This document shows positions 1 to 64,000 of a stretch of 64,000 bases of DNA, in pieces. The notes below the pieces were generated by a model. That model was given only the letters and a program-made list of their open reading frames with translations, was not told the DNA's origin and did not search any database. The DNA comes from Burkholderia cepacia GG4. Its GTDB lineage: Bacteria; Pseudomonadota; Gammaproteobacteria; Burkholderiales; Burkholderiaceae. Where the stretch lies: positions 1,054,001 through 1,118,000 of the forward strand of contig NC_018514.1 in NCBI RefSeq assembly GCF_000292915.1, written 5' to 3'. A program made the position numbers and the translations under genes. Within the stretch, counting starts at the first letter, position 1. The number at the start of each line of letters is the position of its first letter.

Positions 1-289
1 GCTGCGCATGCTCGGGCCGCACCTCGCTCAGCGGATAGCGCACGCCCGGGAAGTCGCCGTACAGGTTCGTGAAGCTGCGGTTCTCCGCATAGATCACGAC
101 GATGTGGCGCACCTGCCGGCGCAACGCTTCGTCGAGCCGCAGGTCGGCGGCGGCGCGCGGCGCGCTGCCCGGCGTGGTTTCGCAGCCGCTGAGCGCGACG
201 CCCGCGCCGAGCGCGGCGAGGCCGCCGAGCACACGGCGGCGGTCAGGATCGGCGGGAAGGTCGTCGGGGCGATCGGGGGTGTCGTTCAC
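1..289 (-). CDS. Phosphoesterase-family (acid phosphatase-like) exported protein, N-terminal part
   Basis: The gene runs leftward off the window, so only about 96 residues are visible. Translation starts at a GTG (289) preceded by a GGAG ribosome-binding site. The N-terminus has a twin-arginine stretch (DRRRVLGGLAALGAG) followed by a lipobox-like LSGC, suggesting Tat export and possibly lipid anchoring. Further on, the motif HIVVIYAENRSFTNLYGDFP is typical of the phosphoesterase family that includes acid phosphatases and phospholipases C, where the E-N pair binds metal. The substrate cannot be decided from this part. A Pho-box-like site lies 120 bp upstream, which suits a phosphate-scavenging role, although its orientation points the other way. 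Confidence 0.8.
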   Translation of the reverse strand, partial: MNDTPDRPDDLPADPDRRRVLGGLAALGAGVALSGCETTPGSAPRAAADLRLDEALRRQVRHIVVIYAENRSFTNLYGDFPGVRYPLSEVRPEHAQ

Positions 290-410
290 GTCGTGTGCTC
301 CTCGAATGGGCGGTGGTCGTTCGATGCGCGGCAGCGTCGCACAGCCTGCCGCGACGCGGGACTGGACGGGACGCAACAGCCGGCCTCGCGCCCGGGCGGG
401 GGAAGATCGG

Positions 411-443
411 CTGTCACAAAAATGTCACGAAGGCGACTATAAC
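411..443 (+). promoter_or_regulatory. Candidate Pho box and -10 element
   Basis: Two 7-bp direct repeats, CTGTCAC (411-417) and ATGTCAC (422-428), are separated by AAAA, matching the PhoB consensus of two CTGTCAT-like repeats 4 bp apart. A TATAAC -10-like hexamer follows at 438-443, 9 bp after the second repeat, as in PhoB-activated promoters. The orientation is rightward, towards the FtsH-like gene at 713, while the phosphoesterase gene lies to the left. Apart from this site, nothing else convincing was seen in the 290-712 gap. Confidence 0.5.
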
Positions 444-712
444 GCGGCAGGCAGCATCGTTGAAAGGTATTTGTCGGACGATGCGCGACGCCTGCGCGCG
501 AACTAGACTTGAATCATGGGCGGCGCGTGACGACGTGTTGTCCGGGCGAAGGTCGCCTGGCGGCGCCTTCGCGGTGTCATTCATGCGACGAAACGAGGCG
601 ACGATGGGGCGGATTCATTCCGTTTGCGCGTGGCTGCCGATGTCGCGCGCCGGGCGGGCGCGCGTGCACGCGTAAGCGCGCGCGTCGACGTACGCGCGGC
701 CGGCCCGATGCC

Positions 713-2689
713 ATGGACAGGAAATTCGACTACGCAGGATTGCTGATCGCGGCGGGCTTCTTCGTGCTGTTCGCCGCGCAGTTGCTGATGCTGCGTCCGA
801 CGTCGACGGTGATCGCATACAGCGACTTCCACCGGCTCGTCGCGGCGCAACTCGTCGACGATCTCGAGATCGGCGCCACGTCGATTACGGGCACGCTGAA
901 GATGCCGCAGGCCGGCACGATGCTGCCGGCGTCCGAAGTCGAGGCGGTGAGGCTGGCCGGCGCGCCGCCGCGCTTCACGACCAACCGCGTGACCGACCCG
1001 CAGCTGATCGACGCCTTGAGCGCCGCCAGCATCCGTTTTCACGGTGCGTCCGACACTGGCTGGATCGCGTCGCTCGCGTCGTGGCTGGTGCCGCTCGTCG
1101 CGTTCGTGTTCATCTGGAACCTGATGCTGCGCAAGCGGGGCGGGCTGCAGGACTTCACCGGGATGGGCAAGAGCCGCGCGCGCGTGTACGTGCAGCAGGA
1201 AACCGGCATCACGTTCGACGACATCGCGGGCATCGACGAAGCGAAAGCCGAACTGCAGCAACTCGTCGCGTTCCTGCGCAACCCCGATCGCTACCAGCGG
1301 CTCGGCGGCAAGATCCCGAAGGGCGTGCTCGTCGTCGGCGCGCCGGGCACCGGCAAGACGCTGCTCGCGCGCGCGGTGGCCGGCGAGGCGGCCGTGCCGT
1401 TCTTCTCGATCAGCGGCTCGGCGTTCGTCGAGATGTTCGTCGGCGTCGGCGCGGCGCGCGTGCGCGACCTGTTCGAACAGGCGCAGCAGAAGGCGCCGTG
1501 CATCGTGTTCGTCGACGAGCTCGACGCGCTCGGCAAGGTGCGCGGCGTCGGCCCGATGTCGGGCAACGACGAGCGCGAGCAGACACTCAACCAGTTGCTC
1601 GTCGAGATGGACGGCTTCCAGGCCGGCTCCGGCGTGATCATCATGGCCGCGACCAACCGGCCGGAAATTCTCGATCCGGCGCTGCTGCGCCCGGGCCGCT
1701 TCGACCGTCACATCGCGATCGACCGGCCCGACGTGAACGGCCGCCGCCAGATTCTCGGCGTGCATGTGAAGCGCGTGAAGCTCGGCGCCGACGTCGACCT
1801 CGGCGAACTTGCATCGCGCACGCCGGGCTTCGTCGGCGCCGATCTCGCGAACGTCGTGAACGAGGCCGCGCTGCATGCGGCCGAACTCGGCAAGCCGGCG
1901 ATCGCGATGGAAGACTTCGACGAGGCAATCGACCGCGCGCTGACGGGCCTCGAACGCAAGAGCCGGGTCATGAACGCGCAGGAAAAGCTGACGATTGCGT
2001 ATCACGAGGCCGGCCATGCGCTCGTCGCGGAAAGCCGCGCGCATTGCGATCCGGTGAAGAAGGTGTCGATCATTCCGCGCGGCGTGGCCGCGCTCGGCTA
2101 CACGCAGCAGGTGCCGACCGAGGATCGCTATGTCCTGCGCCGCAGCGAGCTGCTCGATCGCATCGATGCGCTGCTCGGCGGGCGCGTTGCGGAAGAACTC
2201 GTGTTCGAAGACGTCTCGACGGGCGCGCAGAACGATCTCGAACGCGCGACCGCGATGGCGCGCCACATGGTCATGCAATACGGGATGAGCGAGAAGATCG
2301 GGCTCGCGACCTTCGATGACGGCGATGCGCGCACCGGCATACCGGGCGCATGGCATGCGAGCGATGGCCGCTGCAGCGAGCACACCGCGCGCGTGATCGA
2401 CGACGAGGTCCATACGCTGCTCACCGACGCGCATGCGCGCGTCGCGGCCACGCTCGGTGAGCGTCGCGATGCGCTCGAGCGCATCGCGCAACGGCTGCTC
2501 GCGTGCGAGGTGCTCGAACGCGACGCGTTGCAGGCGCTGATCGCCGGGCGTATCGAATCCACTTCCGCGCCATCCGTATCGTCCGCTGCCGAGCGCGGGC
2601 CGAGCGCGGGCGCGAATGCGCCGGAGCAGGCGTCGTCGGTCGAGCGCGATTTCGTCGCGTACGGGCCGCCGCGCGAACCCGAGCGCTGA
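713..2689 (+). CDS. ftsH: FtsH-like ATP-dependent membrane zinc metalloprotease
   Basis: This is a 658-aa AAA+ protease anchored in the inner membrane that degrades unfolded and regulatory membrane proteins. A first membrane segment lies at about residues 9-28, a periplasmic part follows, and a second segment lies at about 118-140. The AAA domain has Walker A GAPGTGKT (209-216), the FVDELDALG Walker B region and the second region of homology ([20 protein letters not shown]). The peptidase has HEAGH at 431-435 and a third zinc-ligand Asp near 508 ([11 protein letters not shown]). The frame is open upstream to a TTG at 509, but the peptide there is Arg/Cys-rich and not FtsH-like, so the ATG at 713 is preferred. 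It is probably an accessory paralogue of the housekeeping FtsH. Its long 5' leader begins near a Pho-box-like promoter. Confidence 0.92.
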
Positions 2690-2815
2690 AGCGCGGATCT
2701 CGCGCGCAGCCCGCGGGCGGCCACGATCGCGTCGCGCCGGGGCTGCGACTCACGCTCGCCGGCGCCGCGTTGCGCCGGCCTCCCGTTCCTTCCTTTTTCC
2801 AGTCACGGAGTCGCC

Positions 2816-3283
2816 ATGAGCGAGGCTCACGTATCGGTCGATGTCGCGCAGCACGCGCGCTTCAGTTTCGAGGTCACGTTCGCCGGTACCGATCTGGCGC
2901 CGGTGCTGACCGACGAACCGCCGCCGCTCGGTGCCGGCCACGGCCCGAACCCGGTCCGGCTGCTGGCCGCCGCGGTCGCAAGCTGCCTCGCGGCGAGCCT
3001 GCTGTTCGCGCTCGAGAAACAGCGCGTCGATCCACAGCCGGTCACCGCGCATATCGACGTCGACATGGTGCAGAACGATGCGGGGAGGGTGCGGGTCGGC
3101 GCGATGGCCGTGACGCTGTCGGTCGGCAAGGCGTGGGCCGATCTCGCGGCGGCGACGCGCATGCTCCACGGGTTCGATGCGTATTGCGTGGTGACCGAGA
3201 GCATGCGCGAAGGCATTCCGATCGCGGTGGCGGTGCAGGACGTGAACGGTGCGGTGCTCGACCGCGAGATGACCGGTGTGTGA
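2816..3283 (+). CDS. OsmC family protein
   Basis: This 155-aa protein has the compact alpha/beta fold of the OsmC/Ohr family. The segment GPNPVRLLAAAVASCLAASL matches the family helix that carries a catalytic Cys. The family comprises thiol peroxidases and related stress proteins, but the second redox Cys is less certain here (a Cys occurs in YCVV near residue 123), so hydroperoxide reduction is likely but unproven. The start ATG at 2816 follows the FtsH-like gene by 126 bp on the same strand. The stop lies only 5 bp from the convergent otsA stop. Confidence 0.8.
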   Translation: MSEAHVSVDVAQHARFSFEVTFAGTDLAPVLTDEPPPLGAGHGPNPVRLLAAAVASCLAASLLFALEKQRVDPQPVTAHIDVDMVQNDAGRVRVGAMAVTLSVGKAWADLAAATRMLHGFDAYCVVTESMREGIPIAVAVQDVNGAVLDREMTGV

Positions 3284-3288
3284 GCGCG

Positions 3289-4695
3289 TCAGGACTCGGT
3301 CGCGGCGGCGACTTCGGCCGCTTCGGCGAGCGCGTCGAGAAAACGCGTGCGCCACCAGTGCACGTCGGTCTTGCGCACGACCGCCATCAGCGCGTCATGG
3401 CGCTGGCGGCGTTCCTCCAGCGGCATCGTGAGGGCGCGCTGGATCGCCTGGGCAGTGCCCTGCGTGTCGTACGGATTCACCAGCAGCGCGGACTTCAGTT
3501 GCTCGGCCGCGCCCGCAAAGCGCGACAGCACGAGCACGCCCGGGTCGGTCTCGTCCTGCGCGGCGAGAAACTCCTTCGCCACCAGGTTCATCCCGTCGCG
3601 CAGCGGCGTGACGAGCGCGACGCGGCTCGCGCGATACAGGCCCGGCAAGCGCTTGCGCGCGACGGTGCGGTGAATGTAGCGCATCGGCATCCATTCGAGT
3701 TCGCCGTAGTCGCCGTTGATCGCGCCGCACAGGCTGTCCATCTCGCGCCGTAGATCGTCATACGCGCCGAGATCCTCGCGGCTCGGCGCGGCGATCTGGA
3801 TCAGCGTCGCGCGGTCGCGGTTCTCCGGATACTGTTCGAGCAACTGACGGAACGCATGCACGCGCTGCGGCAGCCCCTTCGTGTAGTCGAGCCGGTCGAC
3901 GCCGACGAGCAGCTGGCGGCGCGAATACTCGTCGCGCATGCGCTCGAACATTTCGATGCCGTCGCGATTCTCCGCGAGCGCCGCGAATTCGTCGACGTTG
4001 ATGCCGATCGGGAATGCGCCGGCCGACAGCGTGCGGCCGAACGCGCGCAGGCGGCCGTCCGGCAGCCGTGCGGCGCCCGCTTCCGCCTCGACGTAGTGCT
4101 CGAAGTGAAGCAGGTCGGATTCGGTCTGGAAGCCGACCAGGTCGTACGCGAACAGCGAGCGCATCAGCCACTCGTGCTCCGGAATCGCGGCCATGATCGG
4201 CGGCGGCGGCATCGGAATGTGCAGGAAGAAGCCGATCGGATTCGTGCAGCCCATCGCACGCAACTCGGCGGCGAGCGGAATCAGCTGGTAGTCGTGTACC
4301 CAGATGGTGTCGTCCGGACGCAGCAGCGTATTCAGCTTGCGCGCGAACAGCTGGTTCACGCGTCGGTAGCCGTCCGCGAAGCGTCGGTCGAACTGCGCGA
4401 GATCGAGCCGGTAATGGAACACCGGCCACAGCACGTTGTTCGAGTAGCCGAGGTAGTACGCATCGTAATCCTGCGGATCGAGATCGATCGTCGCGAGATG
4501 AATGCCGCCGACGTTCTGGATCTGCACGTCGTCGCCGTGCGCGGGACGTTCGCCGTCGCCGCGCAGCCTGCCGCTCCAGCCGAACCAGACGCCGCCTGAT
4601 TCCTGCAGGCTGTCTTTCACGGCCACGGCAAGCCCGCCGGCCGCGGCTTTACGGGGATCTGCAATGCGATTGGATACGACGACGAGTCGGCTCAC
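3289..4695 (-). CDS. otsA: Alpha,alpha-trehalose-phosphate synthase (UDP/GDP-forming)
   Basis: This GT-B glycosyltransferase (family GT20) makes trehalose-6-phosphate from a nucleotide-glucose and glucose-6-phosphate, the first step of osmoprotective trehalose synthesis. The N-terminal SRLVVVSNRIADP and the sugar-binding segments IWVHDYQLIPLA, HIPMPPP, VDRLDYTKGLPQR and LVTPLRDGMNLVAKEF are all present. The GTG start at 4695 is chosen because it follows GGAG with correct spacing and gives the family N-terminus and a normal length of 468 aa; the longer open frame to 4758 adds an unconserved tail. No otsB phosphatase gene is adjacent. Confidence 0.95.
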   Translation of the reverse strand: MSRLVVVSNRIADPRKAAAGGLAVAVKDSLQESGGVWFGWSGRLRGDGERPAHGDDVQIQNVGGIHLATIDLDPQDYDAYYLGYSNNVLWPVFHYRLDLAQFDRRFADGYRRVNQLFARKLNTLLRPDDTIWVHDYQLIPLAAELRAMGCTNPIGFFLHIPMPPPPIMAAIPEHEWLMRSLFAYDLVGFQTESDLLHFEHYVEAEAGAARLPDGRLRAFGRTLSAGAFPIGINVDEFAALAENRDGIEMFERMRDEYSRRQLLVGVDRLDYTKGLPQRVHAFRQLLEQYPENRDRATLIQIAAPSREDLGAYDDLRREMDSLCGAINGDYGELEWMPMRYIHRTVARKRLPGLYRASRVALVTPLRDGMNLVAKEFLAAQDETDPGVLVLSRFAGAAEQLKSALLVNPYDTQGTAQAIQRALTMPLEERRQRHDALMAVVRKTDVHWWRTRFLDALAEAAEVAAATES

Positions 4696-5255
4696 CAGCT
4701 CTCCTGCGAATGGTTGGGGAAGGTTCGTGCGGCCAGGGCGTGAGGCGGACGCCGCCATCGGCGCGAGGCGCGATGGGGCCGCGATACGAGCGGACGGGAA
4801 TCAGGGCACGCGATTCGCCGTTCGACCGTGGAGTGCTTTTTTAAGCATACTCGTCATTCGGCTGATTTAAAAGTGCATGACCGCGATCAACGGGCCTGCA
4901 CGCGGCATGCAATGCACGTTGCGCCTGGCGTCGCGCGAGCGGGACCGGAATTTGCACACGTGAGCAAAGGCCGTGTGCGCAATGGTAAGTGGACGACGGG
5001 AGAAGGGGTGTTGCAGGCGGCGGCGATCGATCGTATTCGTGCGCATGTGTAGCGTCGATCGACAGTGCATCGCGCGACGCGAACGGGGCGTAGTCGATCG
5101 ACACACGCTGTGCGCGGGCTGTTCGCGCGGGTGACGCGAGCACACGATGCGTGTTGCGTGCCGCTTCAGCTTCGCGCGCGCAGCAATCGCCGCACGAAGC
5201 ATGCAGCGATGCGCAGCCGGGCCGACTGTCGCGCGGCCGCGCATCGGGTTCCGCG
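4696..5255. other. Intergenic region, no gene recognised
   Basis: This gap separates the otsA start from the 3' end of the chemotaxis receptor gene. The open frames in it have atypical composition and no recognisable domain. The AT-richer part around 4835-4875 is the likely otsA promoter, but no clear hexamer pair was found. Confidence 0.4.
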
Positions 5256-6890
5256 TTACGCGGTAGCGGCCTGCCAGTGAGACGTGCCCTCGGTCGCATG
5301 CGTGCGTCCCGGCGTCGACGCGTGCTGGCCGGCCGGCATCCGGAACGCGGACACCGTCTCCGACAGCTCGCGGCCTTGCGCCTCGAGCGATTTCGACGCG
5401 GCCGCGGCTTGTTCGACGAGCGCGGCGTTCTGCTGAGTCGTCTCGTCCATCTGCGTGATCGTCAGGTTCACCTGGTCGATGCCGCGGCTTTGTTCGGCCG
5501 ATGCGGCCGCGATCTCGCCCATGATGTCCGTCACGCGCGCGACGGCCTGCGTCACGTCGGCCATCGTCTTGCCGGCTTCGCCCGCGAGTGCCGAGCCGTC
5601 CCGGATCGTCTGCACCGACGCGGAGATCAGTTCCTTGATTTCCTTCGCGGCGGTCGACGAACGCTGCGCGAGACTGCGCACCTCGCTCGCGACGACCGCG
5701 AAGCCGCGGCCCTGTTCGCCCGCGCGAGCGGCCTCGACGGCCGCGTTCAGCGCGAGGATGTTGGTCTGGAACGCGATGCCTTCGATGATCCCGGTGATGT
5801 CCGCGATCTTCGACGAGCTGTGGCCGATCTCGGTCATCGTATCGACGACGCGGCCGACCACCGAGCTGCCGCGTTGCGCGACGTCCGACGCATTCGCGGC
5901 GAGCGTGCTCGCCTGCTGCGCGTTTTCAGCATTCAGGCGTACTGTCGACGTGAATTCCTCCATCGTCGCGGCGGTTTCCTGCAGCGACGCCGCCTGCTCC
6001 TCGGTGCGCTGGCTCAGGTCGAGGTTGCCCGACGCGATTTCGCCTACCGCGTGCGCGATGCTGTTCGACGAATCGCGCACGCGGCCGACGATGTCGATCA
6101 GCCGCGTGTTCATCGTGCGCAGCGCGTCGAGCAGGTCGCGCGTTTCGTCGTTGCCGCTCACGCTGATGCGGCTGCCGAGATCGCCGTCGGCCACCGTGCG
6201 CGCGACGTCGACCGCCGCGACGATCGGCACCGTGATCTTGCGCGTCAGCCACAGGCCGCCACCCGCCGCGAGCACGATCGCGATCAGGCAGATCGCCAGC
6301 AGCAGGTTGCGCTCGGCCGCGTAGCGGTCGGCGAATGCCTGCGCGATCGCGACTTCGCGCTCGTGCGTATAGGTTGCGTACGCATTGGTTGCGCGCACCA
6401 GTTGCGCGAGCAACGGACGGCAGCGATTGTCGATGTCGGCGGTCGCCTCGTCCTTCTTGCCGGCCTGCGCGAGCCCGACGATGTTCAGCGCGACAGGCCC
6501 GTAGCTCGCTTCGACACGCACGATCTCGCCGACCAGTTCACGCGCGCGATCGGTCGTGTCGGTGGCATTCGCCATCATGTCCTTCAGTTTCGCGAGCCGG
6601 TCCTGCACGTCCTTGTGCGCCTGCTGCACGTCGGCCAGTTCGAGCTCGATGTCGGCAGGCGTGGTCACGAGCACCAGGTTGCGCGCGGCGATCGCGCGCC
6701 GGTCGACCGCCGTGCGGATTTGCGCGGACAGGTTCGCGCGCGCGTTGATGCCGTTCATGTACCGGGAAAACTCGTCATTCGTATCGGACAGCGCCTTCAG
6801 TGCCATGCCCGATACGATCACGACGACCGCTGCGAGCAAACCGAAGCCGCCAAGCAGTTTTGCCTTGATGGATATTCTGGCGATTTTCAC
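5256..6890 (-). CDS. Methyl-accepting chemotaxis protein
   Basis: This 544-aa transmembrane receptor relays ligand sensing to the CheA/CheW array. Membrane segments lie at about residues 11-31 and 190-212, flanking a helical-bundle sensor domain of the 4HB type. A HAMP region follows, then a signalling domain with the conserved hairpin tip (GIAFQTNILALNAAVEAARA, then GRGFAVVASEVRSLAQRS). There is no C-terminal CheR-binding pentapeptide; the tail ends SHWQAATA. The gene stands alone, as is common for Burkholderia receptors, and has a candidate sigma-28 promoter about 70 bp upstream. The ligand is unknown. Confidence 0.92.
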   Translation of the reverse strand: MKIARISIKAKLLGGFGLLAAVVVIVSGMALKALSDTNDEFSRYMNGINARANLSAQIRTAVDRRAIAARNLVLVTTPADIELELADVQQAHKDVQDRLAKLKDMMANATDTTDRARELVGEIVRVEASYGPVALNIVGLAQAGKKDEATADIDNRCRPLLAQLVRATNAYATYTHEREVAIAQAFADRYAAERNLLLAICLIAIVLAAGGGLWLTRKITVPIVAAVDVARTVADGDLGSRISVSGNDETRDLLDALRTMNTRLIDIVGRVRDSSNSIAHAVGEIASGNLDLSQRTEEQAASLQETAATMEEFTSTVRLNAENAQQASTLAANASDVAQRGSSVVGRVVDTMTEIGHSSSKIADITGIIEGIAFQTNILALNAAVEAARAGEQGRGFAVVASEVRSLAQRSSTAAKEIKELISASVQTIRDGSALAGEAGKTMADVTQAVARVTDIMGEIAAASAEQSRGIDQVNLTITQMDETTQQNAALVEQAAAASKSLEAQGRELSETVSAFRMPAGQHASTPGRTHATEGTSHWQAATA

Positions 6891-6959
6891 GATGTGCCTC
6901 TGTGCGAGTGGTTGGCCAAGGGGTTTTATTGTTCGACCCGATACGGGCTCGTGCCGTCA

Positions 6960-6986
6960 TTAACGGGCATCCCGAATATTTCTTTA
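6960..6986 (-). promoter_or_regulatory. Candidate sigma-28 (FliA) promoter of the chemotaxis receptor gene
   Basis: On the minus strand TAAA (6986-6983), 15 bp, then CCCGTTAA (6967-6960) match the FliA consensus TAAA-N15-GCCGATAA in spacing and in 6 of 8 bases of the -10. The predicted transcript starts about 60 bp before the receptor's ATG at 6890. The rest of the 6891-7312 gap is AT-rich and holds no convincing gene. Confidence 0.45.
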
Positions 6987-7312
6987 CCCTTCGAAAACCC
7001 TGATTTTGATTTTTTTCGCTGGAAGCCCGGTCGGGTGGGTACTTTTGACTTGGGAAAAAGGCCGTCGATCACCGATGATTCTCGCGTTCATACGCGAAAT
7101 TGAAAATCGCTCTTTACCGGGGATTAATAAATTCGGGTCAGTTTCTAAAATCGTCTGATTATGATGTGTTTGATTTACGGGTGAATCGCGAATTTACGTC
7201 CGGACGGCCGGGTGCCGCGATTCGCCCGCGGAAAACGACCTCCCGATTCGGCCGATTTCGCCCGGCCGAATCGGCCCGCGGCCCTCGGCCGGCGCCGCGG
7301 GCCGTGCGACGG

Positions 7313-9391
7313 TCAGAACGTCGTGCGCAGGCCGGCCATCACGCTGCGGCCGCCTTCCGGCGCGAAGCCGCGCACGACCGAGGTCGCATAGCGGATCTCC
7401 TGGTTCGTCAGGTTGTCGCCGCGCAGGTACGCGAGCCAGTGCGTCGCGCCGACCCGAAACTTATACGTCAGCATCACGCCGAGCGACGTGTAGCCGTCCG
7501 TCGACACGTCGTTGTCCGGCACGCGGTGCTGCGACCACGCGTGCGTGACCTGCGCGCGTGCGCCGAACGGGCCGTAGCCGTAGTCGGCTGAGAGCGTCGT
7601 GCGCAGCGGGGCGATGCGCGGCAGCGGCTGGCCGGTGTCGACGTTGCGGGCATGCGTGTAGTCGGCGGTCAGTTCCAGGTCGACCGTGTGACCGCGCCGC
7701 GAGAACGCGCGCCACTTGCCGTCAAGCTCGACGCCGTAGAACTCCGCGCGCACGCCGCGATAGATCGCTTCGTTGAGCGCAGCGTCGGTGCCGGGCGCGA
7801 CCGGCTCGCCGTCGTCGCCCACGACGCGGCCCGTGTTGTACTCGGTCAGGTAATTCGAGAAGCGGTTGTAGAACACGCCGACGCTGCCGCGGTTCGGGCC
7901 GCTCGCATAGCGCAGCGACAGGTCGGTCGACACGGCTTTTTCCTTCGACGCGTTCGGGTTGCCGATCAGGAACTGGCCGGTCGCGTCGTGCGGGCCGTTC
8001 GAGTACAGCTCGTAGAAGGTCGGCGCGCGTTCCGTGTACGCGACGTTCGCCGCGACCGACCACACGGGCGTCAGCGAGAACAGCGCGCCGGCCGATACGC
8101 TGCCGGCATTGAAGTCGCGCGGCTGCGCGCCTGCGAATTTCTCGACGCCGGCCGGATCGGGATCGACCTTCACGTGTTCGAAGCGCCCGCCCAGGCTCAG
8201 CTTCAGCGCGGTATTGACCTGCCATTCCTCGAGCCCGAACAGCGCGACGCTGTTCGTGCGCGTGGACGGCACGAGCATCTCGTCGCCGAGCGCAGAGAAC
8301 GTGTTCTGGCCGAACTGCACGCCGATCGCGCCTTCGAACGGGCCGATCTTGCGATGCCGCGCCTCGATGCGCGCTTCGTAGCCGCGATTGCGGAACGTGG
8401 TCGCCGTCTCGCCGTTGTCGACTTCCTTGTGGCGATAGTCGGTGTACGCGAAATCGAATTTCAGCTTCGTGAATGGCCCGCTCAGGTTGCGCACCTCGGA
8501 CGCGAGCGCGAGGCGTTCCTGGCGCATCCGCAGGCGGACGTCGTCTTCCGCGACGGAGCCGTAGTTCGATTCATAGCCGCTGTACGACAGGCCGGCGAAG
8601 CCGTCCGCCCACGTGTATGACGCGCCGAGCGCGCCGCCGTGTACGCGGCCGTCGCTGTTCGGCACGTTGCCGTACGGCTGCGGCGTGTCGGGGCCGTCGA
8701 TCGCGCGTTGCGCGCTGCTGCGCGCATAGCCGGGAATCCGCAGCTTGCTCGCCTCGCGGTCGAACGCGTCGACGTGAAACGCGAAGCGGCCGTTGCCGCC
8801 TTCGACCTGTGCCGCGCCCGCGCGTACCGAGTTCGCGCCGCCGTAGCGCGCGTCGAGCGCGCCCGTCACGCCTTCGATCGCTTCGCGCGGAATCCGGTTG
8901 TCGATCGTGTTGACGACGCCGCCCACTGCATTGCCGCCGTACAGCAGCGCGGCCGGCCCGCGGACGATCTCGACGCGCTCGATCGACAGCGGATCCTGCG
9001 GCACCGCATGGTCGTACGACAGCGACGATGCGTCGTATGCGGCGACGCCGTTCTGCAGCAGCCGGATCCGGTCGCCGTCCATCCCGCGGATGATAGGGCG
9101 GCCGACCATCGGCCCGTAGGTGGTGGTCGACACGCCGGGCAGGCCGTTGAGCGTCTCGCCGAGCGAATCGGCCTGGCGGCGCGTCAGCGCGTCGCCGGAC
9201 AGTTGCGCGGTCGGCGCGATCAGCGCGGTGTCGCCGAGCGGGTTCGCGGTCACGAAGATCGGCGCAAGCGGCACGGATGGCGCGGGATTCGACGCGGTGG
9301 GCGCATCGGCCTGCGCGTGCGCGACGGCGGCAAGCAGCATCAGCGAAACGGGTGAGAGCGGGCGAAGCGGTAGACGAGGGAGGTCGCGCAT
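7313..9391 (-). CDS. TonB-dependent outer-membrane receptor, probably Zur-regulated (ZnuD-like)
   Basis: This outer-membrane active transporter has 692 aa from the ATG at 9391, chosen because it begins a normal signal peptide (MRDLPRLPLRPLSPVSLMLL, cleaved after AHAQA). Upstream in-frame ATGs at 9442 and 9505 cannot be excluded. A plug domain follows (RQADSLGETLNGLPGVST; GRPIIRGMDGDRIRLLQNG; IERVEIVRGPAALLYGGNAVGGVVNT), then a beta-barrel ending in Phe (VMAGLRTTF). The plug sequence and the Zur-type operator upstream point to zinc uptake as in Neisseria ZnuD. No obvious His-rich external loop was seen, so the substrate remains inferred. Confidence 0.85.
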   Translation of the reverse strand: MRDLPRLPLRPLSPVSLMLLAAVAHAQADAPTASNPAPSVPLAPIFVTANPLGDTALIAPTAQLSGDALTRRQADSLGETLNGLPGVSTTTYGPMVGRPIIRGMDGDRIRLLQNGVAAYDASSLSYDHAVPQDPLSIERVEIVRGPAALLYGGNAVGGVVNTIDNRIPREAIEGVTGALDARYGGANSVRAGAAQVEGGNGRFAFHVDAFDREASKLRIPGYARSSAQRAIDGPDTPQPYGNVPNSDGRVHGGALGASYTWADGFAGLSYSGYESNYGSVAEDDVRLRMRQERLALASEVRNLSGPFTKLKFDFAYTDYRHKEVDNGETATTFRNRGYEARIEARHRKIGPFEGAIGVQFGQNTFSALGDEMLVPSTRTNSVALFGLEEWQVNTALKLSLGGRFEHVKVDPDPAGVEKFAGAQPRDFNAGSVSAGALFSLTPVWSVAANVAYTERAPTFYELYSNGPHDATGQFLIGNPNASKEKAVSTDLSLRYASGPNRGSVGVFYNRFSNYLTEYNTGRVVGDDGEPVAPGTDAALNEAIYRGVRAEFYGVELDGKWRAFSRRGHTVDLELTADYTHARNVDTGQPLPRIAPLRTTLSADYGYGPFGARAQVTHAWSQHRVPDNDVSTDGYTSLGVMLTYKFRVGATHWLAYLRGDNLTNQEIRYATSVVRGFAPEGGRSVMAGLRTTF

Positions 9392-9561
9392 GGTCGGTGA
9401 ATCGGTTGGAATCGATTGGAATGGAGTCGGAAAACGAGGCATGCGGATCGTCGATCGATACGATATATTGTTGCATTCGCGGCGCCCAATGACCCACTGG
9501 AACATGCCTCGGGCGTAGCCCGGTCACCGGGAGAAAACGGCACGCCGGCGGACGAGCACGC

Positions 9562-9593
9562 GAAATGATATGTTATATCATTTCGAATTCCAA
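9562..9593 (-). promoter_or_regulatory. Zur-type operator overlapping a sigma-70 promoter
   Basis: A perfect inverted repeat, arms GAAATGATAT (9562-9571) and its complement (9575-9584) around a 3-bp centre, closely matches the proteobacterial Zur box (GAAATGTTATA half-site). On the minus strand a -35 TTGGAA (9593-9588) and a -10 TATCAT (9570-9565) are exactly 17 bp apart, so the operator covers the spacer and -10, as expected for repression. It faces the TonB receptor gene. The remaining 9392-9782 gap has no gene. Confidence 0.7.
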
Positions 9594-9782
9594 GCTGTTC
9601 CGGAGCCTACCGTAAGGTTTCTGTCGGATTGGCGAAATAGCCGTCGAGGCGGACGGCGGGCGCAGGAAAGGGGCGAAGGAGCGGTAAAAAGTGACGTGCA
9701 GCGGGCCTTGGGCGAGGCGCCGCGCAGGACGGCATGCCGCCGCGACGGCCGACGTCGCGGCGGCGCCTGGCTTATGCGCGCA

Positions 9783-11228
9783 TCACGGCGCGAAGAACAC
9801 GTCGGTGCGGTTCGTCAGGTTGCCCGGGTTGGTCTGGACGAACAGCGGGTGGAACGACGACGACGGCTGCACGTCGAGCCCCTGGTAATCGCCGATGAAG
9901 AAGCCCTCGGCGTTGGGTGCGAGCTTCATGTCGAACGGGCCGCCGACCCGCCGTTCGTCGGCGAACGTGGCGCCGCCGTCGTGCGAGATCTTGCGCCAGA
10001 AGCCGGTGGGCAGCGTCGTCGTGTTGTTGGCCTGCAGGTCGCGGAAGTCGTAGTAGTTGACCATCACCGAACCGGCATTGTCGACGCGCACCGACGGATT
10101 GAACGCCGGGCGCCCGGTGGGCGTGTTCACCTGCAGCGGCACGCTCCAGCTCGCGCCGCCGTCCTTCGACGTCGACAACGCGATCTCGTCGTACTTGCCG
10201 CCGTTGAAGCGGCTGTCCTGCCACACGACGTAGAGCTGCCCCGACGCGGGATCGATCGCGGGCTCCGGGATGATGTCGCCGGTGCGCACCGGTTCACCGG
10301 TGTTCGGATCGGTCACGCCGACTGTCTGCAGCCCGGCGATCACTTGCGGCTTCGTCCAGGTCGCCCCGTCGTCGGTCGACTTGATGAACGCGACCTTGCC
10401 GGCCGCCTTGCTGAACGGCGGCTGGATCAGGTCGAAGAAGTTGTAGAGCGTGCTCGTCTTCGGATCGACGACGATCTGGTTGCCGATCGTCTGCTGACGC
10501 GACGGCACGTTGACGATGACCCTCGCGCGGCTCCACGTCTTGCCGCCGTCGATCGTCCTGGAGAAGAACGTCGGCCCGCGGAATGCCTGCGTGTGCAGGT
10601 TCGCGTACGGGTTGCCGTTCGGCAGCTCGAGGCGGTCCCACACCGCATAGGCGGTGCCGGCCTTCACCGGGTTCGCCGTGACTGACTCCTTGTCGTTGAA
10701 GAACTGCGTCGTCGGCTCGTCGTTCGCGATCAGCACGGCCGGGCTGCTCCAAGTCTGTCCGCCGTCGGTCGATATCGATGCGGCGACGGCGTTGCTGTTG
10801 TTCGACTGGTTGAACGAGATCGACACCGAATACGCGGTGCCGTCCGGCCCGAACGATACCCATGGATCGGATGCACGCTCGTATTTGAGCCCGCCCGGCG
10901 CGCATGCGCTGAACGGCTGCGGCGTGCGTGCCCAGGTTGCGCCGCCGTCGAACGTATAGCCGGCGACGAGCCCATGGGCGCCGCCGTTCGACCAGCGGTC
11001 CTGCTGCCACACGGCGATCATGTTCGTCGGATTCGCCGGGTTGACCGACAGCCATGGTTCGACCTCGGCGTTCACGTAGTTCGTACCGGGGCCGCCGATG
11101 GTGCACGCGGCGAACGGGCTCGGGCCGGACACGACCACGGGATCGGCATGGGCTGCCGCGGCGGCGGCCAGCGCCATCGCGGCGGACAGGCGGGTAACAA
11201 GCAAGTGGGACACGATCGTGCGTCGCAT
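9783..11228 (-). CDS. Secreted Asp-box (BNR) repeat beta-propeller protein
   Basis: This 481-aa exported protein starts at an ATG (11228) behind GAGGAG and has a signal peptide ending near AAAHADP. It contains at least five Asp-box motifs of the S-x-D-x-G-x-T-W type: FDGGATWAR, STDGGQTWSS, TIDGGKTWSR, STDDGATWTK and SKDGGASWSV. These are spaced as in six-bladed propellers of the sialidase/sortilin superfamily. No sialidase Arg triad or FRIP motif was recognised, so it should be called a sialidase-like propeller and not an enzyme. An in-frame extension to 11282 is less likely. Confidence 0.75.
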   Translation of the reverse strand: MRRTIVSHLLVTRLSAAMALAAAAAAHADPVVVSGPSPFAACTIGGPGTNYVNAEVEPWLSVNPANPTNMIAVWQQDRWSNGGAHGLVAGYTFDGGATWARTPQPFSACAPGGLKYERASDPWVSFGPDGTAYSVSISFNQSNNSNAVAASISTDGGQTWSSPAVLIANDEPTTQFFNDKESVTANPVKAGTAYAVWDRLELPNGNPYANLHTQAFRGPTFFSRTIDGGKTWSRARVIVNVPSRQQTIGNQIVVDPKTSTLYNFFDLIQPPFSKAAGKVAFIKSTDDGATWTKPQVIAGLQTVGVTDPNTGEPVRTGDIIPEPAIDPASGQLYVVWQDSRFNGGKYDEIALSTSKDGGASWSVPLQVNTPTGRPAFNPSVRVDNAGSVMVNYYDFRDLQANNTTTLPTGFWRKISHDGGATFADERRVGGPFDMKLAPNAEGFFIGDYQGLDVQPSSSFHPLFVQTNPGNLTNRTDVFFAP

Positions 11229-11700
11229 TGACTGCTCCTCGTTGACGTGCGGCGGTGATGGCATGGCGGCACGGCGACGCAACGCGCACCGGTACGCGGC
11301 GGCAACGGATGCCGTGCAGCGCGTCGGGGCGTGACGTTCAGGAGGCCGCTTCAGTCATCGCAATCCGCATGTGCTGGAGGCCGCCAGCACGTCGGTTAAG
11401 ACTCCTCTTCGTTTTCATTGCTTGTCGGACGGGTTCGGCGATGCGGACCCGACGGGAAGGCCAGTCCATGTATATGACGAATGCGTCGAAGTGGATTGCA
11501 ATGTAGGCGATTGGTATGCGGTGCGGCAGGCAATTTTTTGTAACAGTGCGTAGCCGGAAACCGTTGCCGAAGCGGTGCGCGCGGACCGCAAAATTTGCCG
11601 CTGCACAGGCGCGAAAAAGGAAGCGAAAACACGAATCGCAATCGGTTTCGATTGCGGCGGTCGCGTGGCGTCGCATCGTTTTCGCTGCAACGCTGCCTGT
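11229..11700. other. Intergenic region, no gene recognised
   Basis: Only small overlapping open frames on both strands were seen, with no recognisable domain. The AT-rich tract around 11460-11540 may hold the promoter of the leftward propeller gene. Confidence 0.35.
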
Positions 11701-11759
11701 TGCGGTTGATGCGGTTGATGCGGTTGATGCGGTTGATGCGGTTGATGCGGTTGATGCGG
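11701..11759. repeat. 9-bp tandem repeat (6.6 copies)
   Basis: Six exact copies of TGCGGTTGA are followed by a partial seventh (TGCGG). The array lies 18 bp beyond the stop codon of the MarR regulator gene. Because the unit is a multiple of 3, copy number would not shift any overlapping frame. Confidence 0.95.
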
Positions 11760-11776
11760 CGCGTAGTCGGCGCCGT

Positions 11777-12208
11777 TCAGCGCTCCGCCGGAAAGCGGTC
11801 CTGCAACGCGTGCAGCCAGCGCGCGACGACGTCGAGCTCGGCGTCGGAAAACCCGTCGCACAGCTTGCAGTTCAACTCGCGCAGCAGCACGCGCGCGCGC
11901 TTGAGCGCGGCCTGACCTGCGTCGGTCAGGAACAGGCGCGTCGCGCGGCCGTCGTCCGAATCGGCGTGACGCGCGAGCAGGCCGGCCTTCGCCATCCGGT
12001 CGGCGAGCCCCGTCATCGCGGACGGCGCGAGTTGCAGTGCCGCGCCGACTTCACCGATCAGTGCGCCGTCCTGCTTCGCGAGGCAGAACAGCACGCCGGC
12101 CTGCGCGGCGCTTGCGCGCGCATCGGTCTCGGCCTGGCGGTCGACCCAGCGCTGCACGCGCCGCTGGCCGATGTTCAACAGGAAAAACAGTCGTCGGTCT
12201 TCGCTCAA
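11777..12208 (-). CDS. MarR family transcriptional regulator
   Basis: This 143-aa winged-helix regulator is recognised by the segment GALIGEVGAALQLAPSAMTG (recognition helix region) and the wing RHADSDDGRATRLFLTDAG. No ATG fits; the TTG at 12208 is preferred because it overlaps the stop codon of the upstream hydrolase gene (TTGA), a translational-coupling arrangement, and gives the usual MarR length. Two palindromes upstream of the hydrolase are the likely autoregulatory operators. The inducer is unknown. Confidence 0.8.
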   Translation of the reverse strand: MSEDRRLFFLLNIGQRRVQRWVDRQAETDARASAAQAGVLFCLAKQDGALIGEVGAALQLAPSAMTGLADRMAKAGLLARHADSDDGRATRLFLTDAGQAALKRARVLLRELNCKLCDGFSDAELDVVARWLHALQDRFPAER

Positions 12209-13122
12209 GCTTGGTTCCCGGCAGCAATGGAAAGGGATGGGCGACCCGCATCGCGCGGCGCGTCGAGCGCCTGCGCGAGCCAGTCGGCGACGGCGGGCCA
12301 CAGCACCGTGCCGGGCCGGCTGCGGAAGAAGCCCATGTGCCCGACCGGCCCGCTGCCCGCCGCGTGCGGATCGATCTGGCGGCGTTCGACGGCCGCCCGG
12401 GTCAGGTAGCTTACCAGCAGGTCGATCGCGGGCGGGTTCGCCCACGGATCGTCGTCGAAACCGAGCGCGAGGATCGGCAACTGCTGCTTCCCGAAACGCT
12501 CGGCGGCGCCGAGCGTCGGATCGTCGAAGAAGTAGCGCGGCAGCGTGGTCCAGCGGCTCCATTCGCTGAACACCCCGGCGGGAAGGTCCTCGCCAAGCCC
12601 GAGCCGCTTGCCGGGCACGTAGCCGAGCAGCGCGGACGCGAGCGGGCCGAGCACGCGCAGGATCAGCCGCACCTTCAGCCGCTCCGCCGCGCGGGAGATC
12701 AGCCGCGTGCTGCCCGCATGCGCGGCGACGAGCACGGCCGCGCGCAAATGCGCGGTGCCCGCGGACAGCCCGATCGCGTGCCCGCCGACGCTATGTCCGA
12801 CCGCCAGCAGCGGCAGCCCGTCGCAGGCCTGCCGCGCCCACGCGATTGCGGCGCCGACGTCGAGTTCGACCCAGTCGCGCATGCGCGCCTGCAACGCGCT
12901 CAACCTCGCGGGCCGCGACGCGCCGATGCCGCGATAGTTGTAGGTCAGCGCCGCGAAGCCGCGCTCGGTCAGGAAGCGTGCGAAGCCCGCATACAGCCGC
13001 TCCGGCACCGCCGTGGCCGGATGAATCAGCACCAGCGCACGCGGCGTCGCCTCCGGCGACCACAGCGTGCCGCGCAGCGGGTAGCCGTCGGCGGCGGAAA
13101 ACTCGATCGGTTCTGACGTCAT
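12205..13122 (-). CDS. Alpha/beta hydrolase family protein
   Basis: This 305-aa soluble hydrolase has the nucleophile elbow AVGHSVGGHA (Ser in GHSVG) and an early HPATA oxyanion segment after strand 3. A late LGFDDDPWANP stretch may hold the acid, and GPVGHMGFF may hold the catalytic His. The substrate is unknown. It is the first gene of a two-gene operon with the MarR regulator and is expected to be repressed by it through the paired palindromes 23-70 bp upstream. Confidence 0.82.
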   Translation of the reverse strand: MTSEPIEFSAADGYPLRGTLWSPEATPRALVLIHPATAVPERLYAGFARFLTERGFAALTYNYRGIGASRPARLSALQARMRDWVELDVGAAIAWARQACDGLPLLAVGHSVGGHAIGLSAGTAHLRAAVLVAAHAGSTRLISRAAERLKVRLILRVLGPLASALLGYVPGKRLGLGEDLPAGVFSEWSRWTTLPRYFFDDPTLGAAERFGKQQLPILALGFDDDPWANPPAIDLLVSYLTRAAVERRQIDPHAAGSGPVGHMGFFRSRPGTVLWPAVADWLAQALDAPRDAGRPSLSIAAGNQA

Positions 13123-13144
13123 GGCGGTCCTCGTTCCGGTTAGT

Positions 13145-13192
13145 TATTTCGTATGCGAAATATAGTCCGGAATGTATTTCGCGCACGAAATA
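13145..13192 (-). promoter_or_regulatory. Twin palindromic operators, probably for the adjacent MarR regulator
   Basis: Two copies of TATTTCG-N4-CGAAATA (13145-13162 and 13175-13192) are spaced 30 bp centre to centre, so they lie on the same face of the helix. They sit directly upstream of the hydrolase-MarR operon. Half-site length and symmetry fit a MarR dimer. The remaining gap to 13423 also shows an AATATT-flanked repeat of TTTGCAT around 13265-13300, which could serve the rightward operon. Confidence 0.6.
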
Positions 13193-13423
13193 TGTATCGA
13201 GGAATCATTCGAACGACAGGCGGCGAAGTCTGGCGGAGGGGATCGTTTCGGGGTGGCCATTCCATAAAATATTTGCATCTTTGCATAGCAGAATATTGCG
13301 TTTGTCTCATGAAGCGGATCGACGTATCTTCACCGGTTCCATCCCGTCCGCCCTCCGTCGAGCACGGCGGACAACCGGGCGCCGCCGTCGCGCGGCCGCC
13401 CGCCAACCTCCGGGGAGATCACG

Positions 13424-14389
13424 TTGTTAAACCGAATCGTCACGGCGCTGCTGCTCGCGCTCGCCGCGCAACCGGGCATCGCTAAAGACACCGTCACGCT
13501 GCGCGTCGGTGAACAGAACTACTTCAACATCCAGGCGTCGATGGAGGCGTCCGGCGTGCTGAAGGACCTGCCTTACACGATCGAGTGGAAGCACTTCCAG
13601 GCCGCTGCACCCGTCGCCGAAAGCCTGAACGGCAACGCGATCGACCTCGGCTTCCTCGGCGATTCCGCGCTGCTCACGCTGGCCGCGCGCGGCGCGCCGG
13701 TCAAGGTCGTCGCGGTGTCGCGGCAGAGCCTCGACGGCGTCGCGATCCTCGTGCCGAAGAACTCGACGGTGCGCACCGTCGCCGACCTGCAGGGCAAGAC
13801 CATTGCCGTGTGGCGCGGCGCGTGGAGCCAGCAGCTCGTGCTGCGCGCGCTCGAGCATGCCGGCCTGCGCGCGGATTCGGTCAAGTACGCCTACCTGATG
13901 CCGATCGATGCGACCAACGCGCTCGCGAACGGCTCGGTCGATGCCGTGTCGTTGTGGGAGCCGTTCGTCAGCACGCTCGCGCTGCGGCAGGGCGCGCGGC
14001 CCGTGACGACTGCGCAGGGGCTGATGCCCGCGTTGAGCTTCGTCGCGGCGAACGAACAGGCGGCTACGGCCAGGCGCGCGGAGATCACCGATTTCCTGAA
14101 GCGCGTGGTGGCCGCGCGCCAATGGGTCGACAGCCATCCACGCGAGTACGCGGACCTGTGGGCCAAGCGCGCGAAGCTCGAGCCGGATGTCGCGTACCGC
14201 TGGCTCAACAACGCGCACCAGCGCGTGGGCCCGGTCGACGACACGGCAGCGAAGGACGCGCAGAACACCGCCGATTTCCTGCACAAGGCCGGCGTGATTC
14301 CGGCCGCGTACGACACGGCGAAGCTGCTCGACCGCTCGTATGCGGGCGCGTTTGCGGCGCCCGCGCAAAAGACGGCCGCCGCGCAGTGA
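13424..14389 (+). CDS. ABC transporter substrate-binding protein, aliphatic sulfonate type (SsuA-like)
   Basis: This 321-aa periplasmic binding protein starts with TTG (13424) after GGGGAG and has a short signal peptide (ALLLALAAQPGIA). The body matches the NMT1/SsuA-like fold: VGEQNYFNIQASMEASGVL near the N-terminus, then NGNAIDLGFLGDSALL and GKTIAVWRGAWSQQLVLRAL. Such proteins deliver alkanesulfonates or related sulfur compounds. The next gene is an SsuD-like monooxygenase, which supports a sulfonate role, but no cognate permease or ATPase follows on this strand. Confidence 0.8.
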   Translation: MLNRIVTALLLALAAQPGIAKDTVTLRVGEQNYFNIQASMEASGVLKDLPYTIEWKHFQAAAPVAESLNGNAIDLGFLGDSALLTLAARGAPVKVVAVSRQSLDGVAILVPKNSTVRTVADLQGKTIAVWRGAWSQQLVLRALEHAGLRADSVKYAYLMPIDATNALANGSVDAVSLWEPFVSTLALRQGARPVTTAQGLMPALSFVAANEQAATARRAEITDFLKRVVAARQWVDSHPREYADLWAKRAKLEPDVAYRWLNNAHQRVGPVDDTAAKDAQNTADFLHKAGVIPAAYDTAKLLDRSYAGAFAAPAQKTAAAQ

Positions 14390-14441
14390 GCGCGCGGCGG
14401 CGCCCGCCAGTTCCGATCCACAACCACAAGGACAGCCCGAC

Positions 14442-15536
14442 ATGCCTGTCGCCATCATCGGCATGATCACCGCGACACCCGGCGCGGAGGTCGACGTCCC
14501 GGGCGGCGCCGCCGTCCAGCCCGACTACGTGCGGCGCTTCGCGCAAGCGCACGAAGCCGCGGGATTCGACCAGATCCTGGTCGGCCATTTCAGCAACGCG
14601 GCGGACGGTTTTATCGTCGCGTCGTTCGCGGCCGCCGCGACCGAACGCATTCGCCTCCTGCTCGCGCATCGGCCGGGCGTGATCGTGCCGTCGGCCGCCG
14701 CGCGGCAGATCGCGACGCTCGATGTATTCAGCGGCGGCAGGCTCGCGCTGAACGTCGTGTCGGGCGGCGACGATACCGACCTGCAGCGCGATGGCGACTT
14801 TGTGCCGCACGACGCGCGCTATCGTCGCACTGGCGAGTATCTCGACGTGCTCAAACGCATCTGGCTGGCCGACGCGCCGGTCGATCACGACGGCGCGTTC
14901 TACCGGCTGCGCGGTGCGTCGCCGCTCGTGAAAGGCGCGCAGCGGCCGCACGTGCCGATTTATTTCGGCGGCTCGTCGCCGGCGGCACTCGCCGTCGCCG
15001 GGCAGCACGCGGACGTCTACATGACCTGGGGCGAGCCGCTCGCCTCGGTGCGCGAGCAGATTGCACGCGTGCGCGCTGCCGCCGCGCCGTTCGGACGCGC
15101 ACCGCGCATCAGCGTGTCGTTCCGGCCGATCGTCGCGGACAACGAAGCCGCCGCGTGGGAGAAGGCCGAGGCGATCCGCGAGCGCGTGCGAGCCGCGCGG
15201 CGCGCGAACGGCCAGCCGATCGACGGCCATGCGCCGCAGAATGCGGGTTCGCGGCGGCTGCTGGCCGCGGCCGCGCAGGGCGACGTGCTCGACGAGCGGC
15301 TGTGGATGGGCGTCGCGAACCTGACCGGCGCGCGCTGGAATTCGACCGCGCTCGTCGGCACGCCCGAACAGGTCGCACGCGCGCTCGGTGAGTACTACCG
15401 GCTCGGCGTATCGATGTTCCTGATTCGCGGCTTCGATCCGCTCGACGATGCGCTGGATTACGGGCGCAAGCTGATTCCGGCGATCCACGCGCATGTCGCG
15501 GAACTCGACCGGTATCGCGCGGCGGTGACGGCGTAG
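14442..15536 (+). CDS. LLM-class flavin-dependent monooxygenase, SsuD-like
   Basis: This 364-aa protein of the bacterial luciferase superfamily probably uses FMNH2 and O2 to cleave a sulfonate or related C-S bond. The family features include GFDQILVGHFSNAADGFIVAS, ARQIATLDVFSGGRLALNVVSG (substrate/FMN region) and RYRRTGEYLDVLKRIW. The ATG at 14442 is chosen since it begins the conserved MPVAIIGMITATPG; a longer open frame to 14340 overlaps the upstream gene. It forms an operon with the binding protein 52 bp upstream. Confidence 0.85.
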   Translation: MPVAIIGMITATPGAEVDVPGGAAVQPDYVRRFAQAHEAAGFDQILVGHFSNAADGFIVASFAAAATERIRLLLAHRPGVIVPSAAARQIATLDVFSGGRLALNVVSGGDDTDLQRDGDFVPHDARYRRTGEYLDVLKRIWLADAPVDHDGAFYRLRGASPLVKGAQRPHVPIYFGGSSPAALAVAGQHADVYMTWGEPLASVREQIARVRAAAAPFGRAPRISVSFRPIVADNEAAAWEKAEAIRERVRAARRANGQPIDGHAPQNAGSRRLLAAAAQGDVLDERLWMGVANLTGARWNSTALVGTPEQVARALGEYYRLGVSMFLIRGFDPLDDALDYGRKLIPAIHAHVAELDRYRAAVTA

Positions 15537-15560
15537 GCGACGTCGGTCGATCGTTCGGTT

Positions 15561-15594
15561 CGCCCCGGCATTGCTCTCGTGGCATGCCGGGGCG
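15561..15594. terminator. Hairpin between convergent operons
   Basis: A perfect 11-bp stem (CGCCCCGGCAT, 15561-15571, with its complement at 15584-15594) and a 12-nt loop lie between two convergent genes. There is no long T tract, so it may act as a bidirectional but weak terminator. Confidence 0.5.
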
Positions 15595-15638
15595 ATGTCG
15601 TTTCGTGCAGGGACGCAGCGCTGCGTCCATGCCTCAAG

Positions 15639-16571
15639 TCAGAACGACGGCAACCCGGGCGGATTGGTCTCCGCGTGCGCGACCGCCTCGCTCTGCAACC
15701 CCCAGCGCGCAAGCGCCTGCCCGTAGCGGCCGTTGCCGATCAGCGTGTTGGTCGCGAGCGTCAGCGCCGGCGCGAGCCCGCTGCCGCGACGCGTCGCGAT
15801 CGCGACATCCGCATTCGCCGGCCAGCCCGCGTTGACGACACCGACCCGGCGGATCTTGCCGTCGCGCGCGGCGGCGTAAGCCAGCGACGCGTTCGGGTTC
15901 AGCTCGGCATCGGCGCGGCCCGACAGCAGCGCGACGCGCGCCGCCGCATCGTCGTCGAAATAGAGCAGCTCGGTCGCCTTCAGCCCCTGCGCGACATTGC
16001 GCCGGCTCCATTCGAGCAGGATGCGTTCCTGGCTCGTGCCGGCGCCCGTGATGATGCGCAGGCCCGCGGTGTCCTGCGGTTCGGCGATCTTCACGATCGG
16101 GCTCGCGGTGCGCACGTAGAAGCCGTGCAGCCCGAGCCGGTAGGTCGTGAAATCGTACTTCTCCTTGCGCTTCTCGGTCACGCCGACGTTCGAGATCACC
16201 GCGTCGTACTTGCCGGACGTGAGGCCGAGCGGCCAGTCGGCCCACGCGATCGGCACCAGCGCGAGCGTGCGGCCGAGCGCGTCGGCGACGAGTTGCGCAT
16301 AGTCGGGATCGGCGCCGACCACGGTGCGCGCATCGGTCGCGTAGGTCGACACGGGCGGCGCATGCGGCGAGATCGCGACCGTGAACGCGCCGTCGCGCAC
16401 CCAGCGGTAGCCGCTTGCTGCGCGAATCGCCGCATCGTCGTGCGATGCGCGGATCCGGCCGGCCTGGCGCGGGTCGAGGTCCGCCGTCGCGGCGGCGGCA
16501 TCGGCTGCGTGCCAGCGCAGGCCGGATGCGGCCGCCAGCGCGGCCGTCATGAACTGGCGTCGATCGATCAT
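15639..16571 (-). CDS. ABC transporter substrate-binding protein (polar amino-acid family)
   Basis: This 310-aa family 3 solute-binding protein begins [14 protein letters not shown], a Tat-like signal. The family core includes [41 protein letters not shown] (ligand loop) and [16 protein letters not shown] paralogue with the same architecture lies at 20903-21844, so the cluster has two binding proteins for one permease. It is probably used for a sulfur compound such as a cystine derivative, judging from the monooxygenases around it. Confidence 0.82.
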
Positions 16572-16605
16572 CGTGGGTTACCTTGCAGACGGGCAGCGGT
16601 GCGTA

Positions 16606-18387
16606 TCACAGCACCCGCGACAGGAACGCGCGCGTGCGCGGGTGGGCCGGCGCGTCGAGCACGACGGCGGGCGGCCCCGACTCGACGACGCGGCCGCGCT
16701 CCATGAACAGCACGTGGTCCGCGACTTCGCGCGCGAAGCCGATCTCGTGCGTGACGATCACGAGCGTGGTGCCCGAGCGCGCGAGTTCCTTGATCACGTC
16801 GAGCACCTCGTTGACCAGTTCGGGATCGAGCGCCGACGTCGGTTCGTCGAACAGCAGCACCTTCGGGCGCAACGCAAGGGCCCGCGCGATCGCGACGCGC
16901 TGCTGCTGGCCGCCGGAGAGCTGGCGCGGGTACGCGTCGGCCTTGTCGGCGAGGCCGACGCGCGCGAGCAGCGCGCGCGCGCTGCGCTCGGCGGCAGAGC
17001 GCGTGACGCCCGCGACGGCGACCGGCGCCTCGATCAGGTTCTCGAGCACCGTCAGGTGCGGAAACAGGTTGAAGTTCTGGAACACCATGCCGACCGCCGT
17101 GCGCCGCTTCAGCACGTCGCGCTCCTTCAGCTCGTGGAGCACGTCGCCGTCGCGCCGATAGCCGATCAGCTCGCCGTCGATGTCGATGAAGCCGTCGTCG
17201 ACGCGTTCGAGGTGATTGATCGTGCGCAGCAGCGTCGACTTGCCGGAGCCGGACGGCCCGACGATCACCGTCACGCTGCCGCGCGGCGCGACGAATGACA
17301 CGTTGTCGAGCACGCGCTGCATGCCGAACTGCTTCGACACGTTATGCACGGCCACTTCGCCGCCGGCGCGCGGCATCGGCGCAATAGAGGTTTCGTCGTG
17401 GGCCGTGGCGGCCGCCGCGTGGCGCGCCGTCGCACGCCGCCACAGCGCACCGACGCGCGCAAGCACGAACGTCAGCGCGGACGGCGGCGGGTTGCGCAGC
17501 GCCCCGCGCGCATAGTGGCGCTCGACCTGCACCTGGATCGCGGACAGCACGGTCAGGATGATCAGGTACCAGACGGTCGCAACCATCAACAGCGGAATCA
17601 CTTCGAGATTGCGGCGATAGATCACCTGCACCGTGTAGAACAGCTCCGGCATCGCGAGCACGTACACCATCGACGTGCCTTTCGCGAGCGTGATCAGGTC
17701 GTTGAACGCGGTCGGCAGGATCGCGCGCATCGCTTGCGGCAGCACGATCCGAGCGGTCTGCCGGCCGCGCGGCAGGCCGAGCGCGGCCGCTGCTTCGAGC
17801 TGGCCCTGGTCGACCGCGAGAATGCCGCCGCGGATCACTTCTGCGGAAAATGCCGCGTGGTTCAGCGTGAGGCCGAGCACGGCCGCGAGGAACGGGCTGA
17901 TCAGTTCGGTGGTCGGCGTGTCGAACCACACGATGTCGGTGAACGGCACGCCGAGCTGCACGTGTTCGTACAGGTAGCCGAGGTTGTTGAGGATCAGCAG
18001 CAGCACGATCAGCGGAATCGACCGGAACAGCCACACGAAGGTCCACGCGCTCGCGGCGAGCACGCGCGAGCGCGACAGCCGGGCCAGCGCGACGAACGCG
18101 CCGAGCGCGAAGCCGAACACCGCTCCGAGCAGCGTCAGCACCAGCGTGCGCGCGAGCCCGGACAGCACCGGCGGCGACAGGAACCATTCGGCGAACACCG
18201 GCCAGCCCCATTGCGGATTACCGAGGATCGAATGCAGCGCGAGCGCGATCAGCACGAGCGCGAGCACGGTGCCGGCCGTGCGCGAGCGGTGGCGGGCCGG
18301 CACGATCCGCAGGCGCGTGCCGGCGTCGCGGATGCCGGGGGAAGAGAGCGGCGGCAGCGCGCCGCCGAGATGGGTCGTGTCGCTCAT
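16606..18387 (-). CDS. ABC transporter permease-ATPase fusion protein
   Basis: This 593-aa single polypeptide joins two usually separate subunits. The N-terminal part (to about residue 320) is a HisMQ-type permease with several membrane segments and the EAA loop region [20 protein letters not shown]. The C-terminal part is an ABC ATPase with Walker [10 protein letters not shown], signature [15 protein letters not shown] and Walker [15 protein letters not shown]. The ATG at 18387 gives a normal permease start; the frame stays open far upstream but only over the neighbouring gene. It lies between the two binding-protein genes and two flavin monooxygenases in the leftward operon. Confidence 0.88.
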
Positions 18388-18446
18388 GTCGGTGAAAGTC
18401 CTCGATCGAGTCGGTCGGAAGCGCCGCGCGCGGCGGCGCGGCGGCG

Positions 18447-19805
18447 TTACGCGTGCGCTTCGGCCGCGTCGTCCTGTTGTTGAAGCGCGTCGGGCGCCGC
18501 ATGGCGGCTGGCCTTGCGCGGCAGACCGAGGTGGTCGCGCAGCGTGCTGCCCGGCAGGTCGCGGCTGTAGCGGCCGCGCGCCTCGAGCACCGGAATCACG
18601 AGTTCGACGAAGTCGTCGACGCCTTGTGCCTGCACCGCGAAGCCGAGGATGAAGCCGTCGCCAGCCCCGGCGTCGTGCCAGCGGATCAGTTCGTCGGCGA
18701 CGTGCTCGGCCGTGCCGATGAAGTTCGGACGCGGCGTCGCCACGGCGAGCGCCGTCTCGCGCAGCGTCAGGTGCTGGCGTTGCGCGTCGGCCTTGATCCG
18801 GTCGGTGGTCGAGCGGAAGCTGTTGCGGCCGATGTCGCCGAGCTCGGGGAACGGCGCGTCGAGCGCGTATTGCGTGAAATCGTGGTGATCGAAATAGCGG
18901 CCGAGATACGCGAGCGCCTCGTCGATCGTCAGCAGGTCGCGAATCGCCTGGTATTTGTCTTCCGCCTCGGCGGCCGTGCGGCCGACGATCGGCCCGATGC
19001 CGGGGAAGATCTTCACGTCGCCGGGCTGGCGCCCGTGCTCGACCGCGCTTTGCTTCACGCGCCGCGTGAACGCGGCCGTTTCGTCGAGTGACGGCGAGTG
19101 CGTGAACACCGCGTCCGCATACTTGCCCGCGAGCCCGATGCCCGTGTCGGACGAGCCGGCCTGGAAGATCACCGGCTGTCCTTGCGGCGAGCGCTGGATG
19201 TTCAGTGGGCCGGCAACCTGGAAGAAGCGGCCGTGGTGGTCGAGCGTATGGAGCTTGTCGTGATCGAAGAAGCGGCCGGTCGCGCGATCGCGCACGAACG
19301 CGTCGTCGTCCCAGCTGTCCCACAGCCCCTGCACGACTTCCAGGTATTCATCCGCGATCTCGTAGCGCAGCGCGTGCTCGGGATGCGCCTTGCCGAAATT
19401 CTTCGCGGTGCCTTCGAGCGGCGTCGTCACGACGTTCCAGCCCGCGCGCCCGGCGCTGATCGCGTCGAGCGACGCGAGCTGGCGCGCGACCGTGAACGGC
19501 TCGCTGTACGACGTCGAGATCGTGCCCGCGAGGCCGATTTTCTTCGTCGCGACCGCGAGCGCCGACAGCACGGTCAGCGGCTCGAAGCGATTCAGGAAGT
19601 GCGGGATCGACTTCTCGTTGATATAGAGGCCGTCCGCGACGAACGCGAACGCGATGCCGGCGGCTTCCGCCTTGCGCGCGATGCCGATCGCGAAGTCGAG
19701 GTTGATGCTCGCGTCCGGCGGGTTGCTCGGGTGCCGCCAGGCGTTCATGTGGCTGCCTGCGCCTTGCAGCATCAGGCCGAAGGGAATCGATCGTCGGGTC
19801 GTCAT
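18447..19805 (-). CDS. LLM-class flavin-dependent monooxygenase (NtaA/SnaA/DszA-type)
   Basis: This 452-aa protein is of the nitrilotriacetate/dibenzothiophene-sulfone monooxygenase branch. Characteristic segments are WRHPSNPPDASINLDFAIGI, RFEPLTVLSALAVATKKIGL, AGRAGWNVVTTPLEGTAKNF and GQPVIFQAGSSDTGIGLAGK. Members use reduced FMN delivered by a separate reductase, which is not encoded nearby. The Gln/Asp/Ala-rich tail (about 25 aa) is not typical. It starts 7 bp after the stop of the upstream monooxygenase and is probably co-translated. Confidence 0.85.
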   Translation of the reverse strand: MTTRRSIPFGLMLQGAGSHMNAWRHPSNPPDASINLDFAIGIARKAEAAGIAFAFVADGLYINEKSIPHFLNRFEPLTVLSALAVATKKIGLAGTISTSYSEPFTVARQLASLDAISAGRAGWNVVTTPLEGTAKNFGKAHPEHALRYEIADEYLEVVQGLWDSWDDDAFVRDRATGRFFDHDKLHTLDHHGRFFQVAGPLNIQRSPQGQPVIFQAGSSDTGIGLAGKYADAVFTHSPSLDETAAFTRRVKQSAVEHGRQPGDVKIFPGIGPIVGRTAAEAEDKYQAIRDLLTIDEALAYLGRYFDHHDFTQYALDAPFPELGDIGRNSFRSTTDRIKADAQRQHLTLRETALAVATPRPNFIGTAEHVADELIRWHDAGAGDGFILGFAVQAQGVDDFVELVIPVLEARGRYSRDLPGSTLRDHLGLPRKASRHAAPDALQQQDDAAEAHA

Positions 19806-19812
19806 GGGAGCG

Positions 19813-20862
19813 TTACGCGTTCTGGTCGGGGGAAAGGGCGCGTTCGGCCGCGCGGGCCGCCTGCACGGGGGTGATCGACAGTGCGCCGCCGAGCCATTCG
19901 GCCGACGCGAGCCGCGCCGCGTAGTCGGTCACCGGCGAGTCGATCACGAACGCGTCGATGTCGAGCCGCCGGCTCAGCGCGTCGAGTGCGCGGTGCACGC
20001 GGTCGGGCGTATCGGCCAGCACGGTCGGGCGCAGCTCGTCGATCCGGTAGTCGGACGCGCCGCTTTGCCGCGCAAATTCGGCGGCGGCCTGCGCGCTGGC
20101 GAGGTTGAAGCTCTGGCCGCCGGCGAACTGCAGCTTGAAGATCTTCAGCGGCCCGATCAGTCGTTCGGCCTCGTCGCGGGTCGGCGCGGCGATCGCGTAC
20201 AGCGCGACGAGCGGACGTGTGCCGCCTGCGTCGCGGTACGCGGCCAGCGAGCGCTCGAGGTTCGCGTCGTCGCCGTTGAAATGCCCCGCGTAGCAGAAGC
20301 GCCAGCCGTTGCGCGCGGCGAGCGCGCCGCTGTCGGGCGAGCCGCCGAGCATGATCCGTTCGGGCGCGTGCGGCGGCACCGGCATCGCGACCGCGCCGGC
20401 GAGCGGATGATCTTCGGCGACGCCCCAGCCGAGGAAGGCGTCGAGCTCCGCGAGCTGGCCTGCGAAGTCGGGCTTTTTCGCCTTGTCGTGAAACCATTGC
20501 AGCGCGCGGGTAGTCAGCGGCAGCCCGCCGGGCGCCTTGCCGATGCCGAGATCGACCCGGCCCGGCCCGAGCGCGGCGAGCAGCTTGAACGACTCGGCGA
20601 CCTTGAACGGGCTGTAGTGCTGCAGCATCACGCCGCCCGAACCAACGCGGATGCGCGACGTGTGCGCGAGCAGGTGCGCGACGACGATTTCGGGCGCGGA
20701 GCTCGCGAAGCTCGGCGCGCCGTGATGCTCGGCGACCCAGAAGCGCTCGTAGCCGAGCTGTTCGGCGCGCTGCGCGAGGGTCGTCGTGAAGCGCAGCGCG
20801 TCGACGGCGTTCGTGCCGTCGGCGATCGGGCTCTTGTCCAGCAATGAAAGCGAATAAGACAT
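19813..20862 (-). CDS. LLM-class flavin-dependent oxidoreductase (alkanal monooxygenase-like)
   Basis: This 349-aa protein is of the luciferase-like group typified by YceB/YhbW. The N-terminal SLLDKSPIADGTNAVDALRF, the segment RFWVAEHHGAPSFASSAPEI (which carries the conserved EHH) and GSGGVMLQHYSPFKVAESFK are diagnostic. A physiological substrate has not been assigned for the group. It sits in the same leftward operon as the NtaA-type enzyme and the ABC transporter. Confidence 0.85.
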   Translation of the reverse strand: MSYSLSLLDKSPIADGTNAVDALRFTTTLAQRAEQLGYERFWVAEHHGAPSFASSAPEIVVAHLLAHTSRIRVGSGGVMLQHYSPFKVAESFKLLAALGPGRVDLGIGKAPGGLPLTTRALQWFHDKAKKPDFAGQLAELDAFLGWGVAEDHPLAGAVAMPVPPHAPERIMLGGSPDSGALAARNGWRFCYAGHFNGDDANLERSLAAYRDAGGTRPLVALYAIAAPTRDEAERLIGPLKIFKLQFAGGQSFNLASAQAAAEFARQSGASDYRIDELRPTVLADTPDRVHRALDALSRRLDIDAFVIDSPVTDYAARLASAEWLGGALSITPVQAARAAERALSPDQNA

Positions 20863-20902
20863 GGTGTTCGGCGCTCCTGCGCAACGCGTGAAGGGGCGGC
20901 GC

Positions 20903-21844
20903 TCAGCTCTTCGGCAAGCCGGGCGGATTGGTGCGCGACTGGTCGAGCGCTTCGGACGCGAGGCTCCAGCGATCGAGGATCTGCTGGTAGCGTCCGTTCC
21001 GGATCAACCCGTTCAGCGCGACTGTCAGCGGATCGGCGAGCCCGCTGCCGCGGCGCGTCGCGATCGCGATGTCGGCCGTGCGCGGCCAGCCGCCGCTGAT
21101 CGCGCCGACGAGCCGCGTCTTGCCTTGCTGCGCGCTCTGGTACGCGAGCACCGAGTTCACGCTGAACACGGCATCCGCGCGGCCCGACTGCACCGCGACG
21201 ATCCGCATCGCCTGGTCGTCGTAGTACTGCACCTGCACGGGCTTGAGGCCGTGCGCGACGTTCTCGCGGTCCCACGCGAGCAGGATTTTTTCCTGGTTGG
21301 TGCCGGCGTCGGTCACGATGCGCAGCCCCGCGACGTCCTTCGGCTCGCGGATCGACTGGATCTTGCTGTCGTTGCGGACGTAGAAGCCGACCTGGTCCTT
21401 GCGGTAGGTCGAGAAATCGAACTTCTGCTTGCGCTCCTCGGTGACGGTGACGTTCGAGATCACCGCGTCGACTTTCCCCGATTCGAGCGCGAGCGGCCAG
21501 TCGGCCCACGCGAGCGGGACGATCTTCAGTTTGCGGCCGAGGCTGTCGGACACGAGCTGGCCGACGTCCGCGTCGAAGCCGATCACCGTGCGCGCGTCGG
21601 TCGCATACGAGCTGATCGGCGGCAGGCTCGGCGCGATGCCGATCGTCAGCGTGCCGGCTTCGGCGAACTTGAACGATGCGGGCACCGCGCGTTCGACGGC
21701 CGCATCGGTCGTGCCGCGCGGGCGGCTGCGCTGCTCGGGGCTCAGGTCGAAGGTCGCGGCGGCCGCGGCGAGTGCGGTCACGCCGATCAGCGCGGCGGCC
21801 AGCGTGCGGATCGCACGCGGTGTGAAGGGTACGGCTCGTTGCAT
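20903..21844 (-). CDS. ABC transporter substrate-binding protein (polar amino-acid family), paralogue
   Basis: This 313-aa family 3 binding protein has a Sec-type signal (TLAAALIGVTALAAAAATF). It aligns by eye along its whole length with the protein at 15639-16571: shared are [60 protein letters not shown] and the C-terminal TNPPGLP. It is the first-transcribed transporter gene of the leftward operon. The duplication probably widens the ligand range for the shared permease-ATPase. Confidence 0.83.
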   Translation of the reverse strand: MQRAVPFTPRAIRTLAAALIGVTALAAAAATFDLSPEQRSRPRGTTDAAVERAVPASFKFAEAGTLTIGIAPSLPPISSYATDARTVIGFDADVGQLVSDSLGRKLKIVPLAWADWPLALESGKVDAVISNVTVTEERKQKFDFSTYRKDQVGFYVRNDSKIQSIREPKDVAGLRIVTDAGTNQEKILLAWDRENVAHGLKPVQVQYYDDQAMRIVAVQSGRADAVFSVNSVLAYQSAQQGKTRLVGAISGGWPRTADIAIATRRGSGLADPLTVALNGLIRNGRYQQILDRWSLASEALDQSRTNPPGLPKS

Positions 21845-21908
21845 GGATGCGTCCTGTTGTTGTCGTGTTGTCGTGTTGTCGTGAACGGATTCGGATCAGG
21901 CGGCGGGT

Positions 21909-22469
21909 TCAGCGCGGCAGCACCGCTTCGGGCAGCGGCGCCCACAGATCGGCGAGCGTCGACGTGCGAGACGGTTCGACGAGATCCTTGCCGAAGCGCA
22001 GGTGGAAATACGCTTCCGGATCGATCGACGAATCGAACAGCCGCGTATAGCCGGTGCGGTCGTACAGCGCCCACGCTTCGGGCTGGCGAAAGCCGGTGGT
22101 CAGGTACACGCGTCGATAGCCCTGCTGCGCGGCGCGCAGTTCGAGTGCGTCGACGATGACGCGCGCGAGTCCCTGGCGGCGCAGGTCGGTGCGGGTCCAG
22201 ATGCGTTTGAGTTCGGCGGTCTGCGCGTCGTAGCGCTTGAACGCGCCGCCGCCGATCGTCTCGCCGTCGCGCAGCAGCAGCACGAACGCGCCTTCGGGCG
22301 GCGCGAACAGCTCGGCCGGATAGCGCGTGAGTTCGTCGCGCGCGGATGCGCGACTGTCGGGGCGGTACGCGTCGTAGCGCGTCGCGTATTCGTCGATCAG
22401 CGCGTCGATCAGCGGCTGGGCGCGGACGTCGAGCGGCGTCGTGTCGATGATGCGGTCGTTCGTGGCCAT
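21909..22469 (-). CDS. GNAT family N-acetyltransferase
   Basis: The protein has about 186 aa from the ATG at 22469. A GTG at 22520 or an ATG at 22475 would lengthen it slightly, and no ribosome-binding site decides between them. The acetyl-CoA binding motif A is seen as RIWTRTDLRRQGLARVIVDA, followed by YRRVYLTTGFRQPEAWALYD. It is the likely first gene of the leftward scavenging operon, 65 bp before the binding protein. In comparable clusters such acetyltransferases modify amino acids or amines, but the substrate cannot be named here. Confidence 0.8.
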   Translation of the reverse strand: MATNDRIIDTTPLDVRAQPLIDALIDEYATRYDAYRPDSRASARDELTRYPAELFAPPEGAFVLLLRDGETIGGGAFKRYDAQTAELKRIWTRTDLRRQGLARVIVDALELRAAQQGYRRVYLTTGFRQPEAWALYDRTGYTRLFDSSIDPEAYFHLRFGKDLVEPSRTSTLADLWAPLPEAVLPR

Positions 22470-22520
22470 GGGCATCGCGAAGGGCGCGCGATGCGGACGT
22501 TCCTGGCGGGGCTCGGGCAC

Positions 22521-23016
22521 GGGGCCAGTCCGGTCTGTTCCGTTATCGCGACGCAGTTGTCGTGATGGCGGCGGTCGCTGTGCATCTTGCGATGCATCCG
22601 GCGTGCCGCCGCCGTTTTCAACACGTTAGCCGCACGGCCGACGAAGGCGAACGAAGCAATTTCGATAAGGATTTCGCGGGGGAGGTCAGAAGGGTTGCAG
22701 GGGGAGTGGGGTGGGGGGAGTGAAGCGATCGGGGGCTATCAGCCTTGGCAGCAATCGGCCAAGACGCGACACTCAACCGGACTGTCAAATGGATGTTCGT
22801 GCGACTGCTTCTATCCCGCCAAGGGCCGTTCGCCAGTGAATAATGCGTCAAGTTCGTTGGTTGTCGCAGTTCTTCGATACCGCACAGCAGCATCGCGGTC
22901 GAACGACTGTTTTCGGAGGATGACGCGATTTCTACACGTCCTGCCGAGACCACTGCCACCGGACCTATGTAGAATCGAGCCAATTATAAGAGGCGGTTAC
23001 TCGGGGACTGATCAAC
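22521..23016. other. Intergenic region and left edge of the genomic island
   Basis: Composition changes visibly near 22620-22700 from GC-rich core sequence to AT-richer DNA. No gene was recognised. A 7-bp inverted pair TTCTACA/TGTAGAA lies at 22931-22937 and 22970-22976, and TATAAG at 22985 may be part of the promoter for the rightward gene at 23017. No tRNA or integrase gene marks the edge. Confidence 0.45.
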
Positions 23017-24789
23017 ATGCCACGACATCGTATTACGAGCATTCGTTTCTCTCGCTACAAGGCGTTTAACAACTTTTCAGTAGCGATCGAAGACTTCAAT
23101 GTCCTTGTCGGACCGAACAACGCCGGCAAATCGACGATAATTGGCTCCCTTCGCATCTTGTCGGAGGGCCTTCGCCGGGCTAGGGCAAAGGCGCCAGTGC
23201 CGGTTGACGTTCCGGGATATGTTGGGTGGGCCTATCCGATTAGCATCGAAGGTCTACCTATTGCGGCAGAGAACATTTTCTACGAGTACGACGATAGCCG
23301 CCCCGCCAGAGTCGAGTTCCGTCTGTCAAATGCGAATCGGCTCATCCTGCACTTCCCGTCACAAGGGGCATGTATTCTGATTGCTGAGACGACGAAGCAG
23401 CCAGTCCGACAACCTCGCAACTTTAAGGAAGCATTCGATGTTGAGATAGGCTTCGTTCCGGTACTCGGTCCTGTCGATCAGCACGAAAAACTTTTCAAAA
23501 AGGAAGCAGCGCGCTTAGCGCTTCTAACCGCCACAGCGTCACGCAATTTCCGAAACGTTTGGTTTCACTACCCAGAAGGATTTGACGAGTTTAGAGATAC
23601 CGTACAAAAAACGTGGCCCGGGATGGATATCCAGGCACCAGAATTCAATGGCGAGCATCTAGTGATGTTTTGCCCGGAAGGAAGAACACCGCGAGAACTA
23701 TGTTGGACGGGCTATGGCTTTCAGGTTTGGTGTCAAATGCTGACCCAGATTCTGAAGGCAAAGTACGCATCGTTGCTGGTGATTGACGAGCCTGACATTT
23801 ATCTTCATTCTGATCTGCAACGACAGCTCATCTCTCTCCTTCGAGATCTCGGCCCGGACATTCTCATCGCAACGCATTCAACAGAAATGATTGCTGAATG
23901 CGAACCGACAAGCCTACTTGCAATTAGCAAAGAGCGTCAGAGCGCGAAGCGCGTTGCAGACATCGGGCAGCTCAAATATCTGTTCGGTGCGTTGGGATCC
24001 AACTTGAATCCCACATTGACACAATTGGCTAAGACAAAGCGCGTCTTGTTTGTAGAAGGGCACGACACACAGATTTTGTGCGTGTTTGCCCGAGTACTCG
24101 GTTTCCACAGGGTGGCAAATCGTTCAGATTTCGCTGTGATGATGATGGAGGGATTTAACCCAGCGAGAGCGATCGACTTGGCTGAGGGCATAGATGCAGC
24201 CGTTGGCAGTCGAGTATTGAGATCGGTGGTTCTAGACCGTGATTACAGAACGCAGGAAGAAATTGACGCTGTTCTTAAACGCCTGGAAAAGAATGGGTTC
24301 GCTTCCCATGTGCATGCTCGAAAGGAAATCGAAAACTACTTGCTTAATTCTGCGGCGATCGGACGTGCTGTTGGTGCAAGACTGAAGGAACAAGCGCAGC
24401 GTACAGGAAAGCCGGAGTTGGATGTTCCGGATATCGACGCAATCTTGGCTCTCGCACTTGATGAAACACGTCAAAAACTGTTTGGTCAGTTGCAGGCGCG
24501 TGCCGTCGATTACGCCCGAGACATTAAATCGGGCGTGGACAACGCAACCGTCATGGGGCAGGTACTCGCAGAGCTAGAGAAGAAGTGGGCCACGCTCGAG
24601 GGCCGCTGTGCGCTGGCGCCGGGTAAGGAGGTATTTGCCCGGCTAAACACTGAACTGCAGAGGACTGTGAAGATCTCAGTGTCAGCCTTGCAAGTTGCTG
24701 CGGCATTTAGAGCTGGAGAGGTTCCTGCTGATCTAAGAGCGCTGATCGAATCGATCGCGTGGTTTAGCGAGCAGGCGGCGCCAGACTGA
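23017..24789 (+). CDS. OLD-like ATP-dependent endonuclease (AAA ATPase + TOPRIM)
   Basis: This 590-aa protein has an SMC/ABC-like ATPase domain followed by a TOPRIM nuclease domain. Seen are Walker A GPNNAGKST (32-40), Walker B LLVIDEPD (253-260), the H-loop ATHST (285-289), the TOPRIM Glu in LFVEGHD (about 347) and the DxD in VLDRDYR (407/409). The C-terminal ARKEIENYLLN is typical of OLD-family proteins. OLD and GajA nucleases act in anti-phage defence. No UvrD-like helicase (GajB) follows, so it is not a standard Gabija pair. Codon use is AT-richer than in the core genes. The start ATG has GGGGAC upstream. Confidence 0.82.
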   Translation: MPRHRITSIRFSRYKAFNNFSVAIEDFNVLVGPNNAGKSTIIGSLRILSEGLRRARAKAPVPVDVPGYVGWAYPISIEGLPIAAENIFYEYDDSRPARVEFRLSNANRLILHFPSQGACILIAETTKQPVRQPRNFKEAFDVEIGFVPVLGPVDQHEKLFKKEAARLALLTATASRNFRNVWFHYPEGFDEFRDTVQKTWPGMDIQAPEFNGEHLVMFCPEGRTPRELCWTGYGFQVWCQMLTQILKAKYASLLVIDEPDIYLHSDLQRQLISLLRDLGPDILIATHSTEMIAECEPTSLLAISKERQSAKRVADIGQLKYLFGALGSNLNPTLTQLAKTKRVLFVEGHDTQILCVFARVLGFHRVANRSDFAVMMMEGFNPARAIDLAEGIDAAVGSRVLRSVVLDRDYRTQEEIDAVLKRLEKNGFASHVHARKEIENYLLNSAAIGRAVGARLKEQAQRTGKPELDVPDIDAILALALDETRQKLFGQLQARAVDYARDIKSGVDNATVMGQVLAELEKKWATLEGRCALAPGKEVFARLNTELQRTVKISVSALQVAAAFRAGEVPADLRALIESIAWFSEQAAPD

Positions 24790-25147
24790 TTCGTGGAGGT
24801 CATGAGTCGGGTGCAAAGTTGCTTTGGTCGGTCGAGTTTACTAGCGCCCCCGGCTCCGGCGCGATCTTCGCCTTCCGACGGTGGATTCAGCCATTCGCGG
24901 CCGCGCTTGCGCTGCCATTTGAGCGATCGCTCCGCACAGAAAAGCCGACGTTCGTGACGGGATCGAAGCTACCAGATCGTCTGGCGCGTCAGATGTCATC
25001 AATTGTGGATCGACGGTCTCGCTTACAGTGTTACACCCACGACCTTGATAGATCCTGCAATAATCCAATGCCACAGCATAGGTTGCGCTCTAAGTAGCGG
25101 ATGCAACATGGGCGGTGGGGTTCGCCAATTGAGAAGAGCAAAATACG
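24790..25147. other. Intergenic region between the two OLD-like genes
   Basis: This 358-bp gap has no credible gene. Its length suggests that the second gene has its own promoter near 25055-25110, although no good hexamer pair was found. Confidence 0.4.
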
Positions 25148-26671
25148 ATGCCGAACAAGATCACCATACGGAATTTGAAACACATCCGGGAGTTGACCTT
25201 CGATGTACCTGGACCGGGAGTGCACCTTCTGGCGGGTGCGAACGGGGCTGGAAAAACCTCAGTTCTTGCATGTTTACGGCGCATTGGGCAGGGAAACGCG
25301 TTTGCGCATCACTTTCGAGCCTCGCAATTTTCAACCTCCCTTGATAATTTTGACGGAGCGGAAATCATCTATTTGGTCAACGGACGTCAGGTAACCTATG
25401 CATATGGGGGGGAGCGATGGGTTCCTCGACCTCGCTCGAATAACCGCCTGCTTTCAGAGTTCGGCTATCCTTCGGTTTTTTATATTGGGGCGACTGCTGA
25501 TCGCATTACACCTCGCCCTGAAGATTTTAACGTTAGACGCGTAGCACAGGCGCCTCATGAATTGCGAGAAGCCGCCAATCGGATTTTAGGGACGACCAAG
25601 TTTGATGCCCTTAAGACGATAAACCTTACGCGCGGAGGAGGAAATTCGGCCTTTGTACTTCAATCAAAGCCAGCCCCGGGCGCAAAATACGTATCGGAGA
25701 AAAATCTTAGCTTAGGAGAATTGTGTATTTTAAAGTTGATCCGGGAACTGATGCATTGCCCGAACAATTCTCTCGTTCTTATTGACGAACTTGAACTCGC
25801 GCTGCACCCACGGGCACAGATTGAATTGCTGAACTATTTAGAATCAATGGCGGGTCAGAAGCGACTTACGGTGATATTTTCAACTCATTCCGTCACCCTT
25901 TTGAAGCGTGTTCAGCAACACCAGATTATTTTTCTAGAGGCAAATGATGGGGCTGTGACAACCGTGAAGGGGTGTTACCCGACATATGCTCTTGGGAATA
26001 TCGCTTATGATGAAGAGCGTGCTCCAGATCACGTGATTTATGTAGAGGACGAGTCAGCATTGTACGCTACAGAGATACTGGTTCGCCATTGCATAAGTGC
26101 CAGATTCCGGGACCACGCTTCGCTATTTCCAACGGTTCATGTTGTGCCAATTGGCCCCTTCATAAGTGTTGTACGTTTTCTTGCTCGGAGTCGGGCACTT
26201 CTACCGCCACGTACTACTTCGGTTGCCTTGCTTGATAACGACGTCAAGACGGAAAACGTCGCTTCGTGGCGCAGAGAAAATAAACATGCGCTGCTGGCTG
26301 AGTTTCAACAGCACGAGAACTCAATTCAGTACCTTCCGTGGACATCGGAAGTCGGGGTCGTGCAATTTTTGCGGGACGGTGCTGCGAACGCTCAGCGGCG
26401 CATTCGCGATCACTTCAACAACCATCACCTTCAAGTTCGGCAGCAGGACATAGGTGAGATCCCGGCTGAAGCAGGCGGCGACCAGCGGAGGGCGTGTAAG
26501 GCGGCCACGCAAAGAGTGATAGACCATATTGCAGATGCACTTCCTAACGAGAGCGAATCTCACGTGCATAAGGTTCTTTTTCAGATATTTGCTACTTGGT
26601 ATTTTGAAACAAATCAGGCTGCTGTGATGGGGCTTATTGGGCCAATGCTTACACGCGTTCAGCAGAATTGA
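25148..26671 (+). CDS. Second OLD-like ATPase/TOPRIM protein
   Basis: This 507-aa protein has Walker A GANGAGKTS (30-38), an ABC-type signature LSLGE (187-191), Walker B LVLIDELE (209-216) and the H-loop STHS (245-248). A TOPRIM-like half follows, with Glu in IYVEDE (about 300) and DxD in LLDNDV (363/365). It differs from its neighbour in sequence and has a shorter, more SMC-like ATPase head, so it is not a recent duplicate. It could be a partner nuclease or an independent defence gene. The ribosome-binding site is GAGAAGAG. A strong hairpin lies 80 bp after its stop. Confidence 0.78.
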   Translation: MPNKITIRNLKHIRELTFDVPGPGVHLLAGANGAGKTSVLACLRRIGQGNAFAHHFRASQFSTSLDNFDGAEIIYLVNGRQVTYAYGGERWVPRPRSNNRLLSEFGYPSVFYIGATADRITPRPEDFNVRRVAQAPHELREAANRILGTTKFDALKTINLTRGGGNSAFVLQSKPAPGAKYVSEKNLSLGELCILKLIRELMHCPNNSLVLIDELELALHPRAQIELLNYLESMAGQKRLTVIFSTHSVTLLKRVQQHQIIFLEANDGAVTTVKGCYPTYALGNIAYDEERAPDHVIYVEDESALYATEILVRHCISARFRDHASLFPTVHVVPIGPFISVVRFLARSRALLPPRTTSVALLDNDVKTENVASWRRENKHALLAEFQQHENSIQYLPWTSEVGVVQFLRDGAANAQRRIRDHFNNHHLQVRQQDIGEIPAEAGGDQRRACKAATQRVIDHIADALPNESESHVHKVLFQIFATWYFETNQAAVMGLIGPMLTRVQQN

Positions 26672-26750
26672 ATCATGAAAAAATTACTCAGTGGGTGGAG
26701 ATTTGTTGTGATTCCGATAACGAAGGACTGTCCGTTGTGAGTCTTGAGAT

Positions 26751-26783
26751 CGGTCGCTCGCCGTTTATAACGGCGAGCGACCG
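26751..26783. terminator. Strong hairpin downstream of the second OLD-like gene
   Basis: A perfect 15-bp stem, arm CGGTCGCTCGCCGTT at 26751-26765 and its complement at 26769-26783, has only a 3-nt loop. No T tract follows. It may stabilise or end the upstream transcript, or be part of a repeat element. Confidence 0.55.
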
Positions 26784-26883
26784 CGAAGGGTCGGCTACGG
26801 CCGACCGCGTCGGGCGGCAGGCGGCCATGAGGGGGCGTTCGCGCATTTTGTTTCCCTGACGTTCAAGCGTCGGCTGTACCCGG

Positions 26884-27040
26884 ATAGTGTTGAAAAACTC
26901 ACTTCTGCCCGCGGGCGCACCGCGCCGAGAAAAATCAGCCTCTCAGATCGCTCTACAAGCCGCCCGTGAGCATCGGCTAGGGGTAAGACGACTCCCGAAA
27001 ACTTGCCCGGGCACCTGACGGAAGAGTTTTTCAACACTAT
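26884..27040. mobile_element. MITE-like non-autonomous element, 157 bp
   Basis: Perfect 17-bp terminal inverted repeats, ATAGTGTTGAAAAACTC at 26884-26900 and its complement at 27024-27040, enclose a short non-coding body. Both ends are bordered by the same hexamer ACCCGG (26878-26883 and 27041-27046), a clear target-site duplication. The element is too short to code for a transposase, so it must have been mobilised in trans. The parent IS family was not identified. Confidence 0.8.
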
Positions 27041-27413
27041 ACCCGGCAATCGGCCATTCGCTCCTGGAAGCTGAACGCTGCTTTTTCGGTCCCTGTATCC
27101 ATAGGCAGCGAACGGCGCGTACCACGGGTACAGGCACCAACTCCGGAGTTGTCGGCGATCGTTCGGTTGATATGTGGGCAATGTGGCTAGAGCACGACGC
27201 AGTTCGGGCGGGAGTGCTACTTCGAATCCGATCCTTCCGGCACCGGCAAACAAGCAACATTCGGCAGTAGGGCGACTCCGAACATCCCGCGTCGGTTCCG
27301 CCTTTGGAGGCAGACCTTCAAGGTCATCGGGGCTGAGTCGCTTGAGAACCAGGTGACGTTACCGCGGTGTGTTGGCATACTGGCGGGCGACTGATCGCCT
27401 CGGCAAAATCTAT

Positions 27414-28655
27414 ATGAAAAAAGAAGACAACGTTGGTGCCACCTCAAAGGCGCTGGATCCCTTTTTTGAGACGATTTACGATGGGGAATGGAATGCCTGT
27501 GTAGGTATCCAAGGTGACGCTGAAAATTATGTTGACGGCTATCTTGAGGCAGCGCTTGAACTCGCAAGCGCCGTTATTGACAAGCGCTTGATTGGCAGCC
27601 GCGATACGTTGGCTATGCCCATACTTTATAACTGCCGGCACGGTCTTGAACTGTCGCTGAAATATGCAATTGACCGCCTGCACAAGTCAGGGATGCTTAC
27701 CCAAGGCTTTCCAGTTAATCACGACATTGATGGTCATTGGCAACATCTGCAATCCGCAGGGGTCGGCCCCAATGCCGCCCTCGGAGACGCATCGTTGAGA
27801 AAAACCGTTTCCGACCTTGAGCCATTTGTTAGAAGCTTGGCGGCCGTAGACGATGACGGTCAAGAGCTTCGCTACGCGCTTAATAGGGATGGTCAAATTA
27901 GCTTGTCCGATGTTGCTGTTATTAATCTCCAACATGTGCGCAACAGTATCGGGAACCTCAGCGAGATCCTTCAATGCCTTAAACACCGTGTTCAAGACAT
28001 TGTAGAGGAGCGGCTGACGGGGACGCATACTTCGCATTGTTCACGCAAAGATCTCGAAGCTATCGCGATTTTCATGGGAGATCAATCAGCGTGGAATGAT
28101 GAGAGCTTCCTCGAGAAGAAAGTTCAGGTCATGAAGCAATACGGTCTAAGCGGCCGTAAGTTTTCCGATGCCATAGATTCGATCCGGCAATCGCGGCCCC
28201 TCGCGGCCTTGATCGGAAAGGAAACAGGCCTTAAGTATATCAGTGATGAGAAAGCAATCGAGGCCATGCGGCTTTGGGTGGCTAGCAAGCCGGAAACCGA
28301 CGGAGGCGATGGCCTCGGATTGGATTACTTTGATCGCGATTTCGAGAAATACAAAGAACAGGGGTTACGCCGCAAACGGCTTTTTGAATCGATCTCCGCA
28401 CTGCTAACAGTACAAGAATTCGCGGAAATACAGACGCTCTACTATTTGGGAAGGGATCAAGTGTTAGGCGAACACCACGAAGGGCTCCTGGCCAACACCA
28501 CCTCGACGTTGGGCGAGACCCTTACGTGGGAAGCCGTGGACCATCTGCTATCAAGGATCTCCATTCTTGACATGGTCGCAGATGGATTGGTGAAGGCCGG
28601 GCGTCCATCCCTTGCGCGGAAGTTGCGAGAACTGCGTCCGTCAGAGACAGCATAG
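27414..28655 (+). CDS. Unrecognised protein with HEPN-like segment
   Basis: This 413-aa, mostly alpha-helical soluble protein has no confidently recognised domain. The segment ILYNCRHGLELSLKYAIDRL near residues 68-88, followed by NHDIDGHWQHL, resembles the RHxLEL-LK helix of HEPN-type nucleases and toxins found in defence loci; a canonical Rx4-6H RNase motif is not clear. The start ATG at 27414 is preferred over an upstream in-frame TTG at 27369 because the ATG begins a charged, soluble N-terminus. Its place in the island after two OLD-like genes suggests a defence or abortive-infection role. Confidence 0.6.
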   Translation: MKKEDNVGATSKALDPFFETIYDGEWNACVGIQGDAENYVDGYLEAALELASAVIDKRLIGSRDTLAMPILYNCRHGLELSLKYAIDRLHKSGMLTQGFPVNHDIDGHWQHLQSAGVGPNAALGDASLRKTVSDLEPFVRSLAAVDDDGQELRYALNRDGQISLSDVAVINLQHVRNSIGNLSEILQCLKHRVQDIVEERLTGTHTSHCSRKDLEAIAIFMGDQSAWNDESFLEKKVQVMKQYGLSGRKFSDAIDSIRQSRPLAALIGKETGLKYISDEKAIEAMRLWVASKPETDGGDGLGLDYFDRDFEKYKEQGLRRKRLFESISALLTVQEFAEIQTLYYLGRDQVLGEHHEGLLANTTSTLGETLTWEAVDHLLSRISILDMVADGLVKAGRPSLARKLRELRPSETA

Positions 28656-28788
28656 CCGCGGTTGCTTCGCCAAGGCGACGAGCGATGCGACCGGTGAAGC
28701 CGATTCATCTGCTCACCGCTTCGGCGAAGGTGCGCCGGATCGTCAAGATCACGGCGCTCCCTGATCGCCGATGCGAGGGTGACTTGTC

Positions 28789-29004
28789 GTGCGAGGTCCG
28801 AAGCGGAGGGCCGTTTTTCTCCGGAAGCAGCCGCTACGTTTTCTCCAAAGCGAAAGTCAGGTTCGGGTCGGCTACTGCCAAGTGCATTGGGCTCCAGACG
28901 GCCAGGAAGAGACAATCACTCGACTGGCGGCACGGACCATCCAGCGTCGCTTGCTATCTGAAAGGAGTCAAACCAACACAGCAAGAAGTCGTGGTGCAGC
29001 CTGA
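28789..29004 (+). CDS. Possible small hypothetical protein
   Basis: A 71-aa frame starts at GTG (28789) with an AGGGTGA ribosome-binding-like site. The product is basic with a plausible helical C-terminal half (TITRLAARTIQRRLLSERSQ). No family is recognised. Nothing else was found in the 28656-29139 gap. Confidence 0.25.
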   Translation: MRGPKRRAVFLRKQPLRFLQSESQVRVGYCQVHWAPDGQEETITRLAARTIQRRLLSERSQTNTARSRGAA

Positions 29005-29139
29005 CGAAGAAGCACTGCGAGGTCCTTGCCTAAGCAAGGATTTTATTGTTTTAAAAAAGAAAGCAAAACAATATGATAGCTATTGATAACACCTGACGAC
29101 TGCATTATGATGAACTCATCCTATCGACGGAGAACAGAG

Positions 29140-29709
29140 ATGGTCGCAGTGACGGTTCAAATACCTGAGTTGTTGATGCGTGATGGGCTCGACAAAGCCC
29201 TGACCGACAAGAAGACGTTCGAGGAATATATCGTGCGTCTAATTGAACGTGATCTGGAAACCGAAGAGGATTCCGAGCAGCGCGACATCAAGATCAACGC
29301 CTATGTTGAGAAAATGGCGCAGCGCACTTTCACTGGGTGGGGAATGGCGCAAGACGAATTCCAAGTCCAGGACATCTTTTGCGAAGCTGGGCTGGGCAAG
29401 TGGGAAAGCGTCGAAGCCAATGATCGGAAGATGATCGGCAAGCGCTACCGTAAGGCAGTCGAAAACGTTATCCACACGTGCGGTCAGAACGCACAAGAGT
29501 GGAAAATCATCTTCGCTGGCAAGACGCCACAGAATCAAGCAATCTACCAGCGCGTCTATCCCGATGGGACGCGCCCCAAGAAACTGTCTATGGGCGAAGT
29601 GCTCGCCGCTATCGGAAATAGTGGGCAGCCGAATACGCTTCCTGTTGGGCCGGATACTATTCCGGTGTCAGACGGTATCGGTATCGTCAAGGACGAGCAT
29701 CGGTCGTAA
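29140..29709 (+). CDS. Hypothetical protein
   Basis: This 189-aa soluble protein starts at an ATG (29140) placed 7 bp after GGAG; an in-frame start at 29083 is less likely. The N-terminal 35 residues (VAVTVQIPELLMRDGLDKAL, then FEEYIVRLIERDLE) look like a ribbon-helix-helix or short dimerisation module. The middle (about 85-145, KRYRKAVENVIHTCGQNAQE) is a compact basic domain ending in RVYPDGTRPKKLSMGEVLA. It may be a DNA-binding regulator of the island, but no function is assigned. A 27-aa Pro/Gly-rich tail follows. Confidence 0.65.
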   Translation: MVAVTVQIPELLMRDGLDKALTDKKTFEEYIVRLIERDLETEEDSEQRDIKINAYVEKMAQRTFTGWGMAQDEFQVQDIFCEAGLGKWESVEANDRKMIGKRYRKAVENVIHTCGQNAQEWKIIFAGKTPQNQAIYQRVYPDGTRPKKLSMGEVLAAIGNSGQPNTLPVGPDTIPVSDGIGIVKDEHRS

Positions 29710-30013
29710 TTCGAAAGCAGCCGTCACCGGCCAGGCCAACTAGATGACTCAGCCGGGTCGAGATGCGCCGGTCGTGCGTCACCGAGCGGCGGCCGGCCGC
29801 GTTCGGCCATGAAGCGCCAGTCAGTTGCCGCTTAGCTGGGACATTCGCGCGTCCGTTTCGCTCCGGGAGGCAGCCAGTCCAGTTCACGATAGTGTCTGTG
29901 CGGTAAGCAGCAAATCGGCGTCTTTATTCTCCATATCTAACCTCGTTAAGCTGCAAAACTTAAGCTAACTTGATATACGGTGCGCGGGACCGATCCGACG
30001 GGAGGAGATTGCT
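29710..30013. other. Intergenic region before the patatin gene
   Basis: No gene is seen. The AT-rich end holds a direct repeat TTAAGCT (29946-29952 and 29960-29966) followed by TGATATACG, which may be the patatin promoter with an associated regulator site. The ribosome-binding site GGAGGAG is strong. Confidence 0.4.
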
Positions 30014-31909
30014 ATGAAGTGGGACCTGCTATGCCTCATTGGTCTTGTTGTCTTTCGTTCCAGTTTTGCCGCGTGTCAGAGCGGCACTTCTCCAGAACGC
30101 TTCTGCCCGCCCCCGTTATCCATTGCAAGCCCTGAACAGCGCGCATCATTCTTTTCCTTCGAACACCCGGACAAGGCGGCTCCCCAAATCGGCCTAGCGC
30201 TATCTGGTGGAGGAACGAGGGCGGGATATTTCGCTCACGGGGTGCTACAGGGACTTAACGATGCGCACCTGCTTGAACACATTGAAATCGTCTCTTCGGT
30301 TTCAGGCGGCGGTTACGCGGCTTATTGGTATTTCACGCACCGCTTTGCAGCCGCTTCTGAGGGCCGTGACTATCGTGCCATATTCGCTGACTGTTTTCCG
30401 GCTTGGCTGGCAAACGGAGGTCCGGGACAGGTTCCCTTACAAGCAATTGCGACATCGCAAGCTCACGCTGCGGACAGACGGCTTCGGAATATTTGTGGGG
30501 CGGACAACTCCGTTCACTATCTGCCGGGTGATCCTTACAGATGGCAAGCCTATCTCGCAAGATTTCCAAACCTTTTTGTCGAGCGGCCTTCTACGATTAC
30601 AGGAGACCCGCAGCGAAAAAGCCTCGAAGATACCCTAACATTACGCCGCACGTTGAAGTTACTCGGGCGGGCAACCCGATTTTGGGGCGGCGACCACGAG
30701 ACGATTGGGGCTTGGTACGAGGAAGGAGTCGAACGAGTGTGGGGGGCGAATCCTATGCCGCGGCCTGCATTGAATCTTGATTCTCGCGGAGTCGAAATTG
30801 AATACGATTGGAAGAGGGCTCCGGGAGATCGGTTGACGTCAATCGCGCAGTTGCAGGAATACACACAGGAGGGTGACTCAGTTCCGCTGTGGATTCTTAA
30901 CGCAAAAACCGGAAAGGCCACGCTGGACCCAACACCGCAAACGATCTTCGAGATGACGCCGTTCTCGTACGGTAGCGACGTGACTGGCTTTACCCGTGGA
31001 CAAATGCCAGTAGATATCTTGACAGCAGTTCGCCTTTCTGCGGCATTCATGGACGCGCAGGGGGCGACAGTCGGATCAGACAACGAACGTTTGCTACATC
31101 TCGCAAATCTCGTAGTGCCTGGCGCTGCAACATGGGGAAAGGATATCAACCTACCGCAGTTGTCGGAAAAGCCCATCCACTTGAGCGATGGCGGCAGTGA
31201 AGACAACCTTGGTCTATATAGCCTGGTCCGTCGCGGGGTACCTAATATCATTGTTGTCGATGGTGAACAGGATCCAGCCGGAGAACTGACATCGCTGTGT
31301 CGAGTGAGAGAAGCACTGGCTAAAGAAGGCCAAACGCTTTCCGTTTACAATCTACGAAAGCTGGCCGACGTTTGTAATCCGGCTCGGAGCGGCATCAAGA
31401 GGGGCTATAACACATCTGAGTGGTTCAATCCGGTGATGCGTGGGGAAATTCGACGTGATGCCGCGCCCGCCAATGAAAGGCCGATTCAAATCTGGTATAT
31501 CAAGCTTGCTTGGGACCAACTAAAGTACAAAGCCGCACTGAATAGTCAGAAATGCGAAGAGTCGATTAACGATGCCTCTTGCTTCCTCACCATGTTTTAC
31601 GGGGAAAACTCGAGCGTTGTAAACAAGGACGACGGTTATATGCTCTTTCCACAAATCGACACGGTCGGGATGACGCTGCGGGCAAGTAGCTATTTCTTCT
31701 GGGCATACCGCGAACTCGGGCGTGAAGCAAGCCGTCGCTTCGCTTGGGATTCGAACGCTCGTCAGTTGGTCTCGCAGGTTCAGGAGTGCGTGCAGATACC
31801 GTACAAGATCGCCGCACGAGGGCGCCGTGCGTTTTCCATCGGCAAAGCCGCCGATACTTGGTCGCCATGTAAGCCGGCTCCTGGCGGCGAAACAATCGCA
31901 CACCAGTAG
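30014..31909 (+). CDS. Exported patatin-like phospholipase, possible lipoprotein
   Basis: This 631-aa protein begins with a hydrophobic signal followed by a lipobox-like SFAAC (Cys 21). The patatin domain has the oxyanion motif SGGGTRAG (64-71), the nucleophile Ser 97 in SVSGGG (the usual first Gly of GxSxG is Ser) and the dyad Asp near 392 in LSDGGSEDNLG. The long C-terminal part (about 400-631) is not recognised. Patatins cleave acyl chains from phospholipids. CapV-type defence patatins are cytoplasmic, whereas this one is exported, so it could instead act on envelopes of competitors or hosts. It is the last gene of the island. Confidence 0.82.
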   Translation: MKWDLLCLIGLVVFRSSFAACQSGTSPERFCPPPLSIASPEQRASFFSFEHPDKAAPQIGLALSGGGTRAGYFAHGVLQGLNDAHLLEHIEIVSSVSGGGYAAYWYFTHRFAAASEGRDYRAIFADCFPAWLANGGPGQVPLQAIATSQAHAADRRLRNICGADNSVHYLPGDPYRWQAYLARFPNLFVERPSTITGDPQRKSLEDTLTLRRTLKLLGRATRFWGGDHETIGAWYEEGVERVWGANPMPRPALNLDSRGVEIEYDWKRAPGDRLTSIAQLQEYTQEGDSVPLWILNAKTGKATLDPTPQTIFEMTPFSYGSDVTGFTRGQMPVDILTAVRLSAAFMDAQGATVGSDNERLLHLANLVVPGAATWGKDINLPQLSEKPIHLSDGGSEDNLGLYSLVRRGVPNIIVVDGEQDPAGELTSLCRVREALAKEGQTLSVYNLRKLADVCNPARSGIKRGYNTSEWFNPVMRGEIRRDAAPANERPIQIWYIKLAWDQLKYKAALNSQKCEESINDASCFLTMFYGENSSVVNKDDGYMLFPQIDTVGMTLRASSYFFWAYRELGREASRRFAWDSNARQLVSQVQECVQIPYKIAARGRRAFSIGKAADTWSPCKPAPGGETIAHQ

Positions 31910-32031
31910 ATCGGCGCAGCGCAACTGGATACATTGGGCTGATCGAGCGAATGGCCGCTTGCGTTTTGAGGCGGCCATTACTGCGGCGCCGACCCAGATG
32001 ACCGCTTAGGGTCGATAGCGGTCATGCTGCG

Positions 32032-32271
32032 TCATGTGAGCAGTGGTTCATCCCATCGAACCATGACGTGCGTTTCGGTCGCCTGCGTAGCGAACCGTGT
32101 CACCGCATCGCCAAGACGACTCGCATTTTCGATATCGAGCACCTCTTCCCCGCATGCCGGACAGAAGTCGCCCGTTATGCGCGGGATGATGGTGGATTCG
32201 CGCTGAAAAGTGTACGGAATATCGCGTGTGTCTCGAATCAGTTCGGCACGGCCGCAGGCAGGGCATTTCAT
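32032..32271 (-). CDS. MqsA/YgiT-type zinc-finger antitoxin, C-terminally short
   Basis: This 79-aa protein has two CPxCG knuckles (KCPACG at the N-terminus and FCPACGEE in the middle) and the MqsA-like core around IPYTFQRESTIIPRITGDF. Full-length MqsA is about 130 aa with a C-terminal HTH that binds DNA; here the sequence diverges after RLGDAVTRF and stops. No MqsR-type toxin gene is adjacent: only 34 bp separate it from the upstream gene. It lies at the right edge of the island, so truncation by island insertion is plausible. Short YgiT-type antitoxins without an HTH also exist. Confidence 0.75.
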   Translation of the reverse strand: MKCPACGRAELIRDTRDIPYTFQRESTIIPRITGDFCPACGEEVLDIENASRLGDAVTRFATQATETHVMVRWDEPLLT

Positions 32272-32305
32272 ATTCGTGGATTCCTGAACGATTCAATCGG
32301 GCGCG

Positions 32306-33373
32306 TCACCCGATGACCCGCGCCGGCGTCGACGCTTCCGCCAACTGAAACAAACAATCCCCACGCTGCACCTGCGCCGGCACGCGCTTGCACACCACCT
32401 CACCGTCGCCCTTGAATCGATGCAGCACCGGTTCGCGCAGCGGCGTATCGGGGAAGTGCACCCACGCGGCCGGCTGCCCGGCCTTCACCTGGTCGCCGAG
32501 CTCGACGAGCGGCTCATACAGCCCGCGTTCGTACGCATAGACGAAATGACGATCGCCGTCGACGCGCAGGAAACGCGTGACGGTCGGCGGCGCGTCGGGC
32601 ACGAGCGCGCCGTGCAGCAGGCCGATATGGCCGAGGTAGTGCAGCAGCCCGTGGCGGCCGAGCCGGATCAGCGAAGGATCGGCCATGCCGGCGCCGCCGA
32701 GTTCGGTCACGATCGAGATCGCGCCTTGCCGGCGCGCGGCCGATGCCGAATGCACCGGGTTCGGCGCGTGCAGCAGCGCGTTCGGCAATCCGAATGCAAC
32801 GAGCAGCCCGTTGAGCTTCGCGGCCTCGTCGTCGTCGAGCGGGTCGATCGCAAGCATGTTGCCGCCCTGGTACAGCAGCGAGCTGCCGCCGGAATGCAAG
32901 TCGACCAGGTACTGCGCGCGCGACAGCAGCGCATGCTCGATGTAGTGGGCGATCATCGGCGTCGGCGTGCCAGTCGGGTCGCCGGGAAAGCTGCGGTTCA
33001 GGTTGCCTTCGTCAAGCGGCGACACGCGCAAGCCGGCATCGGCCGCGGGGAAATTCGCCATCGGCAGCAGGATCAGTTGCCCGCTGACCATCTCCGGGTC
33101 GATCTCGCGCATCAGTTGCGACACGATGATCTGGCCTTCGTATTCGTCGCCGTGGTTGCCGGCCATCACGAGCGCGACCGGGCCGTCGCCGTTGCGGATC
33201 GACGCGATCGGGATCGGCAGCCAGCCGTAGGCGGAGCGATGCACGGAATGCGGCAGGCGCAGGTAGCCCGCATGCTTGCCGGGCGCATCGAGATCGATTT
33301 CGCAGTGGATGGGATTTCGGTGTGAGGAGGCAGCGGTCATAGGTGGCATCGTTCGATGAACGGAATCTGCCAT
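32306..33373 (-). CDS. Succinylglutamate desuccinylase/aspartoacylase family zinc deacylase (DoeB-like)
   Basis: This M14-related metal-dependent amidohydrolase has 355 aa from the ATG at 33373; in-frame ATGs at 33349 and 33340 are equally possible because none has a clear ribosome-binding site. The zinc motif is AGNHGDEYEG (His, Glu), with the later DLHSGG holding the third ligand. The segment LRLPHSVHRSAYGWLPIPIA resembles the N-acetyl-diaminobutyrate deacetylase DoeB of ectoine breakdown. No other doe gene is nearby, so the substrate is uncertain. Confidence 0.82.
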   Translation of the reverse strand: MADSVHRTMPPMTAASSHRNPIHCEIDLDAPGKHAGYLRLPHSVHRSAYGWLPIPIASIRNGDGPVALVMAGNHGDEYEGQIIVSQLMREIDPEMVSGQLILLPMANFPAADAGLRVSPLDEGNLNRSFPGDPTGTPTPMIAHYIEHALLSRAQYLVDLHSGGSSLLYQGGNMLAIDPLDDDEAAKLNGLLVAFGLPNALLHAPNPVHSASAARRQGAISIVTELGGAGMADPSLIRLGRHGLLHYLGHIGLLHGALVPDAPPTVTRFLRVDGDRHFVYAYERGLYEPLVELGDQVKAGQPAAWVHFPDTPLREPVLHRFKGDGEVVCKRVPAQVQRGDCLFQLAEASTPARVIG

Positions 33374-33587
33374 CTTATCGGGAAACGACCGCCGCGCGGT
33401 GCGCGGGGGGGCGGGCGATGCCGCGCGCCGTCAACCGCCTGTACGCGAACGCGTGGCAATCCCGATGCGAGCAGCCACGCGCGATGTTGCAGCGCTGAAA
33501 CGCATGCCGGCGCGCGAGCCGTGTTCCTGCGTACGCCGTGGTTCGCGTCAGCCCCTTGCCGCAGCAGGGCCGACGCGTGCCATCGCT

Positions 33588-33863
33588 TCAACGGCCCGAC
33601 GTTTCAGCCTCGATACGGCCTTCTTCCCACAGTGCCCAGAAACGGCTGCCGGCGCGATACGGATTGGCGCGCCGCGCCGCGTGATCGGCGACGCCCTGGC
33701 GAAACGCGCCGTACAGCGTCAGCGGCGGGTGATCGACGCACGCGGCTTCGCGCGCGGCGGGTGGGCGGCGCACGGACACGATTCGCCGGATCAGCGATGC
33801 GCCGTCGATCACGTCCAGTTGATCGATCGTGTCGGTACGGCTGAGGACTTCGACGGTATTCAT
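33588..33863 (-). CDS. Small conserved-looking hypothetical protein
   Basis: This 91-aa protein starts at an ATG (33863) with a perfect GGAGG ribosome-binding site. The sequence has an ordered N-terminal half (TVEVLSRTDTIDQLDVIDGA) and an aromatic C-terminal half (YRAGSRFWALWEEGRIEAE). No signal peptide, membrane segment or known domain was seen. The strong translation signal and GC-typical codons make it a probable real gene. Confidence 0.6.
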   Translation of the reverse strand: MNTVEVLSRTDTIDQLDVIDGASLIRRIVSVRRPPAAREAACVDHPPLTLYGAFRQGVADHAARRANPYRAGSRFWALWEEGRIEAETSGR

Positions 33864-34121
33864 GTGAGGCCTCCGTGACAACCTGTTTCAGAGTCAAGGA
33901 GCAATAAAGGTGCCAGTCCTGAAATGCCGCGTGCCGCGTCGATCTTGCGGGCTTCTGCGGCGAATGTGCTGTGCGGCGCGGGCCGATGTTACGGAACACG
34001 TCACGTGACATGGGCGGATGCGGCGACACGCGCGCCCGCATCGAACCACGCAAAGGGTTTCGGAAATGAATCGCGGGAGGGGGCGTGAAGCGCGGCGGCC
34101 GGCGTTGAAATACGCGCGGCC

Positions 34122-35672
34122 TCAGCTCGCGGTGACTGGTGCGACGGGGCGGCTTCCGGCCGAATAGAAGCGGTAGATCCCCTTGCCAGCCGACTTCGCG
34201 TCGTACAGCGCGCTGTCGGCCTGCCGGATCAGTTCGTCGGGCGAGCCGTGCCCGTCGTCGAGCGCGATGCCGATGCTGATCCCGAAGCTGACGGTCGCGC
34301 CGATCGACAGCGTGTACGGTGCCGAGATCTGCCGGATGATCCGCGCGGCGAGGCCCGAGCACGCTTGCACCGTCGTGTCGTCGACTGCGACGACGAACTC
34401 GTCGCCGCCGACGCGCGCCGCGAGCTTGCCGTGCGGCAGCGTCTTGCCGAGCCGCTCGGCGACCTGCGTGAGCACTTCATCGCCGGCCTGGTGGCCGAAC
34501 CGGTCGTTGATCGACTTGAAGCCGTCGAGGTCGAGATACATGACGGCGAGCGCGGGGCTCGGCATGCGCGGCCGATGCGCGAGCATCCGCTTGAGCTCGG
34601 CATGCAGCTCGTGGCGGTTCGGCAAACCCGTCAGCGCGTCGTGTCGCGCGAGATACCGGATGTGCTGCTCGGTCCGGCGGCGCGTCGTGACGTCCTCGAC
34701 GATGATCACCGCGTTGCCGTCCGGCACGCGGTGGCGCGTCAGTTCGAGCTCGCGGCCGTCGTCGAGCGTGATGTCGAAGGGCGTGGATTCGTCGCCGTTC
34801 AGCCAGCCGGCGCACTGCGCGGCCAGGCCGGCATTGTGCGGATCGGCCATCGCGTTCGCACTGAGCGCCGCGATGACATCGGGCAGCGGCGTGTCCAGCA
34901 TGATCTCGCGCAGCGAGCCGAACAGCTGCGCGGTGCGCCGGTTCGCGACGATCACGCGGCCGTCGCCGTCGATCATGCACAGGCCGTGCGGCATGTAGGT
35001 CAGGGCCGCGTCGAAGCGCGCGACGAGTTCGGCGTTGCGCTGGCGCGCGGCGATCAGCGCGACCAGCACGCGGTAGTGGCGTTCGACGACCGTGCGCATC
35101 GCCGCGAGATAGATCGCGAGCGGCGGCACGAGCAACCATCCGCCCGGCCGGTTGACCAGCAGCGCGCCGATGCCGATTGGCAGCACGCCGAGCGTGACCT
35201 GCGTCATCGCGAGCCGCGGCAGCGCCGAATTGCGCGACGCGATGCCGCCGAACACGCCGCCCGCAACCATCACCGACAGCGTGCCGAGCTCGATGTCGGT
35301 CGCCTGCACGCAGCCCATCACGCCGAGACCGAGCACGAAGCACGCGGCGAGCGACACGGGCGCATAGCGCAGCGCCCAGTACTCGACGCGATCGTCGCCG
35401 GCGTCGCGCTGCACCGCATACGCACGCGCGATCGCGAGCCGCGCGGCCAGCAGGCCGACGTCGACGACGAGCCAGGCGAGACACCACAGTTGTTGCAGCC
35501 GGATCAACGCGATCGCCGCGACGAATGCGCTCGCGACGCCGGACAGCGCCATCGGGCGCACGTCCTCGAACAGTGTGACGAGCATCGACGGGCGCAGCGC
35601 GGCCGTCACGCGGTGATTGCCGCAGGGGGGAGTGGCGAGAACGGAATTCAGGAGGCGTGCCTTGACTGCCAT
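34122..35672 (-). CDS. Membrane-bound diguanylate cyclase with PAS-like and GGDEF domains
   Basis: This 516-aa c-di-GMP synthase has, in order, an N-terminal block of about five membrane segments (residues 35-190), a PAS-like sensor (LTYMPHGLCMIDGDGRVIVA onward) and a GGDEF domain starting HDALTGLPNRHEL. The active-site motif is intact (RVGGDEFVV). The RxxD inhibitory site expected just before it is absent, so product inhibition through that site is unlikely. There is no EAL domain. The ATG at 35672 follows GAGGTC and is preferred to an upstream frame extension to 35726. Confidence 0.9.
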   Translation of the reverse strand: MAVKARLLNSVLATPPCGNHRVTAALRPSMLVTLFEDVRPMALSGVASAFVAAIALIRLQQLWCLAWLVVDVGLLAARLAIARAYAVQRDAGDDRVEYWALRYAPVSLAACFVLGLGVMGCVQATDIELGTLSVMVAGGVFGGIASRNSALPRLAMTQVTLGVLPIGIGALLVNRPGGWLLVPPLAIYLAAMRTVVERHYRVLVALIAARQRNAELVARFDAALTYMPHGLCMIDGDGRVIVANRRTAQLFGSLREIMLDTPLPDVIAALSANAMADPHNAGLAAQCAGWLNGDESTPFDITLDDGRELELTRHRVPDGNAVIIVEDVTTRRRTEQHIRYLARHDALTGLPNRHELHAELKRMLAHRPRMPSPALAVMYLDLDGFKSINDRFGHQAGDEVLTQVAERLGKTLPHGKLAARVGGDEFVVAVDDTTVQACSGLAARIIRQISAPYTLSIGATVSFGISIGIALDDGHGSPDELIRQADSALYDAKSAGKGIYRFYSAGSRPVAPVTAS

Positions 35673-36182
35673 GGCTTTTTGACCTCGACACGATGTCGAC
35701 TCATCGCTGGCGGCCCCGCACGGCACGTGGCGGGATGACCGGCGAGCCGGATGCGCATGACCTTACCATGAAACATGGGCCGCGCGTGCCACCCTAGGGG
35801 CGACGCGTAGTCGTAAACCACGGCGGCGTGCGCCTTGCGGATTCGCGGACGCGGGGGCAGGATCGTTGCCAGCGGGACGATCTCGGACCGCCGGCCGGAG
35901 ACCGGTTTCCGCTGCGCGCCGCACGTTGCCGGTCGACGTGCTCGCGACCGGCCGACGCCGATCGATGCGGCCAAGGCGATCGATCCGACGCCACGCAACC
36001 ACGCACGCAGCCGCCCGCGACCGGGCGCCGCAGCCCGTCTGAATCACGTTATAAGAAATTCAATAAGTATTTCATGCGAGAAATACTATAGGCGATATAT
36101 CTAAAACAATGCCAGAATGCGCGCCGCTCCGAACGCCGCGACACCCGATCGCCGTCCGAGCCGCATCAGGAGGTTCCCCCAC
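35673..36182. other. Intergenic region with promoter of the molybdo-oxidase operon
   Basis: No gene is recognised. The AT-rich part at about 36045-36110 is the likely promoter and includes the inverted repeat at 36066-36087. Confidence 0.4.
36066..36087 (+). promoter_or_regulatory. Inverted repeat, candidate operator of the oxidoreductase operon
   Basis: A perfect 8-bp inverted repeat AGTATTTC (36066-36073) and GAAATACT (36080-36087) with a 6-bp spacer lies about 96 bp upstream of the Mo-subunit ATG, in the only AT-rich part of the gap. No regulator gene is adjacent, so the protein that binds it is unknown. Confidence 0.4.
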
Positions 36183-39062
36183 ATGAAAAACCACGGCCTG
36201 TCACGGCGGGGTTTTCTGAAAGCCAGCGTGCTGGCGGGCGTCGCGGTCTACGTCGCGCCCATCGGCAGCCGCGCATTCGCGGCGCTCTTCGAAGAAAAAC
36301 TCCTCACCCCCGTCAAATGGGATAGCGTCACCGGCATCCCCCAATTCCGCATCGACGGCATCGCGAAGGTCACGGGCTCGAAAGTATTCGCCCGCGACGT
36401 GCGCGCGGCTGACATGCCGCACTGGCCGCAGCAGCAGTCGCACGCGCTGATCCTGCGCGCCACGCAGGCCGACCGCACCTACGAAGGCTTCGACCTGTCG
36501 CTGCTCGGCGACGAGCTGAAACCGGACCGCGTGGTCACGGCCGACGATCTCGCGCGCGACGGCGTCGCGTTCCCGACGTTCTACGGCGACGACATGCTGT
36601 TGCCGGCCGGCAAGACGCCCGCGTATCTCGGCCATGCGGTCGCGATCCTGATCTACCACGACTTCGCGCGCTTCCGCTTCGCGAAGAACGCGCTCAAGTT
36701 CCGCGACGACGTGATCCGCTACGGCGCGGTCACGGGCCCGCTCGAGCGCGATCCGTGGGGCACGTTCCGCTACGTGCGGGTGGGCGGCAAGACGGCCTAC
36801 GACGACGATGTCTATTCGAGCCTGAAGGACGCGCCGATCTTCCCGAGCATGATGCGCAAGCACCTGCCGGTATGGCCGGACGGCAAGGAGCACGGCAAGC
36901 TCGACGAGCAGGGGATGTTCCTGGCCGGCCAGATCGCCGCCGAACTCGATCGTCCATCGGCCGACTGGCTCGTGTTCGACCGCGAGTACAACACGCAGTC
37001 GGTCGACACGGCCGCGCTCGAACCCGACAACGCGAACTGCTGGTACGACGCCGCGACGCAGTCGCTGCACCTCGTCGTGCCGACCCAGTCGCCGCTCGAA
37101 GTGGCGGAGAACGCGGCGGCGATGGTCGCGAAATGCCGCTTCCCGGTGAAGAAGCTGTTCGTGCATCCGTGCTACACGGTCGGCTACGGCTCGAAGGATC
37201 ACTGCAACGTGCCGTTCTACGGCCTCGTCTGCGCGCTGTACGCGGACGGCCGCCCGGTGCGGTTCGCGAACGACCGCTACGAGCAGTTCCAGACGTCGCT
37301 GAAGCGGCACGCGTTCAAGATGCATTACCGGATCGCGGTCGATCGCAACACGGGCCTCCTGCAGTCGTTCAAGGGCGACTTCGAGGCGAACGGCGGCGGG
37401 CGCTCGAACTTCTCGCCGTCGGTGGCGATGGTCGGCGCGACGGCCGCGCAATCGATCTACTACTTCCCGAAGAGCGACCTCGCGGCAGTCGCGATCGCAT
37501 CGCGCGCGATCGACGCTGGCTCGGCGCGCGGCTACGGCACGCTGCAGAGCATGGCCGCGACCGAGATGGCGGTCGACGAAATCGCCGCGCAGCTGAACCT
37601 CGACCCGATCGATTTCCGGCTGCGCAACGCATTGCGCTCGGGGATGAAGAACACGCAGGGCGCGATTCCGGCCGGCGCGCTGCGCGTCGACGAAGTGCTG
37701 GAACGCGCGAAGCAGCACCCGCTGTGGACGCGCCGGGCCGCGCGCAAGGCTGAATTCGAGGCCGCGAACCCGGGCAAGCGCTACGGTGTCGGCTTCGCGT
37801 GCGTGCAGAAGGATTTCGGCACGGGCGCGGAGGCATCGTTCGCGAAGGTCGAGTTCGACGAGCACGGCAAGGTGTCGCTGCAGCACACGGCGGCCGAGAT
37901 CGGCACCGGGATGTCGACGTCGCAGGCCGTCGCGGTCGCAAAATGGCTCGGCCGCGCGGCGACCGAGGTGCGCGTCGCCGTGACCGAATGGCCCGACCTG
38001 CCGGTCGAGACGAGCGGCGATCCGTACCTGATGTCGCAGGCCGACCAGGATCGGCTGAGCGCAAATCCGCGCTGGTCACCGGGCTATGCGTCGCCGTCGA
38101 GCGCGACCAACTCCGCGTACTACTTCACGCACAGCACGCGCGAAGCCGCGCGCGCCGTGTTCCGCTACGGGCTGTGGCCGGCCGCGATGTCGATCTGGAC
38201 GCGCGGCCTCGGCGGCGGCCAGGCCGCGCCGTACACGATTCGCTTCGAGGACGCGCGCTGGGTCGACGGCAAGCTGACTGCCGACGGCCTCGAGCCGCTG
38301 ACGTTCGAGCAGCTCGCGAAGCAGGCGCATGCGCTCGGCCTGCCGACCGGCGCCGTCGTGCACGTGTTCAACCGCTGGCAATGGACCGACGCCGAGTTCG
38401 AAGTGGGCGGGGCGGTCGAACGCTTGCCGATCGACGGGCTGTCGCTGCGGGTCGGCGCGCCGAAGACGGGCGACGCCGACGGCCCGGTGCCGGGCACCGT
38501 CGCGCCGGCCGGTGCGACCGCGCTGCGCGGCACGCTGGCGCCGACCGCGAACGGCTATCGCGTGCTGGACCGCAAGCGCGTGTTCATCCCGCCGACGAGC
38601 CGCAACAACGCGGCTGTCACGTATTACACGGCGGTCGGCACGCTCGTCGAGCTGGCCGTGCACGAAGCGACCGGCAAGGTCGAGCTGCTGACGCACCACT
38701 CGATCATGGAGTGCGGCAACCAGATCTCGCCGCAGCTCGTATCGGGCCAGCTGCAGGGCGGCCTCGCGATGGGCATCGGCCATGCGCTGCACGAGTACCT
38801 GCCGCTGTACGAAGACGGCCCCGGCAACGGCACGTGGAACTTCAACCGCTACCAGCTGCCGCGCGCGACCGACGTTGCCGTGTGGTCGCAGACGGGCGAC
38901 ATCCTGCCGCCGCTGTCCGAGACCGACCCGCCGAAGGGCGTCGCCGAAGTGGTGATGATCCCCGTCGTCGGCGCGATCGTGAACGGCATCGCGCACGCGA
39001 TCGGCCATCGTTTCACCGATTTGCCGGTGACCCCGCAAAAGATTCAGGAGGTGCTCGCATGA
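36183..39062 (+). CDS. Xanthine dehydrogenase/aldehyde oxidase family molybdopterin-binding subunit, Tat-exported
   Basis: This 959-aa catalytic subunit resembles isoquinoline 1-oxidoreductase and periplasmic aldehyde dehydrogenases. It begins with a clear twin-arginine signal (LSRRGFLKASVLAGVAVYVA), so the complex works in the periplasm. The Mo-cofactor domains span the rest; segments such as GGRSNFSPSVAMVGATAAQS, GTGMSTSQAVAVAKWLG and the C-terminal HSIMECGNQISPQLVSGQLQGGLAMGIG are typical. The ATG at 36183 has AGGAGG upstream. Its stop overlaps the next start (ATGA), and the three subunits form a tight operon delivering electrons to cytochrome c. Confidence 0.9.
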   Translation: MKNHGLSRRGFLKASVLAGVAVYVAPIGSRAFAALFEEKLLTPVKWDSVTGIPQFRIDGIAKVTGSKVFARDVRAADMPHWPQQQSHALILRATQADRTYEGFDLSLLGDELKPDRVVTADDLARDGVAFPTFYGDDMLLPAGKTPAYLGHAVAILIYHDFARFRFAKNALKFRDDVIRYGAVTGPLERDPWGTFRYVRVGGKTAYDDDVYSSLKDAPIFPSMMRKHLPVWPDGKEHGKLDEQGMFLAGQIAAELDRPSADWLVFDREYNTQSVDTAALEPDNANCWYDAATQSLHLVVPTQSPLEVAENAAAMVAKCRFPVKKLFVHPCYTVGYGSKDHCNVPFYGLVCALYADGRPVRFANDRYEQFQTSLKRHAFKMHYRIAVDRNTGLLQSFKGDFEANGGGRSNFSPSVAMVGATAAQSIYYFPKSDLAAVAIASRAIDAGSARGYGTLQSMAATEMAVDEIAAQLNLDPIDFRLRNALRSGMKNTQGAIPAGALRVDEVLERAKQHPLWTRRAARKAEFEAANPGKRYGVGFACVQKDFGTGAEASFAKVEFDEHGKVSLQHTAAEIGTGMSTSQAVAVAKWLGRAATEVRVAVTEWPDLPVETSGDPYLMSQADQDRLSANPRWSPGYASPSSATNSAYYFTHSTREAARAVFRYGLWPAAMSIWTRGLGGGQAAPYTIRFEDARWVDGKLTADGLEPLTFEQLAKQAHALGLPTGAVVHVFNRWQWTDAEFEVGGAVERLPIDGLSLRVGAPKTGDADGPVPGTVAPAGATALRGTLAPTANGYRVLDRKRVFIPPTSRNNAAVTYYTAVGTLVELAVHEATGKVELLTHHSIMECGNQISPQLVSGQLQGGLAMGIGHALHEYLPLYEDGPGNGTWNFNRYQLPRATDVAVWSQTGDILPPLSETDPPKGVAEVVMIPVVGAIVNGIAHAIGHRFTDLPVTPQKIQEVLA

Positions 39063-39748
39063 CGACCGCCCAAACCGCCGCGTCGGCCGCGAGCGCCGTC
39101 GCGGCTGCGCCGAACGCGGCTTCGGCCGCAGCGGCATCTGCACCCGCTGCCCCCGCGGCACCCGCTGCCGCGCCGGCAGCCGTCGAGCGTCCGCTCGTCC
39201 GGTTCCAGCAGAAACCGCTGTCGGTCAACATCAACGGCAAGTCCGTCGGCCCGATGCAGGTGCCCGAGGGGCTGATGATGATCGAGTTCCTGCACGAGTA
39301 CGCCGGCCTCACCGGTTCGCGGCTCGGCTGCGGGCAGGGTATCTGCCACGCATGCGTCGTGATCGTCGACAAGCCGGACGGCACGAGCGAGGAAATGCGG
39401 ACCTGCATCACCGGCGCGCATTTCTTCCACGGCCGCTCGATCCGTACGATCGAAGGGCACGCGAAGCGCAACGACGCGGGCGAGGTGGTCGAGCTGTCGC
39501 CGGTCCAGCAGAAGTTCCTCGAGCACTTCAGCTTCCAGTGCGGCTATTGCACGCCGGGTTTCGTCAACGCGGCGACCGTGCTGATCGAGCGCCTGAAGCG
39601 CGAGCCGATCGCGAAGGCCGACGTCGAGCGCACGATCACCGACGCGCTGAACGCGCACATCTGCCGCTGCACGGGTTATGTCCGCTACTACGAAGCCGTC
39701 AAGGACGTGATTTTGACGACGCCGGGACTCGTGAAGGACGCCGCATGA
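39059..39748 (+). CDS. 2Fe-2S subunit of the periplasmic molybdo-oxidoreductase
   Basis: This 229-aa electron-transfer subunit has an Ala/Pro-rich N-terminal tail of about 45 aa. A plant-type 2Fe-2S domain follows (RLGCGQGICHACVV with a later Cys in MRTCITG), then the C-terminal helical 2Fe-2S domain (FQCGYCTPGFV and HICRCTGY). The start overlaps the stop of the Mo subunit by 4 bp. It has no signal sequence of its own, so it is presumably exported as a hitchhiker with the Tat-tagged Mo subunit. Confidence 0.92.
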   Translation: MTTAQTAASAASAVAAAPNAASAAAASAPAAPAAPAAAPAAVERPLVRFQQKPLSVNINGKSVGPMQVPEGLMMIEFLHEYAGLTGSRLGCGQGICHACVVIVDKPDGTSEEMRTCITGAHFFHGRSIRTIEGHAKRNDAGEVVELSPVQQKFLEHFSFQCGYCTPGFVNAATVLIERLKREPIAKADVERTITDALNAHICRCTGYVRYYEAVKDVILTTPGLVKDAA

Positions 39749-41004
39749 AACGCACATTCGCCCATCGTGTCGTGCGGGCCGCTGGCTTGCCCGCGCTCGC
39801 GGCCGCCGGTGCGCTGCTGCTCGCCGCCTGCGGCGGCCATGACGCGCCGGCCTCGAGCGCCGCATCCGGCGCGCCCGGTGCCGACCAGGTCGCGCGCGGC
39901 CGCTATCTCGTCAAGGCCGCCGACTGCGCGGCGTGCCACACCGCCAGGGATGGCGCGCCGTTCGCCGGCGGCGCACCGCTCGAATCGCCGTTCGGCACGT
40001 TCTACGGCTCGAACATCACGCCCGACAAGGATCACGGGATCGGCAGCTGGAGCGCCGACGACTTCTATGCCGCGCTGCACGACGGCAAGGCGCCGGGCAA
40101 GCGGCTGTATCCGTCGATGCCGTACACGTCGTACCGGCAGCTCACGCGCGCTGACGCCGACGCGATGTACGCGTACCTGATGACGGTGAAGCCGGTCGCA
40201 CAGGAAAACCGCGCGCACGCGCTGAAGTTCCCGTACAACCTGCGCTTCGGCATGGTCTTCTGGGACATGGTGTTCCTGAAGGACAGCCTGCCCGACGCGT
40301 CGAGCGGCCAGTCCGCGGACTGGCAGCGCGGCCGCTATCTTGCGGGCGCGCTTGGCCACTGCGCGGAATGCCACACGCCGCGCGCGTTCACGGGCCAGCT
40401 GGACAGCGCGAAGCCGTTCGCGGGTGCCGCGCTCGGCCGCGTGGCTGCGCCGGACATCACGCCGGCCGGCCTGGCCGCGCGCGGCTGGACCGGCGCCGAC
40501 CTGCAGACGTTCTTCGGCGTCGGCATCGCGCCGCAAGGCTCGGCATTCGGTGAAATGTATCCGGTCGTGCACCTGAGCACGCAGTACCTGGCGAAGGACG
40601 ACCTGCGCGCGCTGGCGGTGTACCTGCTCGGCGATACGCCGCCCGCGCCGCAGCCGGTGAAGCCGGTGTCGGCCGACGCCGCGCAACTCGCGGCCGGCCG
40701 CTCGGTGTATCTAGCGGTGTGTGCGGGCTGTCACGGCTTCAACGGCGAGGGCAAGCCGCACGTGGCGGTGCCGATGAACGGTAATTCGACGCTACGCCAG
40801 GGCGACCCGCGCAACCTGATGGTCGCGATGCTCGACGGCATCGACGAGCAGAAGTTCGCGGGCTTCGAAAACCTGCAGCCGATGCCGGGTTTCGCGCATA
40901 CGCTGAGCGACGACGAGCTCGCACAGCTCGCGAACTACCTGCGCGCGACGTGGGGCGGCCAGCCCGCGAGCGTCACGCCGGCTGACGTGAAGGCGATGCG
41001 TTAA
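39745..41004 (+). CDS. Triheme cytochrome c lipoprotein subunit
   Basis: This 419-aa membrane-anchored cytochrome has a lipobox LLAAC (Cys 29). Three c-type heme sites are seen: CAACH (61-65), CAECH (about 207) and CAGCH (about 326). This matches the alcohol/aldehyde dehydrogenase cytochrome c subunit family, which passes electrons from the Mo and Fe-S subunits to the respiratory chain. The start overlaps the previous stop (ATGA). It is the last gene of the operon. Confidence 0.92.
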   Translation: MKRTFAHRVVRAAGLPALAAAGALLLAACGGHDAPASSAASGAPGADQVARGRYLVKAADCAACHTARDGAPFAGGAPLESPFGTFYGSNITPDKDHGIGSWSADDFYAALHDGKAPGKRLYPSMPYTSYRQLTRADADAMYAYLMTVKPVAQENRAHALKFPYNLRFGMVFWDMVFLKDSLPDASSGQSADWQRGRYLAGALGHCAECHTPRAFTGQLDSAKPFAGAALGRVAAPDITPAGLAARGWTGADLQTFFGVGIAPQGSAFGEMYPVVHLSTQYLAKDDLRALAVYLLGDTPPAPQPVKPVSADAAQLAAGRSVYLAVCAGCHGFNGEGKPHVAVPMNGNSTLRQGDPRNLMVAMLDGIDEQKFAGFENLQPMPGFAHTLSDDELAQLANYLRATWGGQPASVTPADVKAMR

Positions 41005-41096
41005 GTCGGATGGCAGGGCGGGGCGTCGCGCGCGATGCGGCCGGTTTCCGGCCGCGCGTGCGTGCGATGCCTCGCCCGCCCTTTGGTTGCGGCGCG

Positions 41097-41267
41097 TCAG
41101 TAGCCGCCGCCACCACCGCCACCACTACCCCCTCCGCTGCCGCCCGCGCCGCCGTAGCGGCTCATGCCGGACCCTGGCGACACGCCACTGCCCGACGACG
41201 TACATCCTGCCGACATCACCAGCATCAGCGCCGCGATCAGCGCCGCGGCCAATCTTGCCGATTTCAT
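41097..41267 (-). CDS. Small glycine-rich lipoprotein
   Basis: This 56-aa predicted lipoprotein has a hydrophobic signal and lipobox VMSAGC, followed by a Ser/Gly-rich tail ending in a run of Gly and a terminal Tyr. GGGGAA precedes the ATG at 41267. It has no recognisable domain; small glycine-rich lipoproteins of this type are common in Burkholderia. The gene converges on the cytochrome gene 92 bp away. Confidence 0.65.
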   Translation of the reverse strand: MKSARLAAALIAALMLVMSAGCTSSGSGVSPGSGMSRYGGAGGSGGGSGGGGGGGY

Positions 41268-41468
41268 TTCATTCCCCTTTCGGTGCGCAGGTCGCGGGAC
41301 AAGCCGGTTCGTACGAACCGGACGACCACGCGATGACGAAACGTTTCGGGGCAGTGGTTTATTCCAGGTTTTTGCATGTCGGCGCGCGCGAGGGTGCCGG
41401 ATCGGCTGCATGGCGCGGCGGCTTGGTACACTCCGGCACGCCGCCGTTCCGGTTCCGATAAAACAGCC

Positions 41469-41963
41469 ATGCGTGCCATTGCCGAGCGCCCGCCGCGCAA
41501 ACCGTCGCGTCCGTCCCGTCCCGTCGTGCTCGGCTGCCTGTCGTTTGCCGTCGGCGGACCGCTGGTCGCGGCGCTCGTGTGGCCGCTCGTCATGCTGGTC
41601 GCGTGGTCGTTGATCGGCGGCCCGTCGCTGGACGTGCTGAAAGTCAGCGCCGAGATGGTGCCGATGATCTTGTTCGCGTCGTTCCTGTTCGGCTATTTCC
41701 TGCCGGCGACGGCCGCGGGCGGCATCATGGGCGCGATCGGCACGCGTCTCCGGCGGCGCTGGTTCGTGTTGCTGGGGATGGTGGTGGGCGGCGGGGCGAT
41801 GACCGGATACGTGCTGCTTTGCGCGTATCTGATGAGCGCCGACAAGGTCGGCGACATCAACGCGATCGCCACGCTCGATTCGATCGTGACGTCCGCGGTG
41901 ATGTCTCACTGGCTGCATCGGCGGCTCGAACGGCGGCGCCGAACCTCGAGCGAATGCGCATGA
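41469..41963 (+). CDS. Small integral membrane protein of unknown function
   Basis: The 164-aa protein has a basic N-terminus (RAIAERPPRKPSRPSRP) and four hydrophobic segments (about 20-45, 58-75, 90-115 and possibly 125-140). The ATG at 41469 begins the conserved-looking part; an upstream frame extension overlaps the promoter of the lipoprotein gene. No family is recognised. Confidence 0.6.
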   Translation: MRAIAERPPRKPSRPSRPVVLGCLSFAVGGPLVAALVWPLVMLVAWSLIGGPSLDVLKVSAEMVPMILFASFLFGYFLPATAAGGIMGAIGTRLRRRWFVLLGMVVGGGAMTGYVLLCAYLMSADKVGDINAIATLDSIVTSAVMSHWLHRRLERRRRTSSECA

Positions 41964-42050
41964 AGCCCCGGCTGCCTGTGCTTGACCGGGACTTCACCTG
42001 AAGTCGCCGGACGCGGCACGGAGCGGACGCCGCCGCAGCGCGGCGTTCGA

Positions 42051-42542
42051 TCAACGATAGACGAGATCGGCGCGACGGTTCTGCGCCCACGAATCTTCGT
42101 CGTGGCCGGTCGCGACCGGCTTTTCCTTGCCGAGGCTGACAGCCTCGAGTTGCGAGGCCTGCACGCCCAGCGTTTCAAGCGCGCTCATCACGGCTTGCGA
42201 GCGGCGTTGGCCGAGCGCGAGGTTGTATTCGGACGTCCCGCGTTCGTCGGTGTTGCCCTGGATCAGCACGCGGCGCGACGGATGACTGCGCAGGTAGTCG
42301 GCGTGCGCCTGCAGCAGCGTCTGGTATTCCGGCTTCACGGAGTACTGGTCGAAATCGAAGTAGACGCTGCGCTTCGCGAGCGGGCTGTTCGGATTGTTGA
42401 GATCGTCGGCCGTCACCGTGGCGACCGTCTCGCTCGAGGGCGTCGGTGCCATGCCGGCATTCTCGGGCGTTTTCGCCGCGTGGTGGCAACCCGCCAGCAG
42501 CGCGAAGGCTGCCATGACCGCAAACCGCGTCGTCTTGCTCAT
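42051..42542 (-). CDS. OmpA/Pal-like peptidoglycan-associated lipoprotein
   Basis: This 163-aa outer-membrane lipoprotein has the lipobox LLAGC (Cys 19) and an OmpA C-like domain (SVYFDFDQYSVKPEYQTLLQ; GNTDERGTSEYNLALGQRRS; QNRRADLVYR). This domain binds diaminopimelate in peptidoglycan. It lacks tol gene neighbours, so it is likely a Pal paralogue and not the pal of the tol-pal operon. The ATG at 42542 begins a normal signal. Confidence 0.88.
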   Translation of the reverse strand: MSKTTRFAVMAAFALLAGCHHAAKTPENAGMAPTPSSETVATVTADDLNNPNSPLAKRSVYFDFDQYSVKPEYQTLLQAHADYLRSHPSRRVLIQGNTDERGTSEYNLALGQRRSQAVMSALETLGVQASQLEAVSLGKEKPVATGHDEDSWAQNRRADLVYR

Positions 42543-42873
42543 CGTGCATCTCCTGCAGTTGACTGCATGAAAAGCGTGGTGCGCGCGAACTGCCACGTCA
42601 CCTGTCCGGCGCGATGGCACGAAAGTGCCGGCTTCCGTGCACGCTGCGACGCGCTTTCGTCAGCCGGCGATGTGTCATATGAAAGACTGTTTCGACCGGA
42701 ACGCCGAATCACGGCGCCGCTGTAACTAGGTTAGGAAAAATGTCACAGCGTGACCAGTTTCTCCGTCGATTTCACGCGGGAACGGGCCAGGACGCATTCT
42801 TGCTTGCGCGAGCGCCGCAGGATGCGCGTCGATGCACGCTTCCGGTGCGGGCGCGTTGTGCGCCGCGGAAGCG
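42543..42873. other. Intergenic region, no gene recognised
   Basis: The gap between the Pal-like gene and the porin 3' end holds the probable leftward promoter of the former. The AT-rich part around 42672-42750 has no clear hexamer pair. Confidence 0.35.
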
Positions 42874-44118
42874 TCAGAATTTGTGCCGCAAGCCCAGCGC
42901 GACGACGACCTGGTTGCTGTTGGCCGACGGCGTCAGCGTCCAGACGGTTGCGTTGAACGCGGGATTGCCGTTGCCGCCGCTCACGCTTTGATAGACGCCT
43001 TCGAGATACGCGTCCGTGCGTTTCGAGAACGCATAGTCGGCCTGCGCGACGACGTGGTTCCATTTCGGGCGCGTCTGGCCGGTGCGCGTATCGAAGCGGC
43101 CCATCGTGTACGTGTACGCGGCGGACAGGCTGAACGCCCGTGTGACGAAGTAGCGGCCGTCGACGGTGAAGTTGTCGAACACCAGCGATTCGCCCTTCAA
43201 CGGCGTGATGCCGCTGCCCTGGAGCACGCCGGTCACGCCGTCGGTGGCCGAGTGCGACCACGCGGCGCCGACCGAGTGCGGGCCGAACGCATAGCGGCCG
43301 GCCACGGCCCAGATCTGCTGGTTGCCGCCCGTGATCGTCGCCGAGCCGTCGACCGTGCTCAGCGCGCCGTCCGGGTTCGGCGCATTGCGGTCGCGGCTGA
43401 TCTTCAGGTAGCCGGCGCCGAGCTTCAGCGGCCCGTTCTCATAGCCGAGCCCCGCGCTCCACACGGCGTTGTTGGAGAATGCGCCGGCCGTGTTGGAGAA
43501 CGCGTACAACGCGCCGAACGTCAGTCCGCGGACCGTCGGGCTCGTGTACTTCACCGCGTGGTTGATGCGCAGGTTGCGGTTCGAGTCGTCGTTGTCGTAC
43601 GGGTGCACCGCGAGGTTGCCGCCCCAGCCGGGCCCCGACGCGCCGAGCGGGGTCACGAAATCGAGGATCAGGTCGTACTGGCGGCCGAACGTGAGCGTGC
43701 CGGCCGTGCGCGAGCTCACGCCGATCCACGCCTGACGGCCGAACATGTCGACGCCTTTCTGCGACAGCTTGCCGGTCGTGCCCGAGAAGCCGTTTTCGAG
43801 CGCGAAGACCGCCGCCGTGCCGCCGCCGAGATCCTCGCGACCGCGCAGCCCCCACCGCGACGCGTTCAATGCGCCGCTCGTCAGCGCGACGCTGCCGCTG
43901 CCCGGCGAACCGGCGCCTTGCGTGCGCTGGCTGGTGGCGTAGGTGATCGAGGTATCGATCAGGCCGTAGAGGGTGACGCTGCTCTGCGCGTGCGCGGCGC
44001 ACGGGATGAAGGCGGCCGCGCAGGCGGCAATCACGGTCCCCGGGAGCGCGCCGGTCCGGCGGCCACGGCGGATGGCACGCGGCACGCCGGCAGGCCGGCT
44101 GATTTGATAGGAATGCAT
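42874..44118 (-). CDS. Gram-negative general porin
   Basis: This 414-aa trimeric outer-membrane porin has a signal peptide cleaved after AAHA and a mature start QSSVTLYGLIDTSITYATSQ, a hallmark of betaproteobacterial OmpC-type porins. Further family signatures are SRWGLRGREDLGGG, FGRQAWIGVSS and the C-terminal Phe (LGLRHKF). The ATG at 44118 is chosen over an in-frame start at 44196, which would precede the signal peptide with an atypical peptide. Confidence 0.92.
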   Translation of the reverse strand: MHSYQISRPAGVPRAIRRGRRTGALPGTVIAACAAAFIPCAAHAQSSVTLYGLIDTSITYATSQRTQGAGSPGSGSVALTSGALNASRWGLRGREDLGGGTAAVFALENGFSGTTGKLSQKGVDMFGRQAWIGVSSRTAGTLTFGRQYDLILDFVTPLGASGPGWGGNLAVHPYDNDDSNRNLRINHAVKYTSPTVRGLTFGALYAFSNTAGAFSNNAVWSAGLGYENGPLKLGAGYLKISRDRNAPNPDGALSTVDGSATITGGNQQIWAVAGRYAFGPHSVGAAWSHSATDGVTGVLQGSGITPLKGESLVFDNFTVDGRYFVTRAFSLSAAYTYTMGRFDTRTGQTRPKWNHVVAQADYAFSKRTDAYLEGVYQSVSGGNGNPAFNATVWTLTPSANSNQVVVALGLRHKF

Positions 44119-44542
44119 AGGATTTTTTATCGTTGGTCTCCGGCCCGATCGCCGGTGGGTCGCGCCGGCGCGCGGGCCGACGGATCGAACGGCCATTATT
44201 GGAGATCGTGCGACCGTCGATTAAGGCGCTGCACAGGAAAGGTCCTCTGCGAAATCGGCTGGAATCGCAGGGTTTCGATGCAGGGGCGTTTCGATCGAAG
44301 CGGCGCGGCATGAAGCCGCCATCGCGAACGTGTACCTCGAACGCTTGGCCGCCGCATCGGTCCAGGCGCATCGCGAATGCGTGCTCGGCGAAGCAGTGTG
44401 TACCGAGGGCAAGAACCCGATGTCTGCGTGTCCGGCACGCAGGGCGGCGGCAAGCTGGCGCTCGATTTCTGGCCCGCGAATCGAGATCGATGCTCGATCG
44501 CGTTCGTTCGAAACAAGTTGACAACCGCAATGGCAATCGGTG
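44119..44542. other. Intergenic region with porin and ilvA-leader promoters
   Basis: No gene is recognised. A perfect -35 TTGACA lies at 44518-44523 on the plus strand, but the -10 17-18 bp later (GATGCT at 44542) is weak. If used, transcription would begin close to the leader peptide's second ATG at 44555. Confidence 0.4.
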
Positions 44543-44617
44543 ATGCTTCAAGGCATGAACCGCCAAGCACTCGCCATCGCGCTGATTATTCGCACCATTC
44601 TTCGAATGGTGGGTTAG
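44543..44617 (+). CDS. Ile/Leu-rich leader peptide of the ilvA attenuator
   Basis: A 24-codon frame (or 20 codons from the ATG at 44555) ends at TAG 44615-44617. It encodes four Ile and three Leu codons, clustered as ALAIALIIRTILRMV. A ribosome stalled at the adjacent Ile codons 44585-44590 or at 44597 would cover the first arm of the pause hairpin. The position, composition and overlap with the RNA structures downstream make it a typical branched-chain amino-acid leader peptide. Confidence 0.7.
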   Translation: MLQGMNRQALAIALIIRTILRMVG

Positions 44618-44672
44618 CGCGCATCCGGTTCATGACGCAATGACGATAACCCGCCCCTGAGGCGGGTTTTTC
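44593..44672 (+). promoter_or_regulatory. Transcription attenuator upstream of ilvA
   Basis: The competing structures are all visible. Arms 1 and 2, CACCATTC (44593-44600) and GAATGGTG (44604-44611), form a pause hairpin. GGTGGGTT (44608-44615) can pair over 8 bp, with one G-U, with AACCCGCC (44648-44655) as antiterminator. AACCCGCC alternatively pairs with GGCGGGTT (44661-44668) followed by T residues as a rho-independent terminator. Low charged tRNA-Ile should favour readthrough into ilvA. Confidence 0.75.
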
Positions 44673-44712
44673 ATTTCCGCAGCAGGGCGATCAATCCCGC
44701 TCTCGGAAGGAA

Positions 44713-46737
44713 ATGACCGTGTCCTCATATCGAAGTCCAGTCGATGCTTACCCCCACTCGGGCGTGCAAGGCTTTACGCAGATCGACTACGTCAAAAAGA
44801 TTCTCACCGCTCGCGTGTACGACGTCGTGCGCGAAACCGCACTCGAGCCCGCACGCAATCTGTCGGCCCGGCTGGGGAACCCGGTCTATCTGAAGCGCGA
44901 GGACAACCAGCCGGTGTTCTCGTTCAAGCTGCGCGGCGCATACAACAAGATGGCGCACATTCCGGCCGACGCGCTCGCGCGCGGCGTGATCACCGCGTCG
45001 GCCGGCAACCACGCGCAGGGCGTCGCGTTTTCGGCCGCGCGCATGGGCGTGAAGGCCGTGATCGTGGTGCCCGTCACGACGCCACAAGTGAAGGTCGACG
45101 CGGTGCGCGCGCACGGCGGCCCGAGCGTCGAGGTGATCCAGGCGGGCGAGTCGTACAGCGACGCGTACCAGCACGCGGTCAGGCTGCAGGCCGAGCGCGA
45201 TCTCACCTTCGTCCACCCGTTCGACGATCCGTACGTGATCGCCGGCCAGGGCACGGTCGCGATGGAGATCCTGCGCCAGCACCAGGGCCCGATCCACGCG
45301 ATCTTCGTGCCGATCGGCGGCGGCAGCCTGGCGTCGGGCATCGCAACCTACGTCAAGGCGGTGCGTCCGGAGATCAAGGTGATCGGCGTGCAGACCGAGG
45401 ATTCGTGCGCGATGGCACAGTCGCTCGCGGCCGGCCGGCGCATCGAGCTGACCGAGGTCGGCCTGTTCTCGGACGGTACCGCGGTGAAGCTGGTCGGCGA
45501 GGAAACCTTCAGGCTGTGCGCTGAATACCTGGACGGCGTCGTGACGGTCGACACGGACGCACTGTGCGCGGCGATCAAGGACGTGTTCCAGGATACCCGC
45601 AGCGTGCTCGAACCGGCCGGCGCGCTCGCGGTCGCGGGCGCGAAGCGTTATGCCGAGCGCGAAGGCATCGAGAACCAGACGCTCGTCGCGGTCACGTCGG
45701 GCGCGAACATGAACTTCGACCGGATGCGCTTCGTCGCGGAGCGGGCCGAAGTTGGCGAGGCGCGCGAAGCCGTGTTCGCGGTCACGATTCCGGAGGAACG
45801 CGGCAGCTTCAAGCGCTTCTGCGCGCTGGTCGCCGATCGCAACGTGACCGAGTTCAACTACCGGATCGCCGATGCGCAGTTCGCGCACCTCTTCGTCGGC
45901 GTGCAGATCAAGCGGCGCGATGAGTCTGCCGAGATCGCCGCGAACTTCGAGTCGAACGGCTTCAGGACCGTCGACCTGACCCACGACGAGCTGTCGAAGG
46001 AGCATATCCGCTACATGGTCGGCGGCCGTTCGCCGCTCGCGCACGACGAACGCCTGTTCCGCTTCGAATTCCCGGAACGGCCGGGCGCGCTGATGAAGTT
46101 CCTGTCGTCGATGGCGCCGGACTGGAACATCAGCCTGTTCCACTACCGCAACCAGGGCGCGGACTACAGCTCGATCCTCGTCGGCATCCAGGTGCCGCCG
46201 GCCGATCACGGGGAATTCGACCGATTCCTCTCGACGCTTGGCTATCCGTCTGTTGAGGAAGGCAACAACGTGGCCTATCGCTTGTTCCTGCAGGACGAGA
46301 AGAATAAGCCGTCCGGTCCGTTGCCGCAGCCTTCGAGTTCGAGCTCCGCGACGCCGACGCCGAACGCATCGTCGAACGCACCGCTCTCACCGTCGCCCGG
46401 TGCGACGACACCGCCGGCGCAGCCGAACGCGTCCGCGACGCCGTCCGCATCGTCGACACCTGGTGCGCAGCCGGCGCAACCGTCGCAACCTCAGACGAGT
46501 TCGCCGAGCGCGACGCCGCTGACGGTAAATGTGGCACCCGGAGATGCGTTGTGGACGATCGCCGAACGTCACGAAGGATCGCTGCTTGCCGCGGCGCATG
46601 TACCGCCCGACGAACAGCAGCGGATGTCGGACGGTCAGCGCATCAACGTCGCGCTCAACGAGATCCTGCAGCTCAACGGGAACCTGGCGGGCAATCCGGG
46701 TGCGATCGATGTCGGGCAGCAGGTCATCGTCGGGTGA
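44713..46737 (+). CDS. ilvA: Biosynthetic threonine deaminase (IlvA) with C-terminal LysM domain
   Basis: Residues 1 to about 525 form a complete threonine ammonia-lyase: the PLP Lys is K72 in FSFKLRGAYNK, and two regulatory ACT-like repeats follow (VFAVTIPEERGSFKRFCALV and LFRFEFPERPGALMKFLSSM) for Ile feedback. Where other IlvA proteins end, a Ser/Pro/Ala-rich linker of about 75 residues leads to a LysM-like module (VNVAPGDALWTIAERH, then ILQLNGNL and IDVGQQVIVG). No signal peptide is present, so the LysM would be cytoplasmic. The ATG is only 2 bp after GGAAGG, so the in-frame GTG at 44719 may be the true start. Expression is probably attenuated by the leader just upstream. Confidence 0.9.
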   Translation: MTVSSYRSPVDAYPHSGVQGFTQIDYVKKILTARVYDVVRETALEPARNLSARLGNPVYLKREDNQPVFSFKLRGAYNKMAHIPADALARGVITASAGNHAQGVAFSAARMGVKAVIVVPVTTPQVKVDAVRAHGGPSVEVIQAGESYSDAYQHAVRLQAERDLTFVHPFDDPYVIAGQGTVAMEILRQHQGPIHAIFVPIGGGSLASGIATYVKAVRPEIKVIGVQTEDSCAMAQSLAAGRRIELTEVGLFSDGTAVKLVGEETFRLCAEYLDGVVTVDTDALCAAIKDVFQDTRSVLEPAGALAVAGAKRYAEREGIENQTLVAVTSGANMNFDRMRFVAERAEVGEAREAVFAVTIPEERGSFKRFCALVADRNVTEFNYRIADAQFAHLFVGVQIKRRDESAEIAANFESNGFRTVDLTHDELSKEHIRYMVGGRSPLAHDERLFRFEFPERPGALMKFLSSMAPDWNISLFHYRNQGADYSSILVGIQVPPADHGEFDRFLSTLGYPSVEEGNNVAYRLFLQDEKNKPSGPLPQPSSSSSATPTPNASSNAPLSPSPGATTPPAQPNASATPSASSTPGAQPAQPSQPQTSSPSATPLTVNVAPGDALWTIAERHEGSLLAAAHVPPDEQQRMSDGQRINVALNEILQLNGNLAGNPGAIDVGQQVIVG

Positions 46738-46791
46738 CGGACGTCGGGCAGGTCGGGATGTGTCGGCAAGTGGCGACGGGCGGCCGGGGCG

Positions 46792-47451
46792 TCAACGCAG
46801 TATTGCCTCGGCGCTGACATCGTCGGAAAGCGGCAGCACGGTCAGGCCGTCGCGCAGCGCATACGCGATCACTTCGGCAACGTTGTGCAACGACAGCTTC
46901 GACATCAGGTTCTGTCGATGCTTGCGCACCGTCAGCACGCTGAGATTCAGCTTGATGGCGATGTCCTTGCTGGAATGTCCGTTGGCGATCAGCACGAGGA
47001 TCTCCTTCTCTCGCGCCGTGACCGGTGGCACGGTACTGCCGCCGGTGTTCGCGAGGACATGGGCGAGCGAATCGCTGACATAGCGGATACCCGACAGCAC
47101 CAGCGAAACGGCACGCAGCAGCTCGTCGCCATCTTCGTGCTTGAGCATGTATCCGTCGACGCCGATGGCCACGGCCGCCCGGACCGTGGCCGGGTTCTGA
47201 TTGCCCGTGACGACGAGGATCCTGGTCTGCGGCGATTGCGCCTTGATGCGCTTCGCCAGGTCGAGACCGGGGAAGCCGGGTAGATCGAGATCGAGCAACA
47301 GCAAGTCGGCCTGCGTCTCGCGCACCAGCGGCTCGACCATCCGGCCGTCGCCGGTTTCCCCCACCACGGTCCAGTTTGCCCGCGTCTTCAGCAGCAGCTT
47401 CAGCCCGTCGCGAATAATGGCGTGGTCTTCGGCAAGCACGATCTTTTTCAT
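46792..47451 (-). CDS. NarL/FixJ family response regulator
   Basis: This 219-aa regulator has a receiver domain with phospho-acceptor Asp 54 (LLLDLDLPG), an acidic patch at ED 8-9 and Lys in MLKHEDG. A LuxR-type HTH follows (TAREKEILVLIANGHSSKDI, then NLSVLTVRKHRQNLMSKL). It is transcribed divergently from the hybrid histidine kinase gene 139 bp away, its likely partner. The ATG at 47451 is chosen as the start of the receiver fold. Confidence 0.92.
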   Translation of the reverse strand: MKKIVLAEDHAIIRDGLKLLLKTRANWTVVGETGDGRMVEPLVRETQADLLLLDLDLPGFPGLDLAKRIKAQSPQTRILVVTGNQNPATVRAAVAIGVDGYMLKHEDGDELLRAVSLVLSGIRYVSDSLAHVLANTGGSTVPPVTAREKEILVLIANGHSSKDIAIKLNLSVLTVRKHRQNLMSKLSLHNVAEVIAYALRDGLTVLPLSDDVSAEAILR

Positions 47452-47590
47452 TTTTCTTTCGCCTTCTCCCGGGGCACCCGGAAGTGCAATCCTTTGCGAC
47501 AATACGATGCAACCCCGTTGCGACGTGTCACGCGGCGGGCGAGATCGACGCCCGACCAGTCCAACGCCGGATCCGCTACGCAATTCTGAA

Positions 47591-49360
47591 ATGGCAAAAA
47601 GGATAGCGCAAGAACATCGTGCCCACGTGCAGCTGGAGCTGGTGAATACGCTGTACCGGCAGTCGCCGCCGATCCTGTTCGGCAACATCGCCGTGGTCAG
47701 CCTGACCACCTTTCTGTTGTGGAACGAGGTGTCGCGGCACGCACTGCTCGGGTGGGCCGCGGCGATCTGCGTGCTGACCGCCATCCGCACGGTCATGGTC
47801 TGGCGCGATCGCCGCGCGGGCGAACACCCTGCCGGGACGGCCAGGCGCCGCGCGCGCAAATACCTGGTGTTCGCGGGCTTGTCCGGCTGCCTGTGGGGGG
47901 CCATGGGCGTGCTGTTCTTTTCACCGGACAACACGATCGTGACGGCCCTGATCTGTATCGTGCTGGCCGGCATGACCGGCGGCTCGGTGGCGTCGCTGTC
48001 GTCGTGGTGGCCGACCTACGTGGCCTACGCATTGCCGACCGTGCTGCCGTTCGCGATCCGGTCGTTCATGTATGGCAGCGCGCTGTTTTCGGTGCTCGGA
48101 TTCCTGTCGCTGTTCCTGCTCGCGGTCAATCTCGCCTTCAGCCGGACGCTGCAGCGTACCGTTCGCGACGCCGTGTCGCTACGCTTCGAGAACGTCGACC
48201 TGATCCGGCAACTGACCGAGGAAAAGGAACGCGCGGAACTCGCCAATCGCAGCAAATCGCAATTCCTGGCCGCCGCCAGCCATGACCTGCGCCAGCCGAC
48301 GCATGCGCTGGGCCTGTACATCGCGACGCTGCGCGCGATGGCACGGGCACCGACCGTCGACGGAACCGCGCTCGCCGATATTGCCGAACGGCTGCGGACC
48401 GCGTTGAAGGGCATGTCGCAATTGCTGAACGTGTTGCTGGACATTTCCCGGCTGGATGCGGGTGTGATCGATGTCGAACCGCGCCGCTTTCCGCTGCAGC
48501 AGGAACTCGATGCGCTCGACAATCAGTTTCGGCAGGCCGCGCAGGCCAAAGGATTGACGCTCAGGATCCGGCCGACCTCGATCTGGCTGGAAACCGACGC
48601 GGTGTTGCTGCACACGATCCTGTCGAACGTGTTGTCGAACGCGGTGCGCTATACGCCGCGCGGCGGCATCCTGCTGGCCTGCCGGCGGCGCGGCACCGAC
48701 GTCGACATCCAGGTCTTCGATACCGGCATCGGCATCGAAGCCGATCAACTGCCGAATATCTTTCGGGAGTTTTACCAGATCGGCAATGCGGCGCGTGACC
48801 GGGAGCAGGGGCTGGGCCTCGGGCTCGCGATCGTGCAGCGCACCGCCGTGCTGATCAATGCCGGCGTCCAGGTGCGTTCGACGGCGGGCCGCGGCTCGCT
48901 GTTCTCGGTGCGGCTGGCGATGGCCGACCATGCACGGTCGCGCGAGGCCGGCGCGCATCAGCCGGGCAGTGGCCAGGACGCCGGGCGCGAGCGCAGCGGT
49001 AGAACCATTCTCGTCGTCGACGACGATCGCGACGTGCTGGCCGGCATGCAAACGCTGCTTCAAACCTGGGGCCACACGGTAATCGCCGCGCAATCGCTGG
49101 AGCGCGCGATCGAGCTTGCCACCCCCCATCGCGCCGAACTGGACATGGTCGTGACCGATTTCAGGCTGGCCGGGCACGTTACCGGTGCGGATGTCGTCCA
49201 CACGGTGTTCCGGTCCATCGAGCGCGAGATACCGGCCATCATCATTACCGGCGATACGTCGCCGGAGGGCATCCATGCCGCTTCGTCGAGCGGCTTCCGC
49301 GTCATGCACAAGCCGCTCGACCCGCACGAAATGCAGGCCCTGATCGACGCGTCGGCCTGA
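47591..49360 (+). CDS. Membrane hybrid sensor histidine kinase
   Basis: This 589-aa kinase has about six membrane segments (residues 30-185) without a periplasmic domain, a HisKA domain with His 231 (AASHDLRQPTHAL), an ATPase domain (N box NVLSNAVRYT, DTGIGIEAD, GLGLGLAI) and a C-terminal receiver (ILVVDDDRD; acceptor in VVTDFRLAG). The ATG at 47591 is used; the upstream open frame overlaps the divergent regulator gene. It probably controls that regulator and perhaps the hydrolase genes to the right. Confidence 0.9.
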   Translation: MAKRIAQEHRAHVQLELVNTLYRQSPPILFGNIAVVSLTTFLLWNEVSRHALLGWAAAICVLTAIRTVMVWRDRRAGEHPAGTARRRARKYLVFAGLSGCLWGAMGVLFFSPDNTIVTALICIVLAGMTGGSVASLSSWWPTYVAYALPTVLPFAIRSFMYGSALFSVLGFLSLFLLAVNLAFSRTLQRTVRDAVSLRFENVDLIRQLTEEKERAELANRSKSQFLAAASHDLRQPTHALGLYIATLRAMARAPTVDGTALADIAERLRTALKGMSQLLNVLLDISRLDAGVIDVEPRRFPLQQELDALDNQFRQAAQAKGLTLRIRPTSIWLETDAVLLHTILSNVLSNAVRYTPRGGILLACRRRGTDVDIQVFDTGIGIEADQLPNIFREFYQIGNAARDREQGLGLGLAIVQRTAVLINAGVQVRSTAGRGSLFSVRLAMADHARSREAGAHQPGSGQDAGRERSGRTILVVDDDRDVLAGMQTLLQTWGHTVIAAQSLERAIELATPHRAELDMVVTDFRLAGHVTGADVVHTVFRSIEREIPAIIITGDTSPEGIHAASSSGFRVMHKPLDPHEMQALIDASA

Positions 49361-49798
49361 CCGCATCGTGCCCGCGTGCGCCGACACCCGAGCGTGACGC
49401 GTTCGTGACAGCGGCCGGCAAGGCAACTACTGCATATGCGGTATTTCCCAAACGAATCGGGTGCAGTACCTTCGCACCTGCTGGCAATCGTAAAAAAACA
49501 GTGGCGCGGGGTGTAGAAGAAGGCCTGGATAACCGGGGAGACCAACCCACGGTTCGGGCCGCACGTTCGATCGAGTCGGTACGGCACAGGCACGACCTGC
49601 GCCGCGCAAGCACCGATCGGTCCGCGTGCGGCCGATCTTTTTCGGGGCGTAGTCCTTTCTGATTGCATCGCGACAGGGTGCCGTGCCTGCACCTTGAATC
49701 GCGTTCACCTTGCGCATGAGCCGACCGGCAAATCGCGGTCGAACCTTGAACGGCAATGGCGTCGCCGTCATTGCCCGCCGGCCTGGAGCGCAACGGTC
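49361..49798. other. Intergenic region, no gene recognised
   Basis: The 438-bp gap between the kinase and the desaturase-family gene holds no credible frame. A run AAAAAAC near 49492 and the AT-richer flanks may include the promoter for the rightward genes. Confidence 0.35.
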
Positions 49799-50680
49799 AT
49801 GCAAAATCTGCCCAATATCATGATGGCCGCGTTCCCGGCCTTCGCGGTGCTGATCGTGGTGGAAGTCGTGCTCGCGGCGGTGCTTGGCAGGTCGCTGTAC
49901 CGGACCCGCGATACGCTGGCGAACATCGCGCTCGCAATCGGCGCATTCGTCGCCAGTGTCCTGACCGGCGGCCTGGTGCTGGCGGTGCTGAGCTGGGTGT
50001 ACGAGCACCGGATCTTCACGATCCCAACGAACGTCTGGTGGGCGTGGGTGCTGTGCTTCTTCGCGGACGATTTCAGCTATTACTGGTTTCACCGCCTGAG
50101 TCACGAGGTGCGCTGGTTCTGGGCCTCGCATTCGGTTCATCATTCGTCGGAACAATACAACCTGTCGGTATCGCTGCGCCAGACATGGACGGGCACGATC
50201 ACCGGCTCGTTCCTGTTCTGGGCGTGGATGCCGTGGGTCGGGTTCCATCCGAAGATGATCCTGTTCATGCAGTCGGTGAGCCTGATCTACCAGTTCTGGA
50301 TTCATACCGAGGCGATCGGCAAGATGCCGCGCTGGTTCGAGGCGCTGCTGAATACGCCGTCGCAGCATCGCGTCCATCACGGCAGCGATTTCGAGTATCT
50401 GGATACCAACTACGCCGGCACCACGATGCTCTGGGATCGGCTGTTCCGGTCTTACACGCCCGAGCGATTCACGCCGCACTACGGCCTGACGTCGAGCATC
50501 GGCACCGACAATCCGTTCAGGATCGCGTTTTACGAGTGGGGCAACATCGCGCGCGATCTCGCGAAGGCGGGGAGCGTGCCCACCGCGATCAATTACCTGA
50601 TCCGGCCGCCCGGCTGGAGCCCGGACGGCAGTTCCCTGACCACGCGCGACGCGCGACGGGCAGAACAGCAGGTTTCCTGA
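49799..50680 (+). CDS. Sterol desaturase/fatty-acid hydroxylase family membrane protein
   Basis: This 293-aa integral membrane di-iron enzyme has the three His clusters HRLSH, HSVHH and HRVHH, with membrane segments near residues 10-30, 45-65 and 80-95. The family hydroxylates or desaturates lipids. It starts at an ATG (49799) after GGAG and is followed 9 bp later by the first of two Tat lipoprotein hydrolases, so the three likely form an operon. Confidence 0.88.
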   Translation: MQNLPNIMMAAFPAFAVLIVVEVVLAAVLGRSLYRTRDTLANIALAIGAFVASVLTGGLVLAVLSWVYEHRIFTIPTNVWWAWVLCFFADDFSYYWFHRLSHEVRWFWASHSVHHSSEQYNLSVSLRQTWTGTITGSFLFWAWMPWVGFHPKMILFMQSVSLIYQFWIHTEAIGKMPRWFEALLNTPSQHRVHHGSDFEYLDTNYAGTTMLWDRLFRSYTPERFTPHYGLTSSIGTDNPFRIAFYEWGNIARDLAKAGSVPTAINYLIRPPGWSPDGSSLTTRDARRAEQQVS

Positions 50681-50689
50681 GACGACGAT

Positions 50690-52609
50690 ATGACCCACAC
50701 ACGCGATCCACATCACCCGCGCCGCGACACGGCACCGTCCAGCGTCGGCCGCCGGCAATTCCTCGAATATGCGGGCGCGGGATTGTTGTCCGCGGTGCTG
50801 CCGGGATGCGGCGGCGCGGACACGATTCAGCAATCGACGTATGGCGCAACCATCGCCGCAGGGCAGCAGACGATCCAGGCCGCGCTCGATGCCCGACCGC
50901 AAAGCCTCGCCGGCATCTCCGTCGCGTTGCTCAAGGGCAACCAGGTGGTGTGGGCACAGGCGTTCGGGAATGCCTCGGTCAGCCCGGCGGTGGCCGCCAC
51001 GCCGACGACGCGCTACAACATCGGTTCGGTCACCAAGGTGATCGCGGCGCTGGCCGGCGTGATCCTGCAGGATCGCGGGCTGATCGATCTCGACGCGCCG
51101 ATCGTCCGCTACCTGCCGTCGTTCTCGATGTTGTCGCCGGAGTACGCCCAGATCACGTCGCGTCATCTGCTGTCACATTCGTCCGGGCTGCCCGGCCAGA
51201 ACGTCGACAACATGTTCACGTATGCGCCGGTTGCAGGCTATGCGGAGACCGCGCAGAAGGTGCTCGCCAACGAGCACCTGAATCATCCGCCGGGCCAGTT
51301 CGCGGTGTACTGCAACGACGGCTTCACGCTATTCGAACTCGTGGTCACGGCAGTCACGGGGCTGAGCTTCACGGATTTCGTTCAGCGCAACATCCTCGCG
51401 CCGCTGAACATGACGCATTCAGGCTTTCTGACCAGCGTGCCGACCAGCGGCCAGTTCGCGCTGGCCTACGCGAACGGCACCCAGTACGGACAGGAATTCT
51501 CGAATCCGTATGCAACGGGAGGCCTGTCGACGACGCCGCTCGACATGATGAACCTCGCGCAACTGTTCATCGGCAACGGCCTGTTCCAGGGGCAACGCAT
51601 CGCGTCGGCGGCGGGGATCGCCGACATGCTGACGGACCAGACCGACCGGTGGCAGATCAAGTCGACCCGGCTCGGCTACGCGTATGCGTTTGGCCTGGGC
51701 TGGGACGACGTCGACGATCCGGTCCTGCGCGCCGCCGGCGCCGCGGGGGCGTACAAGAGCGGCGGCACGCAGTTCTTTTCGAGCCATTTCTACGTGCTGC
51801 CGGCTGCGCAAATGGCGCTGATGATCACCGGCAGCACGGGCTACGACGCGGCCAGCATCGCCCCCGCGATCCTGCTGCAGGCGTTGCAGGAGGACGGCAG
51901 CATCGCCGGCGCGCCGGCGCGGGTGAATACCGGTGCGCCGCCGGCGGCTGCGTCGCCGGACGTGTCCGCGGTCAGCGGCGTTTACGGCAACGAATCGACG
52001 CCGATGCAAGTTGCCGTGAATGCGGACGGCAGTCTGTCGTTGACGAAATGGAACGGCACCGCGTGGGTGTCGGTCGGCCCCGGTGCCGCGCCATACGTGT
52101 ACCGCAGCGACGGCTGGTGGTGGTGCGAAGGCGATACCGTGTCGTACCGGTTCGATATCCTGCCGGGCACGGACGATGCGGGCAACGCGCTGAGCAATCG
52201 GTATCTGACCAAGCGTGTCGTCGACGGCTCGGGCTATGTGTTCCGCGTCACGCCGTATGGACAGCAGCTCCAGGCGTTGCCGGCGCTCGACAGCGCATGG
52301 CAGGCGCGCGTGAACTCGACGTGGAACGTGATCAACGAGTCGGCGCAGTCGGTGTTGTCCGCCGGCATGCTGCGCGTCTCGCTGGGCAGCCTCGGCGCGT
52401 TGCCGGGTTATGTCGTATTCGCCTACAGTACCGACGGCGGCACCCACACCAACTACCAGCTGTTGAAGCCGCTGGCCGACGACCGCTGCGGCATGACCGT
52501 CAGGGTACCGGTCATGCCGGGCCGCGATCTGTTCGAAATCAGCATGACGACCGTGAATAACGTCGAGACGATGGCTGCTTCCGGATGGCAGTGCCAGCGA
52601 GCGTCATGA
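50690..52609 (+). CDS. Tat lipoprotein serine hydrolase (class C beta-lactamase fold) 1
   Basis: This 639-aa exported protein has a twin-Arg signal GRRQFLEYAGAGLLSAVLPG and lipobox Cys 40. The penicillin-binding fold has SVTK (Ser 113, Lys 116) and the Tyr motif YCND near 207 with HSSGLPG between them. The third KTG-type motif was not clear. A C-terminal part of about 250 aa (after VNTGAPPAAA) is an unrecognised beta-rich domain. It ends in an ATGA overlap with its paralogue. Confidence 0.85.
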   Translation: MTHTRDPHHPRRDTAPSSVGRRQFLEYAGAGLLSAVLPGCGGADTIQQSTYGATIAAGQQTIQAALDARPQSLAGISVALLKGNQVVWAQAFGNASVSPAVAATPTTRYNIGSVTKVIAALAGVILQDRGLIDLDAPIVRYLPSFSMLSPEYAQITSRHLLSHSSGLPGQNVDNMFTYAPVAGYAETAQKVLANEHLNHPPGQFAVYCNDGFTLFELVVTAVTGLSFTDFVQRNILAPLNMTHSGFLTSVPTSGQFALAYANGTQYGQEFSNPYATGGLSTTPLDMMNLAQLFIGNGLFQGQRIASAAGIADMLTDQTDRWQIKSTRLGYAYAFGLGWDDVDDPVLRAAGAAGAYKSGGTQFFSSHFYVLPAAQMALMITGSTGYDAASIAPAILLQALQEDGSIAGAPARVNTGAPPAAASPDVSAVSGVYGNESTPMQVAVNADGSLSLTKWNGTAWVSVGPGAAPYVYRSDGWWWCEGDTVSYRFDILPGTDDAGNALSNRYLTKRVVDGSGYVFRVTPYGQQLQALPALDSAWQARVNSTWNVINESAQSVLSAGMLRVSLGSLGALPGYVVFAYSTDGGTHTNYQLLKPLADDRCGMTVRVPVMPGRDLFEISMTTVNNVETMAASGWQCQRAS

Positions 52610-54522
52610 CCCGCGTGAAGCGCTCGATGCTCGACGATCGGCAGGTTCCGAATCGTGGCGACGGCGACGGCGGGCCGGCGAGCCTGCGTCGTCGCCAGTT
52701 CCTCGGCTGCGCAGGAGCGGGGGTGCTCGCGGCGCTGCTGCCAGGATGTGGTGGCAGTATCGACAACCGCTACGGGCAGACCATCGCGTGGGGCCAGCAA
52801 GCGATCGCGACGTTCGTCGCGCAAGGCGTACCCGCCATCTCGATCGCGCTGCTCAAGAACGACGTCATCGTGTGGCAACAGGCGTTTGGCGTGATCTCGG
52901 CAGCCGGCACGCGCGCCACCGTCGAGACACCGTTCAACATCGCATCGGTCAGCAAGGTCTTTGCCGCGCTCGCGGCGGTGATCCTTCAGGATCGGAACCT
53001 GATCGGGCTCGATACGCCCATCGTCGAGTACGTGCCGGGGTTTTCGATGCTTTCCCCGCAATACGCGAACATCACGACCCGTCATTTGCTTTCGCATTCA
53101 TCCGGGCTGCCCGGCAACAATTCCCACAACTTCCTCTCGCTCGCACCGCTGTCCGGTTACGCGGACGACACCTTTGCGGCGCTCGGGAACGCGCACCTGA
53201 AGCATCCGCCCGGCGAGCTTGCCGTGTACTGCAACGATGGCTTCACGCTGTTCGAGCAGGTGGTCCTGGCCGTCACACGGTTGAGCTTTCCGGCATTCGT
53301 GCAGCAAAACATCTTTGACCCGCTCGGCATGACGCGTTCCGGCTTCCCCGGTGCCGCGCAGGCGCCCGGCGTGCCGCCGAACGCGCGGCTGGACGGCAAG
53401 TGGTATGCGACACCCGAGTACGTCAACGCCTATGCCGCGGGCGGCATCAGCTCGACGCCGGGCGACATGATGAAGTTCTCGCAGATGCTGCTCGCGCAGG
53501 GCATGTACCAAGGGACGCGGATCGCGTCGGCGGCGGGCATTGCCGGCATGGCGCTGGATCAGACGCAGATCGTCGGCGTGAAGATCAATCCGACGTCCGC
53601 CTACCCGTGGGGGCTGGGCTGGGATACCGGTGCGGAAAGGGCGCTGCAGCGCGTGGGAGTCGCCGCGTGGCAGAAGAACGGCGACACCACGTTCTCGAGC
53701 TCGCTCTTCGTGTTGCCCGGTGCGCAGATGGCGCTGATGGTCTCCGGTTACGGGGGATACACGCCGGCGGCGCTCGCCGAAGAGGTCCTGCTGCGCGCAC
53801 TGGTGGAGGACGGCACGATCGCCGCGCTGCCCGCGAAGATCAGCGTGTCGCCGGCTCCGCCGGCTACGGCCCCCGCACCGGGCGACGCGGCCGGCATCTA
53901 CGCCAGTTGCGACTCGGTCTTGCGGGTGGGCCTTGACACGAACACGCTCACGCTGGACGTCTGGACCGACACTGGCTGGGCATCGCATCCTCAAAGCCCG
54001 TTCCGGTACGGCAGTGACGGCTGGTGGTGGAGCGCGAGCGGCAGCGGGCCCGGCTTCGCGTTCGCCGTCGTGCCCGACCCGGATCAAACGGGCAATACCT
54101 GCCGCTACCTGATGGTACGCATGGCCGACAATGCCGGCTATGACGCGCTGACGGCGCCCGTCTATCAGCAACTCGCCGCCAATCTGCCCGAACTCGATAC
54201 GGCCTGGACGGCCCGCATGGGCACGCAATGGCAGGTGAACAACGAGTCCGCCGACACGATTCGCTCCATGACTCACGCGGGTGTGCTGCAGGCCAGCGTG
54301 AACCGGCTGCCGGACCTGCCGGGCTACATCGTCATGCGCAACTGCGACGATAGCGGCAAACCCGTCTGGCAGATGCTGCTGCCGCTGGCCGATGGCCGGG
54401 CCGGGATGGCGATCAGGATTCCGGGCCTGAATGGCCGCGATCTGTGGGAGGCGATCTTCACGGCCGTCAACGGACGACCCGCGATGACGATCGGCGGCGT
54501 GACCTACGCGCCGGCAAGTTGA
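52606..54522 (+). CDS. Tat lipoprotein serine hydrolase (class C beta-lactamase fold) 2
   Basis: This 638-aa paralogue of the preceding protein shares the Tat signal (RRRQFLGCAGAGVLAALLPG), lipobox Cys 48 and SVSK at 113-116, as well as YCND and HSSGLPG. Even the residue positions coincide, which shows a tandem duplication that kept the whole architecture. The ATG overlaps the previous stop. The substrate is unknown; esterase, peptidase or lipid-modifying activity is possible given the hydroxylase upstream. Confidence 0.85.
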   Translation: MTRVKRSMLDDRQVPNRGDGDGGPASLRRRQFLGCAGAGVLAALLPGCGGSIDNRYGQTIAWGQQAIATFVAQGVPAISIALLKNDVIVWQQAFGVISAAGTRATVETPFNIASVSKVFAALAAVILQDRNLIGLDTPIVEYVPGFSMLSPQYANITTRHLLSHSSGLPGNNSHNFLSLAPLSGYADDTFAALGNAHLKHPPGELAVYCNDGFTLFEQVVLAVTRLSFPAFVQQNIFDPLGMTRSGFPGAAQAPGVPPNARLDGKWYATPEYVNAYAAGGISSTPGDMMKFSQMLLAQGMYQGTRIASAAGIAGMALDQTQIVGVKINPTSAYPWGLGWDTGAERALQRVGVAAWQKNGDTTFSSSLFVLPGAQMALMVSGYGGYTPAALAEEVLLRALVEDGTIAALPAKISVSPAPPATAPAPGDAAGIYASCDSVLRVGLDTNTLTLDVWTDTGWASHPQSPFRYGSDGWWWSASGSGPGFAFAVVPDPDQTGNTCRYLMVRMADNAGYDALTAPVYQQLAANLPELDTAWTARMGTQWQVNNESADTIRSMTHAGVLQASVNRLPDLPGYIVMRNCDDSGKPVWQMLLPLADGRAGMAIRIPGLNGRDLWEAIFTAVNGRPAMTIGGVTYAPAS

Positions 54523-54650
54523 TTGCGGCGCCGGCACCCGCACGGATCAGCGGAAAACACCGGAGAAGACGCGCCAGCGTGGACGCCCGGACGATCCGGA
54601 ACGCCTGGCGGCGCGTGGGTTGGGCGGACGCGTGCGGGGCAACGCGCAGG

Positions 54651-54677
54651 CCGGCCGGGAGCGACACCCCCGGCCGG
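54651..54677. terminator. GC-rich hairpin between convergent genes
   Basis: A perfect 9-bp stem CCGGCCGGG (54651-54659) and its complement (54669-54677) with a 9-nt loop lies between the hydrolase operon and ttdB. No T tract follows on either strand. Confidence 0.5.
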
Positions 54678-54688
54678 CCTGCGGGCAC

Positions 54689-55297
54689 TTACTTGATGAA
54701 GCTGAGCTGCTGGCTGATCCTGTCGAGAACCGGCTTCTTCTTTTCGTTGAAGGCGACCTTGTTCTGCTGGATCAGGTTGTTACCCTTGGTGTCGATCGAG
54801 ATGATCAGCGGACCGAACACCTTGACGCGGTTGATCCACAACGTTTCCGGCATGCCCAGATCCTGCCATTCCGCGCCTTCGATTTCCTCGACCAGCGTGG
54901 CGGCCAGCACCGCGCAGCCGCCGGGGAAGATCGCGTGGACGGCCTTGTGTTCCTGGCAACCCGCCGCCGTTTCCGGGCCCATGCCGCCCTTGCCGACAAT
55001 CAGCTTGACCCCGGTTTGCGCGATGAACTGGCGTTCGAATTTTTCCATGCGCATGCTGGTCGTCGGACCGATGGAAACCATTTCGAAGCTGCCGTCGTCC
55101 TTCTTGCGCACGATCGGGCCCGCATGGAAGATCGCGCCGCCTTCGAGGTCGACCGGGAGTTGTCGACCCTGTTCGATCAGCCGTCGATGCGCGACGTCCC
55201 GGCACGTGACGAGGCGGCCGGTCAGATAGACGACGTCGCCGATGTTGAGATCTTCGAGATCTTCGCTCTTGATGGGGGTGGTCAGAATCTTTTTCAC
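54689..55297 (-). CDS. ttdB: L(+)-tartrate dehydratase subunit beta
   Basis: This 202-aa subunit is of the class I fumarase/tartrate dehydratase family that removes water from L-tartrate to give oxaloacetate. Family segments include [36 protein letters not shown] and [11 protein letters not shown]. The GTG start at 55297 overlaps the stop of ttdA by 4 bp (GTGA). Length and pairing with a separate alpha subunit favour TtdB over the one-chain fumarases. Confidence 0.88.
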
Positions 55298-56193
55298 AGC
55301 ACCACTCCTTCGTGGGACAGGATTTCATAGGACAGGTCGGCATTGATGCGGATCTTGCCGCGTCGATGCGCCCAGCAACCGGTGTTGACGGCGACGCCGA
55401 TGGTCGACGGGTGGCGTGCCGACGACTCGATATTGACGCCCATCACGCTGTTGTTGCCGGTCAGGCCTTGCGGCCCGATGCCGATTTCGTTGAGCCCTTG
55501 CTCGAGCAGATCCTCCATCAGGGCGGCGCGCGGATTGTCGCTCTTCGAGTCGACCGGGCGCAGGATCGCCAGCTTGGAGAGGCGGGCGGCCGTTTCGACC
55601 GAGGTCGACACGCCGACCCCGACGAGCAGCGGCGGGCATGCATTGACGCCGCGTTCCGTGATGACGTCCATCACGAACTCCGCCACGCCTTCGTAGCCCT
55701 GTCCGGGCATCAGGACCTTGGCCGCGCCGGGCAGGGTGCAGCCGCCACCGGCCATGTAGACGTCGATGGTGCAGCTGTCTTGTTCCGGAACGATGCGCCA
55801 GTCGAGCCAGGGAATCTGGGTGCCGGTGTTCGTGCCGGTGTTCTTCTCGTCGAACGTTTCGACGGCGTTGTGGCGCAGCGGGCCCATTTGCGTCGCGCCG
55901 GCGGTCGCGTCGCGCAGGATCTCTTCCAGTTCGCCCAGCAGCGGAAAATGGGCGCCGGCCTCGACGAAATACTGGATGACGCCGGTGTCCTGGCAACTCG
56001 GGCGGTTCAGCTTGTCGGCCGCGTCCTGATTGCTGTCCATCGAATCGTAGATCGACTTCGCAAGCGGATTGGTTTCAAGCGTGCGCAGCTCCGCGAGCTT
56101 CGCCGTCACGTCCTTGGGCAGGCGCTTGCCGATATAGGCCGTAAATTTCGCCATGGTGTCCGTCACGGACTGAATGGCTGCTTCCTTGTCCAT
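55294..56193 (-). CDS. ttdA: L(+)-tartrate dehydratase subunit alpha (4Fe-4S)
   Basis: This 299-aa iron-sulfur subunit starts at an ATG (56193) after GAGGAA. The cluster Cys motifs are SCQDTG (Cys 67), GGGCTLPG and [10 protein letters not shown]. It is close in length to E. coli TtdA. It is cotranscribed with ttdB and lies 47 bp after the transporter gene. The enzyme is oxygen-sensitive in known members. Confidence 0.9.
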
Positions 56194-56240
56194 TTTGCAT
56201 TCCTCTAGCAACGTATTGAGTGGGGGACGAGCATGTGAGT

Positions 56241-57542
56241 TCAGTGCGCGGCGGCATTGCCGCGCGTCATCGCCGAGCGCTGCGAACGGGCCAGCGACAG
56301 CGTGAGTACGACGGAGAGCACCAGCAGGCCGGCGACGAAACAGAGTCCGCCCGCGAAGCTGCCGGTCTGGTCCTTGATCCATCCGATCATGGCCGGCCCG
56401 ACGAAGCCGCCGAGGTTGCCGATCGAATTGATGGTGGCGATGCCGGTCGCGGCCGCGGCACCGGAGAGGAACGTCGTCGGCATGGTCCAGAGCGGCGGCT
56501 TGGCGCAGCTGATCCCGATGTTGACCAGCGTGAGGGACGCGATCAGTCCGACCACGCTATGGGAGAGCGCGGCAACCACCAGACCGACGATCGCCGCCAC
56601 GCAGGCCAGCACGACGTGCCACGTGCGTTCGCCGGTGCGGTCGGAGTGGCGTGACCAGACGACCATCGCAACGACCGACACGATCGGCGGAATCGCGTTG
56701 AGCAGGCCGACCGTCATCGACGACACGCCGAGATGCCCGATGATCTGCGGTGCCCAGATGCCGAGGGTGTACAGGCCGGCCGACGTACCGAAGTAGATCA
56801 GCGACAGGGCAAGCACACGCGGATTCGCCAGGCCGCTGACGATGCCGTGCCTGGCCGTGGTCGCCCGGCTGGCGGCTTCCTGATTCATGACGCCGACGAG
56901 CCAGTTGCGCTCGTCCTCTTTCAGCCATTTGGCCTGTTCGGGGCGGTCGGTCATGAAGAACAGGACGACGAAACCCAGGATGACCGCCGGCACGGCTTCG
57001 ATCACGAACAGCCACTGCCAGCCGTGCAGGCCCATCACGCCGTTCATTTCGAGCAACGCCGCCGACAGCGGCGACCCGAGCGCCGTGGAGATCGGCGCGG
57101 CGGCCATGAACAGCGCCACGACGCCGGCACGGCGGCGCGCTGGGAACCAGTAGCCGAGATACAGGATGATGCCGGGGAAGAACCCGGCTTCCGCCGCCCC
57201 CAGAAGAAAACGGATGAGGTAGAAGCTCGTCGGTCCCGTGATGAAGGCCATGCACGCGGAAACGATGCCCCACGTAACCATGACGCGCGCAATCCACAAC
57301 CGCGCGCCGACCTTGTGCAGGATGACGTTGGAGGGCACTTCGCAAATGAAGTAGCCCCAGAAGAAGATGCCGGCTCCGAGGCCGAGTATCGATGCGCTGA
57401 AGCCCAGGTCCGTTTTCATCGTCAGCGCGGCGAAGCCGAGATTGACCCGGTCGATGTACGCGACGAAGTACAGCAGCATGATGAAAGGCACGATACGCCA
57501 GCTCACCCTTCGCAACGTGCGCTTTTCAAGTTCCATGTCCAT
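56241..57542 (-). CDS. MFS transporter, anion:cation symporter family, probable tartrate uptake
   Basis: This 433-aa inner-membrane protein has 12 predicted helices. The ACS-family motif YFVAYIDRVNLGFAAL follows helix 1, and GAAEAGFFPGIILYLGYWFP is typical of tartrate/phthalate carriers. Its place as the first gene before ttdA and ttdB, with a divergent LysR regulator, strongly suggests L-tartrate uptake. Confidence 0.9.
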   Translation of the reverse strand: MDMELEKRTLRRVSWRIVPFIMLLYFVAYIDRVNLGFAALTMKTDLGFSASILGLGAGIFFWGYFICEVPSNVILHKVGARLWIARVMVTWGIVSACMAFITGPTSFYLIRFLLGAAEAGFFPGIILYLGYWFPARRRAGVVALFMAAAPISTALGSPLSAALLEMNGVMGLHGWQWLFVIEAVPAVILGFVVLFFMTDRPEQAKWLKEDERNWLVGVMNQEAASRATTARHGIVSGLANPRVLALSLIYFGTSAGLYTLGIWAPQIIGHLGVSSMTVGLLNAIPPIVSVVAMVVWSRHSDRTGERTWHVVLACVAAIVGLVVAALSHSVVGLIASLTLVNIGISCAKPPLWTMPTTFLSGAAAATGIATINSIGNLGGFVGPAMIGWIKDQTGSFAGGLCFVAGLLVLSVVLTLSLARSQRSAMTRGNAAAH

Positions 57543-57667
57543 GGAATGTCTCCGTTATCCAATGACCAATCGATGTCCGGGCCGTCTGATGCAGCCTCGA
57601 CGCCGTCTCCCGGAAGCCTTCAGGCGAGCGCTTCGGTGACGCAGGGCGAAGGTTAATCCGATAGAAT

Positions 57668-57717
57668 TTCGTGAGAATCGACCTGGACTTAATTCATCAT
57701 TGCAAAAAATTCACGAA
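57668..57717. promoter_or_regulatory. Inverted repeat in the tartrate divergent promoter
   Basis: TTCGTGA (57668-57674) and TCACGAA (57711-57717) form an inverted pair 36 bp apart flanking an AT-rich centre with a T-N11-A match (57695-57707). This is a candidate LysR-type binding region between the regulator and the transporter operon. The right half overlaps the regulator's start codon. Confidence 0.35.
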
Positions 57718-58640
57718 TGAATACGGACTCGGAGCTGGGCTTCTTTTGCTTGCTGGTGAAACAGGGGAGCTTGGCGGCGACTGCGCGCGAATTGAACCTG
57801 ACCCCGCCGGCGGTCTCGCGCCGGCTGTCGGCCATGGAGGATCGTCTGGGGGTGCGCCTCCTGAATCGCACGACCCGGCGCATCAGCCTGACCAGTGAAG
57901 GCGAGGTCTATTTCGCGAACGCGCGGCGCATCCTGAGCGACATCGACGACATGGAGCGTCTGGTGTCCAGCACCCGCGAAGCGCCGAAAGGGTTGTTGCG
58001 CGTCAATGCGCCGTTGGGATTCGGTCGATCCTATATCGGGCCGTCGATCCCGGTGTTCAGCCAGGCTTATCCCGACGTCGAGGTGCAACTGCATCTCACT
58101 GACCGGCCCGTCAGCCTGCCGGACGAAAGCATCGATTTATCCGTGCGTTTTGGCGAGATGCCGGACTCGCGTCTCATCGCGAAGAAAATCGCGTCCAATC
58201 GCCGCTTGCTGGTGTCGTCGCCGGCGTATCTGCGGGATGCCGGTCAACCGGCTCACCCACACGATCTGACGCACCATCAGTGCATCGTGCTGCGGCAGAA
58301 CGATGCCGCCTACGGCAACTGGCGCCTGACCCGCGGCGGCCGCACCGAGACGGTCAAGGTGCACGGCAAACTGAGCACCAACGACGGGGAGGTCGCGCTG
58401 AACTGGGCGCTGGAAGGGCACGGCATATTGATGCGCGCTGAATGGGACATTGCCAAATACTTGCGGAGCGGCCGGCTGGTGCAAGTACTGAGCGACTTCG
58501 ACACGCCGCCCGCCGACATCTACGTGGTGTATCCGGAACGGCTGAATCTGTCGGCAAAGGTCGCGTGCTTTGTCGAGCACCTGCGAAACTACCTCGGCGA
58601 GCATGCCGACGGTCCGTCTCCGGTCGATTCGAACTGGTAG
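57717..58640 (+). CDS. LysR family transcriptional regulator of the tartrate genes
   Basis: The 307-aa regulator has an N-terminal HTH (GSLAATARELNLTPPAVSRR, then RLGVRLLNRTTRRISLTSEG) and a LysR substrate-binding domain. It is divergent from the tartrate transporter and dehydratase operon 174 bp away, the usual arrangement for a pathway activator. The effector is probably tartrate. Confidence 0.9.
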   Translation: MNTDSELGFFCLLVKQGSLAATARELNLTPPAVSRRLSAMEDRLGVRLLNRTTRRISLTSEGEVYFANARRILSDIDDMERLVSSTREAPKGLLRVNAPLGFGRSYIGPSIPVFSQAYPDVEVQLHLTDRPVSLPDESIDLSVRFGEMPDSRLIAKKIASNRRLLVSSPAYLRDAGQPAHPHDLTHHQCIVLRQNDAAYGNWRLTRGGRTETVKVHGKLSTNDGEVALNWALEGHGILMRAEWDIAKYLRSGRLVQVLSDFDTPPADIYVVYPERLNLSAKVACFVEHLRNYLGEHADGPSPVDSNW

Positions 58641-58660
58641 GTCATCGCGGTTGCAACGAG

Positions 58661-58684
58661 TACCCGGGCCGATGCGCCCGGGTA
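58661..58684. terminator. Bidirectional terminator hairpin
   Basis: A 9-bp stem TACCCGGGC (58661-58669) and its complement (58676-58684) with a 6-nt loop lies between the convergent LysR and ankyrin genes, 20 bp after the LysR stop. Confidence 0.6.
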
Positions 58685-58685
58685 T

Positions 58686-59327
58686 TTATGGCCTCAACCG
58701 CAACGTCACATCCGCATTCGGCGTCGCGCCGACTTTCTCGAGCGCGCCAACCGCAGCGTCGTTGCCTTGCAGGATGGCGTTCTGCAGCGCCGTGCGGCCG
58801 AGTGCATCGAGGTGATCCGGATTCGCGCCATGTGCGACGAGCACCGGCAGCATGTCGAGCCGGCCGAACAGCGCGGCGAAGGACAGTGCCGTTTCGCCGG
58901 CGTAATTGGTCTGGTCGATCGGGCAGTGTGTATCGGCCAGCCGCTTCGCGATCGCAATCTCTCCCTTGAACAGCGCCCCCATCAGTGCCGTGTTGCCGTG
59001 ACGATCGCCGATGCATGGGTCGGCACCGTTGCGCAGCAGATAGTCGAGCGTCGCGGGCTGGTCGCGGTAGGCTGCGAGGATGACCGCGGTATAGCCTTCG
59101 CGCGTCGTCGTGTCGATCGGGTAATGCGCGTCGACGAGCGACTGCAGGATATCGATGCGGCCGAGACGCGCGGCGGCAAACCACGCATCGTCGTATTGGT
59201 GCAGATCGGCGTGCGCGTCGGGGTGGGGAACGGCTGCGGGCGGTGCGAGCGGTGCGCAGGCCGCGAGCACGACGGCGCCCGCGATCGCGAGCGTACGGGA
59301 GAGGGCGGTTCGGAGTCGATTCTTCAT
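58686..59327 (-). CDS. Ankyrin-repeat lipoprotein, catalase partner
   Basis: This 213-aa exported protein has the lipobox VLAAC (Cys 24) and about four ankyrin repeats (EGYTAVILAAYRDQPATLDY, HGNTALMGALFKGEIAIAKR, AGETALSFAALFGRLDMLPV, LGRTALQNAILQGNDAAVGA). In Pseudomonas an ankyrin protein beside the periplasmic catalase gene is needed for full catalase activity; the same pairing is seen here. It is likely cotranscribed after the catalase gene 89 bp upstream. Confidence 0.85.
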   Translation of the reverse strand: MKNRLRTALSRTLAIAGAVVLAACAPLAPPAAVPHPDAHADLHQYDDAWFAAARLGRIDILQSLVDAHYPIDTTTREGYTAVILAAYRDQPATLDYLLRNGADPCIGDRHGNTALMGALFKGEIAIAKRLADTHCPIDQTNYAGETALSFAALFGRLDMLPVLVAHGANPDHLDALGRTALQNAILQGNDAAVGALEKVGATPNADVTLRLRP

Positions 59328-59416
59328 CTGCGATGCGCGCCACGCATGGCCGCGCGGCGCAATCAGGTAGGGTGGGACGCGAAGGCCGCGCGTGCAGCCT
59401 TCGCGCTATCGCCCGA

Positions 59417-60952
59417 TCAGTTCTCGACGAGCTTGTCGGCGAGCGACTTCACACGGGACGGGTCGGCATGCGTCGCACGCGCGAGGCGCGTGCCGTAGTC
59501 TGCGTCTGCCTTGTAGAAGTACGACAGCATCGCGTACTTGCTCGCGTCGTTCGTCACGTGGCTCAGGTCGCCCGACAGCGCGGTCACCAGGTCCTGCCGT
59601 TCTTGCACGGACAGCATCCGGTAATACTCGCCCGCTTGCCGGAAGTTCAGCGTCTTGCGGATCGCGGCCTGTTGCGTCGTGCCGGCAAGCGGCGTCTGGA
59701 CCGACTTGTAACGCGGGTTCTGCGCGAGTTCGTTCAGCGTCGACGGCTCGTAGTTCACTTCACCCTTGCGGTCGCCGAAGTTCATCGCGCCGTCCTGGTT
59801 GTTGTTCGTGACGGCCACGCGCGGACGATTGATCGGCAACTGGTTGAAGTTCGCGCCGAGGCGGTACATCTGCGTATCCGCGTACGAGAACATCCGGCCC
59901 TGCAGCATCCGGTCTTCCGACGGCTCGATGCCGGGTACCATCCGCGATGGTGCAAAGGCGGATTCCTCGGTCGACTCGAAGTAGTTGTCCGGCACGCGGT
60001 TCAGCGTCAGCGTGCCGACCTTGCGTTCGGGAATGCCGGCCCACACCTTCGTATCGTCGAGCGGGTTGAAGTCGAACGCGTCGAGTTCGGACGGCTTCAG
60101 CACCTGAATATAAAGATCCCACTTCGGCGCGTTACCGGCCTTCAGCGCGCCATACAGGTCGTTCGTCATCAGGTTCCAGTCGGCGCCGATCGAACCCGCA
60201 ATGTCCTTCGGGCGAAGCCCGTGCATCCCTTGCTGGCTCTTCCAGTGGAACTTCACGTACGTGTACTTGCCGTCGGCGTTGACGAACTTGAACGCGTGTA
60301 CGCCGTAGCCATCCATGTGCCGGTACGAATCGGGCATGCCCTCGGTCGTGTATAGCAGGGTCAGCATGCTGGTCGCCTCGGGCGCATGCGCGAAGAAGTC
60401 GAACGCGAGGTTCGCGTCTTGTACGCCCGTGACGGCGCTCGGCTTGTTCGCATGCACGAAGTCAGGGAACTTGATTGCATCGCGGATGAAGAAGATCGGC
60501 AGGTTGATCCCGACCAGATCCCAGTTGCCTTGTTCGGTATAGAACTTCACGGCGAAGCCGCGCGGATCGCGCGCCTGCTCGGGCGAGCCGCGATAACCCA
60601 TCACGGTCGAGAAGCGGACGAACACGGGCGTCTTCGTGCCGGGCGTGAAGACCTTGGCCGTCGTCAGATCGCTGAGGTCGGCGCTCGGCACGAATTCGCC
60701 GAATGCGCCGGTGCCGCGGGCGTGCACGACACGTTCGGGGATGCGTTCGCGATCGAAGCGCTGGAGTTTTTCGATGAGATGCGAGTCCTGCAGCAGCGTC
60801 GGACCGTTCGGTCCGGCCGTCTGGGAATTCTGGTTGTCGCCGACGGGCGAACCGTTGTCGCGCGTCAGTTCGACGGCATGGGAAGAAGAGGCCAATGCAA
60901 CGCAAGCTGCGGCAATCATGCTCTGAAAAAAGCGATTCCCGGTGTATGACAT
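59417..60952 (-). CDS. Exported heme catalase (KatB-like)
   Basis: The 511-aa monofunctional catalase has a signal peptide (SMIAAACVALASSSHAVEL), so it acts in the periplasm. Seen are the catalytic His 77 (RVVHARGTGAFG), the Asn in LVGINLPIFF and the proximal heme Tyr 357 (RMFSYADTQMYRLG). Its size fits small-subunit clade 3 catalases. The AT-rich region upstream holds the promoter, but a convincing OxyR site was not found. Confidence 0.93.
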   Translation of the reverse strand: MSYTGNRFFQSMIAAACVALASSSHAVELTRDNGSPVGDNQNSQTAGPNGPTLLQDSHLIEKLQRFDRERIPERVVHARGTGAFGEFVPSADLSDLTTAKVFTPGTKTPVFVRFSTVMGYRGSPEQARDPRGFAVKFYTEQGNWDLVGINLPIFFIRDAIKFPDFVHANKPSAVTGVQDANLAFDFFAHAPEATSMLTLLYTTEGMPDSYRHMDGYGVHAFKFVNADGKYTYVKFHWKSQQGMHGLRPKDIAGSIGADWNLMTNDLYGALKAGNAPKWDLYIQVLKPSELDAFDFNPLDDTKVWAGIPERKVGTLTLNRVPDNYFESTEESAFAPSRMVPGIEPSEDRMLQGRMFSYADTQMYRLGANFNQLPINRPRVAVTNNNQDGAMNFGDRKGEVNYEPSTLNELAQNPRYKSVQTPLAGTTQQAAIRKTLNFRQAGEYYRMLSVQERQDLVTALSGDLSHVTNDASKYAMLSYFYKADADYGTRLARATHADPSRVKSLADKLVEN

Positions 60953-61608
60953 ATCGATGAGGTTCCTTGGCTGAGGGGGAAATGCCGACGAAATGTAATG
61001 GTTTCGACGTGAAACAAGCCAATTGAATCTCTCTAATTGAGTGATAGGGAGTCGGATATCTAATTCTATAATTCGGCTAACTAAATTAATTTATTCTGCC
61101 TGTGATGAAGCAGTGGAAGGCGAGCTATCTGGATGGAAAGGGCTGGTGCGTTATCGGTTTGAGTATGCATCGAGATGGGCCTGCAACGTGACGCCAGCAC
61201 TCCGTGATCGCGCGATTGAGGGCAACCTTGCTTGTGTGCCGTGGCACTCGCTACGCGCATGTCTGCCAGCGGCGAAGTGTGCGGGTATTCGTGCTCCGCG
61301 AATCCGTTGGCCATTCCTCGACGGGAACGAATTGCTGGAAACGGATCATTCGACTGCGCGACGAACAGGGAAGGGCAAAGCGACGGAGGGTGCGGTGCGA
61401 ACAAGGTCGCCGACTACCAATGGCGACCAGCTGATCGCGCCTTGCCCGGATCGATTGACAACTCGACGGGAGGAATCATGGCGCATCACAATGCGGCGCA
61501 CGTCGGCACGTGACAGCAAGGGCCGTTTCAAACGGAAAAAGCGGTAACATGAGCTTGCCTCGTGCCGGGCCTTTTCAAATTGATCAGCACTACTTCACGG
61601 GTTGACAT
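60953..61608. other. AT-richer intergenic region, no supported gene
   Basis: The 650-bp region begins the second accessory stretch. A frame at 61041-61547 is open but has no recognisable domain; only its basic end (ARDSKGRFKRKKR) is noteworthy. The first 90 bp are very AT-rich and likely promote the leftward catalase gene. Confidence 0.35.
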
Positions 61609-61815
61609 ATGAACGTAACAAAACCTCACATTCGATTTGCCTGGAATGGTTTTGAACGCGGATGGCTATGCAGCAGTGGCGTGCTGACGGTATGGGGCAA
61701 ATCACCGAACAGTGCCTACGAATTCTGGGTTCTGATGTTCGAGCCAAGTAGTAATTGCCGAATTCGAGCGGACCATCGTGGGCGCAGCCCAATTCCGGCA
61801 CTTGTCGTAAGCTAA
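61609..61815 (+). CDS. Possible small hypothetical protein
   Basis: The 68-aa frame begins NVTKPHIRFAWNGFERGWLC and is followed after 13 bp by a good rho-independent terminator, which suggests a real short transcript. There is no clear ribosome-binding site and no known family. Confidence 0.35.
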   Translation: MNVTKPHIRFAWNGFERGWLCSSGVLTVWGKSPNSAYEFWVLMFEPSSNCRIRADHRGRSPIPALVVS

Positions 61816-61828
61816 ACGCAACAACAAG

Positions 61829-61855
61829 ACCCGGCCTTGGTCGGGTTTCTTTTTT
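61829..61855 (+). terminator. Rho-independent terminator
   Basis: The stem ACCCGGCC (61829-61836) and GGTCGGGT (61839-61846) is followed by TTCTTTTTT. It ends the short frame at 61609-61815. Confidence 0.7.
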
Positions 61856-61887
61856 GGGGAGCAGGTGCTTGGAGTTTTGCGCGGCAT

Positions 61888-62256
61888 CTACAATCCAGCG
61901 TCCGTCATCAGCTTCCTGACCGTTTCCTTGGACACCCGAATGCCGTGGCATGCGCGCAGCTTCTCGCAGGCCAGCGTTGGTCCAAAATCCGTGTAACGCT
62001 CGCGGATCAACGCCAGCGCCCGCTGCGCCTTGCCAGCAGGCAACTGGTGATTGCTCGGGCGCCCACGCTTGCCCGACACCAATCCGGCCACGCCGGCTGC
62101 GCGATAGCGCAACACGAGCCGCTCAACTTGCCGCACGCTCAAACTCAGCCGGTCGGCTGCCTGACCGGGCTTGAGCCGGCACTCGGCCACTGCCTCAATG
62201 ACCTTCAGCCGATCCACTTCACGCATCGTCATGGTGATCGTCCCAGTCGCGTTCAT
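61888..62256 (-). pseudogene. ISNCY-family transposase, N-terminal remnant
   Basis: The residues MREVDRLKVIEAVAECRLKP, then RQVERLVLRYRAAGVAGLVS, GKRGRPSNHQLP and FGPTLACEKLRACHGIRVSK match the N-terminal HTH part of ISNCY-type transposases. The frame stops after MTDAGL, where intact relatives continue for about 300 residues including the catalytic domain. The sequence just upstream (about 62310-62355) looks like an IS end. The element is dead. Confidence 0.7.
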
Positions 62257-62301
62257 CGCCGGCGCTCCCTGTGAGGTGTCGGCGATCAACCTACAGGCCA
62301 A

Positions 62302-62593
62302 AACACGACATTTTTATTTAGCGGAAACGCGACATCTGAACTTGGGACCTACACATAAAATTTCGATAATTCACGTTATGTCAAATGAGGTAAATGAATC
62401 GAGCACTTCTTGCCGCAAGCTTCCGGCCCACTCCAGACATCAATATCACGAGCAAGTCGAGTCGCGATTTTGACGTGCTCGGTTAGAATCGGCCTTGACC
62501 CAGGAAAGGAACGACCTGCGAATGTGACTGCCGCAAAGCCGTCGTCTGAGCCGCATGGGTCCCTTTCATTGACCAAGACATTGCTCAAGAGAT
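62302..62593. other. Intergenic remnant of IS end and AT-rich DNA
   Basis: This holds the apparent outer end of the ISNCY-like element and an AT-rich tract around 62350-62400. No gene is supported. Confidence 0.35.
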
Positions 62594-63068
62594 ATGCCCG
62601 TGAAGCCATTGCACAGGCGCCTGACGTCGCCGGTTCAGTATCCGGGTGGGTTCGCATACCACGTAACACACGGAATCCGACTCCCGTCCATCGCAAAGAA
62701 TGGCCTGGTCCCAGGTTACCGCGGTGTCCAGCATGACACCGGCAAGAATTGGTTCAGCCTTGGGGCCGCGAAGGAAAGCGCGTATGGCCATGACATCGTA
62801 TCCAGCCATAAGGATCGGTGGTTTGTCCGCGGTCGAAGGCGGCTACTTTCAAGGTGTCGCTGTTCTTCGAGCCCCTGAACACTATCTCCGGAGTCATCTC
62901 GGGTACTCCGCTGAATCGGATCGGAGCATCGCTGGCGCTGCGACGGTGCCTGCCGACATGCTCGAGCTATTCGTTGATCAAGCATGGTTGAAACTGCCCA
63001 GTGTCGTATTGCCGCCGATGCCCCTTCAATGGTTTTGGTTTCGCTCGACATTCAGAAAATCTCGTTGA
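62594..63068 (+). pseudogene. Frameshifted ADP-ribosyltransferase-like ORF
   Basis: The first frame (62594 to about 62820) encodes FAYHVTHGIRLPSIAKNGLV followed by GKNWFSLGAAKESAYGHDIV. The coding sense then continues one frame over as GLSAVEGGYFQGVAVLRAPE and SIAGAATVPADMLELFVDQA to 63068. The HVTxxxxLPSIxxxGL pattern resembles ADP-ribosyltransferase-like and RNA-2'-phosphotransferase-like toxin domains. A single-base change near 62810-62830 breaks the frame. It could be decay or a sequencing error. It converges on the Rhs gene. Confidence 0.5.
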
Positions 63069-63146
63069 ACGACCGTTCTGGCATGCGTCCACGAACCAGC
63101 TGGCGCTCGTGAAGACGCCAGATCAGTGGCGTTGAGGTGAAAGTCG

Positions 63147-64000
63147 TCAATGATGGTTGCATTGACCCTGTTCACATTCCGTTATGGCTTCCCATTGCTT
63201 CTTTGAACTGGTTTTAAGGTTTTCCATTTCATTGGCCAAGTGTTCGAAATGCCCGCGATGAATTGTCACTGGCCGAACAAATTTTTTCGCGACAACCATT
63301 GGGAATGTCAGTGAGGCGACATTTCCGATATGCGCCGCCCAGAACATCTCGCTTCTGCAACGCTTGGTGCAGATCGTAACCGGATCGACCCAATTCCCTT
63401 TATCTTTGCTGCGGTAGTCCCCCTCAATATCTTTCAATATGACATCCTGATCCTCCATGTCGAGGATATTGTCAAGAAGTGCGTCCTGCTCCGCATGCCC
63501 GGACGTCCCGCTGCCATAGGTTTGAGGCGTTCCACTGCCCACGACAATTGTCGCGCGTACACCATTGACCCATTCCTCACGCTTGCGCGGGATCTTCTTC
63601 AATCCTGTCGGATCGGTCCATCTAAATATATTTGGCGCGTATTGGTAGGGATTTATTCCGCCGTCCAGGCCGATCGGATCCTGGCTTATGAAGATGCCGG
63701 CGCCAAAATCAAAATATCTGTGCCTGTTATAAGCAAGACCTGACTCCCAGTCAAAAATCTGACCTTGAAGCCTGATCGGTTGCTTGATCAGGTTCGCTTC
63801 AGTACCTGCGGCTTTTCCTAGTGGTCCATAATGCGTCTCCCAGGTCACACGGCCGCAATCGTCATGCATCCGCACGGGCGCCGAGTTTAAATCGTTCTCG
63901 AAGAAAAACACGCGTTTCCCTGAAAGCGCAGGCATTGACGGTATCGGTTCCGAGGCGGGATCTGACGCTCCCGCCGGCACGGAGGTCCTGACTTGCTCTT
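63147..64000 (-). CDS. Rhs-family protein, C-terminal part with deaminase-like toxin domain
   Basis: The frame is open to the window edge, so this is the C-terminal end of a larger protein. The Rhs core end is clear: LQGQIFDWESGLAYNRHRYF, GIFISQDPIGLDGGINPYQY and DPTGL, after which the variable toxin begins. Numbered from the GTG at 63980, the toxin holds GHAEQDALLDN (HAE 162-164) and TICTKRC (Cys 204 and 208), the pattern of YwqJ/SCP1.201-type nucleic acid deaminases with a C-x3-C spacing. It would be delivered by a type VI system. No same-strand immunity gene follows the stop. Confidence 0.8.
   Translation of the reverse strand, partial: EQVRTSVPAGASDPASEPIPSMPALSGKRVFFFENDLNSAPVRMHDDCGRVTWETHYGPLGKAAGTEANLIKQPIRLQGQIFDWESGLAYNRHRYFDFGAGIFISQDPIGLDGGINPYQYAPNIFRWTDPTGLKKIPRKREEWVNGVRATIVVGSGTPQTYGSGTSGHAEQDALLDNILDMEDQDVILKDIEGDYRSKDKGNWVDPVTICTKRCRSEMFWAAHIGNVASLTFPMVVAKKFVRPVTIHRGHFEHLANEMENLKTSSKKQWEAITECEQGQCNHH

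Follow-up and report, generated by a model that had tools for sequence, protein, structure and literature searches.

The leader region of the ilvA gene in the window (the whole 64-kb stretch of DNA analysed here) is very probably an isoleucine-specific attenuator, in which a translating ribosome governs transcription and the leader start codon is furnished with a clamp. The region had been predicted to hold a complete attenuator before ilvA, and leader, pause hairpin, antiterminator, terminator and -35 hexamer were all found where they had been placed; the layout is that of an amino-acid attenuator, the textbook arrangement which the original prediction had invoked. The features are listed below.

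44518..44523, + strand: -35 hexamer TTGACA
44542..44547, + strand: -10 hexamer GATGCT
44554..44555, + strand: predicted transcription start, 7 nt past the -10 hexamer
44555..44617, + strand: leader peptide ORF, 20 codons, MNRQALAIALIIRTILRMVG and stop, probably leaderless
44555..44562, + strand: clamp 5' arm (helix 0), AUGAACCG, from free fold and covariation
44582..44670, + strand: match to Rfam RF00624 (P9), 53 bits (gathering threshold 43), E 1.8e-8 over the window
44585..44590, + strand: Ile-Ile codons AUU AUU, likely sensing codons
44593..44600, + strand: arm 1, pause hairpin
44604..44611, + strand: pause hairpin 3' arm, overlapping arm 2
44608..44616, + strand: arm 2, antiterminator 5' side, GGUGGGUUA
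44626..44633, + strand: clamp 3' arm, CGGUUCAU, between arms 2 and 3
44647..44655, + strand: arm 3, antiterminator 3' side, UAACCCGCC; 44648-44655 also terminator 5' side
44661..44668, + strand: arm 4, terminator 3' side, with a U tract to 44671
44713..46737, + strand: ilvA, threonine ammonia-lyase (TIGR01124, 805 bits); an additional LWXIA/LysM-like domain at the C-terminus

Leader peptide, promoter and alternative helices

Leaders were parsed in 56 of 58 loci, 12 of them in a kinase class and 44, window included, in an Ile-peptide class; loci L121 and L123 lay outside the terminator pattern of that parsing and were read separately. The 44 leaders form one family and are hence not 44 independent observations, and three of them (L126, L127 and L136) precede a kinase gene.

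The window leader has isoleucine codons at 44576, 44585, 44588 and 44597. Counted from the stop, codons -10, -9 and -6 are AUU in all 44 leaders (window included), so that the peptide repeats the codon for the product of the regulated pathway; the ilvA genes downstream of these leaders prefer AUC (530 AUC vs 81 AUU). Codon -6 is inside the pause hairpin, and a ribosome with its A site on AUU 44585 or 44588 would, with the footprint assumed, cover arm 1. In the free fold of 44576-44623, bases around GCGCUG ahead of AUU-AUU pair just past the stop codon, so that the pause hairpin is extended and the Ile-Ile codons fall in one of its internal loops; the invariance of AUU at these codons may come from this placement.

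The leader had been described as rich in both isoleucine and leucine, of which the four isoleucine codons stood. Leucine is not conserved, being found in 23 of the 44 leaders at codon -11 and in nine at codon -5. An ilvGMEDA-like attenuator answering to isoleucine, leucine and valine together would find a basis in the leucine codons (CTC, CTG, CTT) and the one valine codon of the window leader, but conserved regulatory codons for leucine and valine were not found: leucine varies as stated, and the invariant valine at codon -2 lies within the hairpin arm past the stall point. Multivalence was rejected on this codon conservation and is very improbable. The conserved regulatory codons thus appear to be those of isoleucine, not of the branched-chain amino acids in general, and the proposed control by charged branched-chain tRNA narrows to isoleucine.

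The promoter is conserved together with the leader start. In 44 of 44 Ile-type leaders, window included, TTGAC lies 35-37 nt ahead of the AUG (exactly 36 nt in 33). A occurs at -12 in 41 of the 44, T at -8 in 42 and C at -1 in 38, and conservation is much lower in the region between -35 and -10 than at these positions. The two hexamers are 18 nt apart in the window and 17 nt apart in most of the 44 leaders; the window -10 agrees at three of six positions, and this promoter was absent from the output of the promoter scan. Shine-Dalgarno-like words at -18 to -4 were found in none of the 44 leaders, as compared with 7.75% of random window positions and with 30 of 39 downstream genes, for which a slightly wider stretch was counted. 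The 24-codon leader of locus L140 still has its -35 hexamer 37 nt from the AUG, which shows the start codon tracking the promoter. Both marks of a leaderless ORF, a 5' end placed at the AUG by the promoter and the lack of a Shine-Dalgarno word, were thus present (44/44 and 0/44). The conserved promoter points to a transcription start at the leader AUG or 1 nt before it, and the ORF 44555-44617 is probably leaderless. In B. cenocepacia a start site exactly at the start codon has been described for 72 genes, and part of the tRNAs are among the leaderless transcripts (PMC4603805).

A leader start at ATG 44543, as originally predicted, was rejected: 44543 is within the -10 hexamer 44542-44547, and it is for the ATG of the 44555 type that the promoter distance is fixed, in every one of the 44 leaders with that of the window among them.

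The kinase-class leaders of Burkholderia (n=12) have TTGAC in no case; they show TTGCTC-like bases at -36, TAT[TG]CT ending 7 nt ahead of the AUG and a Shine-Dalgarno-like word in one of 12. Among a further 28 leaders TTGAC was found at 35-37 nt in 13 (L148-L152, L157, L158, L168-L170, L176-L178), the other 15 having a looser -35 word (five), the word at 39 nt (one) or none (nine), and a Shine-Dalgarno-like word in one.

Helices 1:2, 2:3 and 3:4 are mutually exclusive, and the last is a terminator with a U tract. Arm 2 with the leader stop codon had been predicted to pair over 8 bp with the first terminator arm; the pairing was found, with a different extent. It comprises nine pairs, one of them U-G (44608-44616 with 44647-44655), and arm 2 takes in only the first two bases of the stop TAG (44615-44617). 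Mononucleotide shuffling (2000 rounds) matched the pause hairpin six times, the antiterminator 15 times, and the terminator, and with it the three together, never.

Pairing was tabulated for 88 leaders; this table contains many near copies and one row in a wrong register (L159), and its counts rest on folded hairpins and so lean towards the structure. Hairpin 1:2 shows double changes, one position being A-U in 60, G-C in 23 and G-U in three leaders and another U-A in 62 and C-G in 20. In this hairpin 17 of 88 leaders leave one middle position open, and at the two end positions of the table 20 and 79 leaders do so. In helix 2:3 one pair is U-G in 62 leaders, C-G in 23 and U-A in two, and the matching terminator pair (3:4) becomes A-U in two of 88. 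In 26 of 88 leaders the seventh antiterminator pair, formed by the base that follows GGYGGG, is non-standard. Arms 2 and 3 scarcely vary within the family, and covariation is therefore thin in them.

Conservation in relatives had been set beforehand as one of two tests of the prediction and was observed, the isoleucine codons being kept in the 44 leaders and the arms in the 88. On the other, the place of the transcription start, the conserved promoter bears indirectly, through the start that it predicts at the leader AUG. By these comparisons conservation in relatives is the stronger evidence, ahead of the shuffle statistics. The element could in principle be a mere terminator of upstream transcription, with the ORF and the pairing due to chance, and terminator-like sites are indeed common by chance here (two found vs 2.1 expected); given the outcome of the shuffles and the conservation of leader codons and arms found in several genera, the probability of this is practically negligible.

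Start-codon clamp and proposed mechanism

Positions 44555-44562 are perfectly complementary to 44626-44633 and paired with them in the free fold of the window leader. This complementarity was missing from the original prediction, and it falls outside the Rfam P9 model. The partner varies by lineage yet follows: AUGAGCCG goes with CGGCUCA in locus L009, ACUCGG with CCGAGU in L013, and in L138 AUGUCUCGUUUCG pairs with CGAAACAGACAU with one bulge.

The pairing energy of leader nucleotides 1-16 with their own spacer was compared with that for permuted spacers. A first set of 49 leaders (the 44 and five more) was thinned by similarity to 31, 17 and 10 representatives, with means of -10.15, -10.19 and -10.57 compared with -7.6 to -7.7 for permuted spacers. 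The own-spacer mean was reached in none of 20,000 permutations; for a control stretch (nucleotides 17-32), used with this first set only, p was 0.17, 0.14 and 0.54. In a second set, without the control stretch, 23 of the further 28 leaders were taken (17 after thinning), and again none of 20,000 permutations reached the observed mean, either for nucleotides 1-16 (-7.53 vs -5.49 in the 17) or for nucleotides 1-24; L158, L164 and L176 of this set showed little clamp pairing. The kinase-class Burkholderia leaders (12, of which 11 distinct) showed no difference between own (-8.99) and swapped (-8.88) spacers; being near copies, they are uninformative on the clamp. Minimum-energy folds by themselves are unconvincing for helix 0, with at least four pairs in 47 of 49 leaders and in 150 of 245 shuffled-spacer folds. 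The case for the clamp rests on the permutation tests, which indicate a co-varying pairing of the first ~16 nt of the leader with the spacer that separates arms 2 and 3.

We propose that transcription begins at the leader AUG or beside it, and that a ribosome starts on the bare 5' end. With charged tRNA-Ile scarce, the ribosome would stall at AUU-AUU (44585-44590) and cover arm 1; arm 2 would then pair with arm 3, no terminator would form and ilvA would be transcribed. With isoleucine plentiful, the ribosome would reach the stop codon and cover arm 2, arms 3 and 4 would pair as the terminator, releasing a short transcript that ends near 44672. If no ribosome has loaded, or the ribosome has gone, the leader 5' end would pair with the spacer 44626-44633, burying the start codon and fixing the pause hairpin, so that termination would be favoured in this case too. 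The clamp would close the start once the spacer has been made, so that the leader would be translated only by a ribosome that loads on the 5' end as it emerges; the clamp might also stabilise the released RNA.

Constrained folds, for which ribosome footprint lengths were assumed, were examined for these states. With RNA made to 44656 and bases to 44600 blocked (stalled ribosome), the antiterminator formed (-17.6). A ribosome placed at the stop (to 44628) left arms 2 and 3 unpaired with each other and the terminator without a competitor, and with no ribosome and RNA made to 44656 the clamp and the pause hairpin formed (-31.9). When the whole leader had been made, the terminator won even in the stalled state (-22.2); the antiterminator must therefore act kinetically, with timing deciding. 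The logic as modelled is that of isoleucine attenuation with termination as the default. With such a clamp, the leader of a leaderless attenuator would have a single chance of being translated, linked to its transcription.

Genes behind the leader and distribution of Rfam family P9

The ilvA gene of the window is an additional copy; the other replicon carries one as well. In this genome (G000, the window being on contig 2 of 2) an ordinary ilvA on contig 1 scores 825.9 bits and the window copy 806.2 bits; the ordinary gene has no isoleucine leader upstream, as judged by eye. About 100 nt upstream of the contig 1 ilvA, locus L039 has a stretch (AAACCCGCC..GCGGTTT) that is somewhat like the P9 terminator, without a U tract, and is perhaps a relic of a P9-type element.

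Two details of the window gene may be added. Its true start is perhaps the in-frame GTG 44719 rather than ATG 44713; the GTG is suspected because AAGGA lies only 1 nt from the ATG and because L015 retains the GTG without the ATG. The C-terminal extra part of IlvA (~150 aa) consists of a Pro/Ser/Ala linker and the LWXIA/LysM-like domain (NF012230, 110.6 bits). This part is absent from 12 other IlvA frames read to the end, and tblastn detected the domain in none of the other fetched loci, many of which end before the gene does.

RF00624, "Pseudomonas sRNA P9", was the sole Rfam match at the gathering threshold in the window and spans the full model, which has 74 positions and is typed by Rfam as a gene. 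Livny reportedly described P9 for the first time in 2006, as an sRNA of P. aeruginosa. Its consensus begins AuuAUUAUUACCGCCAuUccuguuaUGGCGGGuUAG, readable as I-I-I-T-A-I-P-V-M-A-G-stop. The best three matches in the phylum sample, L148-L150 (83-86 bits), come from another family of the class; their leaders, for example MTSTVLRCQPSIITAIPYLAG and stop, are followed 43-45 nt on by a gene recognised by eye as ilvA. With a peptide-like consensus and ilvA-like genes behind its best matches, P9 itself looks like an ilvA leader.

P9 matches were counted at E up to 0.001, in overlapping samples and with stricter filters, by which weak matches are lost. They were found in 35 of 65 genomes of the genus (20 above the cut-off), 87 of 299 of the family (69 above), 34 of 398 of the phylum (18 above) and 20 of 369 of the class (four above), and in none of 14 control genomes. 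The 38 places in the genus are of two kinds by score. All 18 at 53 bits or more (L001-L018, all read) are before ilvA; the lower-scoring kind has 20 places, none above 44.4 bits, and the 12 of these that were fetched and read (L019-L030) all stand before a P-loop kinase gene. Genomes G001, G050 and G057 have one place of each kind. The class scan gave 20 new loci, of which 13 were read, four with isoleucine leaders (L176, L177, L178, L193) and nine chance-like. Among the 28 phylum loci read, L174 and L175 were chance-like and L154 stops at a contig edge; one further phylum locus, illegible in part, is left out of the count. Plasmid records gave three Cupriavidus matches, two of which were inspected and have no gene annotation in that stretch.

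At least one ilvA was present in 64 of the 65 genus genomes. Comparison of P9 and ilvA positions by eye showed two ilvA copies of at least 794 bits in 14 genomes, with P9 just upstream of one copy in 14 of 14. P9 is ahead of the only ilvA found in G037; in G038, G042 and G054 it lies where the contig ends, with the beginning of ilvA behind it; the remaining 47 genomes have no P9 match at any ilvA. Four of these 47 (G043, G056, G063, G064) also carry another ilvA-like gene, a more distant one of 660-673 bits that has no P9 match at it.

Named ilvA loci were searched over up to 350 nt upstream in the best 80 of 592, among which the best named IlvA relatives were those of B. cepacia and B. territorii (89%). 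An Ile-rich ORF with a terminator-like hairpin was present in four of these 80 (L045, L052, L094, L106), of which only L045 and L052 showed, by eye, a P9-type peptide and terminator. The other named loci seem to be ordinary ilvA, and the element seems to mark extra or selected copies. A tree was made of 107 IlvA proteins, 28 of them attenuated; it leaves out loci that were found at a later stage or lack a gene label, and a length or motif filter removed 11 further attenuated rows. The attenuated label required five changes on this tree (at least three by starred branches) vs 24.9 in shuffles; the attenuated copies are clustered and do not form one clade.

The Rfam label suggests that the element might be chiefly a trans-acting small RNA, its place before ilvA being incidental. 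P9 is filed as a gene, termination in the leader would yield an RNA of ~118 nt, and there is an attenuator RNA, rnTrpL, that is able to act in trans (PMC7298713). Yet the 18 genus loci of the Ile-peptide class precede ilvA (three of them at contig edges with the first part visible), the conserved sequence reads as a peptide with isoleucine codons that do not vary in 44 leaders, and in the loci read a same-strand gene starts within ~100 nt downstream, the stretch in which genes were sought. A chiefly trans-acting role is in our view highly unlikely.

Similar leaders also precede other genes. Six representative target proteins were run against Pfam and NCBIfam, and the others were assigned by eye. 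AAA_33 P-loop kinases (~170 aa) stand behind L019-L030, L126, L127, L136, L159, L161-L165 and L193; three tested scored 105.8-111 bits (cut-off 27), with no NCBIfam match over the cut-off. The L164 kinase is weakly like the homoserine kinase model (22 bits, cut-off 197). In L126, L127 and L136 the full ilvA-type peptide end IIRTIPGMVG-stop precedes the kinase, which indicates that one leader has been joined to a different gene; in L159, L162 and L165 Ile-Phe replaces Ile-Ile.

A second kind of P-loop protein is found behind L152, L157, L158, L168-L170 and L178; the one tested is weakly like a DNA topology modulation protein (65 bits, cut-off 215). Six of these seven leaders end in Pro-stop (e.g. 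..RIIIIP-stop), so that the stop precedes arm 2 instead of lying inside it, a variant layout. SnoaL-like proteins (~135 aa) follow L155, L156, L160, L166, L172, L173, L176 and L177, and probably L153; two tested were above the Pfam cut-offs. Most leaders at these loci are Ile-rich (IITTIAPMVG-stop, LIIILAILRNGRVS and stop), L173 having no Ile pair.

Such non-biosynthetic targets (kinase, SnoaL-like) would fit an element that senses slowed translation in general, for instance under drugs that target the ribosome or Ile-tRNA synthetase, and one kinase has a likeness to chloramphenicol phosphotransferase-like proteins that remains below the cut-off (17.8 bits, cut-off 22). The conserved isoleucine codons and the ilvA target, on the other hand, fit isoleucine supply directly, and a general sensor is quite improbable. 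Going beyond the window, P9 may be not an sRNA gene but a widespread and portable proteobacterial isoleucine-sensing module, leaderless and clamped, that controls ilvA and at least three uncharacterised families; we regard this wider reading as evenly balanced between acceptance and doubt. If true, AAA_33 kinases, topology-modulation-like P-loop proteins and SnoaL-like proteins would join the isoleucine-starvation response. The leader as read here suggests what an Rfam family filed under sRNA genes probably does, and predicts how that RNA arises; it also links several families of small proteins, their role unknown, with isoleucine supply.

Comparison with known systems

In searches of CC-licensed PMC papers, the titles and abstract openings listed mention no ilvA attenuator of Burkholderia or Pseudomonas and no tie between P9 and ilvA. 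A survey of bacterial premature terminators that speaks of leader peptides names neither ilvA nor isoleucine in its main text (PMC2965389), and ilvA is not named in the main text of a P. aeruginosa transcriptome study (PMC3460626). In B. cenocepacia 82 5' UTRs giving short transcripts have been described, in a main text from which ilv is absent (PMC5688073). What is known already is the kind of attenuator, and the motif is present in Rfam under an sRNA label. New, as far as this analysis shows, are the reading as a cis-acting isoleucine switch, the predicted leaderless start, the co-varying clamp and the use before unrelated small genes.

The window element shares sequence and structure with Rfam P9 from the AUU-AUU codons to the terminator. 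The Rfam model leaves out the leader start, the promoter and the clamp, and the element here reads as a cis leader.

In enterobacteria ilvGMEDA and ilvBN have a leader peptide, a pause hairpin, an antiterminator and a terminator before isoleucine-pathway genes, and the window element has the same layout. It differs from them in a response that its codons predict to be to isoleucine only, in its short peptide, in having no Shine-Dalgarno word, in standing before a single extra ilvA and in its start-codon clamp.

Locus L167, before a thrA-like gene, is probably the known thr leader. The thr operon leader likewise has Ile/Thr codons, a G-rich leader end and a terminator, and the P9 model matches L167; target and codon make-up differ, and the P9 score of L167 is weak (32.4 bits).

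A parallel for the predicted 5' end is the trpL attenuator of Sinorhizobium meliloti, whose RNA rnTrpL begins with the ATG of trpL, so that the leader peptide is leaderless (PMC7298713). The RNA thus starts at the ATG of the leader ORF, as predicted for the window leader. The trpL leader senses tryptophan and the window element would sense isoleucine; the likeness noted here is one of layout.
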